From the NCBI GenBank assembly GCA_017622575.1, contig JAGAQU010000012.1:1-64000 (forward strand): DNA of 64,000 nucleotides, read 5' to 3'. The stretch comes from Lachnospiraceae bacterium. Lineage in GTDB: Bacteria; Bacillota; Clostridia; Lachnospirales; Lachnospiraceae. The first letter of the stretch is position 1, and each line of letters opens with the position of its first letter. The notes beneath the pieces are model-generated. The model saw only the letters and a program-made list of their open reading frames with translations, made no database searches and had not been told where the DNA came from. The translations under genes and the position numbers were made by a program. This document shows positions 1-64,000 of this stretch, piece by piece.

Positions 1-139
1 CATTTGGACTAGTCTCAATGTTAGATTACTATACCGAAAGGTGTGTTACTTGTTAAGTTGATTGAACCGCCGTGTACGGAACCGTACGCACGGTGGTGTG
101 AGAGGTCGGGGATTTAATCAAAATCCCCTCCTACTCGAT
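1..139 (+). mobile_element. Group II intron, 3' end (domains V and VI); rest lies left of the window
   Basis: Positions 66-97 fold as a group II intron domain V: a nine-pair stem with a CGC-type triad, a four-pair upper stem capped by GAAC, and a two-base CG bulge on the 3' side. Positions 102-136 form domain VI, with a GGGGATT/AATCCCC stem and an unpaired A at 133 in the motif CCTACTC. Counting six bases after that A, the usual distance for the lariat branch point, puts the intron end at 139. The maturase gene and 5' end must lie upstream, outside the window. The structure is seen directly; the class cannot be assigned from this fragment. Confidence 0.88.
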
Positions 140-925
140 TTAGCCCTGAAAGGAACTGGCAAAAAATCCTGCGTCGGAAATCGGTTCACCGGCTTCAAGC
201 AGATGATGAACATCACCCATTGCCTGAACACGGAAATAAGCTTCATTGCTCCAACGCTCCTCTGTACTTAAAATGGTGAGAGAAGTGGTTGGAAGAAAAA
301 ATCCGTGGACAAGCAACGGAAACGGTATATTGAGAAGATGGGACAACATGATACAGATTGCGCCCAGATGACAGAAAATCACAACAACAGGTTCATCTTC
401 ACGATAAACCGGATTATTAATATGCATAAGATTGTCAGGGGAAGTGGTTGCGGTGATGAACACTTCTTTTTTATCGGGCATTCTGTAAAAGTTTTCTTCC
501 CGCTCATAACCGTATTTTTTCAGAAATTCATCAAGTTTCCGGCATACTTCAGAGTATTTCGCTGCAATATCCGGATTTTCACACATAATATCCGATTGTA
601 CCCAGCCGTCTCTGGATAGCATCAGCACATCATTAGTCCAGGAAGAGGGAACCAGATCCCAGGGCACACCATGTCTTCCCGTAACAGGGTCGTCGATGGG
701 ATAATTGAATTCCTGTGTCCATTCAAGAATCTCTGCCGTCCGGTTCATCTTTTTTAAAGTACAGGATGCTGTTGCTTTGGCACGTCCAAGGGGTGAAGTG
801 TAGAAATCGGTGACGTTCCATTTGCTGATTCGTTCTGCTAATATTTCTGCTTCCCGGAAGCCTTTCTCCGTGAGACTGTCATGTTCATAGTCCGGATCTC
901 CATGTCGGACGAAAATAAGTTTCAT
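140..925 (-). CDS. Histidine phosphatase family protein (phosphoglycerate-mutase-like)
   Basis: 261 aa. The N-terminus carries the RHG motif (R7-H8-G9) whose histidine is phosphorylated in this superfamily. A second histidine (H186, in FCHLGA) fits the other catalytic histidine. No signal peptide is seen, so it is probably cytoplasmic. The substrate cannot be read from the sequence; members act on phosphosugars, nucleotides or proteins. I chose the ATG at 925 because AAGGATGG lies eight bases upstream; a longer frame to 991 would add an unconserved tail before the RHG motif. The TAA stop (140-142) directly abuts the end of the group II intron, so the gene itself appears intact. Confidence 0.85.
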   Translation of the reverse strand: MKLIFVRHGDPDYEHDSLTEKGFREAEILAERISKWNVTDFYTSPLGRAKATASCTLKKMNRTAEILEWTQEFNYPIDDPVTGRHGVPWDLVPSSWTNDVLMLSRDGWVQSDIMCENPDIAAKYSEVCRKLDEFLKKYGYEREENFYRMPDKKEVFITATTSPDNLMHINNPVYREDEPVVVIFCHLGAICIMLSHLLNIPFPLLVHGFFLPTTSLTILSTEERWSNEAYFRVQAMGDVHHLLEAGEPISDAGFFASSFQG

Positions 926-1023
926 AATAACCATCCTTTTAGCTGCAAATATTTGATCGGTTTTCTTTGCCGAACGGTTATAGTTTATCACAATGTTATG
1001 CGAAAATAAATAGGAGAAGACGC

Positions 1024-1052
1024 TTGAAACATATGTTCGGTTATGCTATGAT
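1024..1052 (+). promoter_or_regulatory. Sigma-A-type promoter for the NusG-II/Gx-transporter/ruvAB genes
   Basis: TTGAAA (1024-1029), 17 bases, TATGAT (1047-1052). The expected transcription start, about seven bases after the -10, falls on or next to the ATG at 1059, and no Shine-Dalgarno sequence precedes that ATG. This suggests a leaderless or nearly leaderless transcript. Confidence 0.6.
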
Positions 1053-1058
1053 AAGACT

Positions 1059-1460
1059 ATGATTACAGAGGGAAAAGAATTTCTTAAAAAAATAAAGGGA
1101 GACGTTCTCATTTTAGGAATCATACTGGCTCTCGCATTCCTTACCTGGCTGATTCCTCATATTACAGAAGATGACACATCCGGAAGTGAAGTCGTTGTTT
1201 TGCGTGACGGAAATGAGATTGGGTGCTATAGCCTGTCCGCAGATAACATTATTACCTTTCAGGGAACCGATGGCAGCTATAATCTTATTCTTATAAGCGG
1301 AGGAACAGTCAAAGTAACGGATGCCGATTGCCCTGACCAGCTCTGTGTCAGGCAAAGGAGTATCAGTAAAAATGGGGAGAGTATTATCTGTCTTCCGCAT
1401 AAGCTTGTTATTACGATAGATTCACCGGAGGAAAGTGACATCGATGCAGTCACGAATTGA
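1059..1460 (+). CDS. NusG domain II-containing membrane-anchored protein
   Basis: 133 aa. One N-terminal transmembrane segment (about residues 16-33) is followed by a small extracytoplasmic domain. The domain matches the NusG-II (KOW-like) family by its C91-PDQLC96 and C111-LPHKL motifs, here with three cysteines. The family is widespread in Clostridia next to Gx-type transporters; its biochemical role is unsettled. The stop is four bases before the Gx-transporter ATG, so the two are surely co-transcribed. ATG 1059 is the first start after the promoter, and there is no recognisable ribosome-binding site before it. Confidence 0.8.
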   Translation: MITEGKEFLKKIKGDVLILGIILALAFLTWLIPHITEDDTSGSEVVVLRDGNEIGCYSLSADNIITFQGTDGSYNLILISGGTVKVTDADCPDQLCVRQRSISKNGESIICLPHKLVITIDSPEESDIDAVTN

Positions 1461-1463
1461 CAT

Positions 1464-1970
1464 ATGAAATCAAAAACAGCATATCTTGGTTTGCTACTTG
1501 CTTTTGCTCTTATTTTGTCTTATATTGAAGTGCTGATTCCTTTTTCCTTTGGAATACCGGGAGTGAAGCTCGGTCTTTCAAATTTGGCGGTGCTGTTGGC
1601 ATTATGCCTGCTCGGTTACAGGGACGCCTTTCTTTTGACAGTAGTTAAAGCCATATTCTGCGGTTTTTTGTTTGGCAACATGACCATGATACTGTACAGT
1701 CTGTCAGGTGCCGTATGCAGCTTCCTTGCAATGGCAGTCATGATGAAAAGTAATCGTTTTCATCTTCTGACCATCAGCGCCGTAGGCGGTGTCATGCATA
1801 ATGCAGGTCAGCTTTTGGTGGCGTATTTTGTGGTTAAAACTTATGGGATTTTCTATTATGTTCCGATTCTCATTCTTGCAGGTCTGATTGCAGGTATTTT
1901 GATTGGCACCATAGTGACTCTTGTGATGCCTTTCATACGAAATGTGATAAAACGGGGGACCAATATATGA
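1464..1970 (+). CDS. Gx transporter family membrane protein (heptaprenyl diphosphate synthase component I-like)
   Basis: 168 aa with five or six hydrophobic helices. The motifs PGVKLGLSN (about residue 31) and GGVMHNAGQ (about residue 110) are typical of the Hpr_I/Gx family, which resembles substrate-capture subunits of ECF transporters. The old name, heptaprenyl diphosphate synthase component I, is an annotation legacy; a transport role is more likely from the fold. It follows the NusG-II gene by four bases and overlaps ruvA by four bases (ATGA), so it belongs to the same transcript. The substrate is unknown. Confidence 0.8.
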   Translation: MKSKTAYLGLLLAFALILSYIEVLIPFSFGIPGVKLGLSNLAVLLALCLLGYRDAFLLTVVKAIFCGFLFGNMTMILYSLSGAVCSFLAMAVMMKSNRFHLLTISAVGGVMHNAGQLLVAYFVVKTYGIFYYVPILILAGLIAGILIGTIVTLVMPFIRNVIKRGTNI

Positions 1971-2578
1971 TAGCATTTGTAAGAGGAATTATTGAAGATA
2001 TTACGGAAGATACAGTAGTTCTTGACACAGGCAGTATCGGTTATAATATTAAAATTTCAGGCCAGACAGCAGCATCTCTTCCTGGCATCGGTAAAGAAAC
2101 AAAGCTTTATACATATACGCTTGTCAGAGAGGATGCTTTTTTACTTTACGGTTTTATGACGAGAGATGAACTTGAAATTTTCAAGAAACTGATTACAGTA
2201 AACGGCATCGGTCCCAAAGGCGGACTTGCCATTTTATCTGTTATGAGTGCAGATGATCTTCGCTTTGCCATTATTTCAGGTGACGCAAAGGCAATTGCAA
2301 AAGCACCTGGAATAGGAGCGAAAACTGCCGGCAGAGTCATTCTGGATCTGAAGGACAAAATTTCCATGGAAGATACCTTACTTAAAAAAGAGATGAACGA
2401 ATATGCTGATGCGTTCCGTGGAACAAGCGATAATCATGCCGGAAACGAAGCGGTGGAAGCATTGATTGCTTTAGGTTACAGTCCATCGGATGCATTGAAA
2501 GCGGTAAAGAAGGCCAGTGCACCGGAGGATGCCGATGTAGAGACTGTTTTAAAGCTTGCATTAAAAAATATGTACTAG
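1967..2578 (+). CDS. ruvA: Holliday junction branch migration protein RuvA
   Basis: 203 aa, the usual RuvA length. The N-terminal OB-fold starts MIAFVRGIIEDI and ends near LLYGFMTRDEL. Two helix-hairpin-helix motifs follow (VNGIGPKGGLAIL about residue 78, and PGIGAKTAGRVILDLKDK about residue 114). A C-terminal domain III (about 150-203, with ALIALGYSPSDA) contacts RuvB. RuvA tetramers bind the four-way junction and load the RuvB motor during recombination repair. The start ATG overlaps the stop of the transporter gene, and ruvB begins 16 bases after its stop. Confidence 0.97.
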   Translation: MIAFVRGIIEDITEDTVVLDTGSIGYNIKISGQTAASLPGIGKETKLYTYTLVREDAFLLYGFMTRDELEIFKKLITVNGIGPKGGLAILSVMSADDLRFAIISGDAKAIAKAPGIGAKTAGRVILDLKDKISMEDTLLKKEMNEYADAFRGTSDNHAGNEAVEALIALGYSPSDALKAVKKASAPEDADVETVLKLALKNMY

Positions 2579-2594
2579 AAAGTGATGTATTCTT

Positions 2595-3593
2595 ATGGCA
2601 GGAAGAATGATAGAAACAAATTTAAAAGAGGAAGATATCAGGATAGAAGGTTCCTTAAGGCCTCAGAAATTGACTGACTATATTGGTCAGTCAAAGATCA
2701 AAGAAAATCTTAAAATATATATAGAAGCTGCTAAGCTGAGAAAGGATCCTCTTGATCATGTATTATTTTACGGGCCGCCCGGTCTTGGAAAAACTACGCT
2801 TGCAGGGATCATTGCCAATGAAATGGGCGTCAATATGAAGGTCACAAGCGGACCGGCTATCGAAAAGCCCGGTGAGATGGCAGCAATACTCAATAACTTG
2901 CAGGAGGGGGATTTGCTATTTGTTGATGAAATCCACAGACTGAACAGACAGGTAGAAGAAGTGTTGTATCCGGCTATGGAGGATTATGCCATCGATATCA
3001 TGATTGGAAAGGGGCAGGCTGCCCGCTCCATACGTCTGGATCTGCCAAAGTTTACTCTTGTCGGAGCAACGACAAGAGCAGGACTTCTGACAGCTCCTTT
3101 GCGTGACCGGTTCGGAATCATTCATCGACTGGAATTTTATTCCGTAGAAGAACTCCAGCAGATCATAATGCACTCCGCCAGAATACTGGAAGCTCCCATT
3201 GAGCCGGCAGGAGCTATGGAAATGGCAAGAAGAAGCAGAGGGACACCGAGACTTGCCAATCGTATTCTCAAGAGAGTGCGCGATTTTGCCCAGGTGAAAT
3301 ATGACGGTATCATTACGGAGGAAATCGCAATAACAGCGCTTGATCTGATGGATGTGGATCCTATGGGTCTTGATCACATTGATCGCAATATGCTTTTCAC
3401 CATGATAAACAAATTCAGTGGTGGCCCGGTGGGTCTTGATACTCTTGCGGCAGCCATAGGGGAGGATTCAGGAACGATCGAGGATGTCTATGAACCTTAT
3501 CTGATCAAAAATGGTTTTATCAACAGAACGCCCCGGGGAAGAGTCGTCACTGATTATGCTTACAGGCATTTAGGACTTGAAATTCCGAAATAA
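2595..3593 (+). CDS. ruvB: Holliday junction branch migration ATPase RuvB
   Basis: 332 aa. Walker A GPPGLGKT at residues 60-67, Walker B with DEIH at 111-114, sensor 1 GATTRAGLL about residue 158, the arginine-finger region LRDRFG about 171, and a C-terminal winged-helix domain ([15 protein letters not shown]). RuvB hexamers drive branch migration with RuvA. The endonuclease partner in this lineage is RecU, encoded at 30080-30616. The Shine-Dalgarno is weak (AGAAAGTGATG), which suggests translational coupling to ruvA. Confidence 0.98.
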
Positions 3594-3635
3594 TATGCGT
3601 ATAATCAGTACTATAGAAGAAAAGGGGTGGTACTG

Positions 3636-4034
3636 ATGTCAGTAAAAACAGATACGGAAGTCATTATCGGCGGTAAAGTATTTACTTTAAGCGGATATGA
3701 GAGTGAGGAATATTTACAGAAGGTCGCCTCTTACATTAACAACAAGATAGCTGAGTACAATAAAGTGGATTCTTTCAGAAGACAACCTCTTGATACTCAG
3801 AATGTATTGTTACAGTTAAATATTGCGGATGATTATTTCAAGGCTAAGAAACAGATTTCTCTCCTTGAAGAGGAAATTCAGGGAAAAGAAAAAGAATTAT
3901 ATAATTTGAAGCATGAATTGATAGCAGCTCAGATCAAGCTTGAAAATACAGAGAAAAACATCAAGAGTCTTCAAAGTGAAGTAAATGAAAGTGCCAGAAA
4001 AATCGTCCGGCTGGAAACAGAATTAAAGAAATAA
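3636..4034 (+). CDS. zapA: Cell division protein ZapA
   Basis: 132 aa. The N-terminal globular domain (TEVIIGGKVFTLSGYESEEY, residues about 6-25) and the following YINNKI segment are typical of Gram-positive ZapA. From about residue 70 to the end it is a continuous charged coiled coil. ZapA binds FtsZ and promotes bundling of the Z ring. The ATG at 3636 has AAGGGG eight bases upstream, better than the GTG at 3627 that overlaps that site. A strong terminator follows within 20 bases, ending the transcript from 1.05 kb. Confidence 0.88.
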   Translation: MSVKTDTEVIIGGKVFTLSGYESEEYLQKVASYINNKIAEYNKVDSFRRQPLDTQNVLLQLNIADDYFKAKKQISLLEEEIQGKEKELYNLKHELIAAQIKLENTEKNIKSLQSEVNESARKIVRLETELKK

Positions 4035-4048
4035 GGACAAGAAATAGC

Positions 4049-4083
4049 AAAAGCTGTCTGCAAACGGACAGCTTTTCATTTTT
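4049..4083 (+). terminator. Rho-independent terminator after zapA
   Basis: A ten-pair stem AAAAGCTGTC/GACAGCTTTT with an eight-base loop is followed by a run rich in T. The next ATG starts at 4096, only 13 bases beyond, leaving no room for a separate promoter. Confidence 0.85.
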
Positions 4084-4095
4084 TGAGGGAAAACT

Positions 4096-6273
4096 ATGAA
4101 AAAAGTGGAATTGCTGGCTCCTGCAGGAAATTATGAGGCCCTTACCGGTGCACTTATGGCCGGTGCGGACGCTGTTTATCTTGGCGGAAATGCTTTTGGT
4201 GCAAGAGCATATGCAGATAATTTTTCAAAAGAGGAAATCTGTGAAGGAATACGGTACGCTCATATTTTGGGCAAGAAAATATATCTTACCGTAAATACTC
4301 TTGTAAAAGAAAGAGAATTTCCATCCCTTTATGATTTTTTATTGCCTTTTTATGAAAATGGTCTTGATGGCGTGATCATTCAGGATGTGGGCGTGTTTAC
4401 TTTTATTCGGGAGCACTTCCCCGGACTGGAGCTTCATGCAAGTACACAGATGACAATAACCGGCGCTTATGGAGCATCTCTTTTAAAAAAGGAGGGGGCC
4501 TGCAGAATCGTCCCGGCGAGAGAACTTTCTCTGAAAGAAATAATAGAAATAAAAAATAAGGTTGACATTGAAATAGAAACTTTTGTTCACGGAGCCATGT
4601 GCTATTGTTATTCCGGACAGTGTCTTTTCAGCAGTATTCTGGGCGGAAGAAGCGGAAACAGAGGGCGCTGTGCCCAGCCCTGCCGTCTCCCCTATCGTGT
4701 AGACGGAGGCCCTGAAGAATATCCCTTAAGCATGAAAGACATGTGTACCATAGAACTTTTACCGGAATTGATAGAAGCCGGAATTGATTCCTTCAAAATC
4801 GAAGGACGCATGAAAAAACCGGAATATGCTGCGGGAGTGACGGCATTTTATCGTAAATATATTGATCGATATTATAAATGCAAAGAGGAAGGGAAAAAGG
4901 ATACCTATCACGTTGAAGCGCATGATTTGGAGCAATTGAATGCTCTGTATATCCGAAGCGAGAGATCGGAAGGTTATTATCATCAACATAACGGCAGAAA
5001 TATGATAACCCTTTCTTCGCCCTCTTACTCCGGCAATGATGATGTCCTTATTGACCGGATCAGAAGCAGATTTCTTTCACAAAAGAAAACTTTACCTGTT
5101 ACGCTAAATGCTTCCTTTCATGCAGGATCCAATGCACGTCTTACGATAACTGCAAACGGAGCAAGTGTGGATATAGAAGGCGGTATGGTACAGAAAGCCT
5201 TAAAGCAGCCTCTCTCCAAAGAGAAAATAAAAGAGCAGTTATCTAAAAGCGGAGGAACTAATTTTGCTGTTTCCTCTGTTGAAATCAGTGCGGATGATGA
5301 TATTTTCATGCCTGTCAGTTCTCTGAATGAACTGAGAAGAGAAGGGCTACATTCTCTGGAGGAAGAGCTTATCAGGAATAACGGCTTTGCCTATTCCGAA
5401 AGAAAAGCTTTGCCATGCCGAAAATCACCTTGTGTTTGCGATAATAATAAGAATGAGTCGGAAATTCACGCGCTGGTTAGCACTTCTTTACAGCTGCAGG
5501 CGGCTGTAGAAGAAGAGATTTCCAGAATTTACATTGACAAAATGGAACTGGATGAAGAATTTCTGCAGAAACTTGCGTCTTATAAAGAGAGAAGCCGGAT
5601 ACAATTTTACCTGGTTTTTCCCTATATTGTAAGGAAGCGGAATGAGCAGCATCTGAACAGGCTGTATCAAATATTGAATACACCGGTTTTTGACGGTGCT
5701 CTTGTGAGAAATCTGGAAACAATAGCTTTTTTGGAAAGCAAAGGAATTCATAAAGCGGTTATAGCAGACAGTAGTATCTATGTGTGGAACAGTTATGCCT
5801 GCCGCTTTATGACGGAGAAAGCAGCGGAATTGTATGCTCCGTCAGAGTTAAACAGTTATGAATTGAAGGATGTGCAAAAGACAGCTGAAGGTAACAGGAG
5901 CATTTATTCTATTGTAATCTATGGCAGAATTCCCATGATGATTTCTGCGGGCTGCCTTAAGAAAACAGAGGGAGAATGCAGGATGATTTCCGGCTTTTCC
6001 GAATTATCGGACAGATATCAGAAACAATTTCCTGTTTATAACGATTGTACTTCCTGTTATAATATTATCTATAATAGTGTCCCCCTTTCTCTGCATAAGA
6101 TATTTGATCAGGATGTATTTAGGCCGGTCAATTGTCGCCTTGATTTTACAACAGAAAATCAGGAGGAAACCCGGAAGATTATTTCCTATTTCAGAGAACT
6201 GTCAGCCGGACGCAACACAGATCCTTTTTATAAGGATTTTACTACCGGACACTATAAACGAGGAGTTGAATAA
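4096..6273 (+). CDS. U32 family peptidase with DUF3656 (RlhA/TrhP-type)
   Basis: 725 aa. It opens with the U32 signature LLAPAGNYEALTGALMAGAD. Residues about 165-200 carry the cysteine-rich core (HGAMCYCYSGQC, and GRCAQPC), which in this family binds an iron-sulfur cluster or substrate. The long C-terminal half matches the DUF3656 extension. Characterised relatives RlhA (23S rRNA C2501 hydroxylation) and TrhP (tRNA hydroxylation) use prephenate-derived chemistry, so the peptidase label may be misleading; an RNA-hydroxylation role here is inferred. GAGGG precedes the ATG. The next gene starts right after its stop. Confidence 0.85.
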   Translation: MKKVELLAPAGNYEALTGALMAGADAVYLGGNAFGARAYADNFSKEEICEGIRYAHILGKKIYLTVNTLVKEREFPSLYDFLLPFYENGLDGVIIQDVGVFTFIREHFPGLELHASTQMTITGAYGASLLKKEGACRIVPARELSLKEIIEIKNKVDIEIETFVHGAMCYCYSGQCLFSSILGGRSGNRGRCAQPCRLPYRVDGGPEEYPLSMKDMCTIELLPELIEAGIDSFKIEGRMKKPEYAAGVTAFYRKYIDRYYKCKEEGKKDTYHVEAHDLEQLNALYIRSERSEGYYHQHNGRNMITLSSPSYSGNDDVLIDRIRSRFLSQKKTLPVTLNASFHAGSNARLTITANGASVDIEGGMVQKALKQPLSKEKIKEQLSKSGGTNFAVSSVEISADDDIFMPVSSLNELRREGLHSLEEELIRNNGFAYSERKALPCRKSPCVCDNNKNESEIHALVSTSLQLQAAVEEEISRIYIDKMELDEEFLQKLASYKERSRIQFYLVFPYIVRKRNEQHLNRLYQILNTPVFDGALVRNLETIAFLESKGIHKAVIADSSIYVWNSYACRFMTEKAAELYAPSELNSYELKDVQKTAEGNRSIYSIVIYGRIPMMISAGCLKKTEGECRMISGFSELSDRYQKQFPVYNDCTSCYNIIYNSVPLSLHKIFDQDVFRPVNCRLDFTTENQEETRKIISYFRELSAGRNTDPFYKDFTTGHYKRGVE

Positions 6274-7710
6274 ATGGAATTATATGTCAGCGAGTTTTCC
6301 AAATACGTTATAACATTGCTGATTGCACTATATACTTATGAATGTTTTGCTGTCTTTCGATTTTCGGATGAGGACAGGAGAAAAGGAATCTATACTCGAC
6401 AAAACATTTTAATGTTTGCTCTTCATTTTAGCTGCTTTATTGTGATCTGCTTTGAAACAGGGGAGATTTCCTACCTGTTTTTCTACGCATTTCAGCAGAT
6501 TATTTTGTATGCTGCAATTGTACTGTTTCGAATGCTGTATCCGAAATCAAACAGGCTTCTGATCAACAATATGTGTATGCTGAGCTCCATCGGTTTTGTT
6601 ATTTTGACAAGACTTTCCCCGGAAAAGGCCATCAAACAGTTTATTATTGTGACAGGCTCTCTGGTTGTTGCACTGATCATTCCTTTTTTTGTACATAAAT
6701 TCAAATTCCTGAAAGGATTAAAATGGATTTATGCCGGTGTGGGAATTACCGCTTTGTCTGTCGTGCTCATACTTGGACAGACTACTTATGGAAGTAAATT
6801 GTCTTATTCTATCGCGGGAATTACTTTCCAACCCTCAGAGTTTGTAAAGATTCTCTTTGTTTTTTATGTGGCAAGTGCACTCTATAAATCGTCTGATTTT
6901 TTTGATGTTTTTACTACTGCGGTCATTGCTGCCACGCATGTGATCGTTCTGGTATGCAGTAAGGACCTTGGAAGCGCACTTATCTTTTTTGTGGTATATG
7001 TCTTAATGGTCTTTGTGGTAAGCGGCAAGTTTATCTATCTGCTCGCCGGAGGTCTGGGCGGCAGCGTGGCTGCCTATATAGCTTTTAAGGTTTTTACCCA
7101 TGTACAGGTGAGAGTACAGGCATGGCAGGATCCCTGGAGCGTGATCGACTCTACCGGATACCAGATAACGCAGTCTCTGTTTGCCATATCCAGCGGTGGA
7201 CTGTTTGGACTTGGGCTTTTTAAGGGGACACCTGATTCTATTCCTTTTGTGGAAGCTGATTTTGTGTTTTCTGCCATTGCGGAGGAACTTGGAATCTTAT
7301 TCGCCGTATGCCTGATCTTGATCTGCGTCAGCTGTTTTGTTATGTTTATGAACATTTCCGTGAGATTAAATGACAAATTTTATCAGCTGGTATCATTCGG
7401 ACTTGGTGTTACTTATATTTTTCAGGTTTTTCTGACCATCGGAGGGGGAACAAAATTTATTCCCCTTACAGGTGTGACACTGCCTTTTATCAGCTATGGA
7501 GGGAGCTCTGTTCTGACTACACTTATCATGTTTTCCATCACAGAAGGACTCTACATGATCAGGGAGGATGAAGCCGATGCCCTGCGGCAGAAAAAGAAAA
7601 AGGCAAAGAGGAAAAAGAAGCGCAAAGCTGTCTCTGAAGAGATAATGGACATGGATGACGAATGGGCAGACAGGGAGGAATCTGATGAAGAAATCGATGT
7701 CGAATCCTAA
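6274..7710 (+). CDS. FtsW/RodA/SpoVE family peptidoglycan glycosyltransferase (SEDS)
   Basis: 478 aa polytopic membrane protein. SEDS hallmarks include ITFQPSEFVKILFVFYVA (about residue 185), the loop ADFVFSAIAEELG (about 328) with the conserved acidic residue, and the C-terminal TGVTLPFISYGGSS. It polymerises lipid II together with a class-B PBP, encoded next with a 26-base overlap. The N-terminus is longer than in RodA and carries extra helices. The tail is a lysine cluster followed by an acidic stretch. A second SEDS gene (59125-60237) sits with minCDE and is more RodA-like. FtsW or SpoVE function cannot be separated here. Confidence 0.9.
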   Translation: MELYVSEFSKYVITLLIALYTYECFAVFRFSDEDRRKGIYTRQNILMFALHFSCFIVICFETGEISYLFFYAFQQIILYAAIVLFRMLYPKSNRLLINNMCMLSSIGFVILTRLSPEKAIKQFIIVTGSLVVALIIPFFVHKFKFLKGLKWIYAGVGITALSVVLILGQTTYGSKLSYSIAGITFQPSEFVKILFVFYVASALYKSSDFFDVFTTAVIAATHVIVLVCSKDLGSALIFFVVYVLMVFVVSGKFIYLLAGGLGGSVAAYIAFKVFTHVQVRVQAWQDPWSVIDSTGYQITQSLFAISSGGLFGLGLFKGTPDSIPFVEADFVFSAIAEELGILFAVCLILICVSCFVMFMNISVRLNDKFYQLVSFGLGVTYIFQVFLTIGGGTKFIPLTGVTLPFISYGGSSVLTTLIMFSITEGLYMIREDEADALRQKKKKAKRKKKRKAVSEEIMDMDDEWADREESDEEIDVES

Positions 7711-9136
7711 GGAAAACAGGAAAACAAAAAACAAAACGCGAAGACATATTATGACAGTAACCTGGTTATTCACCATACTTTTTGTTGGTATGATCGGCTA
7801 TATTACTTATTATTCCATGACACATCAACAGGAACTGATCAATAACAGTTATAATGGCAGACAGCAGATTCTTCTTGCAAAAAACAGGAGAGGAACGATC
7901 TATTCTGCAGACGGTGATGTATTGGCAAGGACCGTGGAAAACGAATCCGGAGAGGAGATAAGAGAATATCCTTACGGAAACCTCTTTTCCCATGTTGTCG
8001 GTTATGCTGTCAACGGAAGAATGGGGGTGGAAGCACAGGCCAATTATTACCTGATCAATTCCAACGCACCGCTTTCGGAAAAAGCAAGTCTTGATGTTAA
8101 CGAAGCCAAATATCCGGGGGATGATGTTTATACAACACTGAATGTAAACCTGCAACAGGTGGCATCAAAAGCACTTGGTGTATACCGAGGTGCAATTGTA
8201 GTAACAGAGCCTTCTACAGGTAAGATCCTTGCCATGGTCAGCAAGCCTGACTTTGATCCAGGAACTGTGGAGCAGAGCTGGGATGAACTTCGAGAAGACA
8301 GTGAAAAGGGTGTGTTGTTAAATCGTGCAACCCAGGGCTTATATCCTCCCGGTTCTACCTTTAAAATAATAACTGCGTTGGAATATATCAGGGAAAATCC
8401 GAAAACCTACAATAATTACAGCTACAACTGTACCGGTGCCATTACAAGGGGAGAAGACAGGATACAGTGTTATCACGGAACGGTTCACGGTCAGGTAAAT
8501 TTTAGTCGTTCCTTTGCAAAATCCTGTAATACCTCCTTTGCCAATATGGGACTTTCTCTTGACAGAGATCAATTTGAAGATACTTTAAATACGCTTTTGT
8601 TTAACAGCGAGCTTCCCCTTAGCATTAATTACAGTCAGAGCAGGATAGATGTAAATGCAGATACATCGGATTCCGATATGATGCAGGCGTCGATCGGTCA
8701 GGGAACGACAGCCATGACACCGATGCACCTGAATATGATTACCTGCGCCATTGCCAACCAAGGCACTTTAATGAAGCCATATGTGGTAGATCATGTGGAG
8801 AACAGTGCGGGAAACGTGATCAAATCATTTAATCCTGTGACTTACCGGAAAATCATGACAGAAGAGGAAGCAGCCATTCTCAAAGATCTGATGGCAGATG
8901 TTGTGACGGAAGGTACGGCATCCAAGCTAAACGGGTTATCCTATACAGCTGCCGGGAAAACAGGCTCTGCGGAATATGGGACAGTGAAAGGTGACAGTCA
9001 TGCATGGTTTACCGGCTTTGCACCTGTAGAAGAACCCGAGATTGCCGTCACGATCATCATCGAAGGTGCGGGCGCCGGTGGCGATTATGCGGTTCCCATA
9101 GCAAAAAGAATTTTTGACGCTTATTTCGAAGAGTGA
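7685..9136 (+). CDS. Class-B penicillin-binding protein (transpeptidase), PbpA-like
   Basis: 483 aa. One N-terminal transmembrane helix (about 23-44) precedes a short dimerisation domain beginning NRRGTIYSADG. The transpeptidase domain has S224TFK227, SCN at 280-282 and KTG about 432. It crosslinks peptidoglycan with the SEDS protein encoded upstream. The ATG at 7685 has GGGAGGAA five bases upstream and lies inside the end of the SEDS gene, so the pair is translationally coupled. It is short for a class-B PBP and lacks PASTA domains, resembling PbpA-type proteins. Confidence 0.9.
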   Translation: MKKSMSNPKENRKTKNKTRRHIMTVTWLFTILFVGMIGYITYYSMTHQQELINNSYNGRQQILLAKNRRGTIYSADGDVLARTVENESGEEIREYPYGNLFSHVVGYAVNGRMGVEAQANYYLINSNAPLSEKASLDVNEAKYPGDDVYTTLNVNLQQVASKALGVYRGAIVVTEPSTGKILAMVSKPDFDPGTVEQSWDELREDSEKGVLLNRATQGLYPPGSTFKIITALEYIRENPKTYNNYSYNCTGAITRGEDRIQCYHGTVHGQVNFSRSFAKSCNTSFANMGLSLDRDQFEDTLNTLLFNSELPLSINYSQSRIDVNADTSDSDMMQASIGQGTTAMTPMHLNMITCAIANQGTLMKPYVVDHVENSAGNVIKSFNPVTYRKIMTEEEAAILKDLMADVVTEGTASKLNGLSYTAAGKTGSAEYGTVKGDSHAWFTGFAPVEEPEIAVTIIIEGAGAGGDYAVPIAKRIFDAYFEE

Positions 9137-9150
9137 ATTGGAGGCTGCAG

Positions 9151-9477
9151 GTGAAATTTTATAAATATTTGTATATTGGTGATACTGTTAAAGACCCGGC
9201 AAAAGCAAAAAGAAAATTAAAGCTTCATGCAGGACAGCTTGTTTACGTGATCTGTATCGCACAGGGAAATGATCAGCTTGAAATCTTTCACAGTGCCTAT
9301 CTCAAGCAGAAATACTACCGGCTTTATCCACCCGTCATTGTCGGAATTGCAAATAATTATGATGAAGCTGTGGAATTAGTAATCAGGATTACAAAGGAAT
9401 GCCTTGCTACAACAAGCTGCTGTAACCTGAAAGAATATTTGAAATGGAAAGCAAAGAATCCCGGAGATAACCGATGA
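9151..9477 (+). CDS. Uncharacterised 108-aa protein (possibly DUF6145 family)
   Basis: 108 aa, soluble, with no recognisable catalytic motif. Features seen are KFYKYLYIGDTV at the start, a central IAQGNDQLEIFHSAYLKQKYY, and a C-terminal NLKEYLKWKAKN helix. I believe this resembles the DUF6145 proteins of Lachnospiraceae, but from memory only. The GTG at 9151 has GGAGG six bases upstream and is preferred over the GTG at 9133, which would overlap the PBP stop. It sits between the PBP gene and the DUF2953 gene with a four-base overlap on the right. Confidence 0.7.
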   Translation: MKFYKYLYIGDTVKDPAKAKRKLKLHAGQLVYVICIAQGNDQLEIFHSAYLKQKYYRLYPPVIVGIANNYDEAVELVIRITKECLATTSCCNLKEYLKWKAKNPGDNR

Positions 9478-10361
9478 TATCCATATTTTTGACTATATTG
9501 AAAATAACAGGAATTGTTTTACTGTCCCTTTTGCTGTTGCTGGTTACTGTTTTACTCCTTATTCTGTTTGTACCTGTCAGATATCGAGTCAGCGGATTTA
9601 GAAAGCAGGGGGACGAAGTTCCCGTAAATGTCGCGCTGAAAGTGACCTGGTTTTTGCACATCGTTAACGTTGCGTTCCGCTATCCGGAGGAGGCCTTTAT
9701 TAAAGTCAGACTTTTTTGTTTCACCATTTTTTCTACAGATAAAGAACAAACCGGCAAAAAGAAAAAGGAACAAAAGGACTTATCCGAAGAAGCGATAGAC
9801 AAAGAAGAAAAGCCAAAGACTGTAACTGCGGGTGAAGAGACTGATCATCTTGAAGAGGAACTGAAGGAAAAAGAAGAGGCCTTTGAAAAAGAAGATGATC
9901 CCAAAATATCAAGCTTTATAAAAAAGCTTTTCTCTATTCTGAAAAATATTAAGTACACAATCTGCCAAATATATGGTAAGATAAAACATATTATTAAAAA
10001 TATCAGATACTATATCAGAATTTTAAAGAGTGATACCTTTAAGCGAGCATGGTCTTTTTGCAGCAGAGAGGTTTTTATACTTCTGAAAAGTATCCTGCCG
10101 CGAAAGTTTTCGGCAGATTTTGTTGTCGGCACGGGAGATCCTGCCAGTACAGCACAGATTTTATCAATACAGGGTATTTTGTATCCGCTTGTCGGCGAAC
10201 ACATCAATATCACACCTGATTTTGAGCATTCCATTGTCGAAGGAAACTTTTTTGTCAAAGGAAAGATCACAGTGTGGAGGATTTTGCTGACAGCGGTCAG
10301 GGTATATTTTAACAGAGATTTGCGCAGAGTAATCCGACTGTTTAAAAAGGAGGCAGCATAA
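9474..10361 (+). CDS. DUF2953 domain-containing membrane-anchored protein
   Basis: 295 aa. The N-terminal hydrophobic helix (about 5-30) ends in FVPVRYRVSG, the usual start of DUF2953. A lysine- and glutamate-rich linker (about 85-140) follows, and the C-terminal half carries the conserved DFVVGTGDPASTAQILSIQG motif (about 214-233). The family occurs in spore formers, often beside gerW/ytfJ as here, and its function is unknown. It overlaps the previous gene by four bases (ATGA), and its stop shares one base with the gerW ATG. Co-translation with GerW is likely. Confidence 0.82.
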   Translation: MISIFLTILKITGIVLLSLLLLLVTVLLLILFVPVRYRVSGFRKQGDEVPVNVALKVTWFLHIVNVAFRYPEEAFIKVRLFCFTIFSTDKEQTGKKKKEQKDLSEEAIDKEEKPKTVTAGEETDHLEEELKEKEEAFEKEDDPKISSFIKKLFSILKNIKYTICQIYGKIKHIIKNIRYYIRILKSDTFKRAWSFCSREVFILLKSILPRKFSADFVVGTGDPASTAQILSIQGILYPLVGEHINITPDFEHSIVEGNFFVKGKITVWRILLTAVRVYFNRDLRRVIRLFKKEAA

Positions 10362-10768
10362 TGGCTGAAAATAATTTTACAGGAGTAATCGAATCCCTTA
10401 TGAAGGGAATGAATACAGTTTTATCTACAAAAACAGTGGTAGGCGAGCCTACAAAGCTTCCGGACGATACTGTAATTGTACCTCTTGTTGACGTCAGCTT
10501 CGGTGTCGGTGCCGGTGCCAGTGTAGGAGACAAGAAAAATGGAGGGGCCGGCGGATTTAGCGGTAAAATGTCACCAAGCGCCGTGCTTGTCATCAAGAAT
10601 GGAAGCACGAAACTGGTAAATATCAAGAATCAGGATACCATGACTAAGGTACTCGATATGATACCCGATATTGTAGATAAGTTCACTTCTCCGAAGGAAG
10701 AGATGATTGATGATGACAATGCGGTAGATATCGCCTTCCCCGAAGAAGAAAAAAAGGACGTGCAATAA
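10361..10768 (+). CDS. gerW: GerW family sporulation protein (YtfJ)
   Basis: 135 aa. The diagnostic pattern is present: TKTVVGEPTKLPDDTVIVPL, then VSFGVGAGASVGDKK, a glycine-rich GGAGGFSG, and ASAVLVI-type residues PSAVLVIKNG. In Bacillus GerW is needed for germination responses of spores and is made under sporulation control. Its presence implies an endospore-forming lineage. AAAAAGGAGG precedes the ATG. The tail (about 115-135) is acidic and poorly conserved. Confidence 0.9.
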   Translation: MAENNFTGVIESLMKGMNTVLSTKTVVGEPTKLPDDTVIVPLVDVSFGVGAGASVGDKKNGGAGGFSGKMSPSAVLVIKNGSTKLVNIKNQDTMTKVLDMIPDIVDKFTSPKEEMIDDDNAVDIAFPEEEKKDVQ

Positions 10769-10820
10769 ATCCGCCCAAATTGCATAAGATAAATTAAGAA
10801 GCATAAGTAGGTTGAAGCGC

Positions 10821-10964
10821 ATGAAAAAGATGATCGGTTTTATAGCATTTTGGATTGCTGTTGGAATGTTACTTATGCTTTTTCTTACACATCATTATTT
10901 GATTGCACTGATCATTATCGGTTTGCTGTTGCTGATAGGTTATAACTTCTATTATTGTGATTAG
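10821..10964 (+). CDS. 47-aa small hydrophobic membrane protein
   Basis: Reading from ATG 10821 gives 47 residues: a MKKMIGFIAFWIAVGMLLML hydrophobic helix, a short polar turn (THHY), then a second helix LIALIIIGLLLLIGYN and the tail FYYCD. It is a likely two-helix hairpin membrane peptide. The Shine-Dalgarno is poor (TAGGTTG). It lies between gerW and the J-domain gene on the same strand and shares their transcript. I do not recognise a named family. Coding status is inferred from the start, the hydrophobic pattern and tight packing. Confidence 0.6.
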   Translation: MKKMIGFIAFWIAVGMLLMLFLTHHYLIALIIIGLLLLIGYNFYYCD

Positions 10965-10983
10965 AAGACAGCTGGAGAACACT

Positions 10984-11556
10984 ATGGGTATTTTTGATGA
11001 GAACACGAAAACAGGACAAGACTTTGAGCGAATCCTTGTAGATGGTTCGGCAGAAGAGCTGAATGAACTGAAAGCCTGGCTGTTTAAAGAAAACATTCGT
11101 CTTGAGACAGAAAGGAATGAACTGAAACGTCTTGAGGGAAAGTTTCTGAAAGAGAAGCAGCAATTCCGCACGGAAATGGAAGAAGTTAACAGACGGTTTG
11201 TTACGGAAAGAAAACGGCTAAAACAGGATGAGATGTTTTTTGACAAAAAAATGGACATCCTGAAAAACGGTTTTATACAGCTTGATGCGGAAAGAAAACA
11301 ATTCGAGAAGGAAAAAATAAATTTTGATGCCAGAAAGCAAGCGCATGAAACCTATCGAGAGCAGGAGATGGGGATGGATACGGCGAAGCTTCTCTTTCAG
11401 GGTGTAAAAAGTCAGCTTGCTCTCAAAAAGCGCTATCGGGATCTCCTCAAAATGTTTCATCCTGACAATATAGCAGGAGATCATGAAATGGTACTTCTCA
11501 TAAATGCGGTATATGAAGAGTTAAAGAAGGAATACGAATTCGGAAAACAGGCATAA
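10984..11556 (+). CDS. Coiled-coil protein with C-terminal J-domain-like motif
   Basis: 190 aa. Residues about 20-120 form a highly charged coiled coil rich in K, E and R. The C-terminus (about 143-190) reads RYRDLLKMFHPDNIAGDHEM and then INAVYEELKKEY, a DnaJ-like fold with HPDN in place of the canonical HPD-K/R loop. It probably recruits DnaK or is a degenerate J module. GGAGA lies six bases before the ATG at 10984. It is the last gene of the transcript that starts at the U32 gene; a strong terminator follows at once. Confidence 0.7.
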   Translation: MGIFDENTKTGQDFERILVDGSAEELNELKAWLFKENIRLETERNELKRLEGKFLKEKQQFRTEMEEVNRRFVTERKRLKQDEMFFDKKMDILKNGFIQLDAERKQFEKEKINFDARKQAHETYREQEMGMDTAKLLFQGVKSQLALKKRYRDLLKMFHPDNIAGDHEMVLLINAVYEELKKEYEFGKQA

Positions 11557-11587
11557 AAAAACTGCTGTATGATTTACAGCAGTTTTT
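11557..11587. terminator. Bidirectional rho-independent terminator between the J-domain gene and rpmB
   Basis: Stem AACTGCTGTA/TACAGCAGTT (approximately 11559-11584) has a run of A on the left and T on the right. It can therefore end both the plus-strand operon and the convergent minus-strand rpmB transcript. Confidence 0.85.
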
Positions 11588-11607
11588 AAAAAATTTCTTC
11601 TGGTAAA

Positions 11608-11793
11608 TTAAGCTCTTTCAACTTTTCCGGATTTCAAGCAATTTGTACAAACGTGCATTCTTTTAGGAGCTCCGTTTACTTTACACTTAACACTCTTAAT
11701 ATTGGAATTCCAAATTCTGTTAGATCTTCTATGAGAATGGCTTACGTTATTTCCAAAATGAACGCCCTTACCACAAATATCACATTTAGCCAT
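11608..11793 (-). CDS. rpmB: 50S ribosomal protein L28
   Basis: 61 aa. MAKCDICGKG at the start and KRMHVCTNCLKSGKV at the end place four cysteines (C4, C7, C49, C52) as two CxxC pairs, the zinc-binding form of L28. Length and the central SHRRSNR motif are normal. GGAGG precedes the ATG at 11793, so the upstream in-frame ATG codons are not used. It is a single-gene transcript with its own promoter and terminator, on the opposite strand to its neighbours. Confidence 0.96.
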   Translation of the reverse strand: MAKCDICGKGVHFGNNVSHSHRRSNRIWNSNIKSVKCKVNGAPKRMHVCTNCLKSGKVERA

Positions 11794-11840
11794 CGTTGCA
11801 CCTCCTAACATCATATTTAATCTCTATGTGCTTAATTCAA

Positions 11841-11862
11841 AAAATACGCGGAATACATCCGC
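11841..11862 (-). other. Hairpin plus U-tract in the rpmB leader
   Basis: On the minus strand a GC-rich five-pair hairpin (GCGGA, five-base loop, TCCGC; 11848-11862) is followed by GTATTTTTT. It sits a few bases after the predicted transcription start of rpmB, in a position to act as a small attenuator or a 5'-protecting stem. Function is inferred. Confidence 0.4.
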
Positions 11863-11871
11863 AACAGTTGT

Positions 11872-11900
11872 ATAATATCAGAAAACGTGTAATAATGCAA
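11872..11900 (-). promoter_or_regulatory. rpmB promoter
   Basis: On the minus strand TTGCAT (11900-11895), 17 bases, TATTAT (11877-11872). The predicted start is near 11865, giving a leader of about 70 bases. Confidence 0.65.
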
Positions 11901-11925
11901 GCAAAACTTTTCATAAAATTTGTGG

Positions 11926-11954
11926 TTCCATTTTTGACAGATTAAGGGTATAAT
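11926..11954 (+). promoter_or_regulatory. Probable promoter for asp23-fakA
   Basis: TATAAT at 11949-11954 with a weak -35 (TTCCAT, 11926-11931) at 17-base spacing. A TTGACA at 11935-11940 is too close to serve as its -35. Confidence 0.45.
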
Positions 11955-11987
11955 CAAAATATATGTAAAAATTTAAGGAGGCAGTCT

Positions 11988-12347
11988 ATGAAATCTTCTT
12001 CGATGAATACCCATATGGGAAACATTTCTATTGATAATGAAGTAATTGCCCAGTATGCCGGCAGCGTAGCTATGGAATGCTTTGGTATTGTCGGTATGGC
12101 AGGCATTAATGTAAAAGACGGACTTGTTAAGTTGTTAAAGATGGATAGTATCACCAGAGGTATCAATGTATCCATTAAAAATAATAAGCTTACACTTAAT
12201 TTTCATGTTATCGTGGCATACGGTGTAAGTATACTGGCAGTAACCGACAACCTGATCAGCAACGTCAAATATAAGGTAGAGGAATTTACCGGTATCGAAA
12301 TCGAAAAAATAAACATCTTTGTTGAAGGTGTTAGAGTGATTGACTAA
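11988..12347 (+). CDS. Asp23/Gls24 family envelope stress response protein (YloU-like)
   Basis: 119 aa. The family pattern is clear: GNISIDNEVIAQYAGSVAME near the start, GIVGMAGINV, then the region NNKLTLNFHVIVAYGVSI and a final KINIFVEGVRV. Asp23/YloU proteins are abundant small proteins near the membrane linked to envelope homeostasis. Pairing with the DAK2-domain gene just downstream (16 bases) is conserved across Firmicutes (yloU-yloV). TTTAAGGAGG precedes the ATG. Confidence 0.92.
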   Translation: MKSSSMNTHMGNISIDNEVIAQYAGSVAMECFGIVGMAGINVKDGLVKLLKMDSITRGINVSIKNNKLTLNFHVIVAYGVSILAVTDNLISNVKYKVEEFTGIEIEKINIFVEGVRVID

Positions 12348-12362
12348 TAGGAGGATATATTT

Positions 12363-14021
12363 GTGGTTAATACAATCGACGCTAAGTTACTTTCAAAGAT
12401 GTTCTTAGCTGGTGCAAAAAATTTGGAATCCAAAAAGGAATGGATCAATGATCTGAACGTTTTTCCCGTGCCGGATGGTGATACCGGAACGAATATGACA
12501 CTTACCATTATGTCTGCGGCAAAGGAAGTTTCCGGTATGGATGATCCCGACATGCTTTCTTTATGTAAGGCTATTTCTTCCGGATCTCTTCGTGGTGCAA
12601 GAGGAAATTCCGGTGTTATCCTGTCTCAGCTCTTCAGAGGTTTCACGAAAGTGATCAGAGAAAAGGACGAGCTTACCGTCCCTGTCCTTGCAGATGCCTT
12701 TGATAAAGCGGTAGAAACAGCATATAAAGCTGTAATGAAGCCGAAAGAGGGAACAATTCTTACCGTCGCAAAGGGAGCTGCAGAAAAAGCCAGAGAACTT
12801 ACAAACGATGGATGTGAGGATTTATCCTGTTTTTTTGACGAAGTGATCAAATATGCGGATGAAGTCCTTTTAAAGACACCTGAAATGCTTCCCGTATTGA
12901 AGCAGGCCGGTGTTGTGGATTCCGGTGGTCAGGGACTTATGCAGGTGCTGAAAGGTGCCTACGATGCGTTCCTCGGCAAAGAAATTGATCTGTCAATTCC
13001 TGAAGTAACCCATGTGAAGCCTACACAGATGAGCATGGACGCCCAGGCAGAAGCGGATATCAAGTTTGGATATTGCACGGAATTCATTATCATGCTGACC
13101 AGGAATTTCAATATCAAACAGGAAATTGATTTCAAAGAATATCTGGAATCAATCGGTGATTCCATTGTCGTTGTTGCAGATGATGATGTTGTCAAAGTAC
13201 ATGTGCATACCAATGATCCCGGTCTTGCAATCCAGAAAGCGCTGAAATATGGTGCTCTTTCTAATATGAAGATTGACAATATGCGTCTGGAACATCAGGA
13301 AAAACTGTTTAAGATGGAAGAAACCGCAAAACAGCAGGGAGCAGAGGAAGAGATTCCCCATAAGGATACGGGATTTATCGCAGTGTCTGTGGGAGACGGT
13401 ATCAATGAGATCTTTAAGGGACTGGGCGTTGACTATATCATTGAAGGCGGTCAGACCATGAATCCCAGTACGGAGGATATGCTGAATGCCATCGATAAGG
13501 TGAATGCGGATACTATTTTTATTCTCCCGAATAATAAAAATATTATCCTTGCCGCAAATCAGGCTAAAGCAATGGTGGATGATAAGAATATCATAGTCAT
13601 TCCAACGAAAACAGTGCCCCAGGGAATCACAGCAGTTATCAATTATGTTCCCGATCTTTCCGCAGAAGATAACGAGGAGACCATGAACGGAGAAATCTCC
13701 AATGTCAGAACAGGACAGGTTACGTATGCGGTAAGGGATACTGTGATCGAGGATAAGGAGATCAGACAGGGCGATTACATGGGTATCGGTGACAAAGGAA
13801 TTCTTTCTGTCGGTGCTGATGTTGCCGACGTCACATTTGAGATGATCCGGAATATGATGGATGATTCTCTCGAATTGATCAGTATCTATTATGGCTCAGA
13901 CGTGGAAGAGGCAGATGCTGAGGAATTAAAGAAAAAAGTGGAAGAAACATATCCGTCATGTGATGTTGAATTACAGTTTGGAGGACAGCCTATTTATTAT
14001 TATATTGTATCAGCAGAATAA
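12363..14021 (+). CDS. fakA: Fatty acid kinase catalytic subunit FakA-like (DAK2 domain, YloV)
   Basis: 552 aa. The N-terminal DAK2/DhaL ATP-binding domain (about 1-200) holds FPVPDGDTGTNM (about 32-43) and SLRGARGNSGVILSQ (about 76-90). The remainder is the conserved YloV middle and C-terminal region that binds the FakB partner. FakA phosphorylates FakB-bound fatty acids, feeding exogenous acyl chains into phospholipid. A DegV/FakB-type gene lies at 16269-17129, two genes away. The GTG at 12363 has AGGAGG eight bases upstream. A terminator follows about 30 bases after the stop. Confidence 0.88.
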   Translation: MVNTIDAKLLSKMFLAGAKNLESKKEWINDLNVFPVPDGDTGTNMTLTIMSAAKEVSGMDDPDMLSLCKAISSGSLRGARGNSGVILSQLFRGFTKVIREKDELTVPVLADAFDKAVETAYKAVMKPKEGTILTVAKGAAEKARELTNDGCEDLSCFFDEVIKYADEVLLKTPEMLPVLKQAGVVDSGGQGLMQVLKGAYDAFLGKEIDLSIPEVTHVKPTQMSMDAQAEADIKFGYCTEFIIMLTRNFNIKQEIDFKEYLESIGDSIVVVADDDVVKVHVHTNDPGLAIQKALKYGALSNMKIDNMRLEHQEKLFKMEETAKQQGAEEEIPHKDTGFIAVSVGDGINEIFKGLGVDYIIEGGQTMNPSTEDMLNAIDKVNADTIFILPNNKNIILAANQAKAMVDDKNIIVIPTKTVPQGITAVINYVPDLSAEDNEETMNGEISNVRTGQVTYAVRDTVIEDKEIRQGDYMGIGDKGILSVGADVADVTFEMIRNMMDDSLELISIYYGSDVEEADAEELKKKVEETYPSCDVELQFGGQPIYYYIVSAE

Positions 14022-14050
14022 AATCTGCGTCACCAAAATGAATGAAAAAG

Positions 14051-14079
14051 AAAAGGACGGCGAGAACCGTCCTTTTTGT
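14051..14079 (+). terminator. Rho-independent terminator after fakA
   Basis: Ten-pair stem AAAAGGACGG/CCGTCCTTTT (14051-14060 with 14067-14076), six-base loop, T run to 14079. It lies inside an upstream extension of the recG frame, which argues for the recG start at 14093. Confidence 0.85.
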
Positions 14080-14092
14080 TAATGAGGGCAAT

Positions 14093-16150
14093 ATGAATTA
14101 TACTGATCGAATTACAAGCATTAAGGGCATCGGGGATAAGACCGCAAAACAGTTTGAAAAAATATCTGTATATACGGTTCGTGATCTTCTCGATCATTTT
14201 CCCAGAGATTATGAGGAATTTGGCCCTCCTGTGAAGGCGGCAGAAGCTCCTCAAGATTTACCTGTAACGCTGGAACTCACTGTTCTTTCCGGTTTTCAGT
14301 GGAAAAAGGTAAGACAGCTTTCCATCGGAACAGGGCTGGCGGCAGATGATACCGGAAAAGTCTCCATCACATTTTTTAACGCGCCTTATTTAAAAAATGT
14401 GATCAAAGGCGGCGGCGTGTATCTGATGCGGGGAAAACTGAAAAAGGAACGTGGCTTGCTTCATATGGATCAGCCAAAACTTTATACCTATGAAGAATAC
14501 CGAAAAATAACGGGTTCTCTGCAGCCGAAGTACGGTCTTACCTTTGGACTTACCAACCATACTGTCGCAAAAGCTATGAAGCAGGCGCTAAATGCTGTGA
14601 ATGAGGAAGAATATCTTCCCGATGAAATCATTAGAGAGTATCAGCTTGTATCCCGCAGGGAAGCTTATCAGGGCATTCATTTTCCGAAAAGCTATGAGGA
14701 GATGTTGCGTGCCAGAAAACGGCTTTCCTTTGATGAATTCTTTTTGTTTTTAATTCAGTTAAGGAAGCTGAAAGAAGTGAATGAAGATCAGATTTCCTCT
14801 TATCCCATGATAGAAACCGCAGATGCAGGAAGGCTCATGGAAGCGCTTCCTTATCAGCTGACTTCTGCCCAGCTAAAAGTGTGGGAAGAGATCAAGACTG
14901 ATCTGGTGAGCGGAAAAAGTTTGAATCGGCTTGTGCAGGGAGATGTGGGATCCGGAAAGACTATTTTGGCATTTCTCTCTTTACTGATGGCTGTTTCCAA
15001 CGGTTATCAGGGAGCACTCATGGCGCCCACGGAAATTCTGGCAAGGCAGCATTATGAGCAGATGATGAAAATGACAGAGAACTATCATTTGCCTTTTAAG
15101 CCGGTTCTTCTCACAGGCTCTGTTTCAGCTTCAGGCAAAAAAAAGCTTTATGAAAAAATAGAAACAGGAGAAGCCAACGTGGTCATCGGAACCCACGCGC
15201 TGATTCAGGAAAAAGTAAACTACCGTAATCTTGCTCTTGTGATCACGGATGAACAGCATCGCTTTGGCGTAAAGCAGCGGGAGGCATTGAGTGATAAAGG
15301 CGGACATGCGCATGTGCTTGTCATGAGTGCCACACCCATTCCCAGAACACTTGCCATTATTCTTTACGGAGATCTGCATCTGTCCGTAGTGGATGAACTT
15401 CCCTCTGACAGACTTCCTATAAAGAACTGTGTGGTAAATACCGGCTATCGCAAAAAGGCATATGAATTTATTGAAAAAGAAGTAGCAAACGGTCATCAGG
15501 TTTACGTGATTTGTCCTATGGTAGATGCGAGTGAAGAGACAGACGACATCGAAAATGTGATTGACTATTCCGCTAAGCTTAAAAGTGAACTTCACGACCG
15601 GATTCATGTGGAATATCTTCACGGCAAAATGAAGCCTGCCGAGAAAAACAGAATCATGGAAGCATTTTCTGACGGTGATATTGATGTGCTTGTTTCAACA
15701 ACGGTAATCGAAGTCGGCATCAATGTTCCCAATGCAACGGTAATGATGGTTGAAAACGCAGAGCGGTTTGGTCTTGCACAGCTTCACCAGCTCAGAGGAA
15801 GGATCGGAAGAGGAAAGGATCAGTCCTACTGCATTTTTATCAGTGGAAATGACAACCAGAGATCCATGGACAGATTAAAGATTTTGAACCGGTCCAATGA
15901 TGGATTTTATATAGCGGAAGAGGATTTGAAGCTGCGTGGTCCCGGCGATCTGTTCGGTATCAGACAGAGCGGTGTTATGGAATTCAAGATAGCGGATATT
16001 TATCAGGACAGTAGTCTTCTTAAAAAAATCAGTATTACTGTGGATCAGATTTTACAGGAGGACAATGAACTTTCCTCCCCAAAATACTTTTCCGTGAGAC
16101 AATTTTTGAACCAAAATGCGGTAAATTTTATTGACTTTAGAACAATCTGA
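14093..16150 (+). CDS. recG: ATP-dependent DNA helicase RecG
   Basis: 685 aa. The N-terminal wedge domain starts ITSIKGIGDKTAKQFEK and has an OB-fold. The helicase core carries GDVGSGKT (Walker A, about 283), TDEQHRFGVKQR (motif II), MSATPIPRT (motif III), and ATVMMVENAERFGLAQLHQL with the RGRIGRG motif VI. RecG remodels stalled forks and processes D- and R-loops. The ATG at 14093 has GAGGG six bases upstream and lies after the terminator, so the longer frame from 14042 is rejected. Together with ruvAB and recU the window holds a full branch-migration and resolution set. Confidence 0.97.
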   Translation: MNYTDRITSIKGIGDKTAKQFEKISVYTVRDLLDHFPRDYEEFGPPVKAAEAPQDLPVTLELTVLSGFQWKKVRQLSIGTGLAADDTGKVSITFFNAPYLKNVIKGGGVYLMRGKLKKERGLLHMDQPKLYTYEEYRKITGSLQPKYGLTFGLTNHTVAKAMKQALNAVNEEEYLPDEIIREYQLVSRREAYQGIHFPKSYEEMLRARKRLSFDEFFLFLIQLRKLKEVNEDQISSYPMIETADAGRLMEALPYQLTSAQLKVWEEIKTDLVSGKSLNRLVQGDVGSGKTILAFLSLLMAVSNGYQGALMAPTEILARQHYEQMMKMTENYHLPFKPVLLTGSVSASGKKKLYEKIETGEANVVIGTHALIQEKVNYRNLALVITDEQHRFGVKQREALSDKGGHAHVLVMSATPIPRTLAIILYGDLHLSVVDELPSDRLPIKNCVVNTGYRKKAYEFIEKEVANGHQVYVICPMVDASEETDDIENVIDYSAKLKSELHDRIHVEYLHGKMKPAEKNRIMEAFSDGDIDVLVSTTVIEVGINVPNATVMMVENAERFGLAQLHQLRGRIGRGKDQSYCIFISGNDNQRSMDRLKILNRSNDGFYIAEEDLKLRGPGDLFGIRQSGVMEFKIADIYQDSSLLKKISITVDQILQEDNELSSPKYFSVRQFLNQNAVNFIDFRTI

Positions 16151-16217
16151 CAGTAAGATATACTTGTATGCTTGTCTTTTTAAAACACAAGATGTTGTAT
16201 ATTGACAGATACCAAAC

Positions 16218-16240
16218 GACGACATGTTTTGTGAGTCGTC
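16218..16240 (+). other. Short inverted repeat upstream of the DegV-family gene
   Basis: GACGAC (16218-16223) and GTCGTC (16235-16240) form a six-pair hairpin with an 11-base loop in the 118-base gap after recG. A TTGACA at 16202-16207 lies just upstream but lacks a good -10. It may be a leader hairpin or nothing; no clear promoter was found in this gap. Confidence 0.25.
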
Positions 16241-16268
16241 TTATTGGTCTAAGAAAGGAAAATTATTC

Positions 16269-17129
16269 ATGAGTAAGGTTGCAATTGTAACGGACAGTAA
16301 CAGCGGTATTACACAATCACAGGGAAAGGAGTTTGGCATTTTTGTCCTTCCCATGCCTTTTATGATCAATGAAGAGCCATTTCTTGAAGATATTGATTTG
16401 ACACAGGATGAATTTTATCAAAGACTGGAGGCCGGCGCTGATGTGATTACCAGTCAGCCTTCTCCGGAATCTGTCCTTAATTTGTGGGAAGAAATATTAA
16501 AGGAGTATGATGAGATTGTTCATATTCCCATGAGCAGCGGATTATCCGGCTCCTGTCAGAGCGCGATTATGCTTTCAGAGGACTTTGAAGGGAAAGTACA
16601 GGTCGTGAATAATCAGCGTATTTCCGTTACGCAACGGCAGTCCTGTCTGGATGCAAAGCTTCTTGTAGAAAGAGGAATGAATGCAGTAGAGATCAAGGAT
16701 TTCCTGGAAAAAGATAAATTCAATTCCAGTATCTACATTATGCTGGATACTTTGTATTATCTGAAAAAGGGCGGACGCATCACTCCTGCCGCTGCAGCCA
16801 TAGGAACACTGTTGAAGCTTAAGCCTGTACTCACGATTCAGGGTGATAAGCTGGATGCCTTTGCCAAGGCAAGAACTGCCACCCAGGGGAAATCCATTAT
16901 GATAAATGCCATCAGGAATGACATGGAGAACCGATTCGGAGGTGCACGCGCGGACAATATGTGGCTTGAGATTGCCTACACCAAAGACAGAAAGGCGGCA
17001 GAACAGTTCAAGGAAGAACTTTTAAAGGAATTTCCGGGCTTTGACATTCAGATGGATCCCCTGTCCTTGAGCGTATCCTGTCACATCGGACCGGGATCTC
17101 TTGCAGTTGCCTGCTGCAAAAAAATTTAG
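16269..17129 (+). CDS. DegV family protein (fatty-acid-binding FakB-type)
   Basis: 286 aa. MSKVAIVTDSNSGITQ at the start, PMSSGLSGSCQSA about residue 92, and a central KKGGRITPAAAAIGTLLKLKP are DegV/FakB signatures. FakB proteins bind a fatty acid and present it to FakA for phosphorylation. The FakA-like gene lies upstream, separated only by recG. AAAGGAAAA lies seven bases before the ATG at 16269. The C-terminus ends with HIGPGSLAVACC, which closes the lipid-binding pocket in relatives. It is followed 15 bases later by the topoisomerase B subunit gene. Confidence 0.9.
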   Translation: MSKVAIVTDSNSGITQSQGKEFGIFVLPMPFMINEEPFLEDIDLTQDEFYQRLEAGADVITSQPSPESVLNLWEEILKEYDEIVHIPMSSGLSGSCQSAIMLSEDFEGKVQVVNNQRISVTQRQSCLDAKLLVERGMNAVEIKDFLEKDKFNSSIYIMLDTLYYLKKGGRITPAAAAIGTLLKLKPVLTIQGDKLDAFAKARTATQGKSIMINAIRNDMENRFGGARADNMWLEIAYTKDRKAAEQFKEELLKEFPGFDIQMDPLSLSVSCHIGPGSLAVACCKKI

Positions 17130-17144
17130 AAAGAGGTTTTTTAA

Positions 17145-19067
17145 ATGGCAAAAGAACCAATCTATGATGCCTCCAGCATAACCGTTCTGGAAGGTCTTGA
17201 AGCAGTTAGAAAAAGGCCCGGTATGTACATCGGAAGCGTTTCTACCAAGGGTCTGAATCATTTGATTTATGAAATCGTGGACAATTCTGTAGACGAGCAT
17301 CTGGCCGGATATTGTGATACCATCAAAGTTACTTTGGAAGCGGATGGATCTGCAACCATAGAAGACAACGGCCGTGGTATTCCTGTTGGTATGCACGAAA
17401 AGGGTGTCAGCGCAGAACGTCTTGTATTTACCACACTTCATGCCGGTGGTAAGTTTGACAATTCCGCCTATAAAACAAGCGGTGGTCTTCACGGTGTGGG
17501 TTCCTCTGTGGTGAATGCACTTTCCACCTATATGACAGTACGGATCAAGAACGGCGGAAATCTCTATGAAGATAAATATGAGAGAGGAAATCCTACTATA
17601 GAACTGGTAGACGGACTTCTGCCCGTAATCGGAAAGGCAAAAGGTACCGGAACTACCATCAATTTTCTGCCTGATGATACGATTTTTGACAAGACCAGGT
17701 TCAAGGAAGATGAAATTAAGAGCAGGCTCCATGAGACTGCATACTTAAATCCGGGACTTACCATTGTTTTTGAAGACAAAAGAAAAGAAGAGACGGAACA
17801 TCTGGAATTTCATGAGCCTGACGGTATTATCGGATTTATCAAGGATATGAATAAGTCTAAGGAAACCCTTCATGACGTGATCTATTTTACGGGCGAAGCG
17901 GAAGGAATCACCGTAGAAGGTGCCATTCAGTATGTCAATGAGTTCCATGAAAATGTCCTTGGTTTCTGTAATAATATCTATAACTCGGAAGGCGGTACGC
18001 ATCTGACCGGCTTTAAGACAGCTTTCACGAATATCATCAATACTTATGCAAGAGAACTGAATATTCTGAAGGATAAAGACATCAATTTCACAGGTGCCGA
18101 TGTGCGAAATGGTATGACAGCCGTCATTTCCATCAAACATCCGGATCCCCGCTTTGAAGGCCAGACCAAGACAAAGCTTGATAATCAGGATGCTGCAAAG
18201 GTTGTCAGCAAAGTGACAAACGATGAGCTCGTCCGCTATTTTGACAGAAATCTTGAAACCTTAAAGAATATCATCGGCTGTGCGGAGAAAGCCGCCAAAA
18301 TCCGTAAAACGGAAGAAAAAGCAAAGACAAATATGCTGACAAAGCAGAAGTTCTCCTTTGATTCCAACGGAAAGCTGGCAAATTGTGAGTCAAAGGATGC
18401 CTCCAAATGTGAGATCTTTATCGTAGAGGGAGATTCTGCGGGAGGAAGCGCAAAAACCGCAAGAAATCGTGCTTTCCAGGCGATTTTACCTATCAGAGGA
18501 AAAATCCTCAACGTGGAGAAAGCGAGCATCGATAAGGTCCTTGCCAACGCCGAGATCAAGACCATGATCAACGCCTTCGGCTGTGGCTTTTCGGAAGGCT
18601 ACGGCAATGATTTTGACATAACCAAGCTTCGTTACAACAAGATTATTATCATGGCGGATGCGGATGTGGACGGTGCCCATATTTCCAATCTGTTGCTCAC
18701 TCTGTTTTATCGTTTTATGCCGGAGCTTATTTTTGAAGGCCATGTATATATAGCAATGCCGCCTCTCTATAAGGCAATGCCAAGTAAAGGAGAGGAAGAG
18801 TACCTCTATGATGACAAGGCTCTTGAAAAATACCGCAAAAAGCATAAAGGACCTTTTACGCTACAGCGATACAAAGGCCTTGGAGAGATGGATGCAAACC
18901 AGCTTTGGGAAACCACTTTAAACCCGGAAACCAGAATGCTGAAGCTGGTAGAAATAGAAGATGCACGTATGGCATCGGAAGTAACAGAGCTCCTGATGGG
19001 GACGGATGTTCCTCCAAGAAAGGCGTTTATTTATGATCACGCACAGGATGCGGAACTGGATATATAA
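17145..19067 (+). CDS. parE: Type II topoisomerase subunit B (ParE/GyrB family)
   Basis: 640 aa. GHKL ATPase domain: EIVDNSVDE (about 43-51) and GGLHGVGSSVVNAL (about 112-125). Transducer domain about 220-390. Toprim: EGDSAGGSAKTARNR about 428, and MADADVDGAHI about 505. It forms the ATPase half of an A2B2 topoisomerase with the gene 19 bases downstream. These genes are not next to dnaA/recF here, and the A subunit lacks a canonical GyrA box, so topoisomerase IV is favoured over gyrase. That choice is an inference. Confidence 0.88.
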   Translation: MAKEPIYDASSITVLEGLEAVRKRPGMYIGSVSTKGLNHLIYEIVDNSVDEHLAGYCDTIKVTLEADGSATIEDNGRGIPVGMHEKGVSAERLVFTTLHAGGKFDNSAYKTSGGLHGVGSSVVNALSTYMTVRIKNGGNLYEDKYERGNPTIELVDGLLPVIGKAKGTGTTINFLPDDTIFDKTRFKEDEIKSRLHETAYLNPGLTIVFEDKRKEETEHLEFHEPDGIIGFIKDMNKSKETLHDVIYFTGEAEGITVEGAIQYVNEFHENVLGFCNNIYNSEGGTHLTGFKTAFTNIINTYARELNILKDKDINFTGADVRNGMTAVISIKHPDPRFEGQTKTKLDNQDAAKVVSKVTNDELVRYFDRNLETLKNIIGCAEKAAKIRKTEEKAKTNMLTKQKFSFDSNGKLANCESKDASKCEIFIVEGDSAGGSAKTARNRAFQAILPIRGKILNVEKASIDKVLANAEIKTMINAFGCGFSEGYGNDFDITKLRYNKIIIMADADVDGAHISNLLLTLFYRFMPELIFEGHVYIAMPPLYKAMPSKGEEEYLYDDKALEKYRKKHKGPFTLQRYKGLGEMDANQLWETTLNPETRMLKLVEIEDARMASEVTELLMGTDVPPRKAFIYDHAQDAELDI

Positions 19068-19085
19068 GAAAGGCTTTGTGAGTAA

Positions 19086-21320
19086 ATGGAAGAGAAGATC
19101 ATTAAAACAGAATATTCTGAGGTAATGCAGAAATCCTTTATCGATTATGCCATGAGCGTTATCATTGCCAGAGCGCTTCCTGATGCAAGGGATGGTCTGA
19201 AGCCTGTTCAGCGGCGTACCTTATACGATATGCATGAGCTTGGCATCCGGTATGATAAGCCTTATCGAAAAAGTGCCCGTATTGTTGGTGATACTATGGG
19301 TAAATATCACCCTCATGGAGACAGTTCTATTTATGAAGCTCTTGTTGTGATGACGCAGGATTTCAAAAAGGGACTTCCTCTCGTGGACGGCCATGGTAAT
19401 TTCGGAAATATAGAGGGTGACGGTGCCGCTGCCATGCGTTATACCGAGGCAAGGCTTTCTCAGGTGACACAGGAAGCATTTCTGTCTGATCTTGATAAAG
19501 ATGTTGTGGATTTTATGCCAAACTTTGATGAGACCGAGAAGGAACCTACCGTTCTTCCTGCAAAGTTTCCCAATCTCCTTGTAAACGGTTCCGAAGGAAT
19601 TGCGGTCGGTATGGCAACCAGCATTCCTCCCCATAATCTTGCGGAAGTAATTGATGCTGTCAAAGCCTACATGAAGGATGAAACAATTTCCAATGAAGGT
19701 CTTATGAAATATATCAAAGGCCCCGATTTTCCCACAGGCGGAATCGTGATCAATAAAGACGAGTTAAAACAAATTTATGAAACAGGTGTAGGGAAAATAA
19801 AAATCCGCGGCAAAGTGGATGTAGAGAGGGGAAAAGCAGGAAAAACCTATGTGGTAATCAGTGAAATTCCCTATCCTATGATTGGTGCCAACATCGCTAA
19901 ATTTCTGATGGATGTAGCTGCTCTTTCCGAGCAGAAGAAGACCATGGATATCGTAGATATCACCAATCAGTCCTCCAAAGAAGGAATCCGTATTGTAATT
20001 GAACTTAAGAAGGATGCAGACGTTGATAATTTTATCAATATGCTCTACAAAAAGACCAGGTTAGAAGACACCTTCGGAGTCAATATGCTTGCCATTGCAG
20101 ATGGTCGTCCCGAAACTATGAGTCTTAAACAGATCATTAAATGCAACGTTGATTTCCAATACGAGGTCAATACCAGAAAATATAATACTCTGCTTCAGAA
20201 AGAACAGGAAAAGAAAGAGATTCAGGAAGGTCTGATCAAGGCCTGCAATGTGATCGATCTGATCATAGAGATTTTGAGAGGTTCCAAGGATCGTGCCATG
20301 GCAAAAGCATGTTTGGTGGAAGGCAAGACTGATGGAATCAAATTTAAATTCAAAGAGTCAAAGATCATGGCATCCCAGCTTGCCTTTACGGAAAAACAGG
20401 CAAATGCCATTCTTGAAATGCGTTTATACAAACTGATCGGTCTTGAACTGGAAGCGCTGATCAATGAACATGAAGAGACCATGGCAAATATCTACCGTTA
20501 CGAGGATATTCTTTCCAGGCGTGATGCTATGGCTCAGGTGATCATGAATGAGCTTGACGATATCAAAAAATCGTATGGCAGACCCAGAAAAACTGTGATA
20601 GAAAATATGGCAGAAGCTGTTTACGAAGAGAAAAAGCCGGAAGCAATGGATGTTGTATTTTTGATGGACCGTTTCGGCTATGCCAAGACCATCGACATCG
20701 CAACTTATGAAAGAAATAAAGAAGCTGCCGATAGCGAGAACAAGTATGTATTTACCTGTAAGAATACGGGTAAGATATGTGTGTTTACCAACATGGGGCA
20801 GCTTCACACCATAAAAGTCTCCGATATTCCCTACGGAAAGTTCAGGGATAAAGGAATACCCATTGATAATATCAGTAATTACAATTCCGAAAAAGAAATG
20901 GTAATTGCTGTCACAAGTCAGACAGATCTAAACCTTTACCGTGTTGTATTTGCGACAAAACAGTCCATGCTGAAAATTGTGGACGGTGGTGAATTTGATG
21001 TTTCCAAGCGCACCGTTGCTTCCACCAAACTGCAGGATGGCGATGAAGTTATAAACGTTACTGTTTTAAATGATCAGAAGGAAATCGTATTACAGTCCGC
21101 GGAAGGATATTTCCTCAAGTTTTCTCTGGATGAGATACCGGAAAAGAAAAAGGGAGCTGTCGGTGTCCGCGGCATGAAACTTGGATCGAAGGATTTTGTG
21201 GAAAATGTTTACTTTACCGGTATTTGGGCAAAGACCATCGAATACAAAGAAAAGCAGCTGGAGCTTTCCAGATTAAAAGCCGGAAAACGCGACACCAAGG
21301 GAACAAAAATCAGAATCTGA
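19086..21320 (+). CDS. parC: Type II topoisomerase subunit A (ParC/GyrA family)
   Basis: 744 aa. The breakage-reunion domain has the catalytic tyrosine Y119 in [10 protein letters not shown]. The quinolone-determining region reads [13 protein letters not shown], with S80 and E84 at the two positions commonly altered in resistant strains. The C-terminal beta-pinwheel (about 500-744) lacks a QRRGGKG GyrA box; the nearest stretch is [13 protein letters not shown] near the end. This supports a decatenating topoisomerase IV. The ribosome-binding site is poor (AAAGGC, far upstream). Confidence 0.88.
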
Positions 21321-21333
21321 CAAGGAGAACCGG

Positions 21334-21885
21334 ATGAGAGTAATTGCAGGGACTGCCAGAAGTTTAAAATTAAAGACACCGGAAGGACAAGGGACAAGGC
21401 CTACCACTGACCGAATCAAGGAAACACTGTTCAATATGATACAGATGACTGTTCCCGGCAGTATTTTTATTGATCTGTTTTCCGGAAGCGGCGGAATCGG
21501 CATTGAAGCGTTAAGTCGTGGTGCAAAGCATGCTTATTTTGTGGAAAATGCCAAGGAGGCCATAAGCTGTATTCAGGAAAATCTGGTATTTACAAAATTT
21601 ACGGATAGAGCTACACTGTTAAAGCAGGATGTTCTGTCGGCATTATCCATGATCTCGGAAAAGGAAGCAGATATCGTTTTTATGGATCCGCCTTATGAAC
21701 TTTCCATCGAAGAAAGTGTATTTCATGCACTTGCAGAGCAGAAATATATCACAGAAAACACCGTGATCATTGTTGAAGCAAAGCTTGACAGGAATTTTGA
21801 CTTCCTGAATGAACTTGGTTTTGAAGTGACCAGGGAAAAAAATTACAAAACGAACAAGCATGTTTTTTGCAGAAAGGTCAGTTAA
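21334..21885 (+). CDS. rsmD: 16S rRNA (guanine-966-N2)-methyltransferase RsmD
   Basis: 183 aa. MRVIAGTARSLKLKTPEG at the start, GTRPTTDRIKETLFNM (about 28-43), SAM-binding DLFSGSGGIGIEALSRGA (about 51-68) and the catalytic DPPY (about 114) are all diagnostic. It methylates G966 of 16S rRNA. AAGGAGAA lies eight bases upstream. Its TAA is immediately followed by the coaD ATG, a pairing conserved throughout Firmicutes. Confidence 0.96.
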   Translation: MRVIAGTARSLKLKTPEGQGTRPTTDRIKETLFNMIQMTVPGSIFIDLFSGSGGIGIEALSRGAKHAYFVENAKEAISCIQENLVFTKFTDRATLLKQDVLSALSMISEKEADIVFMDPPYELSIEESVFHALAEQKYITENTVIIVEAKLDRNFDFLNELGFEVTREKNYKTNKHVFCRKVS

Positions 21886-22374
21886 ATGAAAACAGCAATT
21901 TATCCGGGAAGCTTTGACCCGGTTACCTATGGTCACCTCGATATCATCAAGAGAGCAGCAGAGATTTTTGACGAATTAACAGTCAGCGTTCTGAACAATA
22001 AGCAAAAAACTCCATTGTTTTCTGTAGAAGAACGTGTTAATATATTGAAAGAAGCAACGAAGGATATTCCCAATATTAAAGTGGAATCTTTCAGCGGACT
22101 TTTAGTGGATTATGCCAAGTCCCGCAATGTTCATGTTGTGATCAGGGGACTTAGAGCCATCACTGATTTTGAATATGAATTGCAGAATGCACAGACGAAC
22201 GCATTACTCTCAAAGGGGGCACTTGATACCGTATTCTTAACCACAAAACTTGAATATGCCTATCTCAGTTCTTCCAGTGTGAAAGAGATTGCAAGTTTTA
22301 AAGGTGATATTTCCATGTGTGTTCCTGAGTTTGTTGCCAAAATGGTTTATGATAAATATGGATATAATAAGTAA
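21886..22374 (+). CDS. coaD: Phosphopantetheine adenylyltransferase
   Basis: 162 aa, the family's usual length. [20 protein letters not shown] is the nucleotidyltransferase (T/H)xGH motif. [14 protein letters not shown] (about 88-101) and [15 protein letters not shown] (about 125) complete the active site. It converts 4'-phosphopantetheine and ATP to dephospho-CoA, the penultimate step of CoA synthesis. The ATG abuts the rsmD stop, and the ribosome-binding site lies within rsmD (AGAAAGGTCAG). Confidence 0.97.
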
Positions 22375-22388
22375 ATGGGGGTCAATGA

Positions 22389-23000
22389 ATGAGCAGCAGA
22401 ATTGAACAACTGATCGATGAGATCGAAGAGTACATAGATGGTTGTAAATATCAGCCCTTTTCCAACACGAAAATCGTTGTTGATAAAGAAGAAATTGATG
22501 AACTTCTCCGTGAACTGCGAATGAAAACACCTGATGAGATCAAGCGCTATCAAAAGATCATCAGTAATAAGGAAGCTATCTTAAGTGATGCCAGAGCCAA
22601 AGCCGAGGCATTGATCAATGAAGCCACCATTCATACCAATGAACTGATCAATGAGCATGAGATCATGCAGCAGGCATATGCACAGGCGAACGAAGTGGTT
22701 ACCATGGCTACCCATCAGGCTCAGGAAATTCTTGACAATGCAACTATGGAAGCCAACAATATGAGAACGGCTGCCATGCAGTATACGGATGGAATCCTTG
22801 CCAATGTAGAAAATCTGCTGAATCAGACAATGAAAACAACTCAGGAGCATTTTGACAGTTTTATGGGTGCACTTAACAATTATAATGATGTGGTAAATGC
22901 AAACCGTGTGGAACTGAATCCTCCGGAACCGGATTCCTATGTCGGTGACAGTTCAGAAAGCGATACGAATTCAGATGATTTAAATCTGGATATGCTGTAA
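22389..23000 (+). CDS. Coiled-coil protein of the coaD neighbourhood (ATPase/DivIVA-like annotation)
   Basis: 203 aa, soluble. The N-terminus reads IEQLIDEIEEYIDGCKYQPF, then VDKEEIDELLRELRMKTPDE. A long alanine- and glutamate-rich helix (about 60-160) resembles DivIVA or V-ATPase subunit H coiled coils. The tail is acidic and serine/aspartate-rich. Proteins of this type downstream of coaD in Clostridia are usually labelled ATPase, although no nucleotide-binding motif is visible. A structural role is possible; the function is unknown. A terminator follows directly. Confidence 0.75.
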   Translation: MSSRIEQLIDEIEEYIDGCKYQPFSNTKIVVDKEEIDELLRELRMKTPDEIKRYQKIISNKEAILSDARAKAEALINEATIHTNELINEHEIMQQAYAQANEVVTMATHQAQEILDNATMEANNMRTAAMQYTDGILANVENLLNQTMKTTQEHFDSFMGALNNYNDVVNANRVELNPPEPDSYVGDSSESDTNSDDLNLDML

Positions 23001-23010
23001 GAAAAAATAC

Positions 23011-23047
23011 AGTCCGGCTTACTAAATTGGTAAGCCGGTTTTTTTGT
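23011..23047 (+). terminator. Rho-independent terminator after the coaD-linked coiled-coil gene
   Basis: Nine-pair stem CCGGCTTAC/GTAAGCCGG (23014-23022 with 23030-23038), seven-base loop, then seven T. The next ATG is at 23067. Confidence 0.9.
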
Positions 23048-23066
23048 AAAAGGATAAGTAAAAATA

Positions 23067-24350
23067 ATGAAAAAATTGCAAATGATAATATCAGTATCCA
23101 TTTTTCTTCTCTTTCTTTTCTGGATGCATGTCCCGTTATCTGTTTATGCAGATGAGGATCCCACAGTGATCGTGATTGATCCGGGTCATGGGGGAGATAA
23201 TCTGGGAGCTGAATTTGATACTTATACAGAAAAAAATATGACAATGACAGTTGCACTTGCCATGAAAGAGGAACTGGAAAAATATGACAATGTGATCGTT
23301 TATCTGACCCGTGAAGGTGATGAGAGTATGTCTATAAAGGACAGAGCCTTATTTGCCAAGGAAAAGAATGCAGATTTCCTGTTCTGTCTTCATTTCAACA
23401 GTTCTGTTAATCATAATCTTTACGGTGCAGAGGTATGGGTATCTGCCTTTGGCGATTATTATGTATTGGGAAGACAGTTTGCAGAGATCAATATGCAGCT
23501 CTTTGAAGAGATGGGGCTTTTTTCCAGAGGGATTAAGGTCCGGCTAAATGACAGTGATGATAATTATTATGGTATTTTACGGTACTGTACTGATTTGGGT
23601 GTCCCCTCCGTTTTGATTGAGCACTGCCATTTGGATAACAGTATGGATTTTCCCTTTTATCAAAAGGGGGAGGAGCAGCTAAAAGAATTTGGTCGAAAGG
23701 ATGCAGAGGCTGTTGCAAAATATTTTGGCCTTACTTCCTCTTTGACCGGTGCTGACTACAGCAATTTTCCGAAAACTGATATCTCTTATCAGGAAATCGT
23801 AAGACCTGACAAAACCGAGCCGGAGGAATGTTCCACCGAAGTACTTTCTGTGAATGAGAAAGAAGCAACTGCTTCGGTAGCTATCCATGCCAAGGATGCT
23901 GACAGTTATATTCAATACTACAACTACAGCCTTGACGGAGGGAATACCTGGTCAGAATTGCTATCATGGCCCAGAACTTACTGGAACAGTTCTGAGGATG
24001 ATCATGTTTTCACGGTGCAGCTTCCCTTTGATCAGGATATTGAGCTTCGCGCCGCTGCTTATAATGGATATGATGTTTTTACCGAAAGTAATATTGTAAT
24101 GATACCGGCCATTGCCTCACCGGAGACACCTTCGCCTTCTGCCGTGCAGAAGGATACCACGGCGATAGAAACCTACAAGGAAATCACTTATGAATCTTCC
24201 CCGGATGAATCTTATTTCAGCAGGCGGGAGAAAGCTTATCTGATTTTGCTGATCTTACTGATCAGTCTGATTATGGCAGGTATTTTGTATGCAATGGTCA
24301 GAATGATACTAAAGTTAAAAAAATATAATAACCGGCACAGAGAACCGTGA
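23067..24350 (+). CDS. N-acetylmuramoyl-L-alanine amidase (Amidase_3) with C-terminal membrane anchor
   Basis: 427 aa. A signal-type helix (about 1-27) precedes the Amidase_3 domain (about 32-220). Zinc and catalytic residues are visible: IDPGHGG, TEKNMT with the glutamate, LHFNSS and VLIEHCHLDN. A beta-rich region (about 245-345) follows. A second hydrophobic helix (about 392-415) and a basic tail anchor the C-terminus, so the enzyme may be fixed to the membrane at both ends. AAAGGAT precedes the ATG. Its last 53 bases overlap the convergent gene on the minus strand. Confidence 0.88.
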   Translation: MKKLQMIISVSIFLLFLFWMHVPLSVYADEDPTVIVIDPGHGGDNLGAEFDTYTEKNMTMTVALAMKEELEKYDNVIVYLTREGDESMSIKDRALFAKEKNADFLFCLHFNSSVNHNLYGAEVWVSAFGDYYVLGRQFAEINMQLFEEMGLFSRGIKVRLNDSDDNYYGILRYCTDLGVPSVLIEHCHLDNSMDFPFYQKGEEQLKEFGRKDAEAVAKYFGLTSSLTGADYSNFPKTDISYQEIVRPDKTEPEECSTEVLSVNEKEATASVAIHAKDADSYIQYYNYSLDGGNTWSELLSWPRTYWNSSEDDHVFTVQLPFDQDIELRAAAYNGYDVFTESNIVMIPAIASPETPSPSAVQKDTTAIETYKEITYESSPDESYFSRREKAYLILLILLISLIMAGILYAMVRMILKLKKYNNRHREP

Positions 24351-25224
24351 GAATCATTTTATGGATCACATATTTCTTTAAGGAAAGATCTGTTCCCTGA
24401 AGAGAACTGTTCGTCTGCGCTATACAGGATAATCCGCCAAAGCTGAGCATGATAAGGCTAACGACTGGTGCACTGTCACCAAGGCTTGTGAGACCTCCTG
24501 TAATTTCCAAAAAGGTGCCTACAACCGCTTTTGCCGTTTCATTTTTTCTAAAAAAAAGAGCCGGGAAAACATTTAAAAGATTAAAAATGATCATATAGCC
24601 ACCAAGCTTCGTAATGCCGGTGAGCGAGGACATGACAGACTCATCCATGGCTTTTAGAAGCGAAGTGACAGGAGGATTTTTTTCTGCCTGTTCATAATGG
24701 GCTCTCAGGTGATTTCGAAACAGTGTATGACGCAGAAAAATTCCGTAAAGGAGAGGAATACCGTACATTCCGAAGAGAAATGGCATTACTTTGTTTTGCA
24801 CGCCCATAGTCGGCAGGGCAAAGCTGATAAAATAAACAGGGCCTATGTTATTGCAGAAGGAGAGCAGGTATTCGGCTTCCGATTTTGTGATCATTTTTCT
24901 ATCGTAGAGCTGGGCTGTCACAACGGCTCCCATAGGAAAACCGCACAAAAACCCTGTTATAATGGCATAGAGACAGTTTCCGTTTACTCGAAAAAGAGGA
25001 GTGAAAAACGGTTTTACAAGTTTGACGAAGGAATCCGTCAGATCCATACGAATCATGATTCCGGACAGCACCATAAACGGAAATAGTGTCGGAATCATTT
25101 TCTCAAACCAGAGAGTAAGCCCGTTACATGCATACAAAAGGCACTCAGACGGGTACAAAAGTATAACTATCGTGAGAATAAAGACAGCTCCGGTGGAAAG
25201 AAACAGATTAGGATTTTTTCTCAA
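24298..25224 (-). CDS. YlbJ-like integral membrane protein (nucleoside recognition/Gate domain)
   Basis: About 308 aa with seven or eight hydrophobic helices. Signatures seen are LWFEKMIPTLFPFMVLSG, the region GFLCGFPMGA and SFCNNIGPVYFI, matching YlbJ/nucleoside-recognition (Gate) proteins. YlbJ is needed for spore cortex formation in Bacillus. The start is uncertain: ATGs at 25344-25347 would overlap the divergent pseudouridine synthase by about 80 bases, so a TTG at 25224 (MRKNPNLFLSTG) is preferred, with only a weak AGAAAAG upstream. The 3' end overlaps the amidase gene by 53 bases tail to tail. Confidence 0.75.
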   Translation of the reverse strand: MRKNPNLFLSTGAVFILTIVILLYPSECLLYACNGLTLWFEKMIPTLFPFMVLSGIMIRMDLTDSFVKLVKPFFTPLFRVNGNCLYAIITGFLCGFPMGAVVTAQLYDRKMITKSEAEYLLSFCNNIGPVYFISFALPTMGVQNKVMPFLFGMYGIPLLYGIFLRHTLFRNHLRAHYEQAEKNPPVTSLLKAMDESVMSSLTGITKLGGYMIIFNLLNVFPALFFRKNETAKAVVGTFLEITGGLTSLGDSAPVVSLIMLSFGGLSCIAQTNSSLQGTDLSLKKYVIHKMILTVLCAGYYIFLTLVSF

Positions 25225-25254
25225 AACAGTGGTTCTTTTCTTATTTTGTGTTAT

Positions 25255-25260
25255 TATAAT
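25255..25260 (+). promoter_or_regulatory. -10 element next to the pseudouridine synthase start
   Basis: TATAAT ends four bases before the ATG at 25265, and there is no Shine-Dalgarno upstream. The same short stretch also contains TATAAT on the minus strand (25258-25253), so it could serve the divergent YlbJ-like gene. No good -35 is seen on either strand. Confidence 0.4.
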
Positions 25261-25264
25261 ATCT

Positions 25265-25993
25265 ATGAGAATTGACAAGTTATTATGCGAATTGAATATC
25301 GGCTCAAGAAGCGAAGTAAAAGTACTTCTCAAAAAAGGGCTCATCACTGTAAACGGAGAAAAATTATTGAAACCGGAAACAAAAATAGATGAGAAGACAG
25401 CCGTTGTTTCTTATAAAGGGAAGGAGTTCCGGTATCAGCCTTTTGTCTACTATATGATGAATAAACCGGCAGGTGTTGTCAGTGCTACAGAGGATTCTCT
25501 TTCCGGAACGGTTCTGGATGTGCTTGCCGAAAATTTAAAAGAGATATATGGGGATGATCTTTCCGGAGTTCCGATCAGAGATATTTTCCCTGTCGGAAGA
25601 CTTGACAAAGATACTGTAGGGCTTTTGCTGCTGACCAATGACGGCGAACTTGCCCATAATCTGTTGTCTCCAAAAAAACATGTGGAAAAGCGTTATTATG
25701 TGGAAACAGATCTTTCCATTACCCGGGATGCGGCAGATCGTCTGATGAAAGGCGTTGCCATTTCTGAACAGGAATTTACAAGAGAAGCAAAGGTGGAGCT
25801 TCTTTCAGATAAGGAATGCATCATTGCCATTACAGAAGGCAAATTTCATCAGGTAAAGAGAATGTTTCAGGCTGTGGGACTGAAAGTATTATATTTAAAA
25901 AGGATTTCCATGGGGAGCCTTTTTTTGGATGAAACATTGCCGGAAGGAAAAGTTCGTGAATTAACACAGGAAGAGGTTTACCGTTTATGTTAG
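25265..25993 (+). CDS. 16S rRNA pseudouridine synthase, RsuA/RluB family
   Basis: 242 aa. The N-terminal S4 domain (MRIDKLLCELNIGSRSEVKV) is followed by the catalytic domain with GRLDKDTVGLLLLTNDGEL (about 116-134), where the aspartate is catalytic, and GKFHQVKRMFQAVG (about 194). It isomerises a uridine in rRNA, probably U516 of 16S for RsuA-type members. The ATG at 25265 fits the S4 start exactly. No ribosome-binding site precedes it and a -10 sequence ends four bases upstream, an unusual arrangement. The end overlaps the HAD gene by seven bases. Confidence 0.92.
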   Translation: MRIDKLLCELNIGSRSEVKVLLKKGLITVNGEKLLKPETKIDEKTAVVSYKGKEFRYQPFVYYMMNKPAGVVSATEDSLSGTVLDVLAENLKEIYGDDLSGVPIRDIFPVGRLDKDTVGLLLLTNDGELAHNLLSPKKHVEKRYYVETDLSITRDAADRLMKGVAISEQEFTREAKVELLSDKECIIAITEGKFHQVKRMFQAVGLKVLYLKRISMGSLFLDETLPEGKVRELTQEEVYRLC

Positions 25994-26634
25994 AAAATAT
26001 TAAAGCTGTGCTGTTTGATCTCGACGGCACACTGGTTGACTCCATGTGGGTATGGAAAGATATTGATATTGAATATCTGGGAAAATTTGGGCATGCACTC
26101 CCGGACGGACTTCAGAATGAAATAGAAGGAATGAGTTTTTCCGAAACAGCAGTCTATATCAAAAACAAATTCCAGATCCCCGATCCCGTTGAAAAGATGA
26201 AAGCAGACTGGAACCGCATGGCATGGGATAAATATACGTATGAAGTACCCTTGAAGGACGGCGCCCTAGAGTTCCTTGATCACTGTCATAAAAATGATAT
26301 TCGTCTGGGTATTGCCACCAGCAATTCCAGAGAGCTTGTAGATAACATCATCAAGGTTCACGGTCTTGAAAGCTATTTTTCCGGTGTCGTGACAGGATGT
26401 GAAGTAGAAAAAGGGAAGCCTGCGCCTGATGTTTATCTGGAAGCTGCCAAAAGATGCTGTGTTTCTCCCGAAAATTGTCTCGTATTCGAGGATATCCTTC
26501 CCGGAATACTCGCCGGAAAGGCAGCCGGCATGAAGGTCTGTGCGGTGGAGGATGCGTATTCTCTTTCTCAAAAAGAAGAGAAACAGAAGGCTGCAGATTA
26601 TTACATTAGAAATTATTATGAAATTGCCATGTAA
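25987..26634 (+). CDS. HAD family hydrolase (beta-phosphoglucomutase-like subfamily)
   Basis: 215 aa. Motif I DLDGTLVDS (about 11-19), motif II in LGIATSN (about 101), a lysine in EKGKPAPDVY (motif III) and motif IV FEDILPGILAGKAAG are all present. A cap domain (about 18-85) places it among the C1-cap, PGM-like phosphatases. The substrate is likely a small phosphorylated metabolite and cannot be specified. It overlaps the upstream pseudouridine synthase gene, indicating one transcript. Confidence 0.88.
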   Translation: MLENIKAVLFDLDGTLVDSMWVWKDIDIEYLGKFGHALPDGLQNEIEGMSFSETAVYIKNKFQIPDPVEKMKADWNRMAWDKYTYEVPLKDGALEFLDHCHKNDIRLGIATSNSRELVDNIIKVHGLESYFSGVVTGCEVEKGKPAPDVYLEAAKRCCVSPENCLVFEDILPGILAGKAAGMKVCAVEDAYSLSQKEEKQKAADYYIRNYYEIAM

Positions 26635-26650
26635 ATAGCAGGAGGTAACT

Positions 26651-28504
26651 TTGTCAGAAGGATTTTTGCCCCTCACAAGACAGGATATGCTTGACAGGGG
26701 TCTTGACCAGCTTGATTTTGTATATATCATCGGGGATGCTTACGTAGACCATCCTTCTTTTGGACATGCCATTATCAGCCGTATTCTGGAATCCCACGGC
26801 TATACCGTTGGGATCATATCCCAGCCGGACTGGAAAGATGATGAGAGCATTACCATTTACGGAAAACCCAGACTTGCTTTTCTGATATCGGCAGGAAATA
26901 TGGATTCTATGGTGAATCACTATTATGTTTCCAAAAAGAAACGTAAGGTCGATGCTTATACGCCCGGTGGTGTTATGGGAAAGAGACCCGATTACGCCAC
27001 CATTGTATATGGCAATCTGATCAGGCATACCTACAAGGATGTTCCTGTGATCATCGGTGGAATAGAGGCAAGTCTTCGCAGGCTTGCACACTATGATTAC
27101 TGGAGCAATTCCTTTAAGCATTCTGTCTTGCTTGACAGTCAGGCAGATATGATTTCCTACGGAATGGGAGAGCATTCCATTGTGGAAATTGCAGATGCCC
27201 TTGCTTCCGGAATGGACATCAGAGACATTACGTACATTCCCGGTACCGTTTATAAAACAAAAGATATTTCCGGTATTACAGGTTTTACGGACGAGAAGCT
27301 GAACGGGATTTTACTTCCTTCCTATGAGGAAATGAAGAAGGACCCTGTTTTTTATGCTAAAAGCTTCGGTATTCAGTATGAAAATACGGATCCTTTTACA
27401 GGCAGAATCCTCGCGGAGCCTTATGAGCACGGTGTATATGTGGTTCAAAATCCTCCCGCCATGCCTCTTACTACACAGGAGATGGATGATGTTTATGCAC
27501 TTCCCTATATGCGTACCTTTCATCCTTCCTACAAAGAGAGGGGCGGGGTTCCGGCCATCAAGGAAATCAAGTTTTCTCTGATCAGCAATCGTGGATGCTT
27601 TGGCGGCTGTAGCTTTTGTGCCCTCACTTTTCATCAGGGAAGAATTGTCCAGACAAGAAGCCATGAATCGATTCTAAGCGAAGCAAAAGAAATGACAAAA
27701 GATCCGGAGTTCAAGGGATATATACACGATGTAGGAGGGCCGACAGCCAATTTCAGACAACCGTCCTGTGAGAAGCAGTTAAAAGCCGGCGTGTGTAAAA
27801 ACAAACAATGTCTGTTTCCGGAACCCTGTCATAATTTGAAAGCAGACCATAAAGATTATCTTTCCTTACTCAGAAAACTGCGTTCCCTTCCCGGGGTAAA
27901 AAAGGTCTTTATCCGTTCCGGCATCCGTTTCGATTATCTGCTGGCCGATCCGGATGACACCTTTTTCAAAGAGCTTGTCACTTATCATGTCAGTGGGCAG
28001 CTTAAAGTGGCACCGGAACATATTTCCGATGCAGTCTTATCAAAAATGGGGAAGCCTGAGAATAGGGTATACGAGAGATTTGTTAAAAAGTATCATAAAA
28101 TAAATGAGAAGCTCGGGAAAAAACAGTATCTGGTTCCTTATCTTATGTCCTCTCATCCCGGATCCACCTTAAAAGAGGCAATAGAGCTTGCGGAATATCT
28201 GCGGGATCTTGGCTATATGCCGGAACAGGTACAGGATTTTTATCCGACTCCGTCAACGGTTTCCACGGTAATGTACTACACGGGAATCGATCCAAGAAAC
28301 GGCGAGAAGGTCTATGTATGCAGAAATCCTCACGAAAAGGCTATGCAACGGGCATTGATACAATATAGAGACCCGGAGAATTATGATCTCGTTTCCGAGG
28401 CTCTTCATAAGGCCGGAAGGACAGATCTGATCGGTTTTGACAAAAAATGTCTGATTCCGCCGAGAAAAATAAAACATAATAATAACAGCAGGAGACATAA
28501 ATGA
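26651..28504 (+). CDS. YgiQ family radical SAM protein
   Basis: 617 aa. N-terminal YgiQ domain ([20 protein letters not shown], about 4-23), then the radical SAM cluster motif [15 protein letters not shown] (about 317), and an unusual C-terminal [20 protein letters not shown]. Cysteines in the middle ([20 protein letters not shown]) may bind further clusters. The family is widespread with no settled reaction. The TTG start at 26651 has GCAGGAGG upstream, which decides the choice. It overlaps the next gene by four bases. Confidence 0.92.
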
Positions 28505-29070
28505 AAAAAGCAATCAAAGGTACCTATGGATATCTGCAACAAAAGAGAAATCTCGTTTTGATCAGAACAATTATTTATTTTGCCATTGCACTGGCTCTGT
28601 TTTTTGCCGGTGTGATTACCACAGGCACAAGAAAAAATCTGCTCACTGTGGTAGCAGTTCTGGGACTCCTTCCCGCTTCAAAGAGTTTTGTGAACCTTGT
28701 GATGTATATGAGAGCCAAGGGATGCAGTTTATCCGCTAAGGAAACAATTGCAAAAGCTGAGGGCAGCCTTATCGGGATGTATGATATGTATTTTACCTCC
28801 TACAAGGAAAATTTTGCGCTCAGCCATATGGTAGTGGAAGGAAAAAATATTTGCGGTTACACAGAGAGCAGCTCCTGCAACTGTAAGGACTGCGAGGAAC
28901 ATCTTGAAACCATGTTAAAGCAGGGCGGCTATAAGGATCTGACAATTAAAATTTTTACTGATCTTAATAAATACTGTGAACGCTTAAAACAATTAAATGG
29001 GCTTGAACATGAAAAGACACCTGAAAAAGATGATGAGGTTAGAATCGTGCTATATGATATTTCACTTTAA
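28501..29070 (+). CDS. Uncharacterised membrane protein with a cysteine cluster
   Basis: 189 aa. Two adjacent hydrophobic segments (about 22-42 and 48-68) lie near the N-terminus. The rest is predicted soluble. A CNCKDC motif (about residues 127-132) could bind a metal, but no known family is evident to me. The ATG overlaps the YgiQ stop (ATGA), and the RluA-type gene begins seven bases after its stop. The context (RNA modification and radical SAM neighbours) does not define a function. Confidence 0.65.
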
Positions 29071-29076
29071 GGAAAG

Positions 29077-30063
29077 ATGATTATGTATCAGTTCACCATA
29101 AATTCCAATGAAGCCGGTCAGCGGTTTGATAAATATCTTCACAAATTGCTTCCGAAGGCACCTGCTTCTTTTTTTTATAAGATGCTCCGCAAAAAAAACA
29201 TTGTTTTAAACGGAAAAAAAGCGGAAGGGAGGGAAAAGCTTTCCATCGGAGATGAGATTTCTCTCTTTCTTTCCGAAGAAACTTTTTTATCTTTTCAGGA
29301 TTCCCTTCAAAAGGAGAGTGAATTTATAAAAGCATATCAGACACTGAAAGACATTCAGATTGTTTTTGAGAATCAAAATATGCTGATCGTCAATAAACCC
29401 TCCGGCATACTGACTCAGAAATCAAAGGACAGTGATTTGTCTCTTAACGAGTGGCTGATCGGATACCTGCTTTTTTCAAATGCAATAACCCGGGAGTCTC
29501 TAAGGACCTTTAAACCCTCTGTCTGCAACCGACTTGACAGAAATACGAGCGGCCTTGTGCTTTGTTCCAAAACTCTGAAGGGAAGCCAGAGACTTTCCAT
29601 GCTGATCAGGGAACGCAAGGTGCATAAATTTTACCGTCTGTTTGTGAAAGGCTCTGTGGAAAAAGAAGAGTTGCTTAAGGGTTATCTTGTAAAAAATGAA
29701 TTGACCAACAAAGTCATAATTTCAGAAACGCCGATAGAACAGGGAGCGTATATTAAGACCCGGTTTTATCCTGTTCAGAAGCTTTCTGATATGACATATC
29801 TTGAAGTGGAACTGATTACAGGAAAAACCCATCAGATTCGCGCCCATATGGCTTCAGTCGGTCACCCGATTCTGATGGATTACAAATACGGAGACCATAA
29901 ATTTAACGAAAAATATAAAGACAGATTTCCGGCACAGGGACAGCTTCTTCATGCATACCGCCTGGAATTTTCAAAAGAGGAATCTCTTCTTGAAGGGGCA
30001 GGTCCTGTTTTTATCGCCGAAGAGCCTTCTGTCTTTCAAAAGCTTTTACTGGAAAATAAATGA
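29077..30063 (+). CDS. RluA family pseudouridine synthase
   Basis: 328 aa. An S4-like domain (FDKYLHKLLPKAPASFFYK) is followed by the catalytic domain with CNRLDRNTSGLVL (the aspartate is catalytic), VNKPSGILTQ and TGKTHQIRAHMASVGHPI. The target uridines lie in rRNA or tRNA and cannot be fixed from the sequence; the arrangement suits RluC-like members. A second RluA-superfamily gene (RluD type) lies at 51794-52717. GGAAAGATG-type sequence precedes the start; the ATG at 29083 is an alternative. Confidence 0.9.
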   Translation: MIMYQFTINSNEAGQRFDKYLHKLLPKAPASFFYKMLRKKNIVLNGKKAEGREKLSIGDEISLFLSEETFLSFQDSLQKESEFIKAYQTLKDIQIVFENQNMLIVNKPSGILTQKSKDSDLSLNEWLIGYLLFSNAITRESLRTFKPSVCNRLDRNTSGLVLCSKTLKGSQRLSMLIRERKVHKFYRLFVKGSVEKEELLKGYLVKNELTNKVIISETPIEQGAYIKTRFYPVQKLSDMTYLEVELITGKTHQIRAHMASVGHPILMDYKYGDHKFNEKYKDRFPAQGQLLHAYRLEFSKEESLLEGAGPVFIAEEPSVFQKLLLENK

Positions 30064-30079
30064 TAAAAGAGGTCTGTAA

Positions 30080-30616
30080 ATGGCTACATGGAGTTCACGG
30101 GGGCTTCGAGGCTCTACACTGGAGGATTTAATCAATCGAACAAACGAAAAATATCTGGAAAACGGTCTTGCCCTGATTCAGAAAATTCCGACGCCCATTA
30201 CTCCCATCAATATTGATAAGCAGAGCAGGCATATTACCCTTGCTTACTTTGATAAGAAGAGTACGGTGGACTATATCGGAGTTGTGCAGGGGATTCCTGT
30301 CTGTTTTGACGCCAAGGAATGCACTGTGGATACTTTTTCCCTTCAGAACATTCATGAGCATCAGGTTAACTTTATGGAAGAGTTCGAAAAGCAGAAGGGA
30401 ATTGCCTTTTTTCTGATTTATTACACACATAGAGATCTTTTTTACTATCTTCCTTTTGAAATGCTGAAGTTCTTCTGGGACAGGGCAATGAGCGGTGGAC
30501 GAAAAAGCTTTCGGATCGAAGAACTCAACCCGGATTATTATCTTCCTAAAAAAAACGGCATCTTAGTTCCTTATCTTGATATTTTAAGTAAAGATCTGGA
30601 AGACCGGGACTTTTGA
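30080..30616 (+). CDS. recU: Holliday junction resolvase RecU
   Basis: 178 aa. SSRGLRGSTLEDLINRTNEK at the start, STVDYIGVVQGIPVCFDAKE with the active-site aspartate and glutamate-lysine pair, and HQVNFMEEFEKQKGIAFFLI are RecU hallmarks of the PD-(D/E)XK fold. RecU replaces RuvC in Firmicutes and works with RuvAB, encoded at 1.97-3.6 kb. GAGGT lies eight bases upstream. It is the last gene before the his promoter; no clear terminator separates them. Confidence 0.93.
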   Translation: MATWSSRGLRGSTLEDLINRTNEKYLENGLALIQKIPTPITPINIDKQSRHITLAYFDKKSTVDYIGVVQGIPVCFDAKECTVDTFSLQNIHEHQVNFMEEFEKQKGIAFFLIYYTHRDLFYYLPFEMLKFFWDRAMSGGRKSFRIEELNPDYYLPKKNGILVPYLDILSKDLEDRDF

Positions 30617-30625
30617 TAAAATAAT

Positions 30626-30654
30626 TTGACATTCCGAAAACTTTTCGTTATACT
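30626..30654 (+). promoter_or_regulatory. his operon promoter
   Basis: TTGACA (30626-30631), exactly 17 bases, TATACT (30649-30654). The predicted start is near 30661, leaving a leader of about 72 bases before hisZ. Confidence 0.8.
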
Positions 30655-30670
30655 GTCAATAGTTTTAAAC

Positions 30671-30692
30671 GCTACCATGGTAGTGAGGTAGC
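30671..30692 (+). promoter_or_regulatory. Competing hairpins in the his leader
   Basis: GCTACC (30671-30676) can pair with GGTAGC (30687-30692). The same first half is also part of the perfect 12-base palindrome CTACCATGGTAG (30672-30683). The two structures exclude each other. The leader is too short for a T-box. Operator and RNA-switch readings are both possible. Confidence 0.4.
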
Positions 30693-30732
30693 ACTGTGAT
30701 GTGATAAAGTAATCAAGGAGCGTAAATTTGTT

Positions 30733-31854
30733 ATGAGTAAAAAACTGGTACATACTCCTGAGGGTGTACGTGACATATACGGCGAGGAATATTCCAAAAA
30801 ACTGGCAACGGAAAGCCTGATCCACAGGAAGATCAATTTATATGGCTATGAGGATATTCAGACACCAACGTTTGAATTTTTTGATGTCTTTTCCAAGGAA
30901 ATTGGTACGACTCCCTCAAAGGAGTTATATAAATTCTTTGACAAAGAAGGAAATACGTTAGTGCTCAGGCCGGATTTTACGCCTTCCATGGCAAGATGTG
31001 CTGCCAAGTATTTTATGGATGAGGATGTTCCGATTCGTTTTTGTTATCTTGGCAATACATTTACCAACACAAATAATCTGCAGGGAAAGTTAAAAGAAGT
31101 GACCCAGATGGGGGCAGAACTGATGGGAGACGGAAGCGTAGAGGCAGACGGTGAGATGATTGCCATGGCCATTGAATCTTTACTTTGTGCCGGATTAAAG
31201 GAATTTCAGCTCAGTATCGGTGAAATCGAATATTTTAAGGGCCTCTGTGAACAGGCAGGTCTTGACGAGGAAACCGAGCTTTCTCTTCGCGAATTTATTT
31301 CCGGCAAGAACATCTTTGGAGCGGAAAATCTTCTTACGGAAAAGGGCATTGATGCAAAACATCGTGAAATGCTATTGAAAACCACGGAATACTTTGGCTC
31401 TGTGGAATCTTTGTTAAAGGCAAAGGAGATCACTGATAATGAAAGATCCATTCATGCCATAGAAAGACTGGAAAAGCTCTATCAGGTTCTCTGTGAATAT
31501 GGTGTAGAGAAATATGTTTCTTTTGATCTTGGCATGCTGAGTAAATATAATTATTATACGGGTGTTATTTTTAAAGTCTATACCTACGGAGTGGGTGACG
31601 CCATTTTAAAAGGGGGAAGATATGACAATCTTCTCGGATATTTTGGGAAAAAAGCACCTGCAATCGGTTTTGTCATTGTAATCGATGATCTGATGCAGGC
31701 CCTCAACAGACAGAAGGTTCCTGTTCACATCAATCATGAGGTGAAAACACTGACTTATCATCATGACAATTATGAGAGTAAACTGGCTGAGGCAAAAGGG
31801 CTTCGAAGAAATGGCATCAGAACTGTGCTGGTACCGGAGGAACAAACAAAATGA
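30733..31854 (+). CDS. hisZ: ATP phosphoribosyltransferase regulatory subunit HisZ
   Basis: 373 aa. It is a histidyl-tRNA synthetase paralogue: TPEGVRDIYGEEYSKK (motif near the start), LVLRPDFTPSMAR (about 76), YYTGVIFKVYTYG (about 277). It lacks the HisRS anticodon-binding domain. HisZ forms an octamer with short-form HisG and confers ATP-PRTase activity and histidine feedback. The Shine-Dalgarno AAGGAG is 12 bases from the ATG, longer than ideal. Its stop overlaps the hisG start (ATGA). Confidence 0.93.
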   Translation: MSKKLVHTPEGVRDIYGEEYSKKLATESLIHRKINLYGYEDIQTPTFEFFDVFSKEIGTTPSKELYKFFDKEGNTLVLRPDFTPSMARCAAKYFMDEDVPIRFCYLGNTFTNTNNLQGKLKEVTQMGAELMGDGSVEADGEMIAMAIESLLCAGLKEFQLSIGEIEYFKGLCEQAGLDEETELSLREFISGKNIFGAENLLTEKGIDAKHREMLLKTTEYFGSVESLLKAKEITDNERSIHAIERLEKLYQVLCEYGVEKYVSFDLGMLSKYNYYTGVIFKVYTYGVGDAILKGGRYDNLLGYFGKKAPAIGFVIVIDDLMQALNRQKVPVHINHEVKTLTYHHDNYESKLAEAKGLRRNGIRTVLVPEEQTK

Positions 31855-32495
31855 GCAATGATAGATATTTAACCTTTGCTCTTGGGAAAGGCAGACTTGC
31901 CAGTAAAACCCTGGAGCTTTTAGAACAGATCGGGATTACCTGTGAGGAAATGAAGGATAAGGATTCCAGAAAACTGATTTTTGTCAACGAGGATTTAAAG
32001 CTTAGATTTTTCCTCGCCAAAGGGCCCGATGTTCCCACTTACGTGGAATACGGCGCTGCCGATATCGGTGTGGTCGGAAGTGATACCATCATGGAGGAGA
32101 ACAGAAGAGTTTATGAGGTTCTTGATCTGGGCTTTGGCAAATGCAGGATGTGTGTGTGCGGTCCCGAATCGGCAAGAGAGCTCCTGAAGCATCACGAAAT
32201 GATCCGTGTGGCAAGCAAGTATCCTAATATTGCAAAGGATTATTTTTATAACAAAAAGCATCAGACTGTTGATATCATTAAGCTGAATGGCTCCGTGGAA
32301 TTAGGTCCTATTGTCGGCCTTTCGGATGTGATTGTAGATATTGTGGAGACCGGTTCCACCTTACGTGAAAACGGTTTGCAGGTCCTTGAGGAAATCTGTC
32401 CCTTATCTGCAAGAATGATCGTAAATCAGGTCAGCATGCAGATGGAGACAGAAAGAATCCGCAGTCTGATCAGCAGACTGAAGGAGCTGTGTTAA
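31851..32495 (+). CDS. hisG: ATP phosphoribosyltransferase, short form
   Basis: 214 aa, the short form lacking the C-terminal regulatory domain, which explains the need for HisZ. Signatures include FALGKGRLASKTLELLEQ (about 7-24), VEYGAADIGVVGSDT (about 63) and VDIVETGSTLRENGL (about 161). It catalyses the first step of histidine synthesis, joining ATP and PRPP. A four-base overlap with hisZ indicates translational coupling. Confidence 0.96.
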   Translation: MSNDRYLTFALGKGRLASKTLELLEQIGITCEEMKDKDSRKLIFVNEDLKLRFFLAKGPDVPTYVEYGAADIGVVGSDTIMEENRRVYEVLDLGFGKCRMCVCGPESARELLKHHEMIRVASKYPNIAKDYFYNKKHQTVDIIKLNGSVELGPIVGLSDVIVDIVETGSTLRENGLQVLEEICPLSARMIVNQVSMQMETERIRSLISRLKELC

Positions 32496-32534
32496 GGTGA
32501 TATTATGGAACAGGAACAGAAAGGATAAGATGAA

Positions 32535-33833
32535 ATGCGCATTATTAATTTAAATGAAGACTCCAAAAACACATTGTTGGAACAGCTGATCAAAAGGAGT
32601 CCGCAAAGCTACGGACAATATGAGCAGACAGTCAATGAAATTATTGAAAATGTAAAAGCAAACAGAGATAAGGCTCTGTTTGATTATACAATGAAGTTTG
32701 ATCAATGTACCATTACTGCCGAAACCATTCAGGTTACCCGGGAAGAGATTGAGGAAGCTTATACAAAGGTTAATCCTGATCTTGTAGAGGTCATGAAAAA
32801 ATCAGCTGCCAATATCACAAAGTTTCATCAAAAGCAGTTACACAACAGCTGGATTGCACCCGAGGAAGACGGAACCATTTTAGGTCAGAAAATTCTTCCT
32901 ATCGAAATCTCCGGTGTCTATGTTCCCGGCGGTAAGGCTGCTTATCCTTCCAGTGTCCTTATGAACGTGCTTCCCGCAAAGGTTGCCGGTGTAAAGCGAA
33001 TTATTATGACAACGCCTCCCGGAAAGGACGGTAAAGTAAATCCGGGAACGCTGGTTGCCGCTGACATTGCAGGGGTGAATGAGATCTATAAGGTTGGCGG
33101 TGCTCAGGCAATCGCCGCCATGGCTTTTGGAACGGAGAGTATTCCTAAGGTGGACAAGATTACCGGTCCCGGCAATATTTTTGTTGCCCTTGCCAAAAAG
33201 GCATGCTTTGGTTTTGTCAGCATTGATTCCATTGCAGGTCCCAGTGAAATCCTGGTACTTGCAGATGAAACCGCAAATCCCAGATATGTTGCAGCAGATC
33301 TGCTTTCCCAGGCTGAACATGATGAGCTGGCCAGCGCCATTCTTATTACCACCAGCAGAGAGCTTGCAGAAAAAGTTTCAGTAGAAGTCGAGAATTTTAC
33401 AAAAGAGCTGTCAAGGGAACAGATCATTCGTTCATCCCTGGACAATTACGGCAATATTTTTGTGGCTGAGACAATGGATGAAGCCATTGCGGCTGCCAAT
33501 GAGATTGCTTCCGAACATCTGGAGATTTTAACTGTCAATCCTTTTGAAACCATGACAAAGATCAAAAATGCAGGTGCGATTTTTCTGGGTGAATATTCTT
33601 CAGAGCCGCTGGGAGATTATTTTGCGGGTCCCAACCACATTTTACCGACTAACGGAACTGCAAAATTCTTCTCACCTTTAAATGTAGATGATTTCATGAA
33701 GAAAACAAGCATCATCTCTTACTCAAAGGATGCCCTTAAGAAAGTACATAAAGATATTGAGCTGTTTGCCAAAGAGGAAGGCCTGACCGCTCATGCAAAC
33801 TCCATTAAAGTCAGATTTGAAAACGAAAGGTAA
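32535..33833 (+). CDS. hisD: Histidinol dehydrogenase
   Basis: 432 aa, normal length. SGVYVPGGKAAYPSSVLMN (about 126-144), VGGAQAIAAMAFGT (about 187), TGPGNIFVALAKK, QAEHDELASAILIT with the catalytic glutamate-histidine pair, and HILPTNGTAKFFSPL near the end. It performs the two-step oxidation of L-histidinol to histidine with zinc and NAD. The gap to hisG is 39 bases. The stop lies ten bases before the hisB ATG. Confidence 0.97.
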   Translation: MRIINLNEDSKNTLLEQLIKRSPQSYGQYEQTVNEIIENVKANRDKALFDYTMKFDQCTITAETIQVTREEIEEAYTKVNPDLVEVMKKSAANITKFHQKQLHNSWIAPEEDGTILGQKILPIEISGVYVPGGKAAYPSSVLMNVLPAKVAGVKRIIMTTPPGKDGKVNPGTLVAADIAGVNEIYKVGGAQAIAAMAFGTESIPKVDKITGPGNIFVALAKKACFGFVSIDSIAGPSEILVLADETANPRYVAADLLSQAEHDELASAILITTSRELAEKVSVEVENFTKELSREQIIRSSLDNYGNIFVAETMDEAIAAANEIASEHLEILTVNPFETMTKIKNAGAIFLGEYSSEPLGDYFAGPNHILPTNGTAKFFSPLNVDDFMKKTSIISYSKDALKKVHKDIELFAKEEGLTAHANSIKVRFENER

Positions 33834-33843
33834 GGTCGTTTAT

Positions 33844-34431
33844 ATGAGCCGTAGCGCAACCGTAACAAGAACCACAAAAGAAACAGATATTTCCATGACA
33901 TTCACGATCGACGGAACAGGGACAAGTCATATTGATACCGGTATCGGTTTTTTCAATCACATGCTGGAAGGCTTTGCAAAGCATGGTTTTTTTGATCTTG
34001 ATCTTTCCATAAAGGGCGATTTGCAGGTGGATGGACATCACACGGTAGAAGATGCCGGGATCGTACTTGGAACCGCCATAAAGGAAGCCGTGGGAGACAA
34101 GGCAGGAATCAAGAGATATGGTTCCTTTATTCTGCCCATGGACGATGCGCTTGCTCTTTGTGCGGTGGATCTGTGCGGAAGACCCTACCTTGCCTTTGAC
34201 TGTAATTTTACAACAGAGAGAGTGGGCTATCTGGAAACCGAGCTTGTGCGGGAATTCTTTTATGCAGTGTCCTACACAGCCGGTATGAATCTGCATATCA
34301 AAATGCTTTCCGGCATCAACAATCATCACATGATCGAAGCCATGTTCAAGGCTTTTGCCAAGGCGCTTGACGAGGCAACATCCAAGGATGAAAGAATAAA
34401 GGATGTATTAAGTACGAAAGGCAGCTTATAA
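33844..34431 (+). CDS. hisB: Imidazoleglycerol-phosphate dehydratase
   Basis: 195 aa, the monofunctional form without the phosphatase domain. DTGIGFFNHMLEGFAKHGFF, DGHHTVEDAGIVLGTA and NNHHMIEAMFKAFAK carry the metal-binding histidines. It dehydrates imidazole glycerol phosphate. I use the ATG at 33844 (MSRSATVTRTTKET), preceded by AAGGTAAGG; a longer frame would overlap hisD. Confidence 0.96.
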   Translation: MSRSATVTRTTKETDISMTFTIDGTGTSHIDTGIGFFNHMLEGFAKHGFFDLDLSIKGDLQVDGHHTVEDAGIVLGTAIKEAVGDKAGIKRYGSFILPMDDALALCAVDLCGRPYLAFDCNFTTERVGYLETELVREFFYAVSYTAGMNLHIKMLSGINNHHMIEAMFKAFAKALDEATSKDERIKDVLSTKGSL

Positions 34432-34432
34432 G

Positions 34433-34792
34433 ATGAGTGAAAAGGTAACCATCATTCCCGGTCTGAAAAAATATATTCCGTGGAAAGATCTCAAAAAAAA
34501 TTCAGACGGTCATGTAACGGTAGTTGTCCAGGATCATAAAACACTTCAAGTCCTGATGGTGGCTTACATGAACGAGGAAGCCTACGAGATGACCTTAAAA
34601 ACAAAACGCATGACTTATTTCAGCAGAAGCAGGAATGAACTTTGGATTAAAGGGGATACAAGCGGTCATTACCAGTATGTGAAAGAACTGATTGCCGACT
34701 GCGACAAAGACACTTTGCTCGCCAAGGTAGAGCAGGTAGGCGCCGCATGCCATACCGGAAGCTACAGCTGCTTTTTCAATGAAATCATGTAA
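34433..34792 (+). CDS. hisI: Phosphoribosyl-AMP cyclohydrolase
   Basis: 119 aa. VLMVAYMNEEAYEMTLKTKR, TYFSRSRNELWIKGDTSGH and the metal-binding cysteines in CDKDTLLAKVEQVGAACHTG identify a monofunctional HisI with no fused HisE domain. It opens the adenine ring of phosphoribosyl-AMP. It starts one base after the hisB stop. hisH, hisA, hisF, hisC and hisE are absent from the window and must lie elsewhere. Confidence 0.95.
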   Translation: MSEKVTIIPGLKKYIPWKDLKKNSDGHVTVVVQDHKTLQVLMVAYMNEEAYEMTLKTKRMTYFSRSRNELWIKGDTSGHYQYVKELIADCDKDTLLAKVEQVGAACHTGSYSCFFNEIM

Positions 34793-34801
34793 CCGATACA
34801 C

Positions 34802-34840
34802 ATGCACTGCATAGAATGATCATGCAGTGCATATTTTATA
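34802..34840 (+). terminator. Probable terminator after hisI
   Basis: A perfect 11-pair stem ATGCACTGCAT/ATGCAGTGCAT (34802-34812 with 34822-34832) with a nine-base loop is followed by a modest T run (ATTTTATA). The U-tract is weak, so termination may be partial. Confidence 0.6.
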
Positions 34841-34866
34841 AAAAAGTTTGTCTTATGCAGGTTTAT

Positions 34867-35253
34867 ATGAATCATATCAGTACAGACCAAAAGCTTCAGC
34901 TTGTTCATACCATCAGAATGCAGAATCAATATAACAGGATGAAATGTCGTGAGCGGGAGCAGATACTCTACGGAATCTCTCCGGCAAATGACCAGAGAGA
35001 ATTATACAGCACAGAAACAGCAATGAGCCTTCCTGTCACAGGAGAAAAGCAGGTATCCGGCAAAAAAAGCAGAATTCTTACGGGTTTTCGTTTCCGCTTT
35101 TTGATCGCCCTTATTTTTCTGTCCGGCTTTATTTATTTTGATAAAAATGAGATCAGCCTCTTTCATATAAACACTTTCGATCTCTATACTTTTTTGACAG
35201 AAAACATTGATCTGCCCATTGATCTCCCTTTTTTAAATTCATTTGATTTATAA
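34867..35253 (+). CDS. Uncharacterised single-pass membrane protein
   Basis: 128 aa from the ATG at 34867 (132 from the ATG at 34855). The N-terminal half is polar (QKLQLVHTIRMQNQYNRMKC). One transmembrane helix (about 77-95, RFRFLIALIFLSGFIYFD) follows a basic stretch. The C-terminal 35 residues are extracytoplasmic and rich in hydrophobic residues and aspartate. I do not recognise the family. It sits in a gap between the his operon and the radical-SAM operon. Longer upstream ATGs lie inside the hairpin. Ribosome-binding sites are weak. Confidence 0.55.
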   Translation: MNHISTDQKLQLVHTIRMQNQYNRMKCREREQILYGISPANDQRELYSTETAMSLPVTGEKQVSGKKSRILTGFRFRFLIALIFLSGFIYFDKNEISLFHINTFDLYTFLTENIDLPIDLPFLNSFDL

Positions 35254-35271
35254 TTGTTTTTCCTATATACT
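35243..35271 (+). promoter_or_regulatory. Promoter for the TIGR03960 radical-SAM operon
   Basis: TTGATT (35243-35248), 17 bases, TATACT (35266-35271). The -35 lies in the last codons of the preceding gene. The predicted start is near 35278. Confidence 0.65.
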
Positions 35272-35312
35272 GATAGAGGCATCAAAATGAAAAATAAAGG
35301 ATATAAAAATAC

Positions 35313-37181
35313 ATGAAATCTTTAATGTTAAGTGAAGAAATTCTGATGCAGGTAGAAAAACCTGCCAGATATATCGGCAATGAAGTAAATGCCGTGATGA
35401 AGGACAAGAAGGATATCAGGGTCCGCTTTGCCATGTGCTTTCCGGATGTTTACGAAATCGGAATGTCCCATCTGGGAATCCAGATTATTTATGATATGTT
35501 AAACAGCTTTGAGGATGTTTGGTGTGAAAGAGTTTACTCTCCCTGGGTGGATTTAGATGCCATCATGCGAAAAGAAAATATCCCTCTTTTTGCATTGGAA
35601 TCTCAGGATCCCATCAAGGAATTTGATTTTCTCGGTATCACCATTCAGTATGAAATGTGTTATACCAATATCCTACAGGTACTTGATCTTGCAGGAATTC
35701 CTCTTCTTGCAAAGGACAGAAGTGATGAAGATCCCATCGTGATCGGCGGCGGGCCCTGTACCTATAACCCGGAACCAATCTGCGATTTCTTTGATCTTTT
35801 TTATATCGGTGAGGGAGAGACACAGTACCGAAATCTGATTTCTCTGTATGAAGAATGCAAAGAAAAGGGCGAGAGCAGGGCTGCTTTCTTAAGAAAAGCT
35901 GCATCCATTCCGGGTATGTATGTTCCTTCTCTTTATGAGGTTTCTTACAAAGAGGATGGCACCATTTTAGAAAGGAAGCCTCTTTTTCCCGATATGCCTT
36001 CTAAAATCGTGAAGGAACTGGTAAGCGATGTATCAGACACCTATTATCCGGCGGCTCCTGTCGTTCCCTTCATCAAAGTGACACAGGACAGAGTGGTACT
36101 CGAAATTCAACGAGGCTGTATCAGAGGCTGCCGGTTCTGCCAGGCAGGACAACTCTACCGGCCGGTGAGAGAACGTGATGTTGACTTTTTAAAAGATTAT
36201 GCCATGAAAATGCTGGCAAATACAGGGCACGAAGAAATTTCTCTAAGTTCCCTGAGCTCCAGTGATTACTCAAAACTCCCCGAACTCATCGATTTTTTGA
36301 TTGAGGAATGCAATAAGCGGAAGATAAACATTTCTCTGCCCTCCCTTCGCATTGACGCCTTTTCGCTGGATGTCATGAACAAGGTGCAGGATGTGAAAAA
36401 GAGCAGTCTTACTTTTGCGCCGGAAGCCGGAAGCCAGAGACTCAGGGACGTGATCAACAAGGGATTAACGGAGGAAGTGATCCTGCAGGGGGCAAAGCTT
36501 GCCTTCGAAGGCGGCTGGACAAGAGTCAAGCTGTATTTCATGCTCGGACTTCCCTTTGAGACAGAAGAGGATATCAGAGGCATTGCAGAGCTTAGCAACA
36601 AAATTGCGGCATTGTTCTATGAAACCGTTCCAAAGGAAAAGAGAAACGGAAAGGTACAGATTGTGGCAAGCACCTCCTTCTTTATTCCAAAGCCCTTTAC
36701 ACCCTTTCAGTGGGCACCTCAGTGCCGCAAGGAGGAGTTCCTTGAAAAGGCATACATGACAAGAACATCCATCTCGCAGCAACTGAATCAGAAGAGTATC
36801 AAATATAATTGGCATGAAGCGGATGCCAGTGTCATGGAAGGCATCTTTGCAAGAGGTGACAGGCGTTTAAATCAGGTTATCCTAAAGGCTTATGAAAAAG
36901 GCTGCTTCTATGATGCCTGGAGTGAATATTACAAAAATGATCTGTGGTTTGAGTCCTTTGAGGAATGCGGTATCGATCCTGATTTCTACACAGTGAGAGA
37001 GCGCAGTGATGATGAAATTTTCCCGTGGGATTTCCTGGACTGCGGCGTTTCCAAGTCATTTCTGCTTAAGGAATGGCACAGAGCGCAGGAGGAGACCGTT
37101 ACTCCCAACTGCCGCATGCAGTGTCAGGGCTGCGGAGCGGCCAGATTTCAGACAGGCGTATGCTACGAGAAAAGAGCCTGA
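35313..37181 (+). CDS. TIGR03960 family B12-binding-domain radical SAM protein
   Basis: 622 aa. The N-terminal region (about 40-190) resembles a B12-binding Rossmann domain (DVYEIGMSHLGIQIIYDMLN). The radical SAM motif CIRGCRFCQAGQLYRPVRER lies about residue 268. The C-terminus carries NCRMQCQGCGAARF, a further cysteine cluster. The family partners with TIGR03936, encoded next. The reaction is unknown. Placement upstream of RNase G, rplU and obgE is conserved in Clostridia and hints at RNA or ribosome modification, an inference. AAAGGAT precedes the ATG. Confidence 0.92.
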   Translation: MKSLMLSEEILMQVEKPARYIGNEVNAVMKDKKDIRVRFAMCFPDVYEIGMSHLGIQIIYDMLNSFEDVWCERVYSPWVDLDAIMRKENIPLFALESQDPIKEFDFLGITIQYEMCYTNILQVLDLAGIPLLAKDRSDEDPIVIGGGPCTYNPEPICDFFDLFYIGEGETQYRNLISLYEECKEKGESRAAFLRKAASIPGMYVPSLYEVSYKEDGTILERKPLFPDMPSKIVKELVSDVSDTYYPAAPVVPFIKVTQDRVVLEIQRGCIRGCRFCQAGQLYRPVRERDVDFLKDYAMKMLANTGHEEISLSSLSSSDYSKLPELIDFLIEECNKRKINISLPSLRIDAFSLDVMNKVQDVKKSSLTFAPEAGSQRLRDVINKGLTEEVILQGAKLAFEGGWTRVKLYFMLGLPFETEEDIRGIAELSNKIAALFYETVPKEKRNGKVQIVASTSFFIPKPFTPFQWAPQCRKEEFLEKAYMTRTSISQQLNQKSIKYNWHEADASVMEGIFARGDRRLNQVILKAYEKGCFYDAWSEYYKNDLWFESFEECGIDPDFYTVRERSDDEIFPWDFLDCGVSKSFLLKEWHRAQEETVTPNCRMQCQGCGAARFQTGVCYEKRA

Positions 37182-37212
37182 CAGATTGTAAAATGCAGAT
37201 GAGGTTACCATT

Positions 37213-37896
37213 ATGAAAGTCAGAATTAAATTTTCCAAGGAAGGCCCTATCAAGTTTATCGGGCACCTGGATGTGATGAGATATTTCCAAAAAGCGATCA
37301 GAAGAGCTGATATCGATATTGCCTACACTACAGGTTTTTCTCCCCACCAGATCATGTCTTTTGCCTCCCCTTTGTCAGTGGGACATGAGAGCATCGGAGA
37401 ATATTTTGATGTGGAGTTACATTCCATCGTAAGCGAAGAAGATATGAAAAACCGCTTAAACAGTGTTATGGTAGAAGGTATTCAGATTCTGGATGTGGCT
37501 GTTCTTGACGATAAAGAAGGAAACGCCATGGCAAGTGTATCAGCCTGCGACTATCTGGTGTCCTTCAGTGACAAGGTAATGCTTCCCGAAGATTGGAAGG
37601 ACAGACTTTATGCCTTTTATCAGCAGGAATCCATTCCTGTCATAAAAAAGACAAAAAAAGGGGAAAAGGAACTGAATCTGAAAGAGGGAATATACAGGAT
37701 GGAGATCAGGGATGAGCAGGTTTACATGTTACTGGATGCAGGCAGCGGAAGCAATATTAAACCGGGCTTTGTGCTGGAGACCTTTTTTGATTCGCTTGCT
37801 ATCGAATTGCCTGCATTTCCTTTCCGGATAAAAAGAATCGACACATACAAAAGAAATGAAGAAAACAGGCTTGTTCCGTTAATTGCAAGAGCCTGA
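37213..37896 (+). CDS. TIGR03936 family radical-SAM-associated protein (DUF2344)
   Basis: 227 aa. KVRIKFSKEGPIKFIGHLDV at the start and YTTGFSPHQIMSFASPLSVG (about 38-57) are typical of DUF2344. In many genomes this domain is fused to the C-terminus of the TIGR03960 protein; here it is a separate gene 31 bases downstream. It is presumably the substrate-binding partner of the radical SAM enzyme. Confidence 0.9.
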   Translation: MKVRIKFSKEGPIKFIGHLDVMRYFQKAIRRADIDIAYTTGFSPHQIMSFASPLSVGHESIGEYFDVELHSIVSEEDMKNRLNSVMVEGIQILDVAVLDDKEGNAMASVSACDYLVSFSDKVMLPEDWKDRLYAFYQQESIPVIKKTKKGEKELNLKEGIYRMEIRDEQVYMLLDAGSGSNIKPGFVLETFFDSLAIELPAFPFRIKRIDTYKRNEENRLVPLIARA

Positions 37897-37923
37897 AAGT
37901 ACAATTGAGAGAGATTATCAGTT

Positions 37924-39114
37924 ATGGGGAAAATTGTCATTACCAAACAGAATAATCGCTTACTGCTGACACATTTTAATGAGAAACAACCGGTGTTAAT
38001 GGAAACAGCTCCTTTATTATCGCAGGAAGGTATCCTTGGCAATATTTATCTTGCAAGAGTTAAGGATGTTGTTTCCGGACTTCGAGGTGCTTTCCTTTCT
38101 GTTTCCGGCGAGGATAGTGTCTATCTGCCCCTTAAGGAAAATAACAAGTTTTTGTGTGCAAACAGAGAGTTCTCCGAAGGGGAGTATATTCGTCAGGGTG
38201 ATGATATCGTTGTACAGATTGCCGGAGAAGCATTAAAGACCAAGCAGCCTACAGCATCCGAAAAGCTTGAACTTACCGGACAGTACTGTGTATGCAGTTT
38301 TTTCGGCCATGGAATCCGCTATTCCAGAAAATTGAGCAAAGATAAAATTGACTTTCTGAGTCAGTCAATAAAAGAGGCGTTTATTGAAGGGCGGAAACAG
38401 TATCAATTTACCATACGAACAAATACAGAGAGCCTTACAGATCCGGCACCGCTTATTCAGGAGATGAGAATGTTTATTCATATCTTTGATACGATCAGGG
38501 ATACCTATCGTCATCGTACCTGTTATTCCTGTTTTTATCAGCCGGAGCCGGAAATCATTCGTCTTATCAAAAATATTCCCCTGGATTCCTATGATGAGAT
38601 CGTAACGGATCTTCCTGACCTCTATGATATTCTGATCAAAGCCTTTTCCGATAAAAGTGTCCGTCTTTATCAGGATGAAATGTTGACCCTGTCGAAGCTC
38701 TACAGCATTGAAACTCATTTAAAGGAAGCCCTCGCCAAGAAGGTCTGGCTTTCCTGCGGCGGATATCTGGTTATAGAACCTACTGAAGCTATGGTTGTCA
38801 TAGATGTGAATTCCGGGAAATCCATAGGCAAAGGAAAGGAAAGCCGGGACTATTGTCTCAAGGTAAATCTGGAAGCTGCAAAGGAAGTGGCAAGGCAGCT
38901 CCGCCTTCGGAACTATTCCGGTATGATCATGGTGGACTTTATCAATATGGAAGAGGATGCAGACAATCAAACACTTATGGAAACCCTTGACAGGATCCTT
39001 CAGGAAGACAAGGTGCGAACGAGGCTGGTGGATATGACACCCCTGGGAATTGTGGAAATCACAAGAAAAAAAGTCAGCAAACCGCTTTTTGATTTTTTTG
39101 GAAAAACATCTTGA
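37924..39114 (+). CDS. rng: Ribonuclease E/G family protein
   Basis: 396 aa, short like RNase G. An S1 domain (GILGNIYLARVKDVVSGLRG, about 38-57) is followed by the DNase-I-like catalytic core: VVIDVNSGKSIGKGK (about 291) and MIMVDFINMEEDADN (about 337), which hold the metal-binding aspartates. The family's C-terminal TPLGIVEITRKK is present, but the zinc-link cysteines are not obvious. It cleaves single-stranded RNA in rRNA maturation or mRNA decay. The stop codon overlaps the -35 of the rplU promoter. Confidence 0.92.
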   Translation: MGKIVITKQNNRLLLTHFNEKQPVLMETAPLLSQEGILGNIYLARVKDVVSGLRGAFLSVSGEDSVYLPLKENNKFLCANREFSEGEYIRQGDDIVVQIAGEALKTKQPTASEKLELTGQYCVCSFFGHGIRYSRKLSKDKIDFLSQSIKEAFIEGRKQYQFTIRTNTESLTDPAPLIQEMRMFIHIFDTIRDTYRHRTCYSCFYQPEPEIIRLIKNIPLDSYDEIVTDLPDLYDILIKAFSDKSVRLYQDEMLTLSKLYSIETHLKEALAKKVWLSCGGYLVIEPTEAMVVIDVNSGKSIGKGKESRDYCLKVNLEAAKEVARQLRLRNYSGMIMVDFINMEEDADNQTLMETLDRILQEDKVRTRLVDMTPLGIVEITRKKVSKPLFDFFGKTS

Positions 39115-39139
39115 CACAACATACCTGAAATGGTATATT
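39111..39139 (+). promoter_or_regulatory. rplU promoter
   Basis: TTGACA (39111-39116), 17 bases, TATATT (39134-39139). The -35 overlaps the rng stop codon. The predicted start is near 39146. Confidence 0.8.
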
Positions 39140-39146
39140 TTATGAG

Positions 39147-39228
39147 TATGCCGCATAACGAGGTAGAAGTGCGCTTAGCGCCACCGTAGTTAGCGAGTAA
39201 AATCAGTTTCGGCTGGTTAGAAGGAGGT
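39147..39228 (+). ncRNA. Ribosomal protein L21 leader RNA
   Basis: The roughly 85-base leader before rplU holds GC-rich stems: GTGCGC/GCGCCAC around a short TTA loop (39167-39183) and further complementary segments such as GCCGCA and TTAGCGAG. Position and features match the L21_leader family of Firmicutes, thought to mediate autoregulation of the rplU-prp-rpmA genes. The assignment is from pattern and context, not a covariance search. Confidence 0.65.
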
Positions 39229-39234
39229 GCCCAT

Positions 39235-39540
39235 ATGTACGCAATCATTGCAACAGGTGGAAAGCAGTATAAGGTTTCCGAGGGTGATGTGATTAAGGTT
39301 GAGAAGCTGAATGCAGAACCCGGAGATACTGTAACATTTGATCAGGTTGTCGCTATCAGCGATAACGAGCTTAAGGTTGCCGGAGATGTAGCGAGCGCTA
39401 ACGTAACTGCAACAGTTATGGAACAGGGAAGATCCCGCAAGGTTATCGTTTACAAGTATAAGAGAAAAACCGGTTATCATAAGAAAAACGGTCATAGACA
39501 AGCATACACACAGGTTAAGATTGAAAAGATCAACGCTTAA
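39235..39540 (+). CDS. rplU: 50S ribosomal protein L21
   Basis: 101 aa. MYAIIATGGKQYKVSEGDVI and the C-terminal GRSRKVIVYKYKRKTGYHKK followed by GHRQAYTQVKI are diagnostic. It binds 23S rRNA in the large subunit. AGAAGGAGG precedes the ATG. It begins the rplU-prp-rpmA ribosomal unit. Confidence 0.98.
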   Translation: MYAIIATGGKQYKVSEGDVIKVEKLNAEPGDTVTFDQVVAISDNELKVAGDVASANVTATVMEQGRSRKVIVYKYKRKTGYHKKNGHRQAYTQVKIEKINA

Positions 39541-39560
39541 TTCGTATGTAGGAAACGGTT

Positions 39561-39890
39561 ATGACAACCATTACAATTTATAAATCCAAAAACGGAGAAT
39601 ATAAGAGACTGACCTGTAAGGGTCATGCAGGCTATGCAGCATACGGCAAAGATATTGTTTGTGCCTCGGTTTCCTGTCTTACCATCAATACCATTAATTC
39701 ATTGGATGAATTAACCCATGAAAAAATGGAGATAACTACTGATGAAGACCGGGGATTCATAGATTGCAGATTTCAGAATACACTTTCAAAAGAGAGCATA
39801 TTACTGATGGATTCTCTTGTACTTGGATTAAAGGGTATCGTAGATAGCTACGGTAAGAAGTATCTGGAACTTAAATTCAAGGAGGTGTAA
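39561..39890 (+). CDS. prp: Ribosomal-processing cysteine protease Prp
   Basis: 109 aa. The catalytic pair is visible as GHAGYAAYGKDIVCASVSCL: H22 in KGHAGYA and C34 in VCASVS. Prp removes the N-terminal extension of ribosomal protein L27, encoded next, and in this window that L27 does carry the extension. The gene sits between rplU and rpmA as in all Firmicutes using this processing. AGGAAACGG precedes the ATG. Confidence 0.93.
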   Translation: MTTITIYKSKNGEYKRLTCKGHAGYAAYGKDIVCASVSCLTINTINSLDELTHEKMEITTDEDRGFIDCRFQNTLSKESILLMDSLVLGLKGIVDSYGKKYLELKFKEV

Positions 39891-39893
39891 ACC

Positions 39894-40178
39894 ATGTTAA
39901 AGATGAACCTTCAATTTTTCGCTCACAAAAAGGGTGTTGGTTCTACCAAGAACGGTAGAGATTCCGAGTCCAAGAGATTAGGTGCGAAAAGAGCTGACGG
40001 ACAATTCGTAAAAGCAGGAAACATTTTATACAGACAGCGTGGAACAAAGATCCATCCCGGTGTTAACGTAGGTATCGGCGGAGATGACACATTGTTCGCA
40101 TTAGTTGACGGTGTACTTAGATTCGAAAGAAAAGGAAGAGACAAGAAACAGGCTTCCGTATATCCTGTAGAGAAATAG
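39894..40178 (+). CDS. rpmA: 50S ribosomal protein L27 (with Prp-cleaved N-terminal extension)
   Basis: 94 aa. The first nine residues (MLKMNLQFF) precede [20 protein letters not shown], where mature L27 starts. The NLQFF/A site is cleaved by Prp to expose the N-terminus that reaches the peptidyl-transferase centre. The core reads [19 protein letters not shown]. The start has AAGGAGG. A strong terminator follows. Confidence 0.97.
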
Positions 40179-40189
40179 TACGATGAATC

Positions 40190-40227
40190 GGGCTTCAAAC
40201 ACTAATCGTTTGAAGCCCTCTTCTTTT
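40190..40227 (+). terminator. Rho-independent terminator after rpmA
   Basis: Eleven-pair stem GGGCTTCAAAC/GTTTGAAGCCC (40190-40200 with 40208-40218), seven-base loop, then TCTTCTTTT. obgE starts at 40248. Confidence 0.9.
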
Positions 40228-40247
40228 ATTAATGAAAGGAATACATT

Positions 40248-41543
40248 ATGTTTGCAGATAGAGCAAAGATATACGTTCGAAGCGGCAAAGGCGGTGACGG
40301 ACATGTATCTTTCAGACGTGAAAAATTTGTTGCCAACGGCGGACCGGACGGAGGAGATGGCGGTAACGGCGGAAGTGTAATCCTTGAGGTAGATGAAGGG
40401 ATGAATACGTTAAGCGATTATCGGCATGTCCGTAAATATAAAGCAGAAGACGGCGAAGATGGCGGCAAGCGGAATTGTAAAGGAAAATCAGGTGCTGATC
40501 TGATCTTAAAAATGCCGGCAGGCACAGTAGTGAAAGAAGCGGAGAGCGGGAAGGTGATCACCGATCTTTCCGGAGATAACATGCGCTTTCTTCTTTTGCA
40601 GGGAGGGCGCGGCGGAAATGGAAATCAGCACTATGCCACAAGCACCATGCAGGTGCCAAAGTACGCGCAGCCGGGACAGCCTGCAAAAGAGCTTGAACTT
40701 CAGCTTGAGCTTAAAGTGATTGCCGATGTGGGCCTTGTCGGTTTCCCAAACGTGGGAAAATCCACCCTTCTGACCAGGGTGAGCAATGCAAGACCCCAGA
40801 TTGCCAATTATCATTTCACAACAATCAATCCGCATCTTGGAGTGGTTGATCTTGACGATGCCAAAGGCTTTGTCATGGCAGACATTCCGGGCCTTATTGA
40901 GGGTGCTTCCGAAGGTGTTGGTCTTGGGTTTGAATTTCTTCGTCACATTGAACGGACCAAGGTCATCATTCACATTGTGGATGCCGCATCTACGGAAGGA
41001 AGAGATCCCATTGCGGATATTTATGCCATTAATAAAGAGTTGAAAGCCTATAATCCCGAAATTGCGGCAAGGCCTCAAGTGATTGCCGCCAACAAAATTG
41101 ACATGATTTTTGATGACGGTTCCGGAACGAATCCCGTGGAAGCTCTTAAGAAAGAGTTTGAACCTCAGGGAATTGCTGTTTATCCCATCTCTGCGATTAA
41201 CGGTAAAGGAATCCGGGAATTACTTTATCATGTGAGGGAACTGCTTGATACCGTAGATGACAAACCCGTTGTCTTTGAACAGGAATTCTTCCCCGAATAC
41301 ATGATTTCCGGTTCTGATGAACCCTATACCGTAGTTTATGATGAAGAGGCAGACGAGTATGTAATTGAAGGTCCCCGTATCGAAAAAATGCTTGGTTATA
41401 CCAACCTTGATTCCGAAAAGGGCTTCACTTTCTTCCAGAATTTCCTGAAGCAGAACGGAATTCTCGATGAACTGGAAGCACTGGGAATCAAAGAAGGCGA
41501 CACCGTAAGAATGTACGGTCTTTCCTTTGATTATTACAAGTAG
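40248..41543 (+). CDS. obgE: GTPase Obg (ObgE)
   Basis: 431 aa with three domains. The glycine-rich OBG fold opens DRAKIYVRSGKGGDGHVSFR and includes GGRGGNGNQHYATSTMQVP. The G domain has GFPNVGKST (P-loop, about 166), DIPGL (G3), NKID (G4, about 281) and SAINGKG (G5). The C-terminal OCT domain (about 350-431) is the Gram-positive extension. It is needed for late 50S assembly and stress signalling. AAAGGA lies eight bases before the ATG. It starts 20 bases after a terminator. Confidence 0.97.
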   Translation: MFADRAKIYVRSGKGGDGHVSFRREKFVANGGPDGGDGGNGGSVILEVDEGMNTLSDYRHVRKYKAEDGEDGGKRNCKGKSGADLILKMPAGTVVKEAESGKVITDLSGDNMRFLLLQGGRGGNGNQHYATSTMQVPKYAQPGQPAKELELQLELKVIADVGLVGFPNVGKSTLLTRVSNARPQIANYHFTTINPHLGVVDLDDAKGFVMADIPGLIEGASEGVGLGFEFLRHIERTKVIIHIVDAASTEGRDPIADIYAINKELKAYNPEIAARPQVIAANKIDMIFDDGSGTNPVEALKKEFEPQGIAVYPISAINGKGIRELLYHVRELLDTVDDKPVVFEQEFFPEYMISGSDEPYTVVYDEEADEYVIEGPRIEKMLGYTNLDSEKGFTFFQNFLKQNGILDELEALGIKEGDTVRMYGLSFDYYK

Positions 41544-41554
41544 GAGGGATACTT

Positions 41555-41845
41555 ATGACAAGCAAACAGCGCGCTTTTTTAAAAGGTCTTGCAATGAATA
41601 TCGAACCTGTATTTCAGATAGGAAAATCCGGTCTCACGCCCGAGGTTACAGAGGCTGTCAGTGAAGCTTTTAACACAAGAGAACTGATCAAACTGGCTGT
41701 CCTCAAAAACTGTATGGAGGATCCCCGGGAAATAGCTTCTGCGCTTTCAGAGCGTACGAAATCCCAGGTAGTACAGGTAATCGGGAAAAAAATAGTACTT
41801 TATAAGGAAAGCAAAGATCACAAAAAAATCAATCTTCCTTTATAA
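41555..41845 (+). CDS. yhbY: YhbY family RNA-binding protein (CRM domain)
   Basis: 96 aa. One CRM domain: LTSKQRAFLKGLAM-type start (MTSKQRAFLKGLAMNIEPVF), the GxxG loop in QIGKSGLTPEV, and RTKSQVVQVIGKKIVLYK at the C-terminus. It associates with pre-50S particles. TAGGAGGG lies six bases before the ATG. It lies between obgE and nadD in the usual order. Confidence 0.95.
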   Translation: MTSKQRAFLKGLAMNIEPVFQIGKSGLTPEVTEAVSEAFNTRELIKLAVLKNCMEDPREIASALSERTKSQVVQVIGKKIVLYKESKDHKKINLPL

Positions 41846-41875
41846 ACTTTATAAAGGAGAAAGAAGTGGATTCAT

Positions 41876-42493
41876 ATGATTCAGAAAAGCAAAGTCGGAA
41901 TTATGGGTGGTACTTTCAATCCAATCCATAACGGCCATCTTATCTTAGCGGAACATGCAAGAGAATACTGCAGCCTGGACGAGATTCTGTTTATGCCAAG
42001 CGGAAATTCCTATATGAAAGATTATGAACAGATTCCGGATGGCGAAACCCGGATTTCCATGACAGCTCTGGCAATTGAAAATAATCCTTACTTTGCACTT
42101 TCTGCCATGGAAGTGGAACGAAAAGGACCAACCTATACCTGCGAAACTCTGGCAGAACTGAAGAAGCTTCATCCTGAAACAGAATATTACTTTATTGTTG
42201 GCACAGATAACCTTTTTTCTATTGAAACCTGGTGGAAACCGGAAGAAATCCTCGCCTGCTGCACGCTTATTGTAGCGGCAAGAGGTGCAAAAGATGAAAG
42301 CGCAATTCTCAAAAAAGCAGCAGATTTAAAAGAGAAATATAATGCCCGAATCATCCTTCTTCCGGAAAGGAAATTCGATATATCCTCCACAGAAATCAGA
42401 GAAAAGATAAAAAGAGGAGAATCGGTCAGATATCTTTTACCCGACAAAGTAATTACCTATATCGAGAAAAACAGGCTTTATAAAGAAAAATAA
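41876..42493 (+). CDS. nadD: Nicotinate-nucleotide adenylyltransferase
   Basis: 205 aa. GIMGGTFNPIHNGHLILAEH carries the nucleotidyltransferase (H/T)xGH motif. YYFIVGTDNL (about 103) and ISSTEIREKIKRGESVRYLL (about 167) complete the active site. It makes deamido-NAD from nicotinate mononucleotide. The best Shine-Dalgarno (AAAGGAG) is far from the ATG, so the start may be weak; other starts are out of frame. Confidence 0.95.
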   Translation: MIQKSKVGIMGGTFNPIHNGHLILAEHAREYCSLDEILFMPSGNSYMKDYEQIPDGETRISMTALAIENNPYFALSAMEVERKGPTYTCETLAELKKLHPETEYYFIVGTDNLFSIETWWKPEEILACCTLIVAARGAKDESAILKKAADLKEKYNARIILLPERKFDISSTEIREKIKRGESVRYLLPDKVITYIEKNRLYKEK

Positions 42494-42531
42494 ACAGCAT
42501 AAATATATGTGTATTATTGGGAGGCTTAATC

Positions 42532-43116
42532 TTGAAAACAGCAGATTTGAAAAAAATCAGGAAATCCATGGAGAAAGAACTGGATGCCAAGCGATATGAG
42601 CATACCCTCGGTGTTGCCTACACAGCCGCCGCACTGGCAATGTGTAATGATGTTGATCCGGTCAAGGCCGAGACGGCAGGACTTCTTCATGACTGCGCCA
42701 AATGCTTCAGCGATGATAAGAAAATCTCTGTCTGCAGAAAAAACAATATGGAAATTAATTCTGTGGAAAGCCGGAATCCTTATCTGCTTCATGCAAAAGC
42801 AGGTTACTGCATCGCAAAAAATAAATTTGATATTGAAGATCAGGATATCCTAAATGCTATATTAAATCATACAACGGGAAGACCCGGGATGTCCACTCTT
42901 GAAAAAATCATATATATTGCTGACTATATCGAACCATCCAGAAAGCAGGCACCCAATCTTTCTGAAGTTCGTAAATTGGCTTTTCAAAATCTAGATCAGG
43001 CACTTTTAAAGATACTTACCGATATTTTGAGTTATCTGGAGAGTGGCGGAGGAGAAATTGATCCTTTAACAAAAGAAACTTATGACTATTATGCAGATTT
43101 ATTGGCGAAATGTTAA
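42532..43116 (+). CDS. yqeK: HD-domain protein YqeK (bis-tetraphosphatase type)
   Basis: 194 aa from the TTG at 42532, which has GGGAGG seven bases upstream; the TTG at 42517 overlaps that site. HD motifs: H in RYEHTLGVAYTAA, the pair in LLHDCAK (about 48), HAKAGY and the final ILNHTTGRPG with the metal-binding histidine. YqeK-type proteins hydrolyse diadenosine tetraphosphate symmetrically. It lies between nadD and rsfS as in other Firmicutes. Confidence 0.93.
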   Translation: MKTADLKKIRKSMEKELDAKRYEHTLGVAYTAAALAMCNDVDPVKAETAGLLHDCAKCFSDDKKISVCRKNNMEINSVESRNPYLLHAKAGYCIAKNKFDIEDQDILNAILNHTTGRPGMSTLEKIIYIADYIEPSRKQAPNLSEVRKLAFQNLDQALLKILTDILSYLESGGGEIDPLTKETYDYYADLLAKC

Positions 43117-43127
43117 GGAGGTAAATC

Positions 43128-43496
43128 ATGACAGACAATAAAACAAAGGATTTTGCAGTCCTTGCAGTAGAGGCACTGGAGGACAAAAAAGCAGAAGATA
43201 TCGCGATCATTGACATCAGTGAAGTGTCTGTGATCGCAGATTACTTTATTATTGCGGGCGGTAATAACAAAAGTCAGATACAGGCCTTAAGTGATGTTGT
43301 GGATGAAAAGCTCGGCCGTGCCGGTCTTCCTTTAAAACAGATAGAAGGATACAATAACGCCAACTGGATTCTACTTGACTTTGGCGATATTATCATTCAC
43401 ATTTTCGATAAGGAAAATCGTCTTTTCTATGATCTGGAAAGAATATGGTGCGATGGCAAAAAAATAGAATTAAATGATCTGAAAAATACACTGTAA
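43128..43496 (+). CDS. rsfS: Ribosomal silencing factor RsfS
   Basis: 122 aa. ALEDKKAEDIAIIDISEVSV at the start, ADYFIIAGGNNKSQIQALSD (about 32-51), and WILLDFGDIIIHIFDKENR (about 84-102) are diagnostic. RsfS binds L14 and blocks subunit joining under starvation. TAAGGAGG lies before the ATG. It ends the rplU-to-rsfS block at a strong bidirectional terminator. Confidence 0.97.
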   Translation: MTDNKTKDFAVLAVEALEDKKAEDIAIIDISEVSVIADYFIIAGGNNKSQIQALSDVVDEKLGRAGLPLKQIEGYNNANWILLDFGDIIIHIFDKENRLFYDLERIWCDGKKIELNDLKNTL

Positions 43497-43513
43497 TAAC
43501 ACATACAGATACC

Positions 43514-43556
43514 AAAAAAGTAAGACGCACTTCCTGTGCGTCTTACTTTTTTATTT
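43514..43556. terminator. Bidirectional terminator between rsfS and the DUF378 gene
   Basis: A perfect 17-pair stem runs from 43514 to 43530 and pairs with 43536 to 43552, with a five-base loop (TTCCT). A runs of A on the left and T on the right serve convergent transcripts. It is the strongest terminator in the window. Confidence 0.93.
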
Positions 43557-43563
43557 TGTTTTG

Positions 43564-43791
43564 TTATCTGACTTCCTGGTGACTTCTTTCAGGACCGCCT
43601 GCGTAAAGATAAAAGGAAAGCAGATACAGTCCGCTAATGCCGACTAAGGCATAAATAACTCTTGAAATCCAGGACATATTACCGAAAATCAAGGCGACAA
43701 GATCGAAGGAAAAAAATCCGATCAGTCCCCAGTTTACGGCACCAATGATCGCTAAAGTAAGAGCGATACAGTCTAAGACTTTATTATTCAT
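43564..43791 (-). CDS. DUF378 domain-containing small membrane protein (YuzA-like)
   Basis: 75 aa. Two transmembrane helices (about 5-25 and 38-60) include the DUF378 pattern ALTLAIIGAVNWGLIGFF and the helix RVIYALVGISGLYLLSFY. The function is unknown. I chose the ATG at 43791 because GGAGGT lies just upstream; the ATG at 43806 overlaps that site. Confidence 0.88.
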   Translation of the reverse strand: MNNKVLDCIALTLAIIGAVNWGLIGFFSFDLVALIFGNMSWISRVIYALVGISGLYLLSFYLYAGGPERSHQEVR

Positions 43792-43869
43792 ATTTTTTAC
43801 CTCCATTCATTTACAGCCTCAATCATATTGTGCCACGAACAGAGGAAAATAGACATCCAAATTATGGCA

Positions 43870-44487
43870 TTAATGAAAAATTCTGAAAACGCCAAATACT
43901 TTTCCTAAAATACGGCAATCATTAACAATGATGGGATCCATTGAATCATTCTCAGGTTGAAGCCTGATATGTCCGTCTTCTTTGTAATATGTTTTTACTG
44001 TAGCTGAATCATCAATCAATGCAACCACGATTTCACCGTTCCTGGCAGTATTGCAGGAATTCACAAACAACTGATCACCACTGAAAATACCGGCATTAAT
44101 CATGGAATCACCCTTCACATTTAAGATAAAGGATTCACCCTGTGGAACATACTCGGCAGGAACAGGAAAGTAACTCTCAATATTTTCTTCTGCAAGAATA
44201 GGCTGACCTGCAGCGACCTGTCCGACAACAGGAAGACTTACCATCTCTGTACGTACCATTTGAAAATTATCATCACAGATTTCAATGGCACGGGGTTTGG
44301 TAGGATCTCGTCTGATATAACCGTTCTTTTCAAGTGTTTCCAAATGAGAATGAACAGAAGAAGTAGATTTCAGATTAACAGCCTCACAAATTTCACGAAC
44401 TGCCGGCGGATAGCCTCTTTTTAGAATCTCATCTTTAATATAATCAAGTATTTCCTGTTGTTTTGCAGTAATTTTACCGTATGCCAT
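43870..44487 (-). CDS. lexA: SOS transcriptional repressor LexA
   Basis: 205 aa. The N-terminal winged helix (about 1-68) includes [20 protein letters not shown]. The hinge bears the self-cleavage bond A93-G94 (VAAGQP). The catalytic serine is S128 in VKGDSMI and the lysine is K165 in ATVKTYY. It represses SOS genes until RecA filaments trigger self-cleavage. AGGGAGG precedes the ATG. It is divergent from a LysM-domain gene across a region with LexA boxes. Confidence 0.97.
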
Positions 44488-44529
44488 ATGAATCCTCCCT
44501 TTTTCTTTTATGTTAAATTCTTTAAATAA

Positions 44530-44558
44530 AGTATATCATAGTATTTTTTCAAAAGCAA
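44530..44558 (-). promoter_or_regulatory. lexA promoter
   Basis: On the minus strand TTGCTT (44558-44553), 17 bases, TATACT (44535-44530). Confidence 0.65.
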
Positions 44559-44569
44559 ACATATATTCC

Positions 44570-44582
44570 AAATATTTGTTCG
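44570..44582. promoter_or_regulatory. Degenerate LexA-type site near the lexA promoter
   Basis: AAATATTTGTTC with a following G has one perfect half-site (GTTC) and a poor other half against GAACnnnnGTTC. It lies 12 bases upstream of the lexA -35, so it could contribute to autoregulation. Weak evidence. Confidence 0.35.
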
Positions 44583-44600
44583 ATTTTTTTTAAATTATGC

Positions 44601-44629
44601 TTGACATCAGAATGCACGTTCGATATAAT
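44601..44629 (+). promoter_or_regulatory. Consensus promoter of the LysM (yneA-like) gene
   Basis: TTGACA (44601-44606), exactly 17 bases, TATAAT (44624-44629). It is the only perfect sigma-A consensus pair in the window and is overlaid by LexA-type sites, so it should be strong but tightly repressed. Confidence 0.85.
44610..44621. promoter_or_regulatory. LexA-box-like site inside the yneA-like promoter spacer
   Basis: GAATGCACGTTC matches GAACnnnnGTTC except for one base. It sits between the -35 and -10 boxes. Confidence 0.55.
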
Positions 44630-44640
44630 TTGACTATAAA

Positions 44641-44652
44641 GAACGTTTGTTC
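44641..44652. promoter_or_regulatory. LexA (SOS) box
   Basis: GAACGTTTGTTC is a perfect match to the Firmicute consensus GAACnnnnGTTC. It lies about five bases past the predicted transcription start of the LysM gene, an ideal repression site. Confidence 0.85.
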
Positions 44653-44685
44653 GCAACAAGTGTTTGTTTTATAGGGGTGCTTCAG

Positions 44686-45057
44686 ATGAATAACCAGATC
44701 AGTGAACGCAGGATCAGAAACAATAAATTAAAAAGAAGGCGTCAGATGCATCGTAATATCTGTTTAACCATTATGACTTTTGTTTTAATCGCCAGCTTTT
44801 CCATTTTGTTTTGCAGCTTCGGTTCCAAGGCTCAATCAAACAAGGAAGAGGTATCCTATAAATATTACAAGAGCATTGCGGTAGGAGCAGGAGATACCCT
44901 TTGGGATTATGCTGAATTATATGCCGATGAAAATTATTATGATACCTATAGCAGCTATATCAAAGAAGTAAAAGATATCAATCATCTGAAAAATGACAAT
45001 ATCGTTTATGGGCAGTATATTATTATTCCCTATTACAGTAATGAATTTGTAGGCTGA
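44686..45057 (+). CDS. LysM-domain membrane protein, YneA-type SOS cell-division suppressor
   Basis: 123 aa. A basic N-terminus (RRIRNNKLKRRRQMHRN) precedes one transmembrane helix (about 25-45) and a C-terminal LysM-like domain (about 62-118; GAGDTLWDYAELY, then YGQYIIIPYY). In Bacillus, lexA is divergent from yneA, whose product arrests division during SOS; the architecture and placement match here. The perfect LexA box in its promoter supports this. AGGGGTG lies before the ATG at 44686; earlier in-frame ATGs lie inside the LexA box region. Confidence 0.8.
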   Translation: MNNQISERRIRNNKLKRRRQMHRNICLTIMTFVLIASFSILFCSFGSKAQSNKEEVSYKYYKSIAVGAGDTLWDYAELYADENYYDTYSSYIKEVKDINHLKNDNIVYGQYIIIPYYSNEFVG

Positions 45058-45130
45058 TCTGCATGTGATGCTCTTTGGATGCGACTGTATCAATAGTAAT
45101 GTCACGTTCTACGGCCCTGTAAGGCTCATA

Positions 45131-46186
45131 TTACAGTTTTTCGCGTAGTCTTACTGCTTTAGCCGCTTGACGCCTTCGGCTGTCTTCCTGAGCCGCATAA
45201 TGCTTTCTGGTGGTATTTACATCTTTATGTCCCAATACATCAGCAACCAGATAGATATCTCTGGTTTCCTGATAGAGTGATGTGCCATATGTACTCCTTA
45301 ATTTATGAGGAGTTATTTTTTTCAGACTGGTAACCGTTGCAGCATATTTTTTTACAAGATTTTCCACAGCACGAACCGTGATTCTCCGGTTCTGCAGAGA
45401 GAGAAACAATGCATTTTCATGTCCTTCCAGAGGAATTATATGGTGTCTTTTCTCCAGGTAATCATGCATAGCCTCTGCAACCTCATCTCCAAAGTACACA
45501 ACAGTTTCATATCCGCCTTTCCGGCGTATTTTTATCCCATTATTTTTAAAATCCACATCATTGATATCAAGGCCTACACACTCTGATACACGAATTCCTG
45601 TTCCGAGCAGAAGAGTAAGCAAAGCTACATCCCTTATTTTTGTTTTTTCATGATAGCGAAGCTGGCTTTTAGTAAGATTAGTTCCATCCTCCACCTGATC
45701 AAGAAGAATGGCTACCTCATCAGCATCAAGCCTTACAATTTCTTTCTCATGCTGTTTGGGAAGCGGGACAAGTGCTGCCGGATTTGTTTGAATCAATTCT
45801 GAACAGAAAAAATAATTATAAAAACTTTTTAGCGCAGATAATTTACGCTTTTTTCCACGCTCATTATTCATATATTCTTTTCCGTCTTTTTCATATAATG
45901 ATATATAATCCATATATTCTTCTATATCTTCACGCGTGATCTGATCTAACAGCGTAATTGGGAAATCTTTGATTTCCATTCCGGAACAGATATTGTTTTT
46001 TGCATGCATAAATTCAAAAAACACGCGAATATCGTACGCATATGCCAGCCTTGTCCTTGAGGATGTATATTCCTGAATTCCCCTGAAAAACTGCTTGCAA
46101 AAGGGCGGAAGAGTATCAAGTACCTCTCTCATACGCATGGTATTGATATTATTTTGTTCATCATGATAGTTCTTACTGTTTTCCAA
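45131..46186 (-). CDS. Tyrosine-type recombinase/integrase (XerC/XerD-like)
   Basis: 351 aa. An N-terminal core-binding domain (about 25-135) precedes the catalytic domain with the full set: R199 (GTGIRVSE), K223, H294-xx-R297 (HKLRSTYG), H320 (LGHKDV) and Y330. It may resolve chromosome dimers or act on another site; it lies in no element I can see. The start is probably the TTG at 46186, eight bases after GAGG; the GTG at 46195 overlaps that site. Position beside lexA and the LysM gene is of note. Confidence 0.85.
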   Translation of the reverse strand: MENSKNYHDEQNNINTMRMREVLDTLPPFCKQFFRGIQEYTSSRTRLAYAYDIRVFFEFMHAKNNICSGMEIKDFPITLLDQITREDIEEYMDYISLYEKDGKEYMNNERGKKRKLSALKSFYNYFFCSELIQTNPAALVPLPKQHEKEIVRLDADEVAILLDQVEDGTNLTKSQLRYHEKTKIRDVALLTLLLGTGIRVSECVGLDINDVDFKNNGIKIRRKGGYETVVYFGDEVAEAMHDYLEKRHHIIPLEGHENALFLSLQNRRITVRAVENLVKKYAATVTSLKKITPHKLRSTYGTSLYQETRDIYLVADVLGHKDVNTTRKHYAAQEDSRRRQAAKAVRLREKL

Positions 46187-46211
46187 TGATATCACCTCAT
46201 AAATTTATCTA

Positions 46212-46223
46212 TTAATTCTACCA
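46212..46223 (-). promoter_or_regulatory. Extended -10 element for the recombinase gene
   Basis: On the minus strand TATGGTAGAAT has TGG directly before TAGAAT (46220-46215), an extended -10. No good -35 is visible. Confidence 0.4.
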
Positions 46224-46261
46224 TATTTCGGGAATAATCCATAGTATATTTCTTCAAAAAA

Positions 46262-46270
46262 TGGTATACT
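46262..46270 (+). promoter_or_regulatory. Extended -10 element for the AI-2E family gene
   Basis: TGG followed by TATACT (46265-46270) forms an extended -10 with a poor -35. The predicted start is near 46277, about 48 bases before the ATG. Confidence 0.4.
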
Positions 46271-46324
46271 TGATTTTACAGAATAATATCTGTGTGATCT
46301 TATATAGGACAGGTGATTATATTT

Positions 46325-47659
46325 ATGAAAATAAACATCGACAAAAAACATATCAGTCTTGGTATTACATCCTTCCTTGTAGTTGCCTCCTCAATTTGCT
46401 TTTATTATCTCTTATTTCATGGGGATCGCTTTCTCGGAAAGATCAATGCCATCCTTGTCATTGCAAGTCCCGTTATCTATGGAATTATCCTTGCCTATTT
46501 ATTAACTCCTATTGTAAACTCTATAGAAAAGAAATTGTTCATACCATTATTTACGAAATCCTCGGAAATGAACAGCACAAAGAAGAAGTGGATGCGTTTT
46601 CTTTCTGTTCTTATGACAGTGATTATTGTAATTCTTTTTATATACGGTTTCTTTTCCATACTGATTCCCAATGTGATTTCCAGTGTTAAAAGCATTTCAT
46701 TTGCTTTTCCTATCTATGTAAACAATCTGATGCATTTTGCAGACAAATATTTTGAAGCAAACCCTGATATAGAAGCACTTTTTAATCAGCTTGTCAGCAC
46801 TTATTCCGTAGAAATCGATAAGTACTTGAATAACACAATTATTCCGCAAATGGAATCTTTGCTCAAAACAGTGTCTCTCAGTCTGATCAGTGTATTGAAA
46901 GCAATGTGGAATCTTATTATCGGGCTAATCATTTCCATTTATGTACTTTGCAGCAAAGAAAGCTTTGCCGGACAATCAAAAAAGATCATTTATGCAATTT
47001 TTTCCACTAAAACAGCAAATAGTCTGATCAAAGATTTCAGATTTATCAGCGATACCTTTATCGGATTTATCAGTGGAAAGATAGTAGATTCCATAATCAT
47101 CGGAATCATCTGCTTTATCGGAACAAGCCTTTTGAAAATTCCTTATGCTTTGCTGGTCAGCGTTATTGTTGGTATTACGAATATCATTCCTTTTTTTGGA
47201 CCATATCTCGGCGCAATACCAAGTGCAATTCTGATTTTAATGATCAATCCGATAAAATGTATCACCTTTATTATTTTCATTCTAATTTTACAACAGGTAG
47301 ACGGTAACGTTATCGGGCCCAAGATTCTTGGACAATCTACCGGATTATCCGGCTTCTGGGTTATTTTCTCCATTACCATCTTTGGTGGTCTGTTTGGTTT
47401 TCTTGGAATGATCATCGGTGTTCCGTTCTTTGCCGTTGTTTATGCAATGACAAGACGTATCATCGATCGTATGTTGAAGAAACGGAATCTTCCGATATCT
47501 ACGTCAGAATATATGGATCTGGATCATATAGATGAAAACAATGAAAATACTTTTATCGAAAAAAATAACAATGAAACAAAACGTTTCTTTAAAATATCAT
47601 TTAAGAAAAAACCTTCTCAGCAGGAGAACGAGTCGAAAAATAATTCAGAAGGAGAGTAG
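46325..47659 (+). CDS. AI-2E family transporter (YtvI/PerM-like membrane protein)
   Basis: 444 aa with eight or so hydrophobic helices and a large soluble loop (about 125-200). The C-terminal signature is [18 protein letters not shown] and then [20 protein letters not shown], the AI-2E/UPF0118 pattern. Relatives export small molecules or ions. The tail (about 390-444) is charged and low in complexity. The ATG at 46325 follows AGGTGAT; the GTG at 46313 lies inside that site. dtd follows nine bases after its stop. Confidence 0.9.
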
Positions 47660-47667
47660 CAGTATCC

Positions 47668-48120
47668 ATGAAATTTATTGTCCAACGTGTGTCTGAAGCT
47701 AATGTATGTGTAGATAATCAAATAATCGGAGAAATCAAAAAAGGATTTCTGGTTTTAGTCGGTGTCAGCAATACTGATACAAAAGAAATTGCAGATAAGA
47801 TGGTAAGTAAACTGATTCATTTACGTATTTTTGAAGATTCTGACGGAAAAACAAATCTTGATATCAAAAGTGTAAATGGCGAATTGTTAATTATTTCACA
47901 ATTTACTTTATATGCAGATTGTAAACATGGAAACCGACCTTCCTTTATTAATGCAGGTAATCCGGAGCTTGCAAATGAGTTATATGAGTATATCATCAGC
48001 AAATGTAAAGAAGAAGTTCCGGTTGTACAGCACGGAAAATTTGGTGCACATATGAAGGTTTCCCTTATCAATGACGGACCTTTTACTATAGTACTTGATT
48101 CCGATGAAATTATCAAATGA
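47668..48120 (+). CDS. dtd: D-aminoacyl-tRNA deacylase
   Basis: 150 aa. [20 protein letters not shown] at the start, [20 protein letters not shown] (about 73-92) and the C-terminal [13 protein letters not shown] are hallmarks. The enzyme removes D-amino acids (and glycine from tRNA-Ala) using the SQFTL and NxGPVT-like motifs, here NDGPFT. GGAGAG lies 11 bases upstream. It is probably co-transcribed with the permease gene and the next small gene. Confidence 0.95.
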
Positions 48121-48138
48121 TAAGAGGCATTATAGATT

Positions 48139-48381
48139 ATGAAACTGCAGATAGGAATTATCATTGCATTTGCTTTGCTGGTAAATGTATATACTTTCAT
48201 TAAAATTCGCAGAAAACGAAAAAAAGAAATAAATAAAGCCACCGAATATCATTCTGAATACAAAAGACATATCAATATTAGGAATGACAACCGGGAAGAT
48301 CTTTCTTCAAATTATAAAAAACAAATTACCAAATATAACAGCACACTTGATTATGTAGAAAAAAATAGTCATAACATGTAA
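48139..48381 (+). CDS. Uncharacterised 80-aa membrane-anchored protein
   Basis: 80 aa. One N-terminal helix (about 3-20, LQIGIIIAFALLVNVYTF) is followed by a basic stretch (KIRRKRKKEINK) and a polar, charged C-terminus with several tyrosines and asparagines. No known domain is seen. AAGAGGC precedes the ATG by about ten bases. It lies 18 bases after dtd and is followed by a strong hairpin. Confidence 0.55.
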   Translation: MKLQIGIIIAFALLVNVYTFIKIRRKRKKEINKATEYHSEYKRHINIRNDNREDLSSNYKKQITKYNSTLDYVEKNSHNM

Positions 48382-48386
48382 ATTCA

Positions 48387-48432
48387 AGAGCCAACTATTC
48401 GTTAAACTTGTGTTTTGCGAATAGTTGGCTCT
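48387..48432. terminator. Long hairpin between convergent genes, probable terminator
   Basis: A perfect 15-pair stem (48387-48401 with 48418-48432, AGAGCCAACTATTCG and its complement) encloses a 16-base loop. The following T content is low on both strands, so it may also act as a 3'-end protector. It lies between the 80-aa gene and the convergent kinase-like gene. Confidence 0.6.
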
Positions 48433-48457
48433 CTCTTACAACATATATATTTCGTTT

Positions 48458-49087
48458 TTAAAAATTATTCTTAGCCTCAAAATCCTCAATATACTGAATC
48501 AAAAGTTTAACTGTGCCGTCGATACCGAGAATACTACTGTTAATGCAAAGATCATAGCTGTCAGCTCGTCCCCATTTCTTGGAGGAATAATAGTTGTAAT
48601 AACTTTGTCTCTGTTTATCCTTCTTAACACACATATCCTTGGCCTTGGCAGCGTCCAGATTATATTTCTCCATAATACGTTTTGTCTTGGTTTCCTCATC
48701 ACCATAAATAAAAATATGAACGCAATTTTTAAGATCGTTCAATGCATAGTCTGCGCAGCGTCCTACAATGACACATGGACCTTCACTTGCAATCTTTTTA
48801 ATAGCATCAAATTGTGCCAGAAACACCTTGTGGCTGATGGGCATATCGACAAAATGAGATGCGTTGTAACCAAACGAATATGTGTCCATAACAAGATTAT
48901 ATAAAAAGGAATTGGTAGGACGCTCATCGTGATTCTCCAACATCTCTTCACAGAAGCCGCTCTCTTTTGCTGCCCTGCTCAGCAGTTCCTTATCGTAACA
49001 TTTGATTCCGAAGTATGCAGCAACCTTCTGTCCTATCTCACGTCCCGCTGAACCAAATTGTCTTCCGATTGTAATCACTGTATTCAT
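48458..49087 (-). CDS. Cytidylate kinase-like family protein
   Basis: 209 aa. MNTVITIGRQFGSAGREIGQ is the family P-loop variant, distinct from canonical Cmk (GxxGxGK); CVIVGRCADYAL and a C-terminal YYSSKKWGRADSYDLCINSS follow. Family members are likely nucleoside-monophosphate kinases with unknown targets, and a separate true cmk is expected elsewhere. I chose the ATG at 49087 because GGAGGA lies just upstream; the ATG at 49102 overlaps that site. Confidence 0.9.
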   Translation of the reverse strand: MNTVITIGRQFGSAGREIGQKVAAYFGIKCYDKELLSRAAKESGFCEEMLENHDERPTNSFLYNLVMDTYSFGYNASHFVDMPISHKVFLAQFDAIKKIASEGPCVIVGRCADYALNDLKNCVHIFIYGDEETKTKRIMEKYNLDAAKAKDMCVKKDKQRQSYYNYYSSKKWGRADSYDLCINSSILGIDGTVKLLIQYIEDFEAKNNF

Positions 49088-49131
49088 AACGGTATCCTCC
49101 ATTAATTACTATTCTTTATTTATATAACATA

Positions 49132-49160
49132 AGTATACTCTAAATCAGTCGGAAATTCAA
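49132..49160 (-). promoter_or_regulatory. Promoter of the cytidylate kinase-like gene
   Basis: On the minus strand TTGAAT (49160-49155), 17 bases, TATACT (49137-49132). Confidence 0.7.
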
Positions 49161-49172
49161 TCAAATTGAAAG

Positions 49173-49202
49173 AAAAAAGGACACCGGATAACCGGTGTCC
49201 TT
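49173..49202 (-). terminator. Terminator after cstA
   Basis: On the minus strand the stem GGACACCGG/CCGGTGTCC (49200-49192 with 49187-49179) has a four-base loop and is followed by six T. It lies 34 bases past the cstA stop. Confidence 0.88.
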
Positions 49203-49234
49203 CTGTTTAATTTTTATTCAATAATGCTTCGAAA

Positions 49235-50941
49235 TTAGTTACTCTTCTTTGCAAATAATACCTTCGCACCATCGATGATCAGGATAATAGCAAGAACTAC
49301 AAGAGGAACAATGATTACACTCTGAAGTACATCTGTAAAGAGTGCTGTACCTGTTGCTGTACCACTGATGATCTCAGTAACGTTCTTCTTTAAGGACAGA
49401 GCCAAAGAAGAAAGTGTTGCACATGCCATGAATACAATAGGAATGTAAAGCATCTTGTTGTTCTTTCCAATCTTCTTTAAGTAAGCTGCAAGTGCAAGGA
49501 ATGCAGGAACTGCAACTAACTGGTTTGCAGCGCCAAACAGAGGCCATACCTTTGTGTAGCCTGCAAGGCAGAGAACGAAACCGCCAATTGCTGTTATAAT
49601 TGTTGCTACATACATATTGTCGAGCTTCATCTTCTTGCCTGCCTCTGTACCGGCAAATAATTCCTGGAACATAAAACGTCCAAGTCTGGTACCGGTATCA
49701 AGAGATGTTAAGCAGAAGCAGCTGACAGCAAGCATGATAATTGTCTTTGTTGCACTAACTGCTGTCTCACCAAATCCAATCGTTTCAAAGAAATTAGCAA
49801 TTGCTGTACCGAAGATAATGGTAGGAGAAATCTTCTCAAGACCTAACATTTCCTGAACAGCAGCCTGAGAACCGTTGCTTGAAAGTGTACCGATTGCAAT
49901 CAAAGAGATAACTGCAAGTACACATTCGATCAACATGGAACCGTAACCAACCAAAAGAGCATCTTTTTCATTGGACAGCTGCTTTGATGTTGTACCGGAT
50001 GCGATCAGTGAATGGAAACCGGAAATAGCACCACATGCAATGGTAATGAACAGTGTAGGGAATAAGAAGTTTCCGTTTACTGAAAAACCTGTAAATGCAG
50101 GTGTCTGGAATGTAGTTGATGCAGGGTTAACAATCGTTGCACCGATAATACCGATTACAGCTGCAGCCATCATAAAGTAAAGCAGGAATGAGCTTAAGTA
50201 ATCTCTGGGCTGTAACAGAATCCATACAGGTGTTACGGATGCAATAATAATGTAAACAAATACAAAACCGATCCAGAAGTTCTTAGGAAGATCAAGAGGA
50301 CAAGCAAGACCGATTGCAACACAGACAGCAAGCAAAACTACACCAAGTACAGTTGCTACTGCCATAGGAGCATTCTTTCTGTAAACAAGAAATCCAAAGC
50401 CGATAGCCAAAGGAATGAACAGTAAAGATGCTGTTGCTACAGAACCGTTGCTGGCACTTCCGCCGTGGCTTGCACCGATAAAGCTGTTTGCAACGATATC
50501 ACCGAATGCTGCGATAACCAGTAACAATACCAGCCATGCAAACACAGTGAACAGAATTCTTGTTCTGTGTCCGATATTATCTTCGATAACTTCACCTAAG
50601 GATTTACCTTCATGACGAATGGATACAAACAATGCACCAAAGTCCTGAACGGCACCAAAGAAGATGCCACCAATAACAATCCATAAGAAACAAGGTACCC
50701 ATCCGAAAAATGCTGCCTGAATAGGTCCGTTGATAGGGCCTGCACCGGCGATGGATGAGAAATGATGTCCCATCAAAACAGGTGTTTTGGCGGGGCAATA
50801 GTCAACACCGTCTTCCAATTCATAAGCAGGTGTCTTTTTGCTGGGATCAAGTCCCCATGTTTTAGCAAGGTAACGTCCGTATGTAAGGTAAGCCACAACG
50901 AAAATTACAATCGCTAAAATGATTAATAATAATGCGCTCAC
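49235..50941 (-). CDS. cstA: Carbon starvation protein CstA family transporter
   Basis: 568 aa with about 15 hydrophobic helices. CstA signatures: TPVLMGHHFSSIAGAGPING (about 53-72), FGALFVSIRHEGKSLGEVIE, and SGFHSLIASGTTSKQL. CstA imports peptides or pyruvate on carbon starvation in other bacteria; here it is inferred to do likewise. The GTG at 50941 has AGGAGGG six bases upstream; the longer frame to 51019 runs through the gap. The unknown 201-aa gene lies just upstream on the same strand. Confidence 0.92.
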   Translation of the reverse strand: MSALLLIILAIVIFVVAYLTYGRYLAKTWGLDPSKKTPAYELEDGVDYCPAKTPVLMGHHFSSIAGAGPINGPIQAAFFGWVPCFLWIVIGGIFFGAVQDFGALFVSIRHEGKSLGEVIEDNIGHRTRILFTVFAWLVLLLVIAAFGDIVANSFIGASHGGSASNGSVATASLLFIPLAIGFGFLVYRKNAPMAVATVLGVVLLAVCVAIGLACPLDLPKNFWIGFVFVYIIIASVTPVWILLQPRDYLSSFLLYFMMAAAVIGIIGATIVNPASTTFQTPAFTGFSVNGNFLFPTLFITIACGAISGFHSLIASGTTSKQLSNEKDALLVGYGSMLIECVLAVISLIAIGTLSSNGSQAAVQEMLGLEKISPTIIFGTAIANFFETIGFGETAVSATKTIIMLAVSCFCLTSLDTGTRLGRFMFQELFAGTEAGKKMKLDNMYVATIITAIGGFVLCLAGYTKVWPLFGAANQLVAVPAFLALAAYLKKIGKNNKMLYIPIVFMACATLSSLALSLKKNVTEIISGTATGTALFTDVLQSVIIVPLVVLAIILIIDGAKVLFAKKSN

Positions 50942-50998
50942 AACAATCCCTCCTAAATTATAATTTTTTCTTATGTTTTGAGCTTTTCTTATATAAAA

Positions 50999-51016
50999 CA
51001 AATGTAAATACATTTG
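50999..51016. promoter_or_regulatory. Dyad-symmetric operator-like site upstream of cstA
   Basis: CAAATGTA and its complement TACATTTG flank two central bases, an 8+2+8 dyad, in the 84-base gap before the cstA start and a few bases upstream of a TATATA. Size and position fit a dimeric repressor or activator site. It does not match the CcpA consensus. Confidence 0.45.
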
Positions 51017-51025
51017 CATATAAGC

Positions 51026-51631
51026 TTAATTTTCAGGTAATTCCTGTTTATAAGGAGTGATTCCTCTTTCCTCTATGTATTGCTTAAAACCGACTTTTCC
51101 GTTCTCTACATCCTGAAAAGCTCCCTCGAAGGTATTCTTTGCGGAACGTCCATGAAAATTAGTGTAGAACTTTCTGTCATCCATGGTGGCGCACATGATT
51201 GTTCCCCTTGAGAATCCCCGGATATTAAATTTGTAGCCTTTTTCAAAATGATAATGCTTTATCTTTTTTGACAGAGCTTTCTGAAGCGGCTTTTTCGATA
51301 CGATCGCTACATTTAAATAACTGCACATATGATTGGGTTCAGGAAGTTTTTCTTTTTTTCGTACAAGTATCGGCTCCATATAGTCTGAAATGATGCCTTC
51401 AGCCTCTTTCAATACGTCCTCAGTACACTCTTCCACTTCCATAAACAGAATATGTTCATAGCTTTTGGTAGACCACATATTGATTTCACGAACCAATATG
51501 TACTTTTCAATGTGCGAAAAAAAATACCCATACGCAGGGTATTCCTTACCATTTATCACATAGGGCTGATAAATGTCGAAGCTCCCAGAATAACGTAAAA
51601 GGAGCCGGTCAAGGTATTCAGCCGTTTCCAT
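51026..51631 (-). CDS. Uncharacterised 201-aa protein upstream of cstA
   Basis: 201 aa, predicted soluble. The sequence has many aromatic and acidic residues: YLDRLLLRYSGSFDIYQPYV near the start, YGYFFSHIEKYILV, and the region NIRGFSRGTIMCATMDDRKF toward the C-terminus. I do not recognise the family. It has its own promoter and ends 84 bases before cstA, so it probably forms a transcript with it. Linkage to a starvation transporter suggests a regulatory or metabolic role but does not define one. Confidence 0.6.
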   Translation of the reverse strand: METAEYLDRLLLRYSGSFDIYQPYVINGKEYPAYGYFFSHIEKYILVREINMWSTKSYEHILFMEVEECTEDVLKEAEGIISDYMEPILVRKKEKLPEPNHMCSYLNVAIVSKKPLQKALSKKIKHYHFEKGYKFNIRGFSRGTIMCATMDDRKFYTNFHGRSAKNTFEGAFQDVENGKVGFKQYIEERGITPYKQELPEN

Positions 51632-51710
51632 AATTGATACCCCTTTGTATTAATATTTTGTTTTTCTTAAGTCAAACTTTATAAAAATTAAATTTTTATT
51701 AACTTTATTG

Positions 51711-51739
51711 ATAATACCATGAAACCCTTTATAATTCAA
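51711..51739 (-). promoter_or_regulatory. Promoter of the 201-aa gene and cstA
   Basis: On the minus strand TTGAAT (51739-51734), 17 bases, TATTAT (51716-51711), with a leader of about 75 AT-rich bases. Confidence 0.65.
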
Positions 51740-51793
51740 CTTATTTTGTTGAAAATAAAAATGTATCAACATGAAATATTAAAAAACATCAAT

Positions 51794-52717
51794 CTATTTC
51801 AAAATATGCAGGAGCATCTCAAAATATTCCGGCAAAGGCGCATCTGTTTCGATATACCGATTCGTCGATGGATGACAAAAGCCTAAAATTTTTGCATGCA
51901 GACATTGTCCTTCCAGATGAAATGGGACTTTGCCAGCTCCATATACTTCATCACCAAGCAAAGGATAACCGATGCTTGCCATATGCACTCTGATCTGGTG
52001 AGTTCTTCCTGTTTCCAATACACACTCCACATAGGTGTATTTTTCGAAATGCTGAAGCACTCTGTAATGAGTAATGGCATCTTTACCGCCGCTTTTTACC
52101 ACTGCCATTTTTTTTCGGTCTCCCGGATGCCGCCCTATCAGCGTATGGATCGTCCCCTCTTCCTCTTTCAGATTGCCACATACAATAGCATGATATTTAC
52201 GAACAATACTGTGTTCCTTGAGCTGCTGTGCTATGGACGCATGAGCAAAATCATTTTTACACGCAATAACAGAACCGGTAGTGTTTTTATCAATTCTGTG
52301 AACAATGCCGGGTCTGAGCACACCGTTAATACCGCTCAGATTTCCTGCGCAGTGATAGAGAAGTGCATTGACAAGGGTGCCGTTGTAATGACCGGGAGCC
52401 GGATGTACTACCATATTCTTAGGCTTATTGACAACGATCACATCATCATCTTCATATAAAATAGAAAGAGGAATGTTTTCCGGCACGATATCCGGTGTTA
52501 TGGCAGTAGGAAGAAAAATCCTGATATCATCTTCCTGTCTGACTTTATAATTTGATTTCACGTTCCTGCCATTTACGGTAATATTACCGTTAGACAACAG
52601 TTTTTGAATATAGGATCTGGAAACGGAATCCATCAGTTCGTTCAAATATTTATCGATTCGCTCTTCTTCTGATTCTTCAGATACAATAAATTGAAACTCT
52701 TTTAATACTTCCGGCAT
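51794..52717 (-). CDS. rluD: RluD-type 23S rRNA pseudouridine synthase
   Basis: 307 aa. An N-terminal S4 domain (about 17-75, RIDKYLNELMDSVSRSYIQK) precedes the catalytic core with GIVHRIDKNTTGSVIACKN, where the usual HRLDKDTSG reads HRIDKNTTG; the catalytic aspartate is kept. VNKPKNMVVHPAPGHYNGTL and TGRTHQIRVHMASIGYPLLG are typical. RluD-type enzymes modify helix 69 of 23S rRNA. It lies four bases after lspA, a pairing conserved in Firmicutes. The Shine-Dalgarno AAGGTC is very close to the ATG. Confidence 0.93.
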   Translation of the reverse strand: MPEVLKEFQFIVSEESEEERIDKYLNELMDSVSRSYIQKLLSNGNITVNGRNVKSNYKVRQEDDIRIFLPTAITPDIVPENIPLSILYEDDDVIVVNKPKNMVVHPAPGHYNGTLVNALLYHCAGNLSGINGVLRPGIVHRIDKNTTGSVIACKNDFAHASIAQQLKEHSIVRKYHAIVCGNLKEEEGTIHTLIGRHPGDRKKMAVVKSGGKDAITHYRVLQHFEKYTYVECVLETGRTHQIRVHMASIGYPLLGDEVYGAGKVPFHLEGQCLHAKILGFCHPSTNRYIETDAPLPEYFEMLLHILK

Positions 52718-52721
52718 GACC

Positions 52722-53249
52722 TTATTTTAATTCCCTGAATTTTTTCTGATTAAAGCTTAAAAAATTGAAATCATTATCCTTGTACACAAACAAAACTTCG
52801 ATAATCAAAATTGCAGTGGCAAAAGTAACATACATATCCGCAACATTAAAAACAGGAAAGTTGATCAGCACAATGTAGATAAAGTCTACCACATAATCAA
52901 ACCGAAGTCTGTCTATCATATTGCCGATGGCACCACCTGCTATCATAGTCAGAAGAACATGAAGTTTAAAATATTTCTTATGATCCGGCGTTCTGAACAG
53001 GACAAAAAGAATTACTCCCAGAAAAACAAGTGCTACAAAAACGAAAAACACTTTCTGGTTTTGCAGCATTCCGAAAGCTGCACCTCTGTTTTCCAGATAA
53101 TTGAACTCCAATACGCCATCTATAATATTAAACGCCGGCTGATCTTTTAATTTAATTACCGCTATTCTTTTAGTGATACGATCAATCATCACCAGTACAA
53201 TAAGCAATACAAGATCAAAGCATAAAAGCTTTCCTTTTTCTTTGCTCAT
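52722..53249 (-). CDS. lspA: Signal peptidase II (lipoprotein signal peptidase)
   Basis: 175 aa with four hydrophobic helices. The catalytic aspartates lie in GNMIDRLRFDYVVDFI and FNVADMYVTFA; FNYLENRGAAFGML is also conserved. LspA cleaves prolipoproteins after lipidation; this window encodes at least one likely client, the DacA-like lipoprotein at 57692-58690. AAAAGGAG lies five bases before the ATG at 53249. The N-terminus before the first helix is slightly longer than usual. Confidence 0.95.
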   Translation of the reverse strand: MSKEKGKLLCFDLVLLIVLVMIDRITKRIAVIKLKDQPAFNIIDGVLEFNYLENRGAAFGMLQNQKVFFVFVALVFLGVILFVLFRTPDHKKYFKLHVLLTMIAGGAIGNMIDRLRFDYVVDFIYIVLINFPVFNVADMYVTFATAILIIEVLFVYKDNDFNFLSFNQKKFRELK

Positions 53250-53268
53250 AACTACTCCTTTTATCTGC

Positions 53269-54372
53269 TTATTCTCCATCTTCTATATACAGAATTTCTT
53301 TCACTGCATTCAAAATATCATCATCTGTCACATTGAGATCAATAACTGCTTTTCCGACTTTCTTCAAAAGAATAAATTTAATTTTTGATCCTTCCACTTT
53401 CTTATCCGATTTTGTAAGAGCAAGTATCTCTTCGGGATCGATTCCTTCAACAGAGATAGGTAAATTGAAAGGAACAAACATATCCCTTATCTCATAATAT
53501 TCCTCCATAGAAAGCCACTCATGTTTCCATGAAATAAATGCAGCTGCAACACTGCCAAGCGCGACACACTCACCATGTGACAAAGTGAAATTCTTTGCCT
53601 TTTCAATAGCATGGCCGATCGTGTGGCCGAAATTTAATAAAGCTCTGTCTCCTTTTTCCGTAGGATCTTTTTCCACCACAAGTTTTTTCACCATGCAGCT
53701 TTTTTGAACCATATTAAGAAGCGTGTCCGTATCCCTGTCGCAGATTTCATACATTTTATCGAGAAGCCATTCATAGAAAGCGCCATCCTTGATAAGCCCA
53801 TGCTTCATCACTTCCGCAAAGCCATTGTAAAACTGTCTGTCATCTAATGTCTTCAGAGTTGCAATATTCATATACACCAGTTTCGGCATATAAAATGCAC
53901 CAACCATATTCTTGAATCCGTCAAAATCGACTCCTGTCTTTCCTCCTATGCTGGAATCAGCCTGAGCGAGCAGTGTCGTTGGTATCTGAACAAAATCCAC
54001 CCCCCTTAAATAGGTAGCCGCAATAAAACCGGTCACATCTCCTACAACACCACCTCCAAGAGCTATCAGAAGGTCTTTTCGGTCAAATTTCTCTTCTATC
54101 AAAAAGCGATAAGCTTCTCTCACCGTATCAAGCGTTTTATTTTCCTCTCCTGCCTGAAAAGAATAAATCACATTCTTTTTGCACTTCCCGGTAAGAAGTG
54201 ACATAACTTCATCACCGTACAGTCCTTTTACATGAGAATCCGTAACAACGCATACCTTCTTCTCGGAAATATTAAGTTTTGATAATTCTTCTGTCAATTC
54301 GGCATACGATTCGGCAAACACAATATCATAACAAGGTTTTTTCTCATAATTGATGGTAAGTCTCTCAGACAT
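53269..54372 (-). CDS. aroB: 3-dehydroquinate synthase
   Basis: 367 aa, normal length. ALGGGVVGDVTGFIAATYLR (NAD-binding), QIPTTLLAQADSSIGGKTGV and GHTIGHAIEKAKNF (zinc-binding histidines) are present. It converts DAHP to 3-dehydroquinate in the shikimate pathway. AAGGAG precedes the ATG at 54372; upstream ATGs fall in the terminator region. Other aro genes are not in the window. Confidence 0.96.
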   Translation of the reverse strand: MSERLTINYEKKPCYDIVFAESYAELTEELSKLNISEKKVCVVTDSHVKGLYGDEVMSLLTGKCKKNVIYSFQAGEENKTLDTVREAYRFLIEEKFDRKDLLIALGGGVVGDVTGFIAATYLRGVDFVQIPTTLLAQADSSIGGKTGVDFDGFKNMVGAFYMPKLVYMNIATLKTLDDRQFYNGFAEVMKHGLIKDGAFYEWLLDKMYEICDRDTDTLLNMVQKSCMVKKLVVEKDPTEKGDRALLNFGHTIGHAIEKAKNFTLSHGECVALGSVAAAFISWKHEWLSMEEYYEIRDMFVPFNLPISVEGIDPEEILALTKSDKKVEGSKIKFILLKKVGKAVIDLNVTDDDILNAVKEILYIEDGE

Positions 54373-54405
54373 AATCTTTCTCCTTATGTGATTCGTCTTA
54401 TTGGA

Positions 54406-54433
54406 CAAAAAAACTTCCTGGAACCCCAGGAAG
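54406..54433 (-). terminator. Terminator after sepF
   Basis: On the minus strand the stem CTTCCTGG/CCAGGAAG (54433-54426 with 54421-54414) is followed by seven T. aroB starts 34 bases further on. Confidence 0.88.
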
Positions 54434-54438
54434 CTTTC

Positions 54439-54945
54439 TTATAATCCGTTATTAATCGGTACATCAAATGAACCTGATAAAATTTCCTGAAAATCTCCGG
54501 ATATATCTACAATAGCCGGCGTAATAATGAATATATAATGTGATATTTTCTGCAGGTTTCCACTGATAGCAAAACAGGAACCTGATGTAAAATCGATGAT
54601 TCTCTGTGCAATATCAACATCCAGACCTTCCAGATTAAGCACTACCGTTCTGTTGGCAAGTAATGTCTCTGTAATCTCCCTTGCATCTTCGATGGATGTT
54701 GGCTTAATCACACATACTTCCATTCCATTCCCTGTTTTCTTATTCTGGCGAAGAGGGGTAACCTTGGGAACTGTTTTCTTAACAGCCTGCTTGTCCTCAA
54801 CAGGCTCCTGTACCGTTTCTTTGTTGGTCCCGGTAAGTTTCTTTGGTTTTTCCTCTACAGGTTCATCATCATAATAATCATCATCATAGTAATCGTCATC
54901 ATTATTCAGCTTCATAGCGTTGAGAAATTTATCCATTACTCCCAT
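54439..54945 (-). CDS. sepF: Cell division protein SepF
   Basis: 168 aa. The N-terminal amphipathic membrane-targeting segment (MDKFLNAMKLNNDDDYYDDD) leads into a disordered acidic and lysine-rich linker. The C-terminal SepF domain (about 75-160) carries EVCVIKPTSIEDAREITETL, NRTVVLNLEGLDVDIAQRII and DFTSGSCFAISG. SepF tethers FtsZ to the membrane. AAGGGG lies eight bases before the ATG at 54945. It directly follows yggS and ends at a terminator. Confidence 0.95.
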   Translation of the reverse strand: MGVMDKFLNAMKLNNDDDYYDDDYYDDEPVEEKPKKLTGTNKETVQEPVEDKQAVKKTVPKVTPLRQNKKTGNGMEVCVIKPTSIEDAREITETLLANRTVVLNLEGLDVDIAQRIIDFTSGSCFAISGNLQKISHYIFIITPAIVDISGDFQEILSGSFDVPINNGL

Positions 54946-54961
54946 TTTAAGCACCCCTTAT

Positions 54962-55654
54962 CTAAATTACATATTGCCTCTCTCCAAAGATGCCTGTACC
55001 CACACGTACAAAAGAAGCGCCTTCTTCAATGGCAACTGTATAATCTCCTGTCATGCCCATGGACAAAACATTCATAGTAATATTATCGATGTTTTTCTTT
55101 GTTATGTCAACAGATAATTGCTTTAAAGCAGCAAAATACCTTCTGTTGTCCTCAGGATTATCCACGAAAGGTGCAATCGTCATAAGACCTTTTACGACAA
55201 TTCCGGGCAAAACTGCAACTTGCCTTAAAAGTTCCTCCACTTCCGAAGGGGCTACACCGAATTTTGTTTCTTCACCTGCCACATTTACCTCAATTAGAAC
55301 AGAAACCGTTACATTCTTTTTGAGTGCTTCTTTGCTGATTTCTTCTGCCAGTCTCAGTGAATCCACGCTGTGAATCATAGCTACCTTATCTACAATATAT
55401 TTCACTTTATTTCTCTGGAGATGCCCGATCATATGCCATTTGATATCCTTGGGCATTACTTCATACTTATCTACCAGTTCCTGAACCTTATTTTCCCCAA
55501 AGTTCCGACAACCCTCATTATATGCCTCCTGCAGCATCTCTATTGGTTTTGTTTTGCTGACGGCGATCAGTGTTACCTCATCGGGGCATCTGTTTACTTT
55601 TTTACAGGTATCCCCTATTCTATTTCTTACTTCAAGCAAATTTTCTCTGATCAT
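54962..55654 (-). CDS. YggS family pyridoxal phosphate homeostasis protein
   Basis: 230 aa, a single TIM-barrel domain. The PLP lysine is K34 in AVSKTKP. HMIGHLQRNKVKYI (about 75) and MTGDYTVAIEEGASFVRVGT (about 199) with the terminal IFG bind the cofactor phosphate. It maintains PLP levels and has no known substrate. It lies between the HlyD-like gene and sepF, the ylmE-ylmF order known in Firmicutes. Confidence 0.93.
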   Translation of the reverse strand: MIRENLLEVRNRIGDTCKKVNRCPDEVTLIAVSKTKPIEMLQEAYNEGCRNFGENKVQELVDKYEVMPKDIKWHMIGHLQRNKVKYIVDKVAMIHSVDSLRLAEEISKEALKKNVTVSVLIEVNVAGEETKFGVAPSEVEELLRQVAVLPGIVVKGLMTIAPFVDNPEDNRRYFAALKQLSVDITKKNIDNITMNVLSMGMTGDYTVAIEEGASFVRVGTGIFGERQYVI

Positions 55655-55682
55655 AATTTATATCACACTTTCCTCTTTATTC

Positions 55683-57086
55683 TCATTCATTGATAATTTC
55701 ATTCTCCTCAACCGAGGAAGCGTCAAGGGCAATATAGTCATAAACACTGAGTCCATACTGTGTATTGGATTTGACAATTGCATATTCATCATTTTCGTAA
55801 AGAATATCAATCTGTTTAAAATCCGCATAACCTTTATTGATATTATATACACCTACAAGCGATCCCTTTTTACTTATAGTAAACTTTTCCGTAGAATCAG
55901 GTTTTATGATATCATCACCGCTTCTAAGCTGAGAATCATCCAGATAATACTCTGTTTCCGTCGCATTATATATCGTAGTTTCAATAAACTCCGTAGTCGC
56001 CTTCCCATCCTCGGTATAGGTTTCTCTCAGCACTCCTTCTCTTCCATTTTCTCCGCTCTGGGTCACATATTCCTTGGGTACAATATAAAACTCTTTTTGA
56101 ATAATAGAAGACTGAGGTATTTTAAGTCCTTTTTCCTCTTCCGTAATCAACTCAATTTCAATAAATCTGTCTGTGCAGAACGTGATCATGGAATTTGTAA
56201 AAGTCAGCTGTACAAAAGTATCTCCGTCAGGATTTGTATAGCTGCTCACCTGCCCCCATGAGGTATCCTGATTCTTCAAAAATTTTACTTTCACATATTC
56301 GAGTTCTTCAAGTTCTTCCGCTTTACTTTTATCTACCTGGATCACGATTGACCAGTCTTCGTCCTCAGAAAGCTTATACACAGGACCACCGCTTGCAATC
56401 AGATCATTACTGATGAGCTGTGTTTTTTCATATTTTTTTGTGTTAAAAAGATCTTTTGTGAATTGCTCCAATTTAAGATCCTCATATCCATCCGTAGAAT
56501 AAATCACAATTCCCGTTTCGGGAGCACTGCAAAAAGAAACAAGCTCTGATGCACCCGAACTGTTAATCTTGTCAATATTCTGAAGAATATTTGCATTTGC
56601 TAATTTAAGAACAGTTCCCTTTACATCATATTTGAAACTATAAACAGCAGAAAAATTCTCAGGATCAAACCCGGAAACAAATCCAAGGATTTCCGATTTC
56701 AATTCACTTAAATCTCTGTCTGATAAAGTAATTTCTCCTGCATTCTCAGAAGCAATATACTCTGCCAGTTTTCCGGATTCATCCAATGTATACACAAGGT
56801 TTCCGGCCCCTACACGTTCGCCTTCTCTTGCATAGTAATTAATATACCCGGCCTGCTGGGCAGTGACAATGGTTTCCTTTCTGATTGCAATTCCCTGATA
56901 TATATTATTGGAGGAAAGCGATCCCTCCGTTACTTCATAAGGGACCACATGTTTTGATGAAAAATAGCCACAGATACAGATTATAATATAAATAAGCATA
57001 ATGGCAAAAATAACCATACCAATATTAATATTTAGAGGTTTTCTGTATTTTACCACATTATTGTTGCTGTTACCGTTCAAATTCAT
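55683..57086 (-). CDS. HlyD family (periplasmic-adaptor-like) membrane protein
   Basis: 467 aa. One transmembrane helix (about 22-44) is followed by an extracytoplasmic region with a lipoyl/barrel-sandwich half (AIRKETIVTAQQAGYINYYA, then EGERVGAGNLVYTLDE) and a long beta-rich C-terminal part (about 180-460). This resembles HlyD-type adaptors, but no ABC or MFS transporter and no outer-membrane partner is encoded nearby. Sharing the yggS-sepF cluster suggests a role in division or the envelope rather than export; this is inferred. The ribosome-binding site AAGGAAC is very close to the ATG. Confidence 0.8.
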   Translation of the reverse strand: MNLNGNSNNNVVKYRKPLNINIGMVIFAIMLIYIIICICGYFSSKHVVPYEVTEGSLSSNNIYQGIAIRKETIVTAQQAGYINYYAREGERVGAGNLVYTLDESGKLAEYIASENAGEITLSDRDLSELKSEILGFVSGFDPENFSAVYSFKYDVKGTVLKLANANILQNIDKINSSGASELVSFCSAPETGIVIYSTDGYEDLKLEQFTKDLFNTKKYEKTQLISNDLIASGGPVYKLSEDEDWSIVIQVDKSKAEELEELEYVKVKFLKNQDTSWGQVSSYTNPDGDTFVQLTFTNSMITFCTDRFIEIELITEEEKGLKIPQSSIIQKEFYIVPKEYVTQSGENGREGVLRETYTEDGKATTEFIETTIYNATETEYYLDDSQLRSGDDIIKPDSTEKFTISKKGSLVGVYNINKGYADFKQIDILYENDEYAIVKSNTQYGLSVYDYIALDASSVEENEIINE

Positions 57087-57129
57087 GTTCCTTATGCGTT
57101 TGCCTTTCCTACACTATCCGTTATCATGA

Positions 57130-57160
57130 ATAAAACCCCAGATAAGTCTCCGGGGTTTAT
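57130..57160 (-). terminator. Terminator after the P-loop gene
   Basis: On the minus strand AAACCCC/GGGGTTT (57158-57152 with 57139-57133) encloses a 12-base loop and is followed by TTTATT. It lies between the P-loop gene and the HlyD-like gene. Confidence 0.75.
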
Positions 57161-57179
57161 GTATCATCTAATATGTTTC

Positions 57180-57599
57180 TTATAAAGAAACAATAATCTT
57201 TTCTTTATATGAAGCAGGAAGTTCAGCTTCATCGCGCGATATGCTCAAAATGAAATCAACTCCGAATTTCTGGCTGACAGCCTCAAGCTTGTTAATGATG
57301 GGATCAATGTCAATTTCTTCTGCACATGCAATCTTTAAAAAGCTGTCAAAATACATCTGCTGCAGATCGTGATCCTGTGAAATGATACCGCAAATAAATC
57401 CGACAAACTCGTCTGAATTGGATATCATATATGAGGACACATCAATCAATCTGATCTTATTGTTCAATTCATACATATGCTTGGTACTTTTATCCAGATA
57501 AACGATATTGCCGGATACATTTTGAACTTCACTGTTAACTTTATCTAACAAATGTTTTGTTTTGCCTTTTCCCTTTTTTCCTACAATTAACTGAACCAT
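57180..57599 (-). CDS. Small P-loop protein (often annotated twitching motility PilT-like)
   Basis: 139 aa. Walker A is GKKGKGKTKH at residues 7-16. A hydrophobic IVYLDKSTKHMYELN segment and the C-terminal FGVDFILSISRD may hold a Walker B-like aspartate. It is far too short for PilT and lacks its signature His/Asp boxes, so the common label is doubtful. It may be a nucleotide-binding accessory protein. AGGAGGG precedes the ATG, and a promoter and a terminator make it a one-gene transcript. Confidence 0.75.
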   Translation of the reverse strand: MVQLIVGKKGKGKTKHLLDKVNSEVQNVSGNIVYLDKSTKHMYELNNKIRLIDVSSYMISNSDEFVGFICGIISQDHDLQQMYFDSFLKIACAEEIDIDPIINKLEAVSQKFGVDFILSISRDEAELPASYKEKIIVSL

Positions 57600-57659
57600 T
57601 GGTAATCCCTCCTGAAGTATATTCGCTATATATGGAGTTGCCTTATATAACCTGATATT

Positions 57660-57688
57660 ATTATAAAATAGAATGCCTTAAAAAACAA
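57660..57688 (-). promoter_or_regulatory. Promoter of the P-loop gene
   Basis: On the minus strand TTGTTT (57688-57683), 17 bases, TATAAT (57665-57660). The -35 lies just past the dacA stop codon and overlaps a weak hairpin that could end the dacA transcript. Confidence 0.65.
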
Positions 57689-57691
57689 CTG

Positions 57692-58690
57692 TTAATTGTT
57701 TATTTCATCAAGCAAATCTGACATTTGTGAATATAAGTCCTCTCTGCTTTCAGCACGCATGATAACGGAAATATACGGATTCCCCGATGTATCTCTGGAA
57801 ACCAGTACAAGACAATGACCGGCCGCATTAGTAGTACCGGTTTTCCCGCCGAGAACCGTAATACCTGCAGGAGCCTGCGCCTGTCCCTGAAAATAATAGT
57901 TTGTGCTGTTCACATTCAATTCCTTTGAATTGCCGTTTTTATCATAGTAAACAGTAGAATATTCTGTTGTTCTTATAATTTCATTAAACCGTTCGTATTG
58001 AACGGCCGCATTGGTGATCAGATACATATCATAGACCGTAGTATAGTGATTGTCATCAGATAGACCATGCGGATTCACAAAATGAGTGTTGGTAGCTCCT
58101 ATCTCAAGTGCTTCCTCATTCATCATATCCGCGAACTCCTCTACACTTCCGCCGATTCCCTCCGCGATCATGACAGCAACATCATTTGCAGAATAAATAA
58201 GCAAAATATGAAGAGCCTGATCCAAAGTCATCTGATCTCCTTCTTTGAGTCCACAGGCCTGTGCACCGGATTCCAGATTGGCCACATTGGCAGATGCCGT
58301 CAGCGTCATATCCATAGAACCATATTTTAACGCAATCAGCGCCGTCATGATTTTGGTTAAGCTGGCCGGATAAAGCTTTTCATGTACATTTTTGGCATAA
58401 AGTGTTTCTTTGTCATTTAAGTCAAAAAGTCCTGCTCCGGATGCCTTTGACATATTAACATTACTGATATTCACATCCGAAGAAACCACACACAGATTCG
58501 CAGCAAAGGGCTCTGTATTCCGGCTTTCTTCCTCTATATTAACGATGCGAAAGCTGCTCACATCAGAATTTACCTCATAAGACATATCATACCGGCTCAT
58601 ACCGCATCCATTCATCAATGGCAAAGCTAATACAAGCAGGATTATCCCTGTCTTTTTAAGAATAAAAGAAAATTTATTTGTAATTCTCAC
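57692..58690 (-). CDS. D-alanyl-D-alanine carboxypeptidase, lipoprotein form (DacA/DacF-like)
   Basis: 332 aa. A lipobox LMNGC with C29 ends the signal peptide, so the enzyme is membrane-tethered. Catalytic motifs are S110LTK113, SAN at 167-169 and KTG at 283-285. It trims the terminal D-alanine of peptidoglycan stem peptides. The C-terminal domain of typical DacA is missing, so it is a short S11 enzyme. The GTG start overlaps the end of mgsA by 17 bases, indicating translational coupling. Confidence 0.92.
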   Translation of the reverse strand: MRITNKFSFILKKTGIILLVLALPLMNGCGMSRYDMSYEVNSDVSSFRIVNIEEESRNTEPFAANLCVVSSDVNISNVNMSKASGAGLFDLNDKETLYAKNVHEKLYPASLTKIMTALIALKYGSMDMTLTASANVANLESGAQACGLKEGDQMTLDQALHILLIYSANDVAVMIAEGIGGSVEEFADMMNEEALEIGATNTHFVNPHGLSDDNHYTTVYDMYLITNAAVQYERFNEIIRTTEYSTVYYDKNGNSKELNVNSTNYYFQGQAQAPAGITVLGGKTGTTNAAGHCLVLVSRDTSGNPYISVIMRAESREDLYSQMSDLLDEINN

Positions 58691-59069
58691 GCCACTCCAT
58701 ATCTCCTCTGTCTAAGGACTTCACCAAGAGTTCAGCCGTTGCAAGATTCGTAGCCAGCGGAATATTGTAAACGTCACAGTATTTGACCACATTATTCACA
58801 TCCGGTTCATGATGTTTCTGCGTTAAAGGATCTCTCAGAAAAATAACAAGGTCCAGTTGATTATGTTCAATTTGTGCACATAACTGCTGTTCTCCTCCAA
58901 GATGCCCGGCAAGATATTTATGTACGGTTAAATTCGTAACCTCTTCCACAAGTCTTCCGGTGGTTCCTGTTGCGTACAATTCATTCTTACTTAAAATCCC
59001 CCGATATGCAATACAAAAATTCTGCATCAGTTTTTTCTTGGCATCATGTGCAATAAGTGCGATATTCAT
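58674..59069 (-). CDS. mgsA: Methylglyoxal synthase
   Basis: 131 aa. MNIALIAHDAKKKLMQNFCI at the start, ATGTTGRLVEE (about 38-48), and LVIFLRDPLTQKHHEPDVNN (about 78-97) with the catalytic aspartate are diagnostic. It converts dihydroxyacetone phosphate to methylglyoxal, a bypass used under phosphate limitation. The start at 59069 has GGAAGGGG upstream; the ATG at 59078 is too close to that site. It lies between rodA and the carboxypeptidase gene as in other Firmicutes. Confidence 0.93.
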   Translation of the reverse strand: MNIALIAHDAKKKLMQNFCIAYRGILSKNELYATGTTGRLVEEVTNLTVHKYLAGHLGGEQQLCAQIEHNQLDLVIFLRDPLTQKHHEPDVNNVVKYCDVYNIPLATNLATAELLVKSLDRGDMEWRENYK

Positions 59070-59101
59070 AAGTATCATGCCCCTTCCTATAGCCACCATA
59101 T

Positions 59102-59145
59102 TATTAGTCTGCTAATAGTATACACTATTTTTCTTTACATTGTAA
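59102..59145 (-). promoter_or_regulatory. Promoter and operator-like dyad of mgsA-dacA
   Basis: On the minus strand TTACAA (59145-59140), 17 bases, TATACT (59122-59117). A perfect 6+4+6 dyad TATTAG/CTAATA (59117-59102) adjoins the -10 and covers the predicted transcription start near 59110, where a repressor would act. The -35 lies within the end of rodA. Confidence 0.55.
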
Positions 59146-60237
59146 CCCCACATTTAAAACAAATCCTATTCCTATAAAAGAACTGATCAGAGATGTCAGT
59201 CCATAGCTCAAAAAGGGAAGCGGAAGCCCTGTGTTGGGAAGAAGATAAGTTACTACCCCAATATTGATAAAGCTTTGAAAGCCAATCAAAGCCCCCACTC
59301 CGGAAGCTATGATTGTCCCCGCCACATCTTTCGCCTTTCTCGCAACACTAAAACACTCAATACTGATGAGCAGAATCAATATAACCACAATGCTGGTCCC
59401 TATAAAACCAAATTCCTCTCCTATTACGGCAAAAATAAAGTCTGTCTGCTGTTCAGAAATAAAATTGGCATTTTTAACGGAACTGATCTGGTTTGTCTTA
59501 TAACCTTTGCCCATTAACTGTCCGGATCCGATCGCCATGATGGAATATTCCTGTTGATATCCAAGAGTATTTGCATATTCCTCCTTGTTGAAAAAGGCTA
59601 CGATTCTGTTACCCTGATATGCCCTTTCGCCGCTGAAAATTTTCTGATTGGGCTGCAGGATCAAAGTGATCAATATGACTGCAGAGGGTATTGCCACCGC
59701 AAGTACACCTGCAACCACCTTATAGCTGAGTCCTCCCGCAAACATAATGGTAGCGAAAATCAGACAGATCACTATTGTAGTAGATAAATCCGGCTGGGCT
59801 GCAATTAGTATCGCAGGAATTGCAAACAAAATCACACACAGTGAAATATATTTAAAAGTATTCAGCTTTTCTTTGTGCTTTAAAATAAATTTTGCAAAAA
59901 AAAGCATAATAAAAATTTTTGCAATTTCAGAAGGCTGAAAACGAAATCCGATATCAAGCCATCTCTGTGCACCACCGCCTTCATCTCCCATAAAAATAAC
60001 GAGTGCAAGAAGAATCACATTCAGGATATAAATCATCCAATAAAAATTCAGGATAACTGAATAATCAAACAGCGACAAAAAAATCATTAGGCACACGCCG
60101 GCGGCAAAGCCCGCAATCTGCTTGGACTGAAGTGCTTCCTCGGCACTGCCGACGGCGATGATTCCAATGACCGCTAAAGCAATTACCATAATCAAAAGTT
60201 TAAAATTGTAATTCCGTAACTTATAATGCTTTAACAT
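59125..60237 (-). CDS. rodA: Peptidoglycan glycosyltransferase RodA (SEDS)
   Basis: 370 aa with ten hydrophobic helices. RFQPSEIAKIFIMLFFAKFI (about 93-112), EQQTDFIFAVIGEEFGF (about 256) with the essential aspartate, and LPLPFLSYGLTSLISS near the end are SEDS motifs. It polymerises glycan strands with the PBP2-type protein encoded at 62073-64000. Linkage to minCDE and to that PBP gene argues for RodA rather than FtsW. AAAGGC precedes the ATG. Confidence 0.93.
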   Translation of the reverse strand: MLKHYKLRNYNFKLLIMVIALAVIGIIAVGSAEEALQSKQIAGFAAGVCLMIFLSLFDYSVILNFYWMIYILNVILLALVIFMGDEGGGAQRWLDIGFRFQPSEIAKIFIMLFFAKFILKHKEKLNTFKYISLCVILFAIPAILIAAQPDLSTTIVICLIFATIMFAGGLSYKVVAGVLAVAIPSAVILITLILQPNQKIFSGERAYQGNRIVAFFNKEEYANTLGYQQEYSIMAIGSGQLMGKGYKTNQISSVKNANFISEQQTDFIFAVIGEEFGFIGTSIVVILILLISIECFSVARKAKDVAGTIIASGVGALIGFQSFINIGVVTYLLPNTGLPLPFLSYGLTSLISSFIGIGFVLNVGLQCKEK

Positions 60238-60261
60238 ATTTAGCCTTTCAAAAATAACTGT

Positions 60262-60531
60262 TTATTTGCTGTGCAGATCAAGTATCGGGATATTGGCATA
60301 CAGGGTAGGCACCTTGCTCTCATGCCCTTTGATTCCTGTTTTACTTATCTGGATTTCCATACTCTGTGTATCGATCTTCATATACTTTGATATCACTTTT
60401 GCAATATCCGTCTTGATCATTTCCATCATTTCCGGAGAGCAATTCACCCTATCGGAAATTAGGAGAATCTTAAGCCTGTCCTTGGCAATTTCCCTGGATT
60501 TCTTTCTTCCAAAAAAATGTTTTAATCCCAT
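60262..60531 (-). CDS. minE: Cell division topological specificity factor MinE
   Basis: 89 aa. The basic N-terminal membrane-binding segment (MGLKHFFGRKKSREIAKDRL) leads into RLKILLISDRVNCSPEMMEM (MinD-binding helix) and a C-terminal topological domain. MinE drives MinCD away from midcell. AGGAGG precedes the ATG at 60531. The presence of MinE instead of only DivIVA implies an oscillating Min system. Confidence 0.94.
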   Translation of the reverse strand: MGLKHFFGRKKSREIAKDRLKILLISDRVNCSPEMMEMIKTDIAKVISKYMKIDTQSMEIQISKTGIKGHESKVPTLYANIPILDLHSK

Positions 60532-60542
60532 AGTACCACCTC

Positions 60543-61334
60543 CTAATTTTTGTGGAAAATACCTGACACCCTGGTCCAAAAAGAGATTCCCTTGTCAAAT
60601 TCAATATAGGGTGTCTCCTTTCCGGTAACGCGATAGCATATATTCTGATATGCTCTTCCTGCCAGTGTATTATTCCCAACAAGAGGTTCTCCCTGATTTG
60701 TTGCAATCACAACATTCTCATCATCCGGTACAATACCGATCAGTGGAATGGACAAAATGTCAACAACATCTGCCGCACTCATCATTTCCCCTCGTTTTAC
60801 CATATCATTTCTGAGGCGGTTTATAATTAGATCAATCTGCTTAAACTCATTGGCCTCCAAAAGCCCTATAATCCGATCTGCATCCCTGATGGCAGATACC
60901 TCCGGGGTGGTAACCACAAGTGCTCTGTCTGCTCCTGCAATCGCATTTTTGAATCCCTGCTCTATTCCTGCGGGACAATCAAGAATAATATAATCGAATT
61001 GTTCTCTGAGCTGATTGATCATTTTGACCATCTGTTGCGGATTAACGGCTGTTTTATCTTTTGTCTGGGCAGATGGCATAAGATAAAGGCTTGGATGCCT
61101 TTTATCCTTGATCAACGCCTGTTTGATACGACACTTGTTTTCTACCACATCTACCAGATTATATACAATCCGGTTTTCCAGTCCCATGACCACATCCAGA
61201 TTGCGGAGACCAATATCCGTATCAATCAGCACTACTCTTTTTCCCATTGCTGCAAGACCGGTACCTACGTTTGCTGATGTGGTGGTCTTTCCCACACCGC
61301 CTTTCCCTGACGTGACGACAATTACTTCACTCAT
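60543..61334 (-). CDS. minD: Septum site-determining protein MinD
   Basis: 263 aa. The deviant Walker A motif is TSGKGGVGKTTTSANVG (about 8-24), with K11 and K16. VVLIDTDIGLRNLDVVMGLE (switch I region) and DYIILDCPAGIEQG (about 115-128) follow. The C-terminus GISFWTRVSGIFHK is the amphipathic membrane-targeting helix. MinD recruits MinC and is released by MinE. GGAGG precedes the ATG. Confidence 0.97.
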   Translation of the reverse strand: MSEVIVVTSGKGGVGKTTTSANVGTGLAAMGKRVVLIDTDIGLRNLDVVMGLENRIVYNLVDVVENKCRIKQALIKDKRHPSLYLMPSAQTKDKTAVNPQQMVKMINQLREQFDYIILDCPAGIEQGFKNAIAGADRALVVTTPEVSAIRDADRIIGLLEANEFKQIDLIINRLRNDMVKRGEMMSAADVVDILSIPLIGIVPDDENVVIATNQGEPLVGNNTLAGRAYQNICYRVTGKETPYIEFDKGISFWTRVSGIFHKN

Positions 61335-61378
61335 ACATAATCCTCCTAAATGAATTAACTTCGTCCCCTGAGGATAGC

Positions 61379-62059
61379 CTATCCCGGCAGATCACTCAGT
61401 AATTCTTTGGTAAGGGAATCCATTACGATCTTATTACTTTTGATGTAAGCGATTTTCGGTTGTATCTTGGGTTTAATTCCCCATCTTGCTTTTTCTTTTG
61501 ATTGATATTTGAAATCACCTATTTTTAGTTTTTCAGGTGACATTTCAAGCGCTGCCACATAATGTCCTGTGCTTCCGTTTCCTCCTGCATAGGCTTCTCC
61601 GTACAGGCCTCCCAGCACAATAATATCCTTTGCTGAGATGATGGCTGATCCCGGATAGACATCGCCCAAAATTACAATACTGGATTCTGTCTCAAGCACC
61701 TGTCCGTTTTTCAATGTTCCCTTATAAAACTGTCCTTCACTGCCTGTCAGCGAATTCTCAGAAAAATCTGTCTGTGAGATTGCTTTTACAAATTTTTTGT
61801 CTGTTTCTTCGTCCTCCGAAACAATACACAGGATATGAAGATCGGAATTTTCGGAAATAACCGTCAATATCTGTTTTTCTTCTTCTTCAGAAAGCTGCCT
61901 TCCTTTTATGGAAAGTGCCATCCTTGCATCCTTAAAAAAACCTCTTGATTCTCTGAATTTAACTGCCATATCAAGTAGCAGGTCCTGGAAATCGGACTCG
62001 GGATCAAGATGCAACACTATGCCGTTTGGAAAACTTTTAATGATTACTGAATTCTTCAA
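61379..62059 (-). CDS. minC: Septum site-determining protein MinC
   Basis: 226 aa. An N-terminal domain (about 1-95, SVIIKSFPNGIVLHLDPESD) precedes the C-terminal beta-helix domain with VLETESSIVILGDVYPGSAI, SAKDIIVLGGLYGEAYAGGN and IVMDSLTKEL. MinC blocks FtsZ assembly away from midcell. The start is a TTG at 62059 with AAAAGGAG seven bases upstream; a longer frame to 62113 overlaps the PBP gene. The TTG may keep MinC levels low relative to MinD. Confidence 0.93.
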   Translation of the reverse strand: MKNSVIIKSFPNGIVLHLDPESDFQDLLLDMAVKFRESRGFFKDARMALSIKGRQLSEEEEKQILTVISENSDLHILCIVSEDEETDKKFVKAISQTDFSENSLTGSEGQFYKGTLKNGQVLETESSIVILGDVYPGSAIISAKDIIVLGGLYGEAYAGGNGSTGHYVAALEMSPEKLKIGDFKYQSKEKARWGIKPKIQPKIAYIKSNKIVMDSLTKELLSDLPG

Positions 62060-62072
62060 GTTATTACTCCTT

Positions 62073-64000
62073 TTAATCAGTCTGTGCAGTGCTAGCGCCA
62101 AGCTGTGATGCACTGTCAGTAATTAATTCTTCCTCATCCACAAGATCAAAATAATAGCTGATCACGTCCTTTGTGGTTCTCGCTGCGTAGTCTGAAGAAT
62201 AGCCGTAAGCAATTCTGGTAGCTATGGCAATTTCCGGATTTTCATAAGGTGCATAGCAGACAAACAACGCATGATTTGCACGGCTCTTGCTTTCCTCCGC
62301 CGTACCGGTTTTTCCTGCCACATTTACTTTCAGATCACTGTAATAAGACTTTGACTCCACTACCTGTCTCATACCTGTATGAATCGCATTCCATTCTGCG
62401 CCGGTGAGATCTACTGTGTTTCTGATTTCTGCCTGATTGTCTTTTAGCAGATTACCGTTTCTGTCAGTAATTTTATCTATCAGTGTGAGGTTATAGCAGG
62501 TTCCGCTGTTAGCAACCGTTGTAACATATCTGGCAAGCCCCACAGTAGTAAAGTTATTGGAACCCTGTCCGATTGCCGATCTGACAGCATCTGTATCTGA
62601 AATCTGAGGTGTATATTCTTCAATCTCAATGCCTGAGGTCTCAGAAAGTCCATACATATCTGCGTAAGTCGCAAGCTTGGACAAGCCGAGTTCCGAAGAA
62701 TAACCGTTCTCTGTCATACCTAATCTGTAAGCCATCTCATAAAAGAAAACATTACATGAATTTTTGATGGCTCCTGTTACGTTCAACGAGCCATGACTGC
62801 CTCTTCCGTAAATCCAGCATTTTGGAGGCGGATCAATTTCATTAAACTGTCCGTTACAGGAAAAAGTTGAGGTGGTATTGATAATCCCCTCCTTTAATCC
62901 AGCTGTTGCAGATACCATCTTAAAGGTTGAACCCGGGGCGGTCCTCTGCTGTGTTGCATAATTGATCATAGGAGTGGAGAGGTCACTCTGTAATGCGGCA
63001 AAATATTCCGCATCCACACCATTAGCCATTTTGTTATTATCATATCCCGGATAGGAAACAAGCGCCAGCACATCTCCCGTATTCACATCAGTGATCACCA
63101 TAGAACCGCTACAGGGATCAAGAGCGAGCTGGGCAGGAGTAATATCCAGATTCTGAATTCTGTTCATCATAAAGGTATACGCGGAAATTGCCCCATTCTT
63201 TAATTGGTTGCTCTCCGCTTCATCAATATCAACAATATCCTGTTCCAAAAGAATCAGACATATCTGACGTCCTGATATCAGATCATTTTTGATCATGTAT
63301 TTATAAATATTTTTGGAAAAATCAATGTTTTGCTGAAGCTGTTCAAATATATAGTCCAAAATTCTTAAATAAATTTCTTCCGAATCAGAGTACTGACTGT
63401 CAAGATCAAGCTTTGTCACATCAATCCAGTTTTTGGCAATACAATAATTCAAATATTCGTTTAAGCTGATCACTTCTTCTGTGGTCCATGCAATATAAGT
63501 TTTATCTTCGGTATCCACCTTACTTCTTTCAATGATACCATTATTATAGAGCATTTTGGCAATAAAGCTTTCATAGACCTGATACTCGGTTGTCAAATTC
63601 TGATAAGAGGTCTTCTTATCTGTCAATTCTGTTCTGAGTTCCTCAAACACCTTCTCTTTTCTGGACAGGAAAGTCTCATAGACTGCTTTTTCTGTCTCGG
63701 AAGCATCCGGTTCCTTAAAATGTTCCGTATCGATAATATTATTGTTGATCAGTGCAAAATAAACATCGTAGATAGGTATCTTGATCTTACTGCTGCTGAC
63801 ATTTTCCGTATTAAATTCCTTCGCATTGATAATATTGGAATACAGGATACCTGCAAGCTTTTGTTCCAGGATCTTATAAGCTGCTATCTGAAGATCATGA
63901 TCAATCGTCAGATAAACATCATTTCCTGCCGTAGATTCCACATGATTTGTGGTTTCAATCACTTTACCCATGTTATCAACAAATACAGTTTCGCTTCCTT
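62073..64000 (-). CDS. mrdA: PBP2-type class-B penicillin-binding protein, 5' end cut by the window
   Basis: At least 642 aa; the frame stays open past the window end, so the N-terminal transmembrane and dimerisation parts lie outside. Counting from the first internal methionine (63971), the pedestal strand VYLTIDHDLQIAAYKILEQK (20-39) is followed by a roughly 245-residue insertion (about 43-287), then SGSMVITDVNTGDVLAL, S348TFK351, NSCN and KTGT. It crosslinks peptidoglycan during elongation with RodA, encoded two genes past minC. The insertion contains repeated short motifs and is unusual relative to short PBP2 proteins. Confidence 0.9.
   Translation of the reverse strand, partial: GSETVFVDNMGKVIETTNHVESTAGNDVYLTIDHDLQIAAYKILEQKLAGILYSNIINAKEFNTENVSSSKIKIPIYDVYFALINNNIIDTEHFKEPDASETEKAVYETFLSRKEKVFEELRTELTDKKTSYQNLTTEYQVYESFIAKMLYNNGIIERSKVDTEDKTYIAWTTEEVISLNEYLNYCIAKNWIDVTKLDLDSQYSDSEEIYLRILDYIFEQLQQNIDFSKNIYKYMIKNDLISGRQICLILLEQDIVDIDEAESNQLKNGAISAYTFMMNRIQNLDITPAQLALDPCSGSMVITDVNTGDVLALVSYPGYDNNKMANGVDAEYFAALQSDLSTPMINYATQQRTAPGSTFKMVSATAGLKEGIINTTSTFSCNGQFNEIDPPPKCWIYGRGSHGSLNVTGAIKNSCNVFFYEMAYRLGMTENGYSSELGLSKLATYADMYGLSETSGIEIEEYTPQISDTDAVRSAIGQGSNNFTTVGLARYVTTVANSGTCYNLTLIDKITDRNGNLLKDNQAEIRNTVDLTGAEWNAIHTGMRQVVESKSYYSDLKVNVAGKTGTAEESKSRANHALFVCYAPYENPEIAIATRIAYGYSSDYAARTTKDVISYYFDLVDEEELITDSASQLGASTAQTD

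Follow-up and report, generated by a model that had tools for sequence, protein, structure and literature searches.

A predicted all-helical accessory domain in the elongation PBP2 of Lachnospirales, found in single and tandemly doubled forms

The cell-shape enzyme PBP2 and its partner RodA, both of them antibiotic targets, make the side wall in rod-shaped bacteria. The window, a stretch of 64,000 nucleotides from a Lachnospiraceae bacterium, ends inside a gene for a PBP2-type transpeptidase that carries a long extra segment in front of its transpeptidase (TP) domain. The question raised by this locus is what this segment is, how it arose and what it may do in the wall-building machine. The features of the locus are as follows.

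62073-63998, minus strand: 3' part of the gene for PBP2, an elongation class B PBP; PF00905, E 3.6e-49
62163-63107, minus strand: TP domain with the GSTFK, SCN and KTG motifs
63834-63893, minus strand: linker helix of the TP domain (LQIAAYKILEQKLAGILYSN), which runs on into the insert; model helix 2-20 and alignment
63780-63833, minus strand: variable loop from the linker helix to unit A, the least conserved stretch with 50% mean pairwise identity
63468-63779, minus strand: unit A, the diverged copy; insert-model helices 41-50, 56-60, 66-93, 102-117 and 131-139
63195-63467, minus strand: unit B, the copy nearest the single-unit form; helices 144-153, 159-162, 171-188, 190-202, 208-217 and 225-232
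63099-63194, minus strand: conserved C-terminal hairpin into the first TP strand (GAISAYTFMMNRIQNLDITPAQLALDPCSGSM), 73% mean pairwise identity

The open frame of the PBP2-type transpeptidase is interrupted by the end of the window and by the end of the contig, which lies at 64645, and the PBP2 gene extends only ~215 codons past the window. The first 233 residues of PBP2 are found on another contig, at its start (G000:C25:1-699), with mreC adjoining this fragment at C25:1274-1729; the C-terminal part is on C107. Downstream of PBP2 the window features minC, minD, minE and rodA, followed by methylglyoxal synthase-like and D-Ala-D-Ala carboxypeptidase-like genes, names that were assigned by reading the translations. 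In Parablautia intestinalis (L041) the order is unbroken and consists of an mreB-like gene, mreC, mreD, PBP2, minC, minD, minE and rodA; therefore, the window PBP2 is the elongation PBP2 of an mreBCD-PBP2-minCDE-rodA operon. The catalytic S/K, S-C-N and K-T-G columns are invariant in the PBP2 alignment, and the model of a 99% identical full-length relative (L008) features a single N-terminal membrane helix (helix 2-30) followed by the pedestal. The protein can be assigned to PBP2 securely. The insert-bearing gene is present in one copy in the source genome, and a few Lachnospiraceae genomes have two insert-bearing PBP2 paralogues (G122:C2:857636-860419 and C3:581939-584698; G005:C92 and C1). 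The NCBIfam model TIGR03423 (pbp2_mrdA) scores 279.7 bits against a cut-off of 455, a value that refers to a frame without its N-terminus and to a match that is split by the insert. This bears on annotation, as the curated MrdA model places the N-terminally cut window frame under its cut-off, and intact Lachnospirales PBP2 proteins may also escape MrdA naming by this model owing to the insert. Near the active site, at 62754-62858 on the minus strand, invariant Cys, Cys and His residues and the SCN cysteine (C685, C698, H706 and C719 of L008) suggest a zinc site as in C. difficile PBP2 (D515, D528, H538 and C551), in which case Cys replaces both Asp residues.

The extra segment occupies 63099-63893 on the minus strand; it starts at the linker-helix LQ, extends to the first TP strand and has 265 residues, of which ~240 are insert. 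An earlier note on this DNA had placed the insertion at 63110-63845, which is essentially correct, and had held that its reading would fail if the segment were a standard PBP2 subdomain; it is not such a subdomain. The length of the site, over the same stretch, was measured in 89 aligned PBP2 proteins. The site has 24-43 residues in 45/45 PBP2s from outside Lachnospirales, 142-172 residues in a single-unit Lachnospirales form and 247-266 residues in a double form that occurs in Lachnospiraceae and five further families, and none of the 89 proteins has a length between these three size classes. The C-terminal hairpin is common to the single and double forms. In family f2, single-unit PBP2s (L199 and L189; G036) have ~565 residues after the insert vs ~340-370, so that extra sequence has been added within or behind the TP domain, and G036 has two such paralogues. 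In 38 proteins the insert keeps a mean pairwise identity of 60%, so it is probably under constraint, and the value for the pedestal and the TP domain is 70-71%; the rate of evolution is somewhat higher in the insert than in the enzyme core, and dS is saturated between species.

The accessory domain, inserted where the linker helix leads into the first TP strand, is predicted to be all-helical and extracytoplasmic. Modelled alone, the insert is all-helical with a pLDDT of 89.9 and a pTM of 0.85, and in the full-length model of a relative with a 99% identical insert its pLDDT is mostly 84-96. There is no match above the curated cut-offs of Pfam and NCBIfam within the insert and no match to it among PDB sequences. 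The SHOCT-like helix-turn-helix motif (PF22746) superficially resembles the LYEQGIITxxD turn of the insert, but this assignment was rejected, with a best E of 0.044 in 2/18 members, under the curated cut-off. Homology of the insert to the pedestal helical cluster of PBP2 itself or to its TP domain was also rejected (hhalign Prob 0.1-0.2). Fold searches with the isolated insert model gave a best E of 1.2 against the PDB with Foldseek and a best Z of 2.9 over 49 residues with VIA-align, nothing matched in a viral fold library, and the full-length model returned only other PBPs. For the modelled insert, the lack of a PDB fold match is compatible with a new fold.

The internal architecture of the long form was studied with hhalign, using one profile built from 18 single-unit sequences and one for each half of the long form. 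The single-unit profile matches unit B with an E of 2.3e-26 over 126 columns and unit A with an E of 8e-7 over 82 columns, and unit A matches unit B with an E of 3.7e-5. In 150 column permutations the observed scores were never reached, and reversed profiles are near background. When blocks of 10 columns were permuted, the score of the single unit against A was reached in 0/100 cases and that of A against B in 2/100. The link between A and B rests mainly on the single-unit bridge because this block control is not clearly passed by the direct comparison. A genome search with the single-unit-only profile gave tandem matches at 63102-63482 (E 6e-21) and 63522-63893 (E 8.5e-6), and tandem matches to this profile are also found in G063, G075, G086, G106 and G129 of the same sample. 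In the insert model, units A and B begin with predicted helices in the same order. These profile comparisons show that the long form arose when a helical unit of ~95 residues was duplicated within it.

The earlier note had also described degenerate helix-turn repeats within the insertion. These are real helix-turn segments, and 4/5 of its motifs pair across the two units, with ALINNNIIDTEHF paired with YCIAKNWIDVTKL and MLYNNGIIERSKV with LLEQDIVDIDEA, and the repeat signal is significant in the hhalign permutations, the tandem profile matches and the scoring of the motifs. Six short helix-turn segments have a mean pairwise score of +4.7, which is matched by 0/5000 random sets (-7.0 ± 1.5) and, when these may optimise their register, by 0/200, a test that is optimistic because the segments were picked by eye. 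A regular repeat period was rejected; the insert is not a classic solenoid because its short motifs are irregularly spaced.

The distribution of the domain was surveyed across genomes. TIGR03423 as a survey query gave mostly shorter FtsI/SpoVD-type PBPs as its top matches, and for this reason a full-length PBP2 was chosen as the query. The domain is present in 144/147 Lachnospirales genomes that are at least 90% complete, where the matches lie in PBP2-sized frames, and a single-unit profile search found it in 0/277 genomes of other Clostridia. It is absent from the non-Lachnospirales genomes of a 398-genome phylum sample except for one match (G795, E 4e-4), which lies inside a Tex-like RNA-binding protein and was rejected as a chance match. 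The lineage specificity proposed by the earlier note is thus borne out, although it belongs to the order Lachnospirales and not to Clostridia at large. Of the three Lachnospirales exceptions, G155 and G170 are without the domain and without mreC, the presence of which was looked at in 13 genomes, and G052 features mreB-mreC-mreD followed by a contig end where PBP2 is expected. A tree of the TP domain, with the insert left out, explains the absent, single and double states with two changes, and the SH-aLRT support is 100 for the insert-bearing group and 97 for the double group. This is read as one gain in Lachnospirales followed by one tandem doubling: sequence comparison indicates that a unit of ~120 residues was gained, and that a ~95-residue part of it was duplicated in a lineage including Lachnospiraceae to give the ~240-residue form. 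A double form gained first, with one unit lost later, needs no more changes on the tree but is less natural for a tandem duplication.

PBP2 proteins from other orders of Clostridia are of the same gene type and have a pedestal of similar length (~230-250 residues), but their 24-43 residues at the site give no match to the domain profile. The best PDB sequence match of the window PBP2 (E 2.7e-37) is C. difficile PBP2 (PDB 7rcw), which is likewise a large class B PBP of the elongation type and carries helical insertions that have no known homology (PMC9334274). It aligns on either side of the insert and has only ~30 residues at the same site. The helical insertions of C. difficile PBP2 are a central helical cluster at residues 111-240, inside the pedestal, and a coiled-coil stretch at residues 805-915, between TP strands 3 and 4 (PMC9334274); the Lachnospirales insert differs in site from both. 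Proteobacterial and Thermus PBP2/MrdA proteins (6g9f, 6tii, 6pl5 and 8tj3) share the pedestal and TP architecture and have RodA and MreC as partners. E. coli and Yersinia PBP2 match the full-length model with a Z of about 40, and the alignment with the Yersinia protein shows no insert at this site, where only a few residues are present. A Lachnospirales PBP2 insertion was not found described in a literature search that covered few subscription papers, and the accessory domain appears to be undescribed.

The point at which the insert departs from the TP domain directly follows the linker helix to the pedestal, and because of this position we infer a docking or regulatory role; that the insert is a putative docking or regulatory module of the Rod complex is, in our judgement, the likeliest reading, at about even odds. 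In Thermus and E. coli, RodA-PBP2 is turned on when its TP domain moves relative to the pedestal, and MreC is the likely trigger of activation (PMC10257715), and in H. pylori MreC binds the head of PBP2 in the pedestal (PMC5626683). Placed at the base of the TP domain, a helical platform would be in a good position to sense or set this movement. The insert would bind another extracytoplasmic surface, which could be MreC, the loops of RodA, the pedestal of PBP2 itself or a Lachnospirales partner, and binding would bias the TP domain towards its closed or open position, and with it the switching-on of RodA-PBP2. A second unit would then enlarge its binding surface. Docking of RodA, MreC or another partner is plausible from the sequence data, with an insert that is extracytoplasmic, conserved and missing in the two mreC-less genomes. 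A co-distributed partner gene for the insert was not found, and the operon looks ordinary. A further and unlikely extension, offered tentatively, is that the insert is a control module with a new fold, specific to the order, that binds a Lachnospirales-specific partner or replaces the MreC step in RodA-PBP2 switching, with the doubling marking a change of elongasome control in Lachnospiraceae and their relatives.

The insert could also be a passive structural element, a brace or spacer between the TP domain and the pedestal that has no specific partner and serves reach towards the wall or stability. This reading is possible if somewhat doubtful. The insert joins the linker helix at one end and the first TP strand at the other without a break, its sequence divergence is moderate, and one helical insertion of C. 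difficile PBP2 contacts all of the subregions of the enzyme (PMC9334274), all of which would suit a brace; however, a mere spacer need not keep a folded domain across a whole order, and the EQG and ITPxxLxLDP motifs are nearly invariant in the insert alignments, although these could be structural. Binding of lipid II, of nascent glycan or of a wall polymer particular to the lineage, by which the insert would feed the TP site, is quite improbable. Such a role fits an element in the extracytoplasmic part of a wall synthase, but the units of the insert are strongly acidic (pI 4.2-4.6, net -9 each), which is unfavourable for anionic wall polymers, the insert matches no wall-binding family, and its insertion point, as judged from the PBP fold, should be away from the active-site cleft.

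The PBP2 gene is cut by a contig end in the source assembly, as would suit an artefact in the form of a misassembly, a frameshift fusion or chance repeats. This explanation has next to no probability: the same stop-free segment lies at the same position in 33/36 genomes of the same genus, the source included, it is also present in isolate genomes such as Parablautia and Butyrivibrio, so that independent assemblies refute it, and the permutation, tandem-profile and motif tests speak against chance.

The wall-building machine of Lachnospirales has a lineage-specific part, and the docking or regulatory role proposed for it is testable. The domain is fixed throughout an order of dominant gut bacteria, at the place where enzyme switching is thought to occur. 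The insert is usable as an order-specific marker, and the forms with no, one and two units provide a clean natural experiment on SEDS-bPBP regulation.
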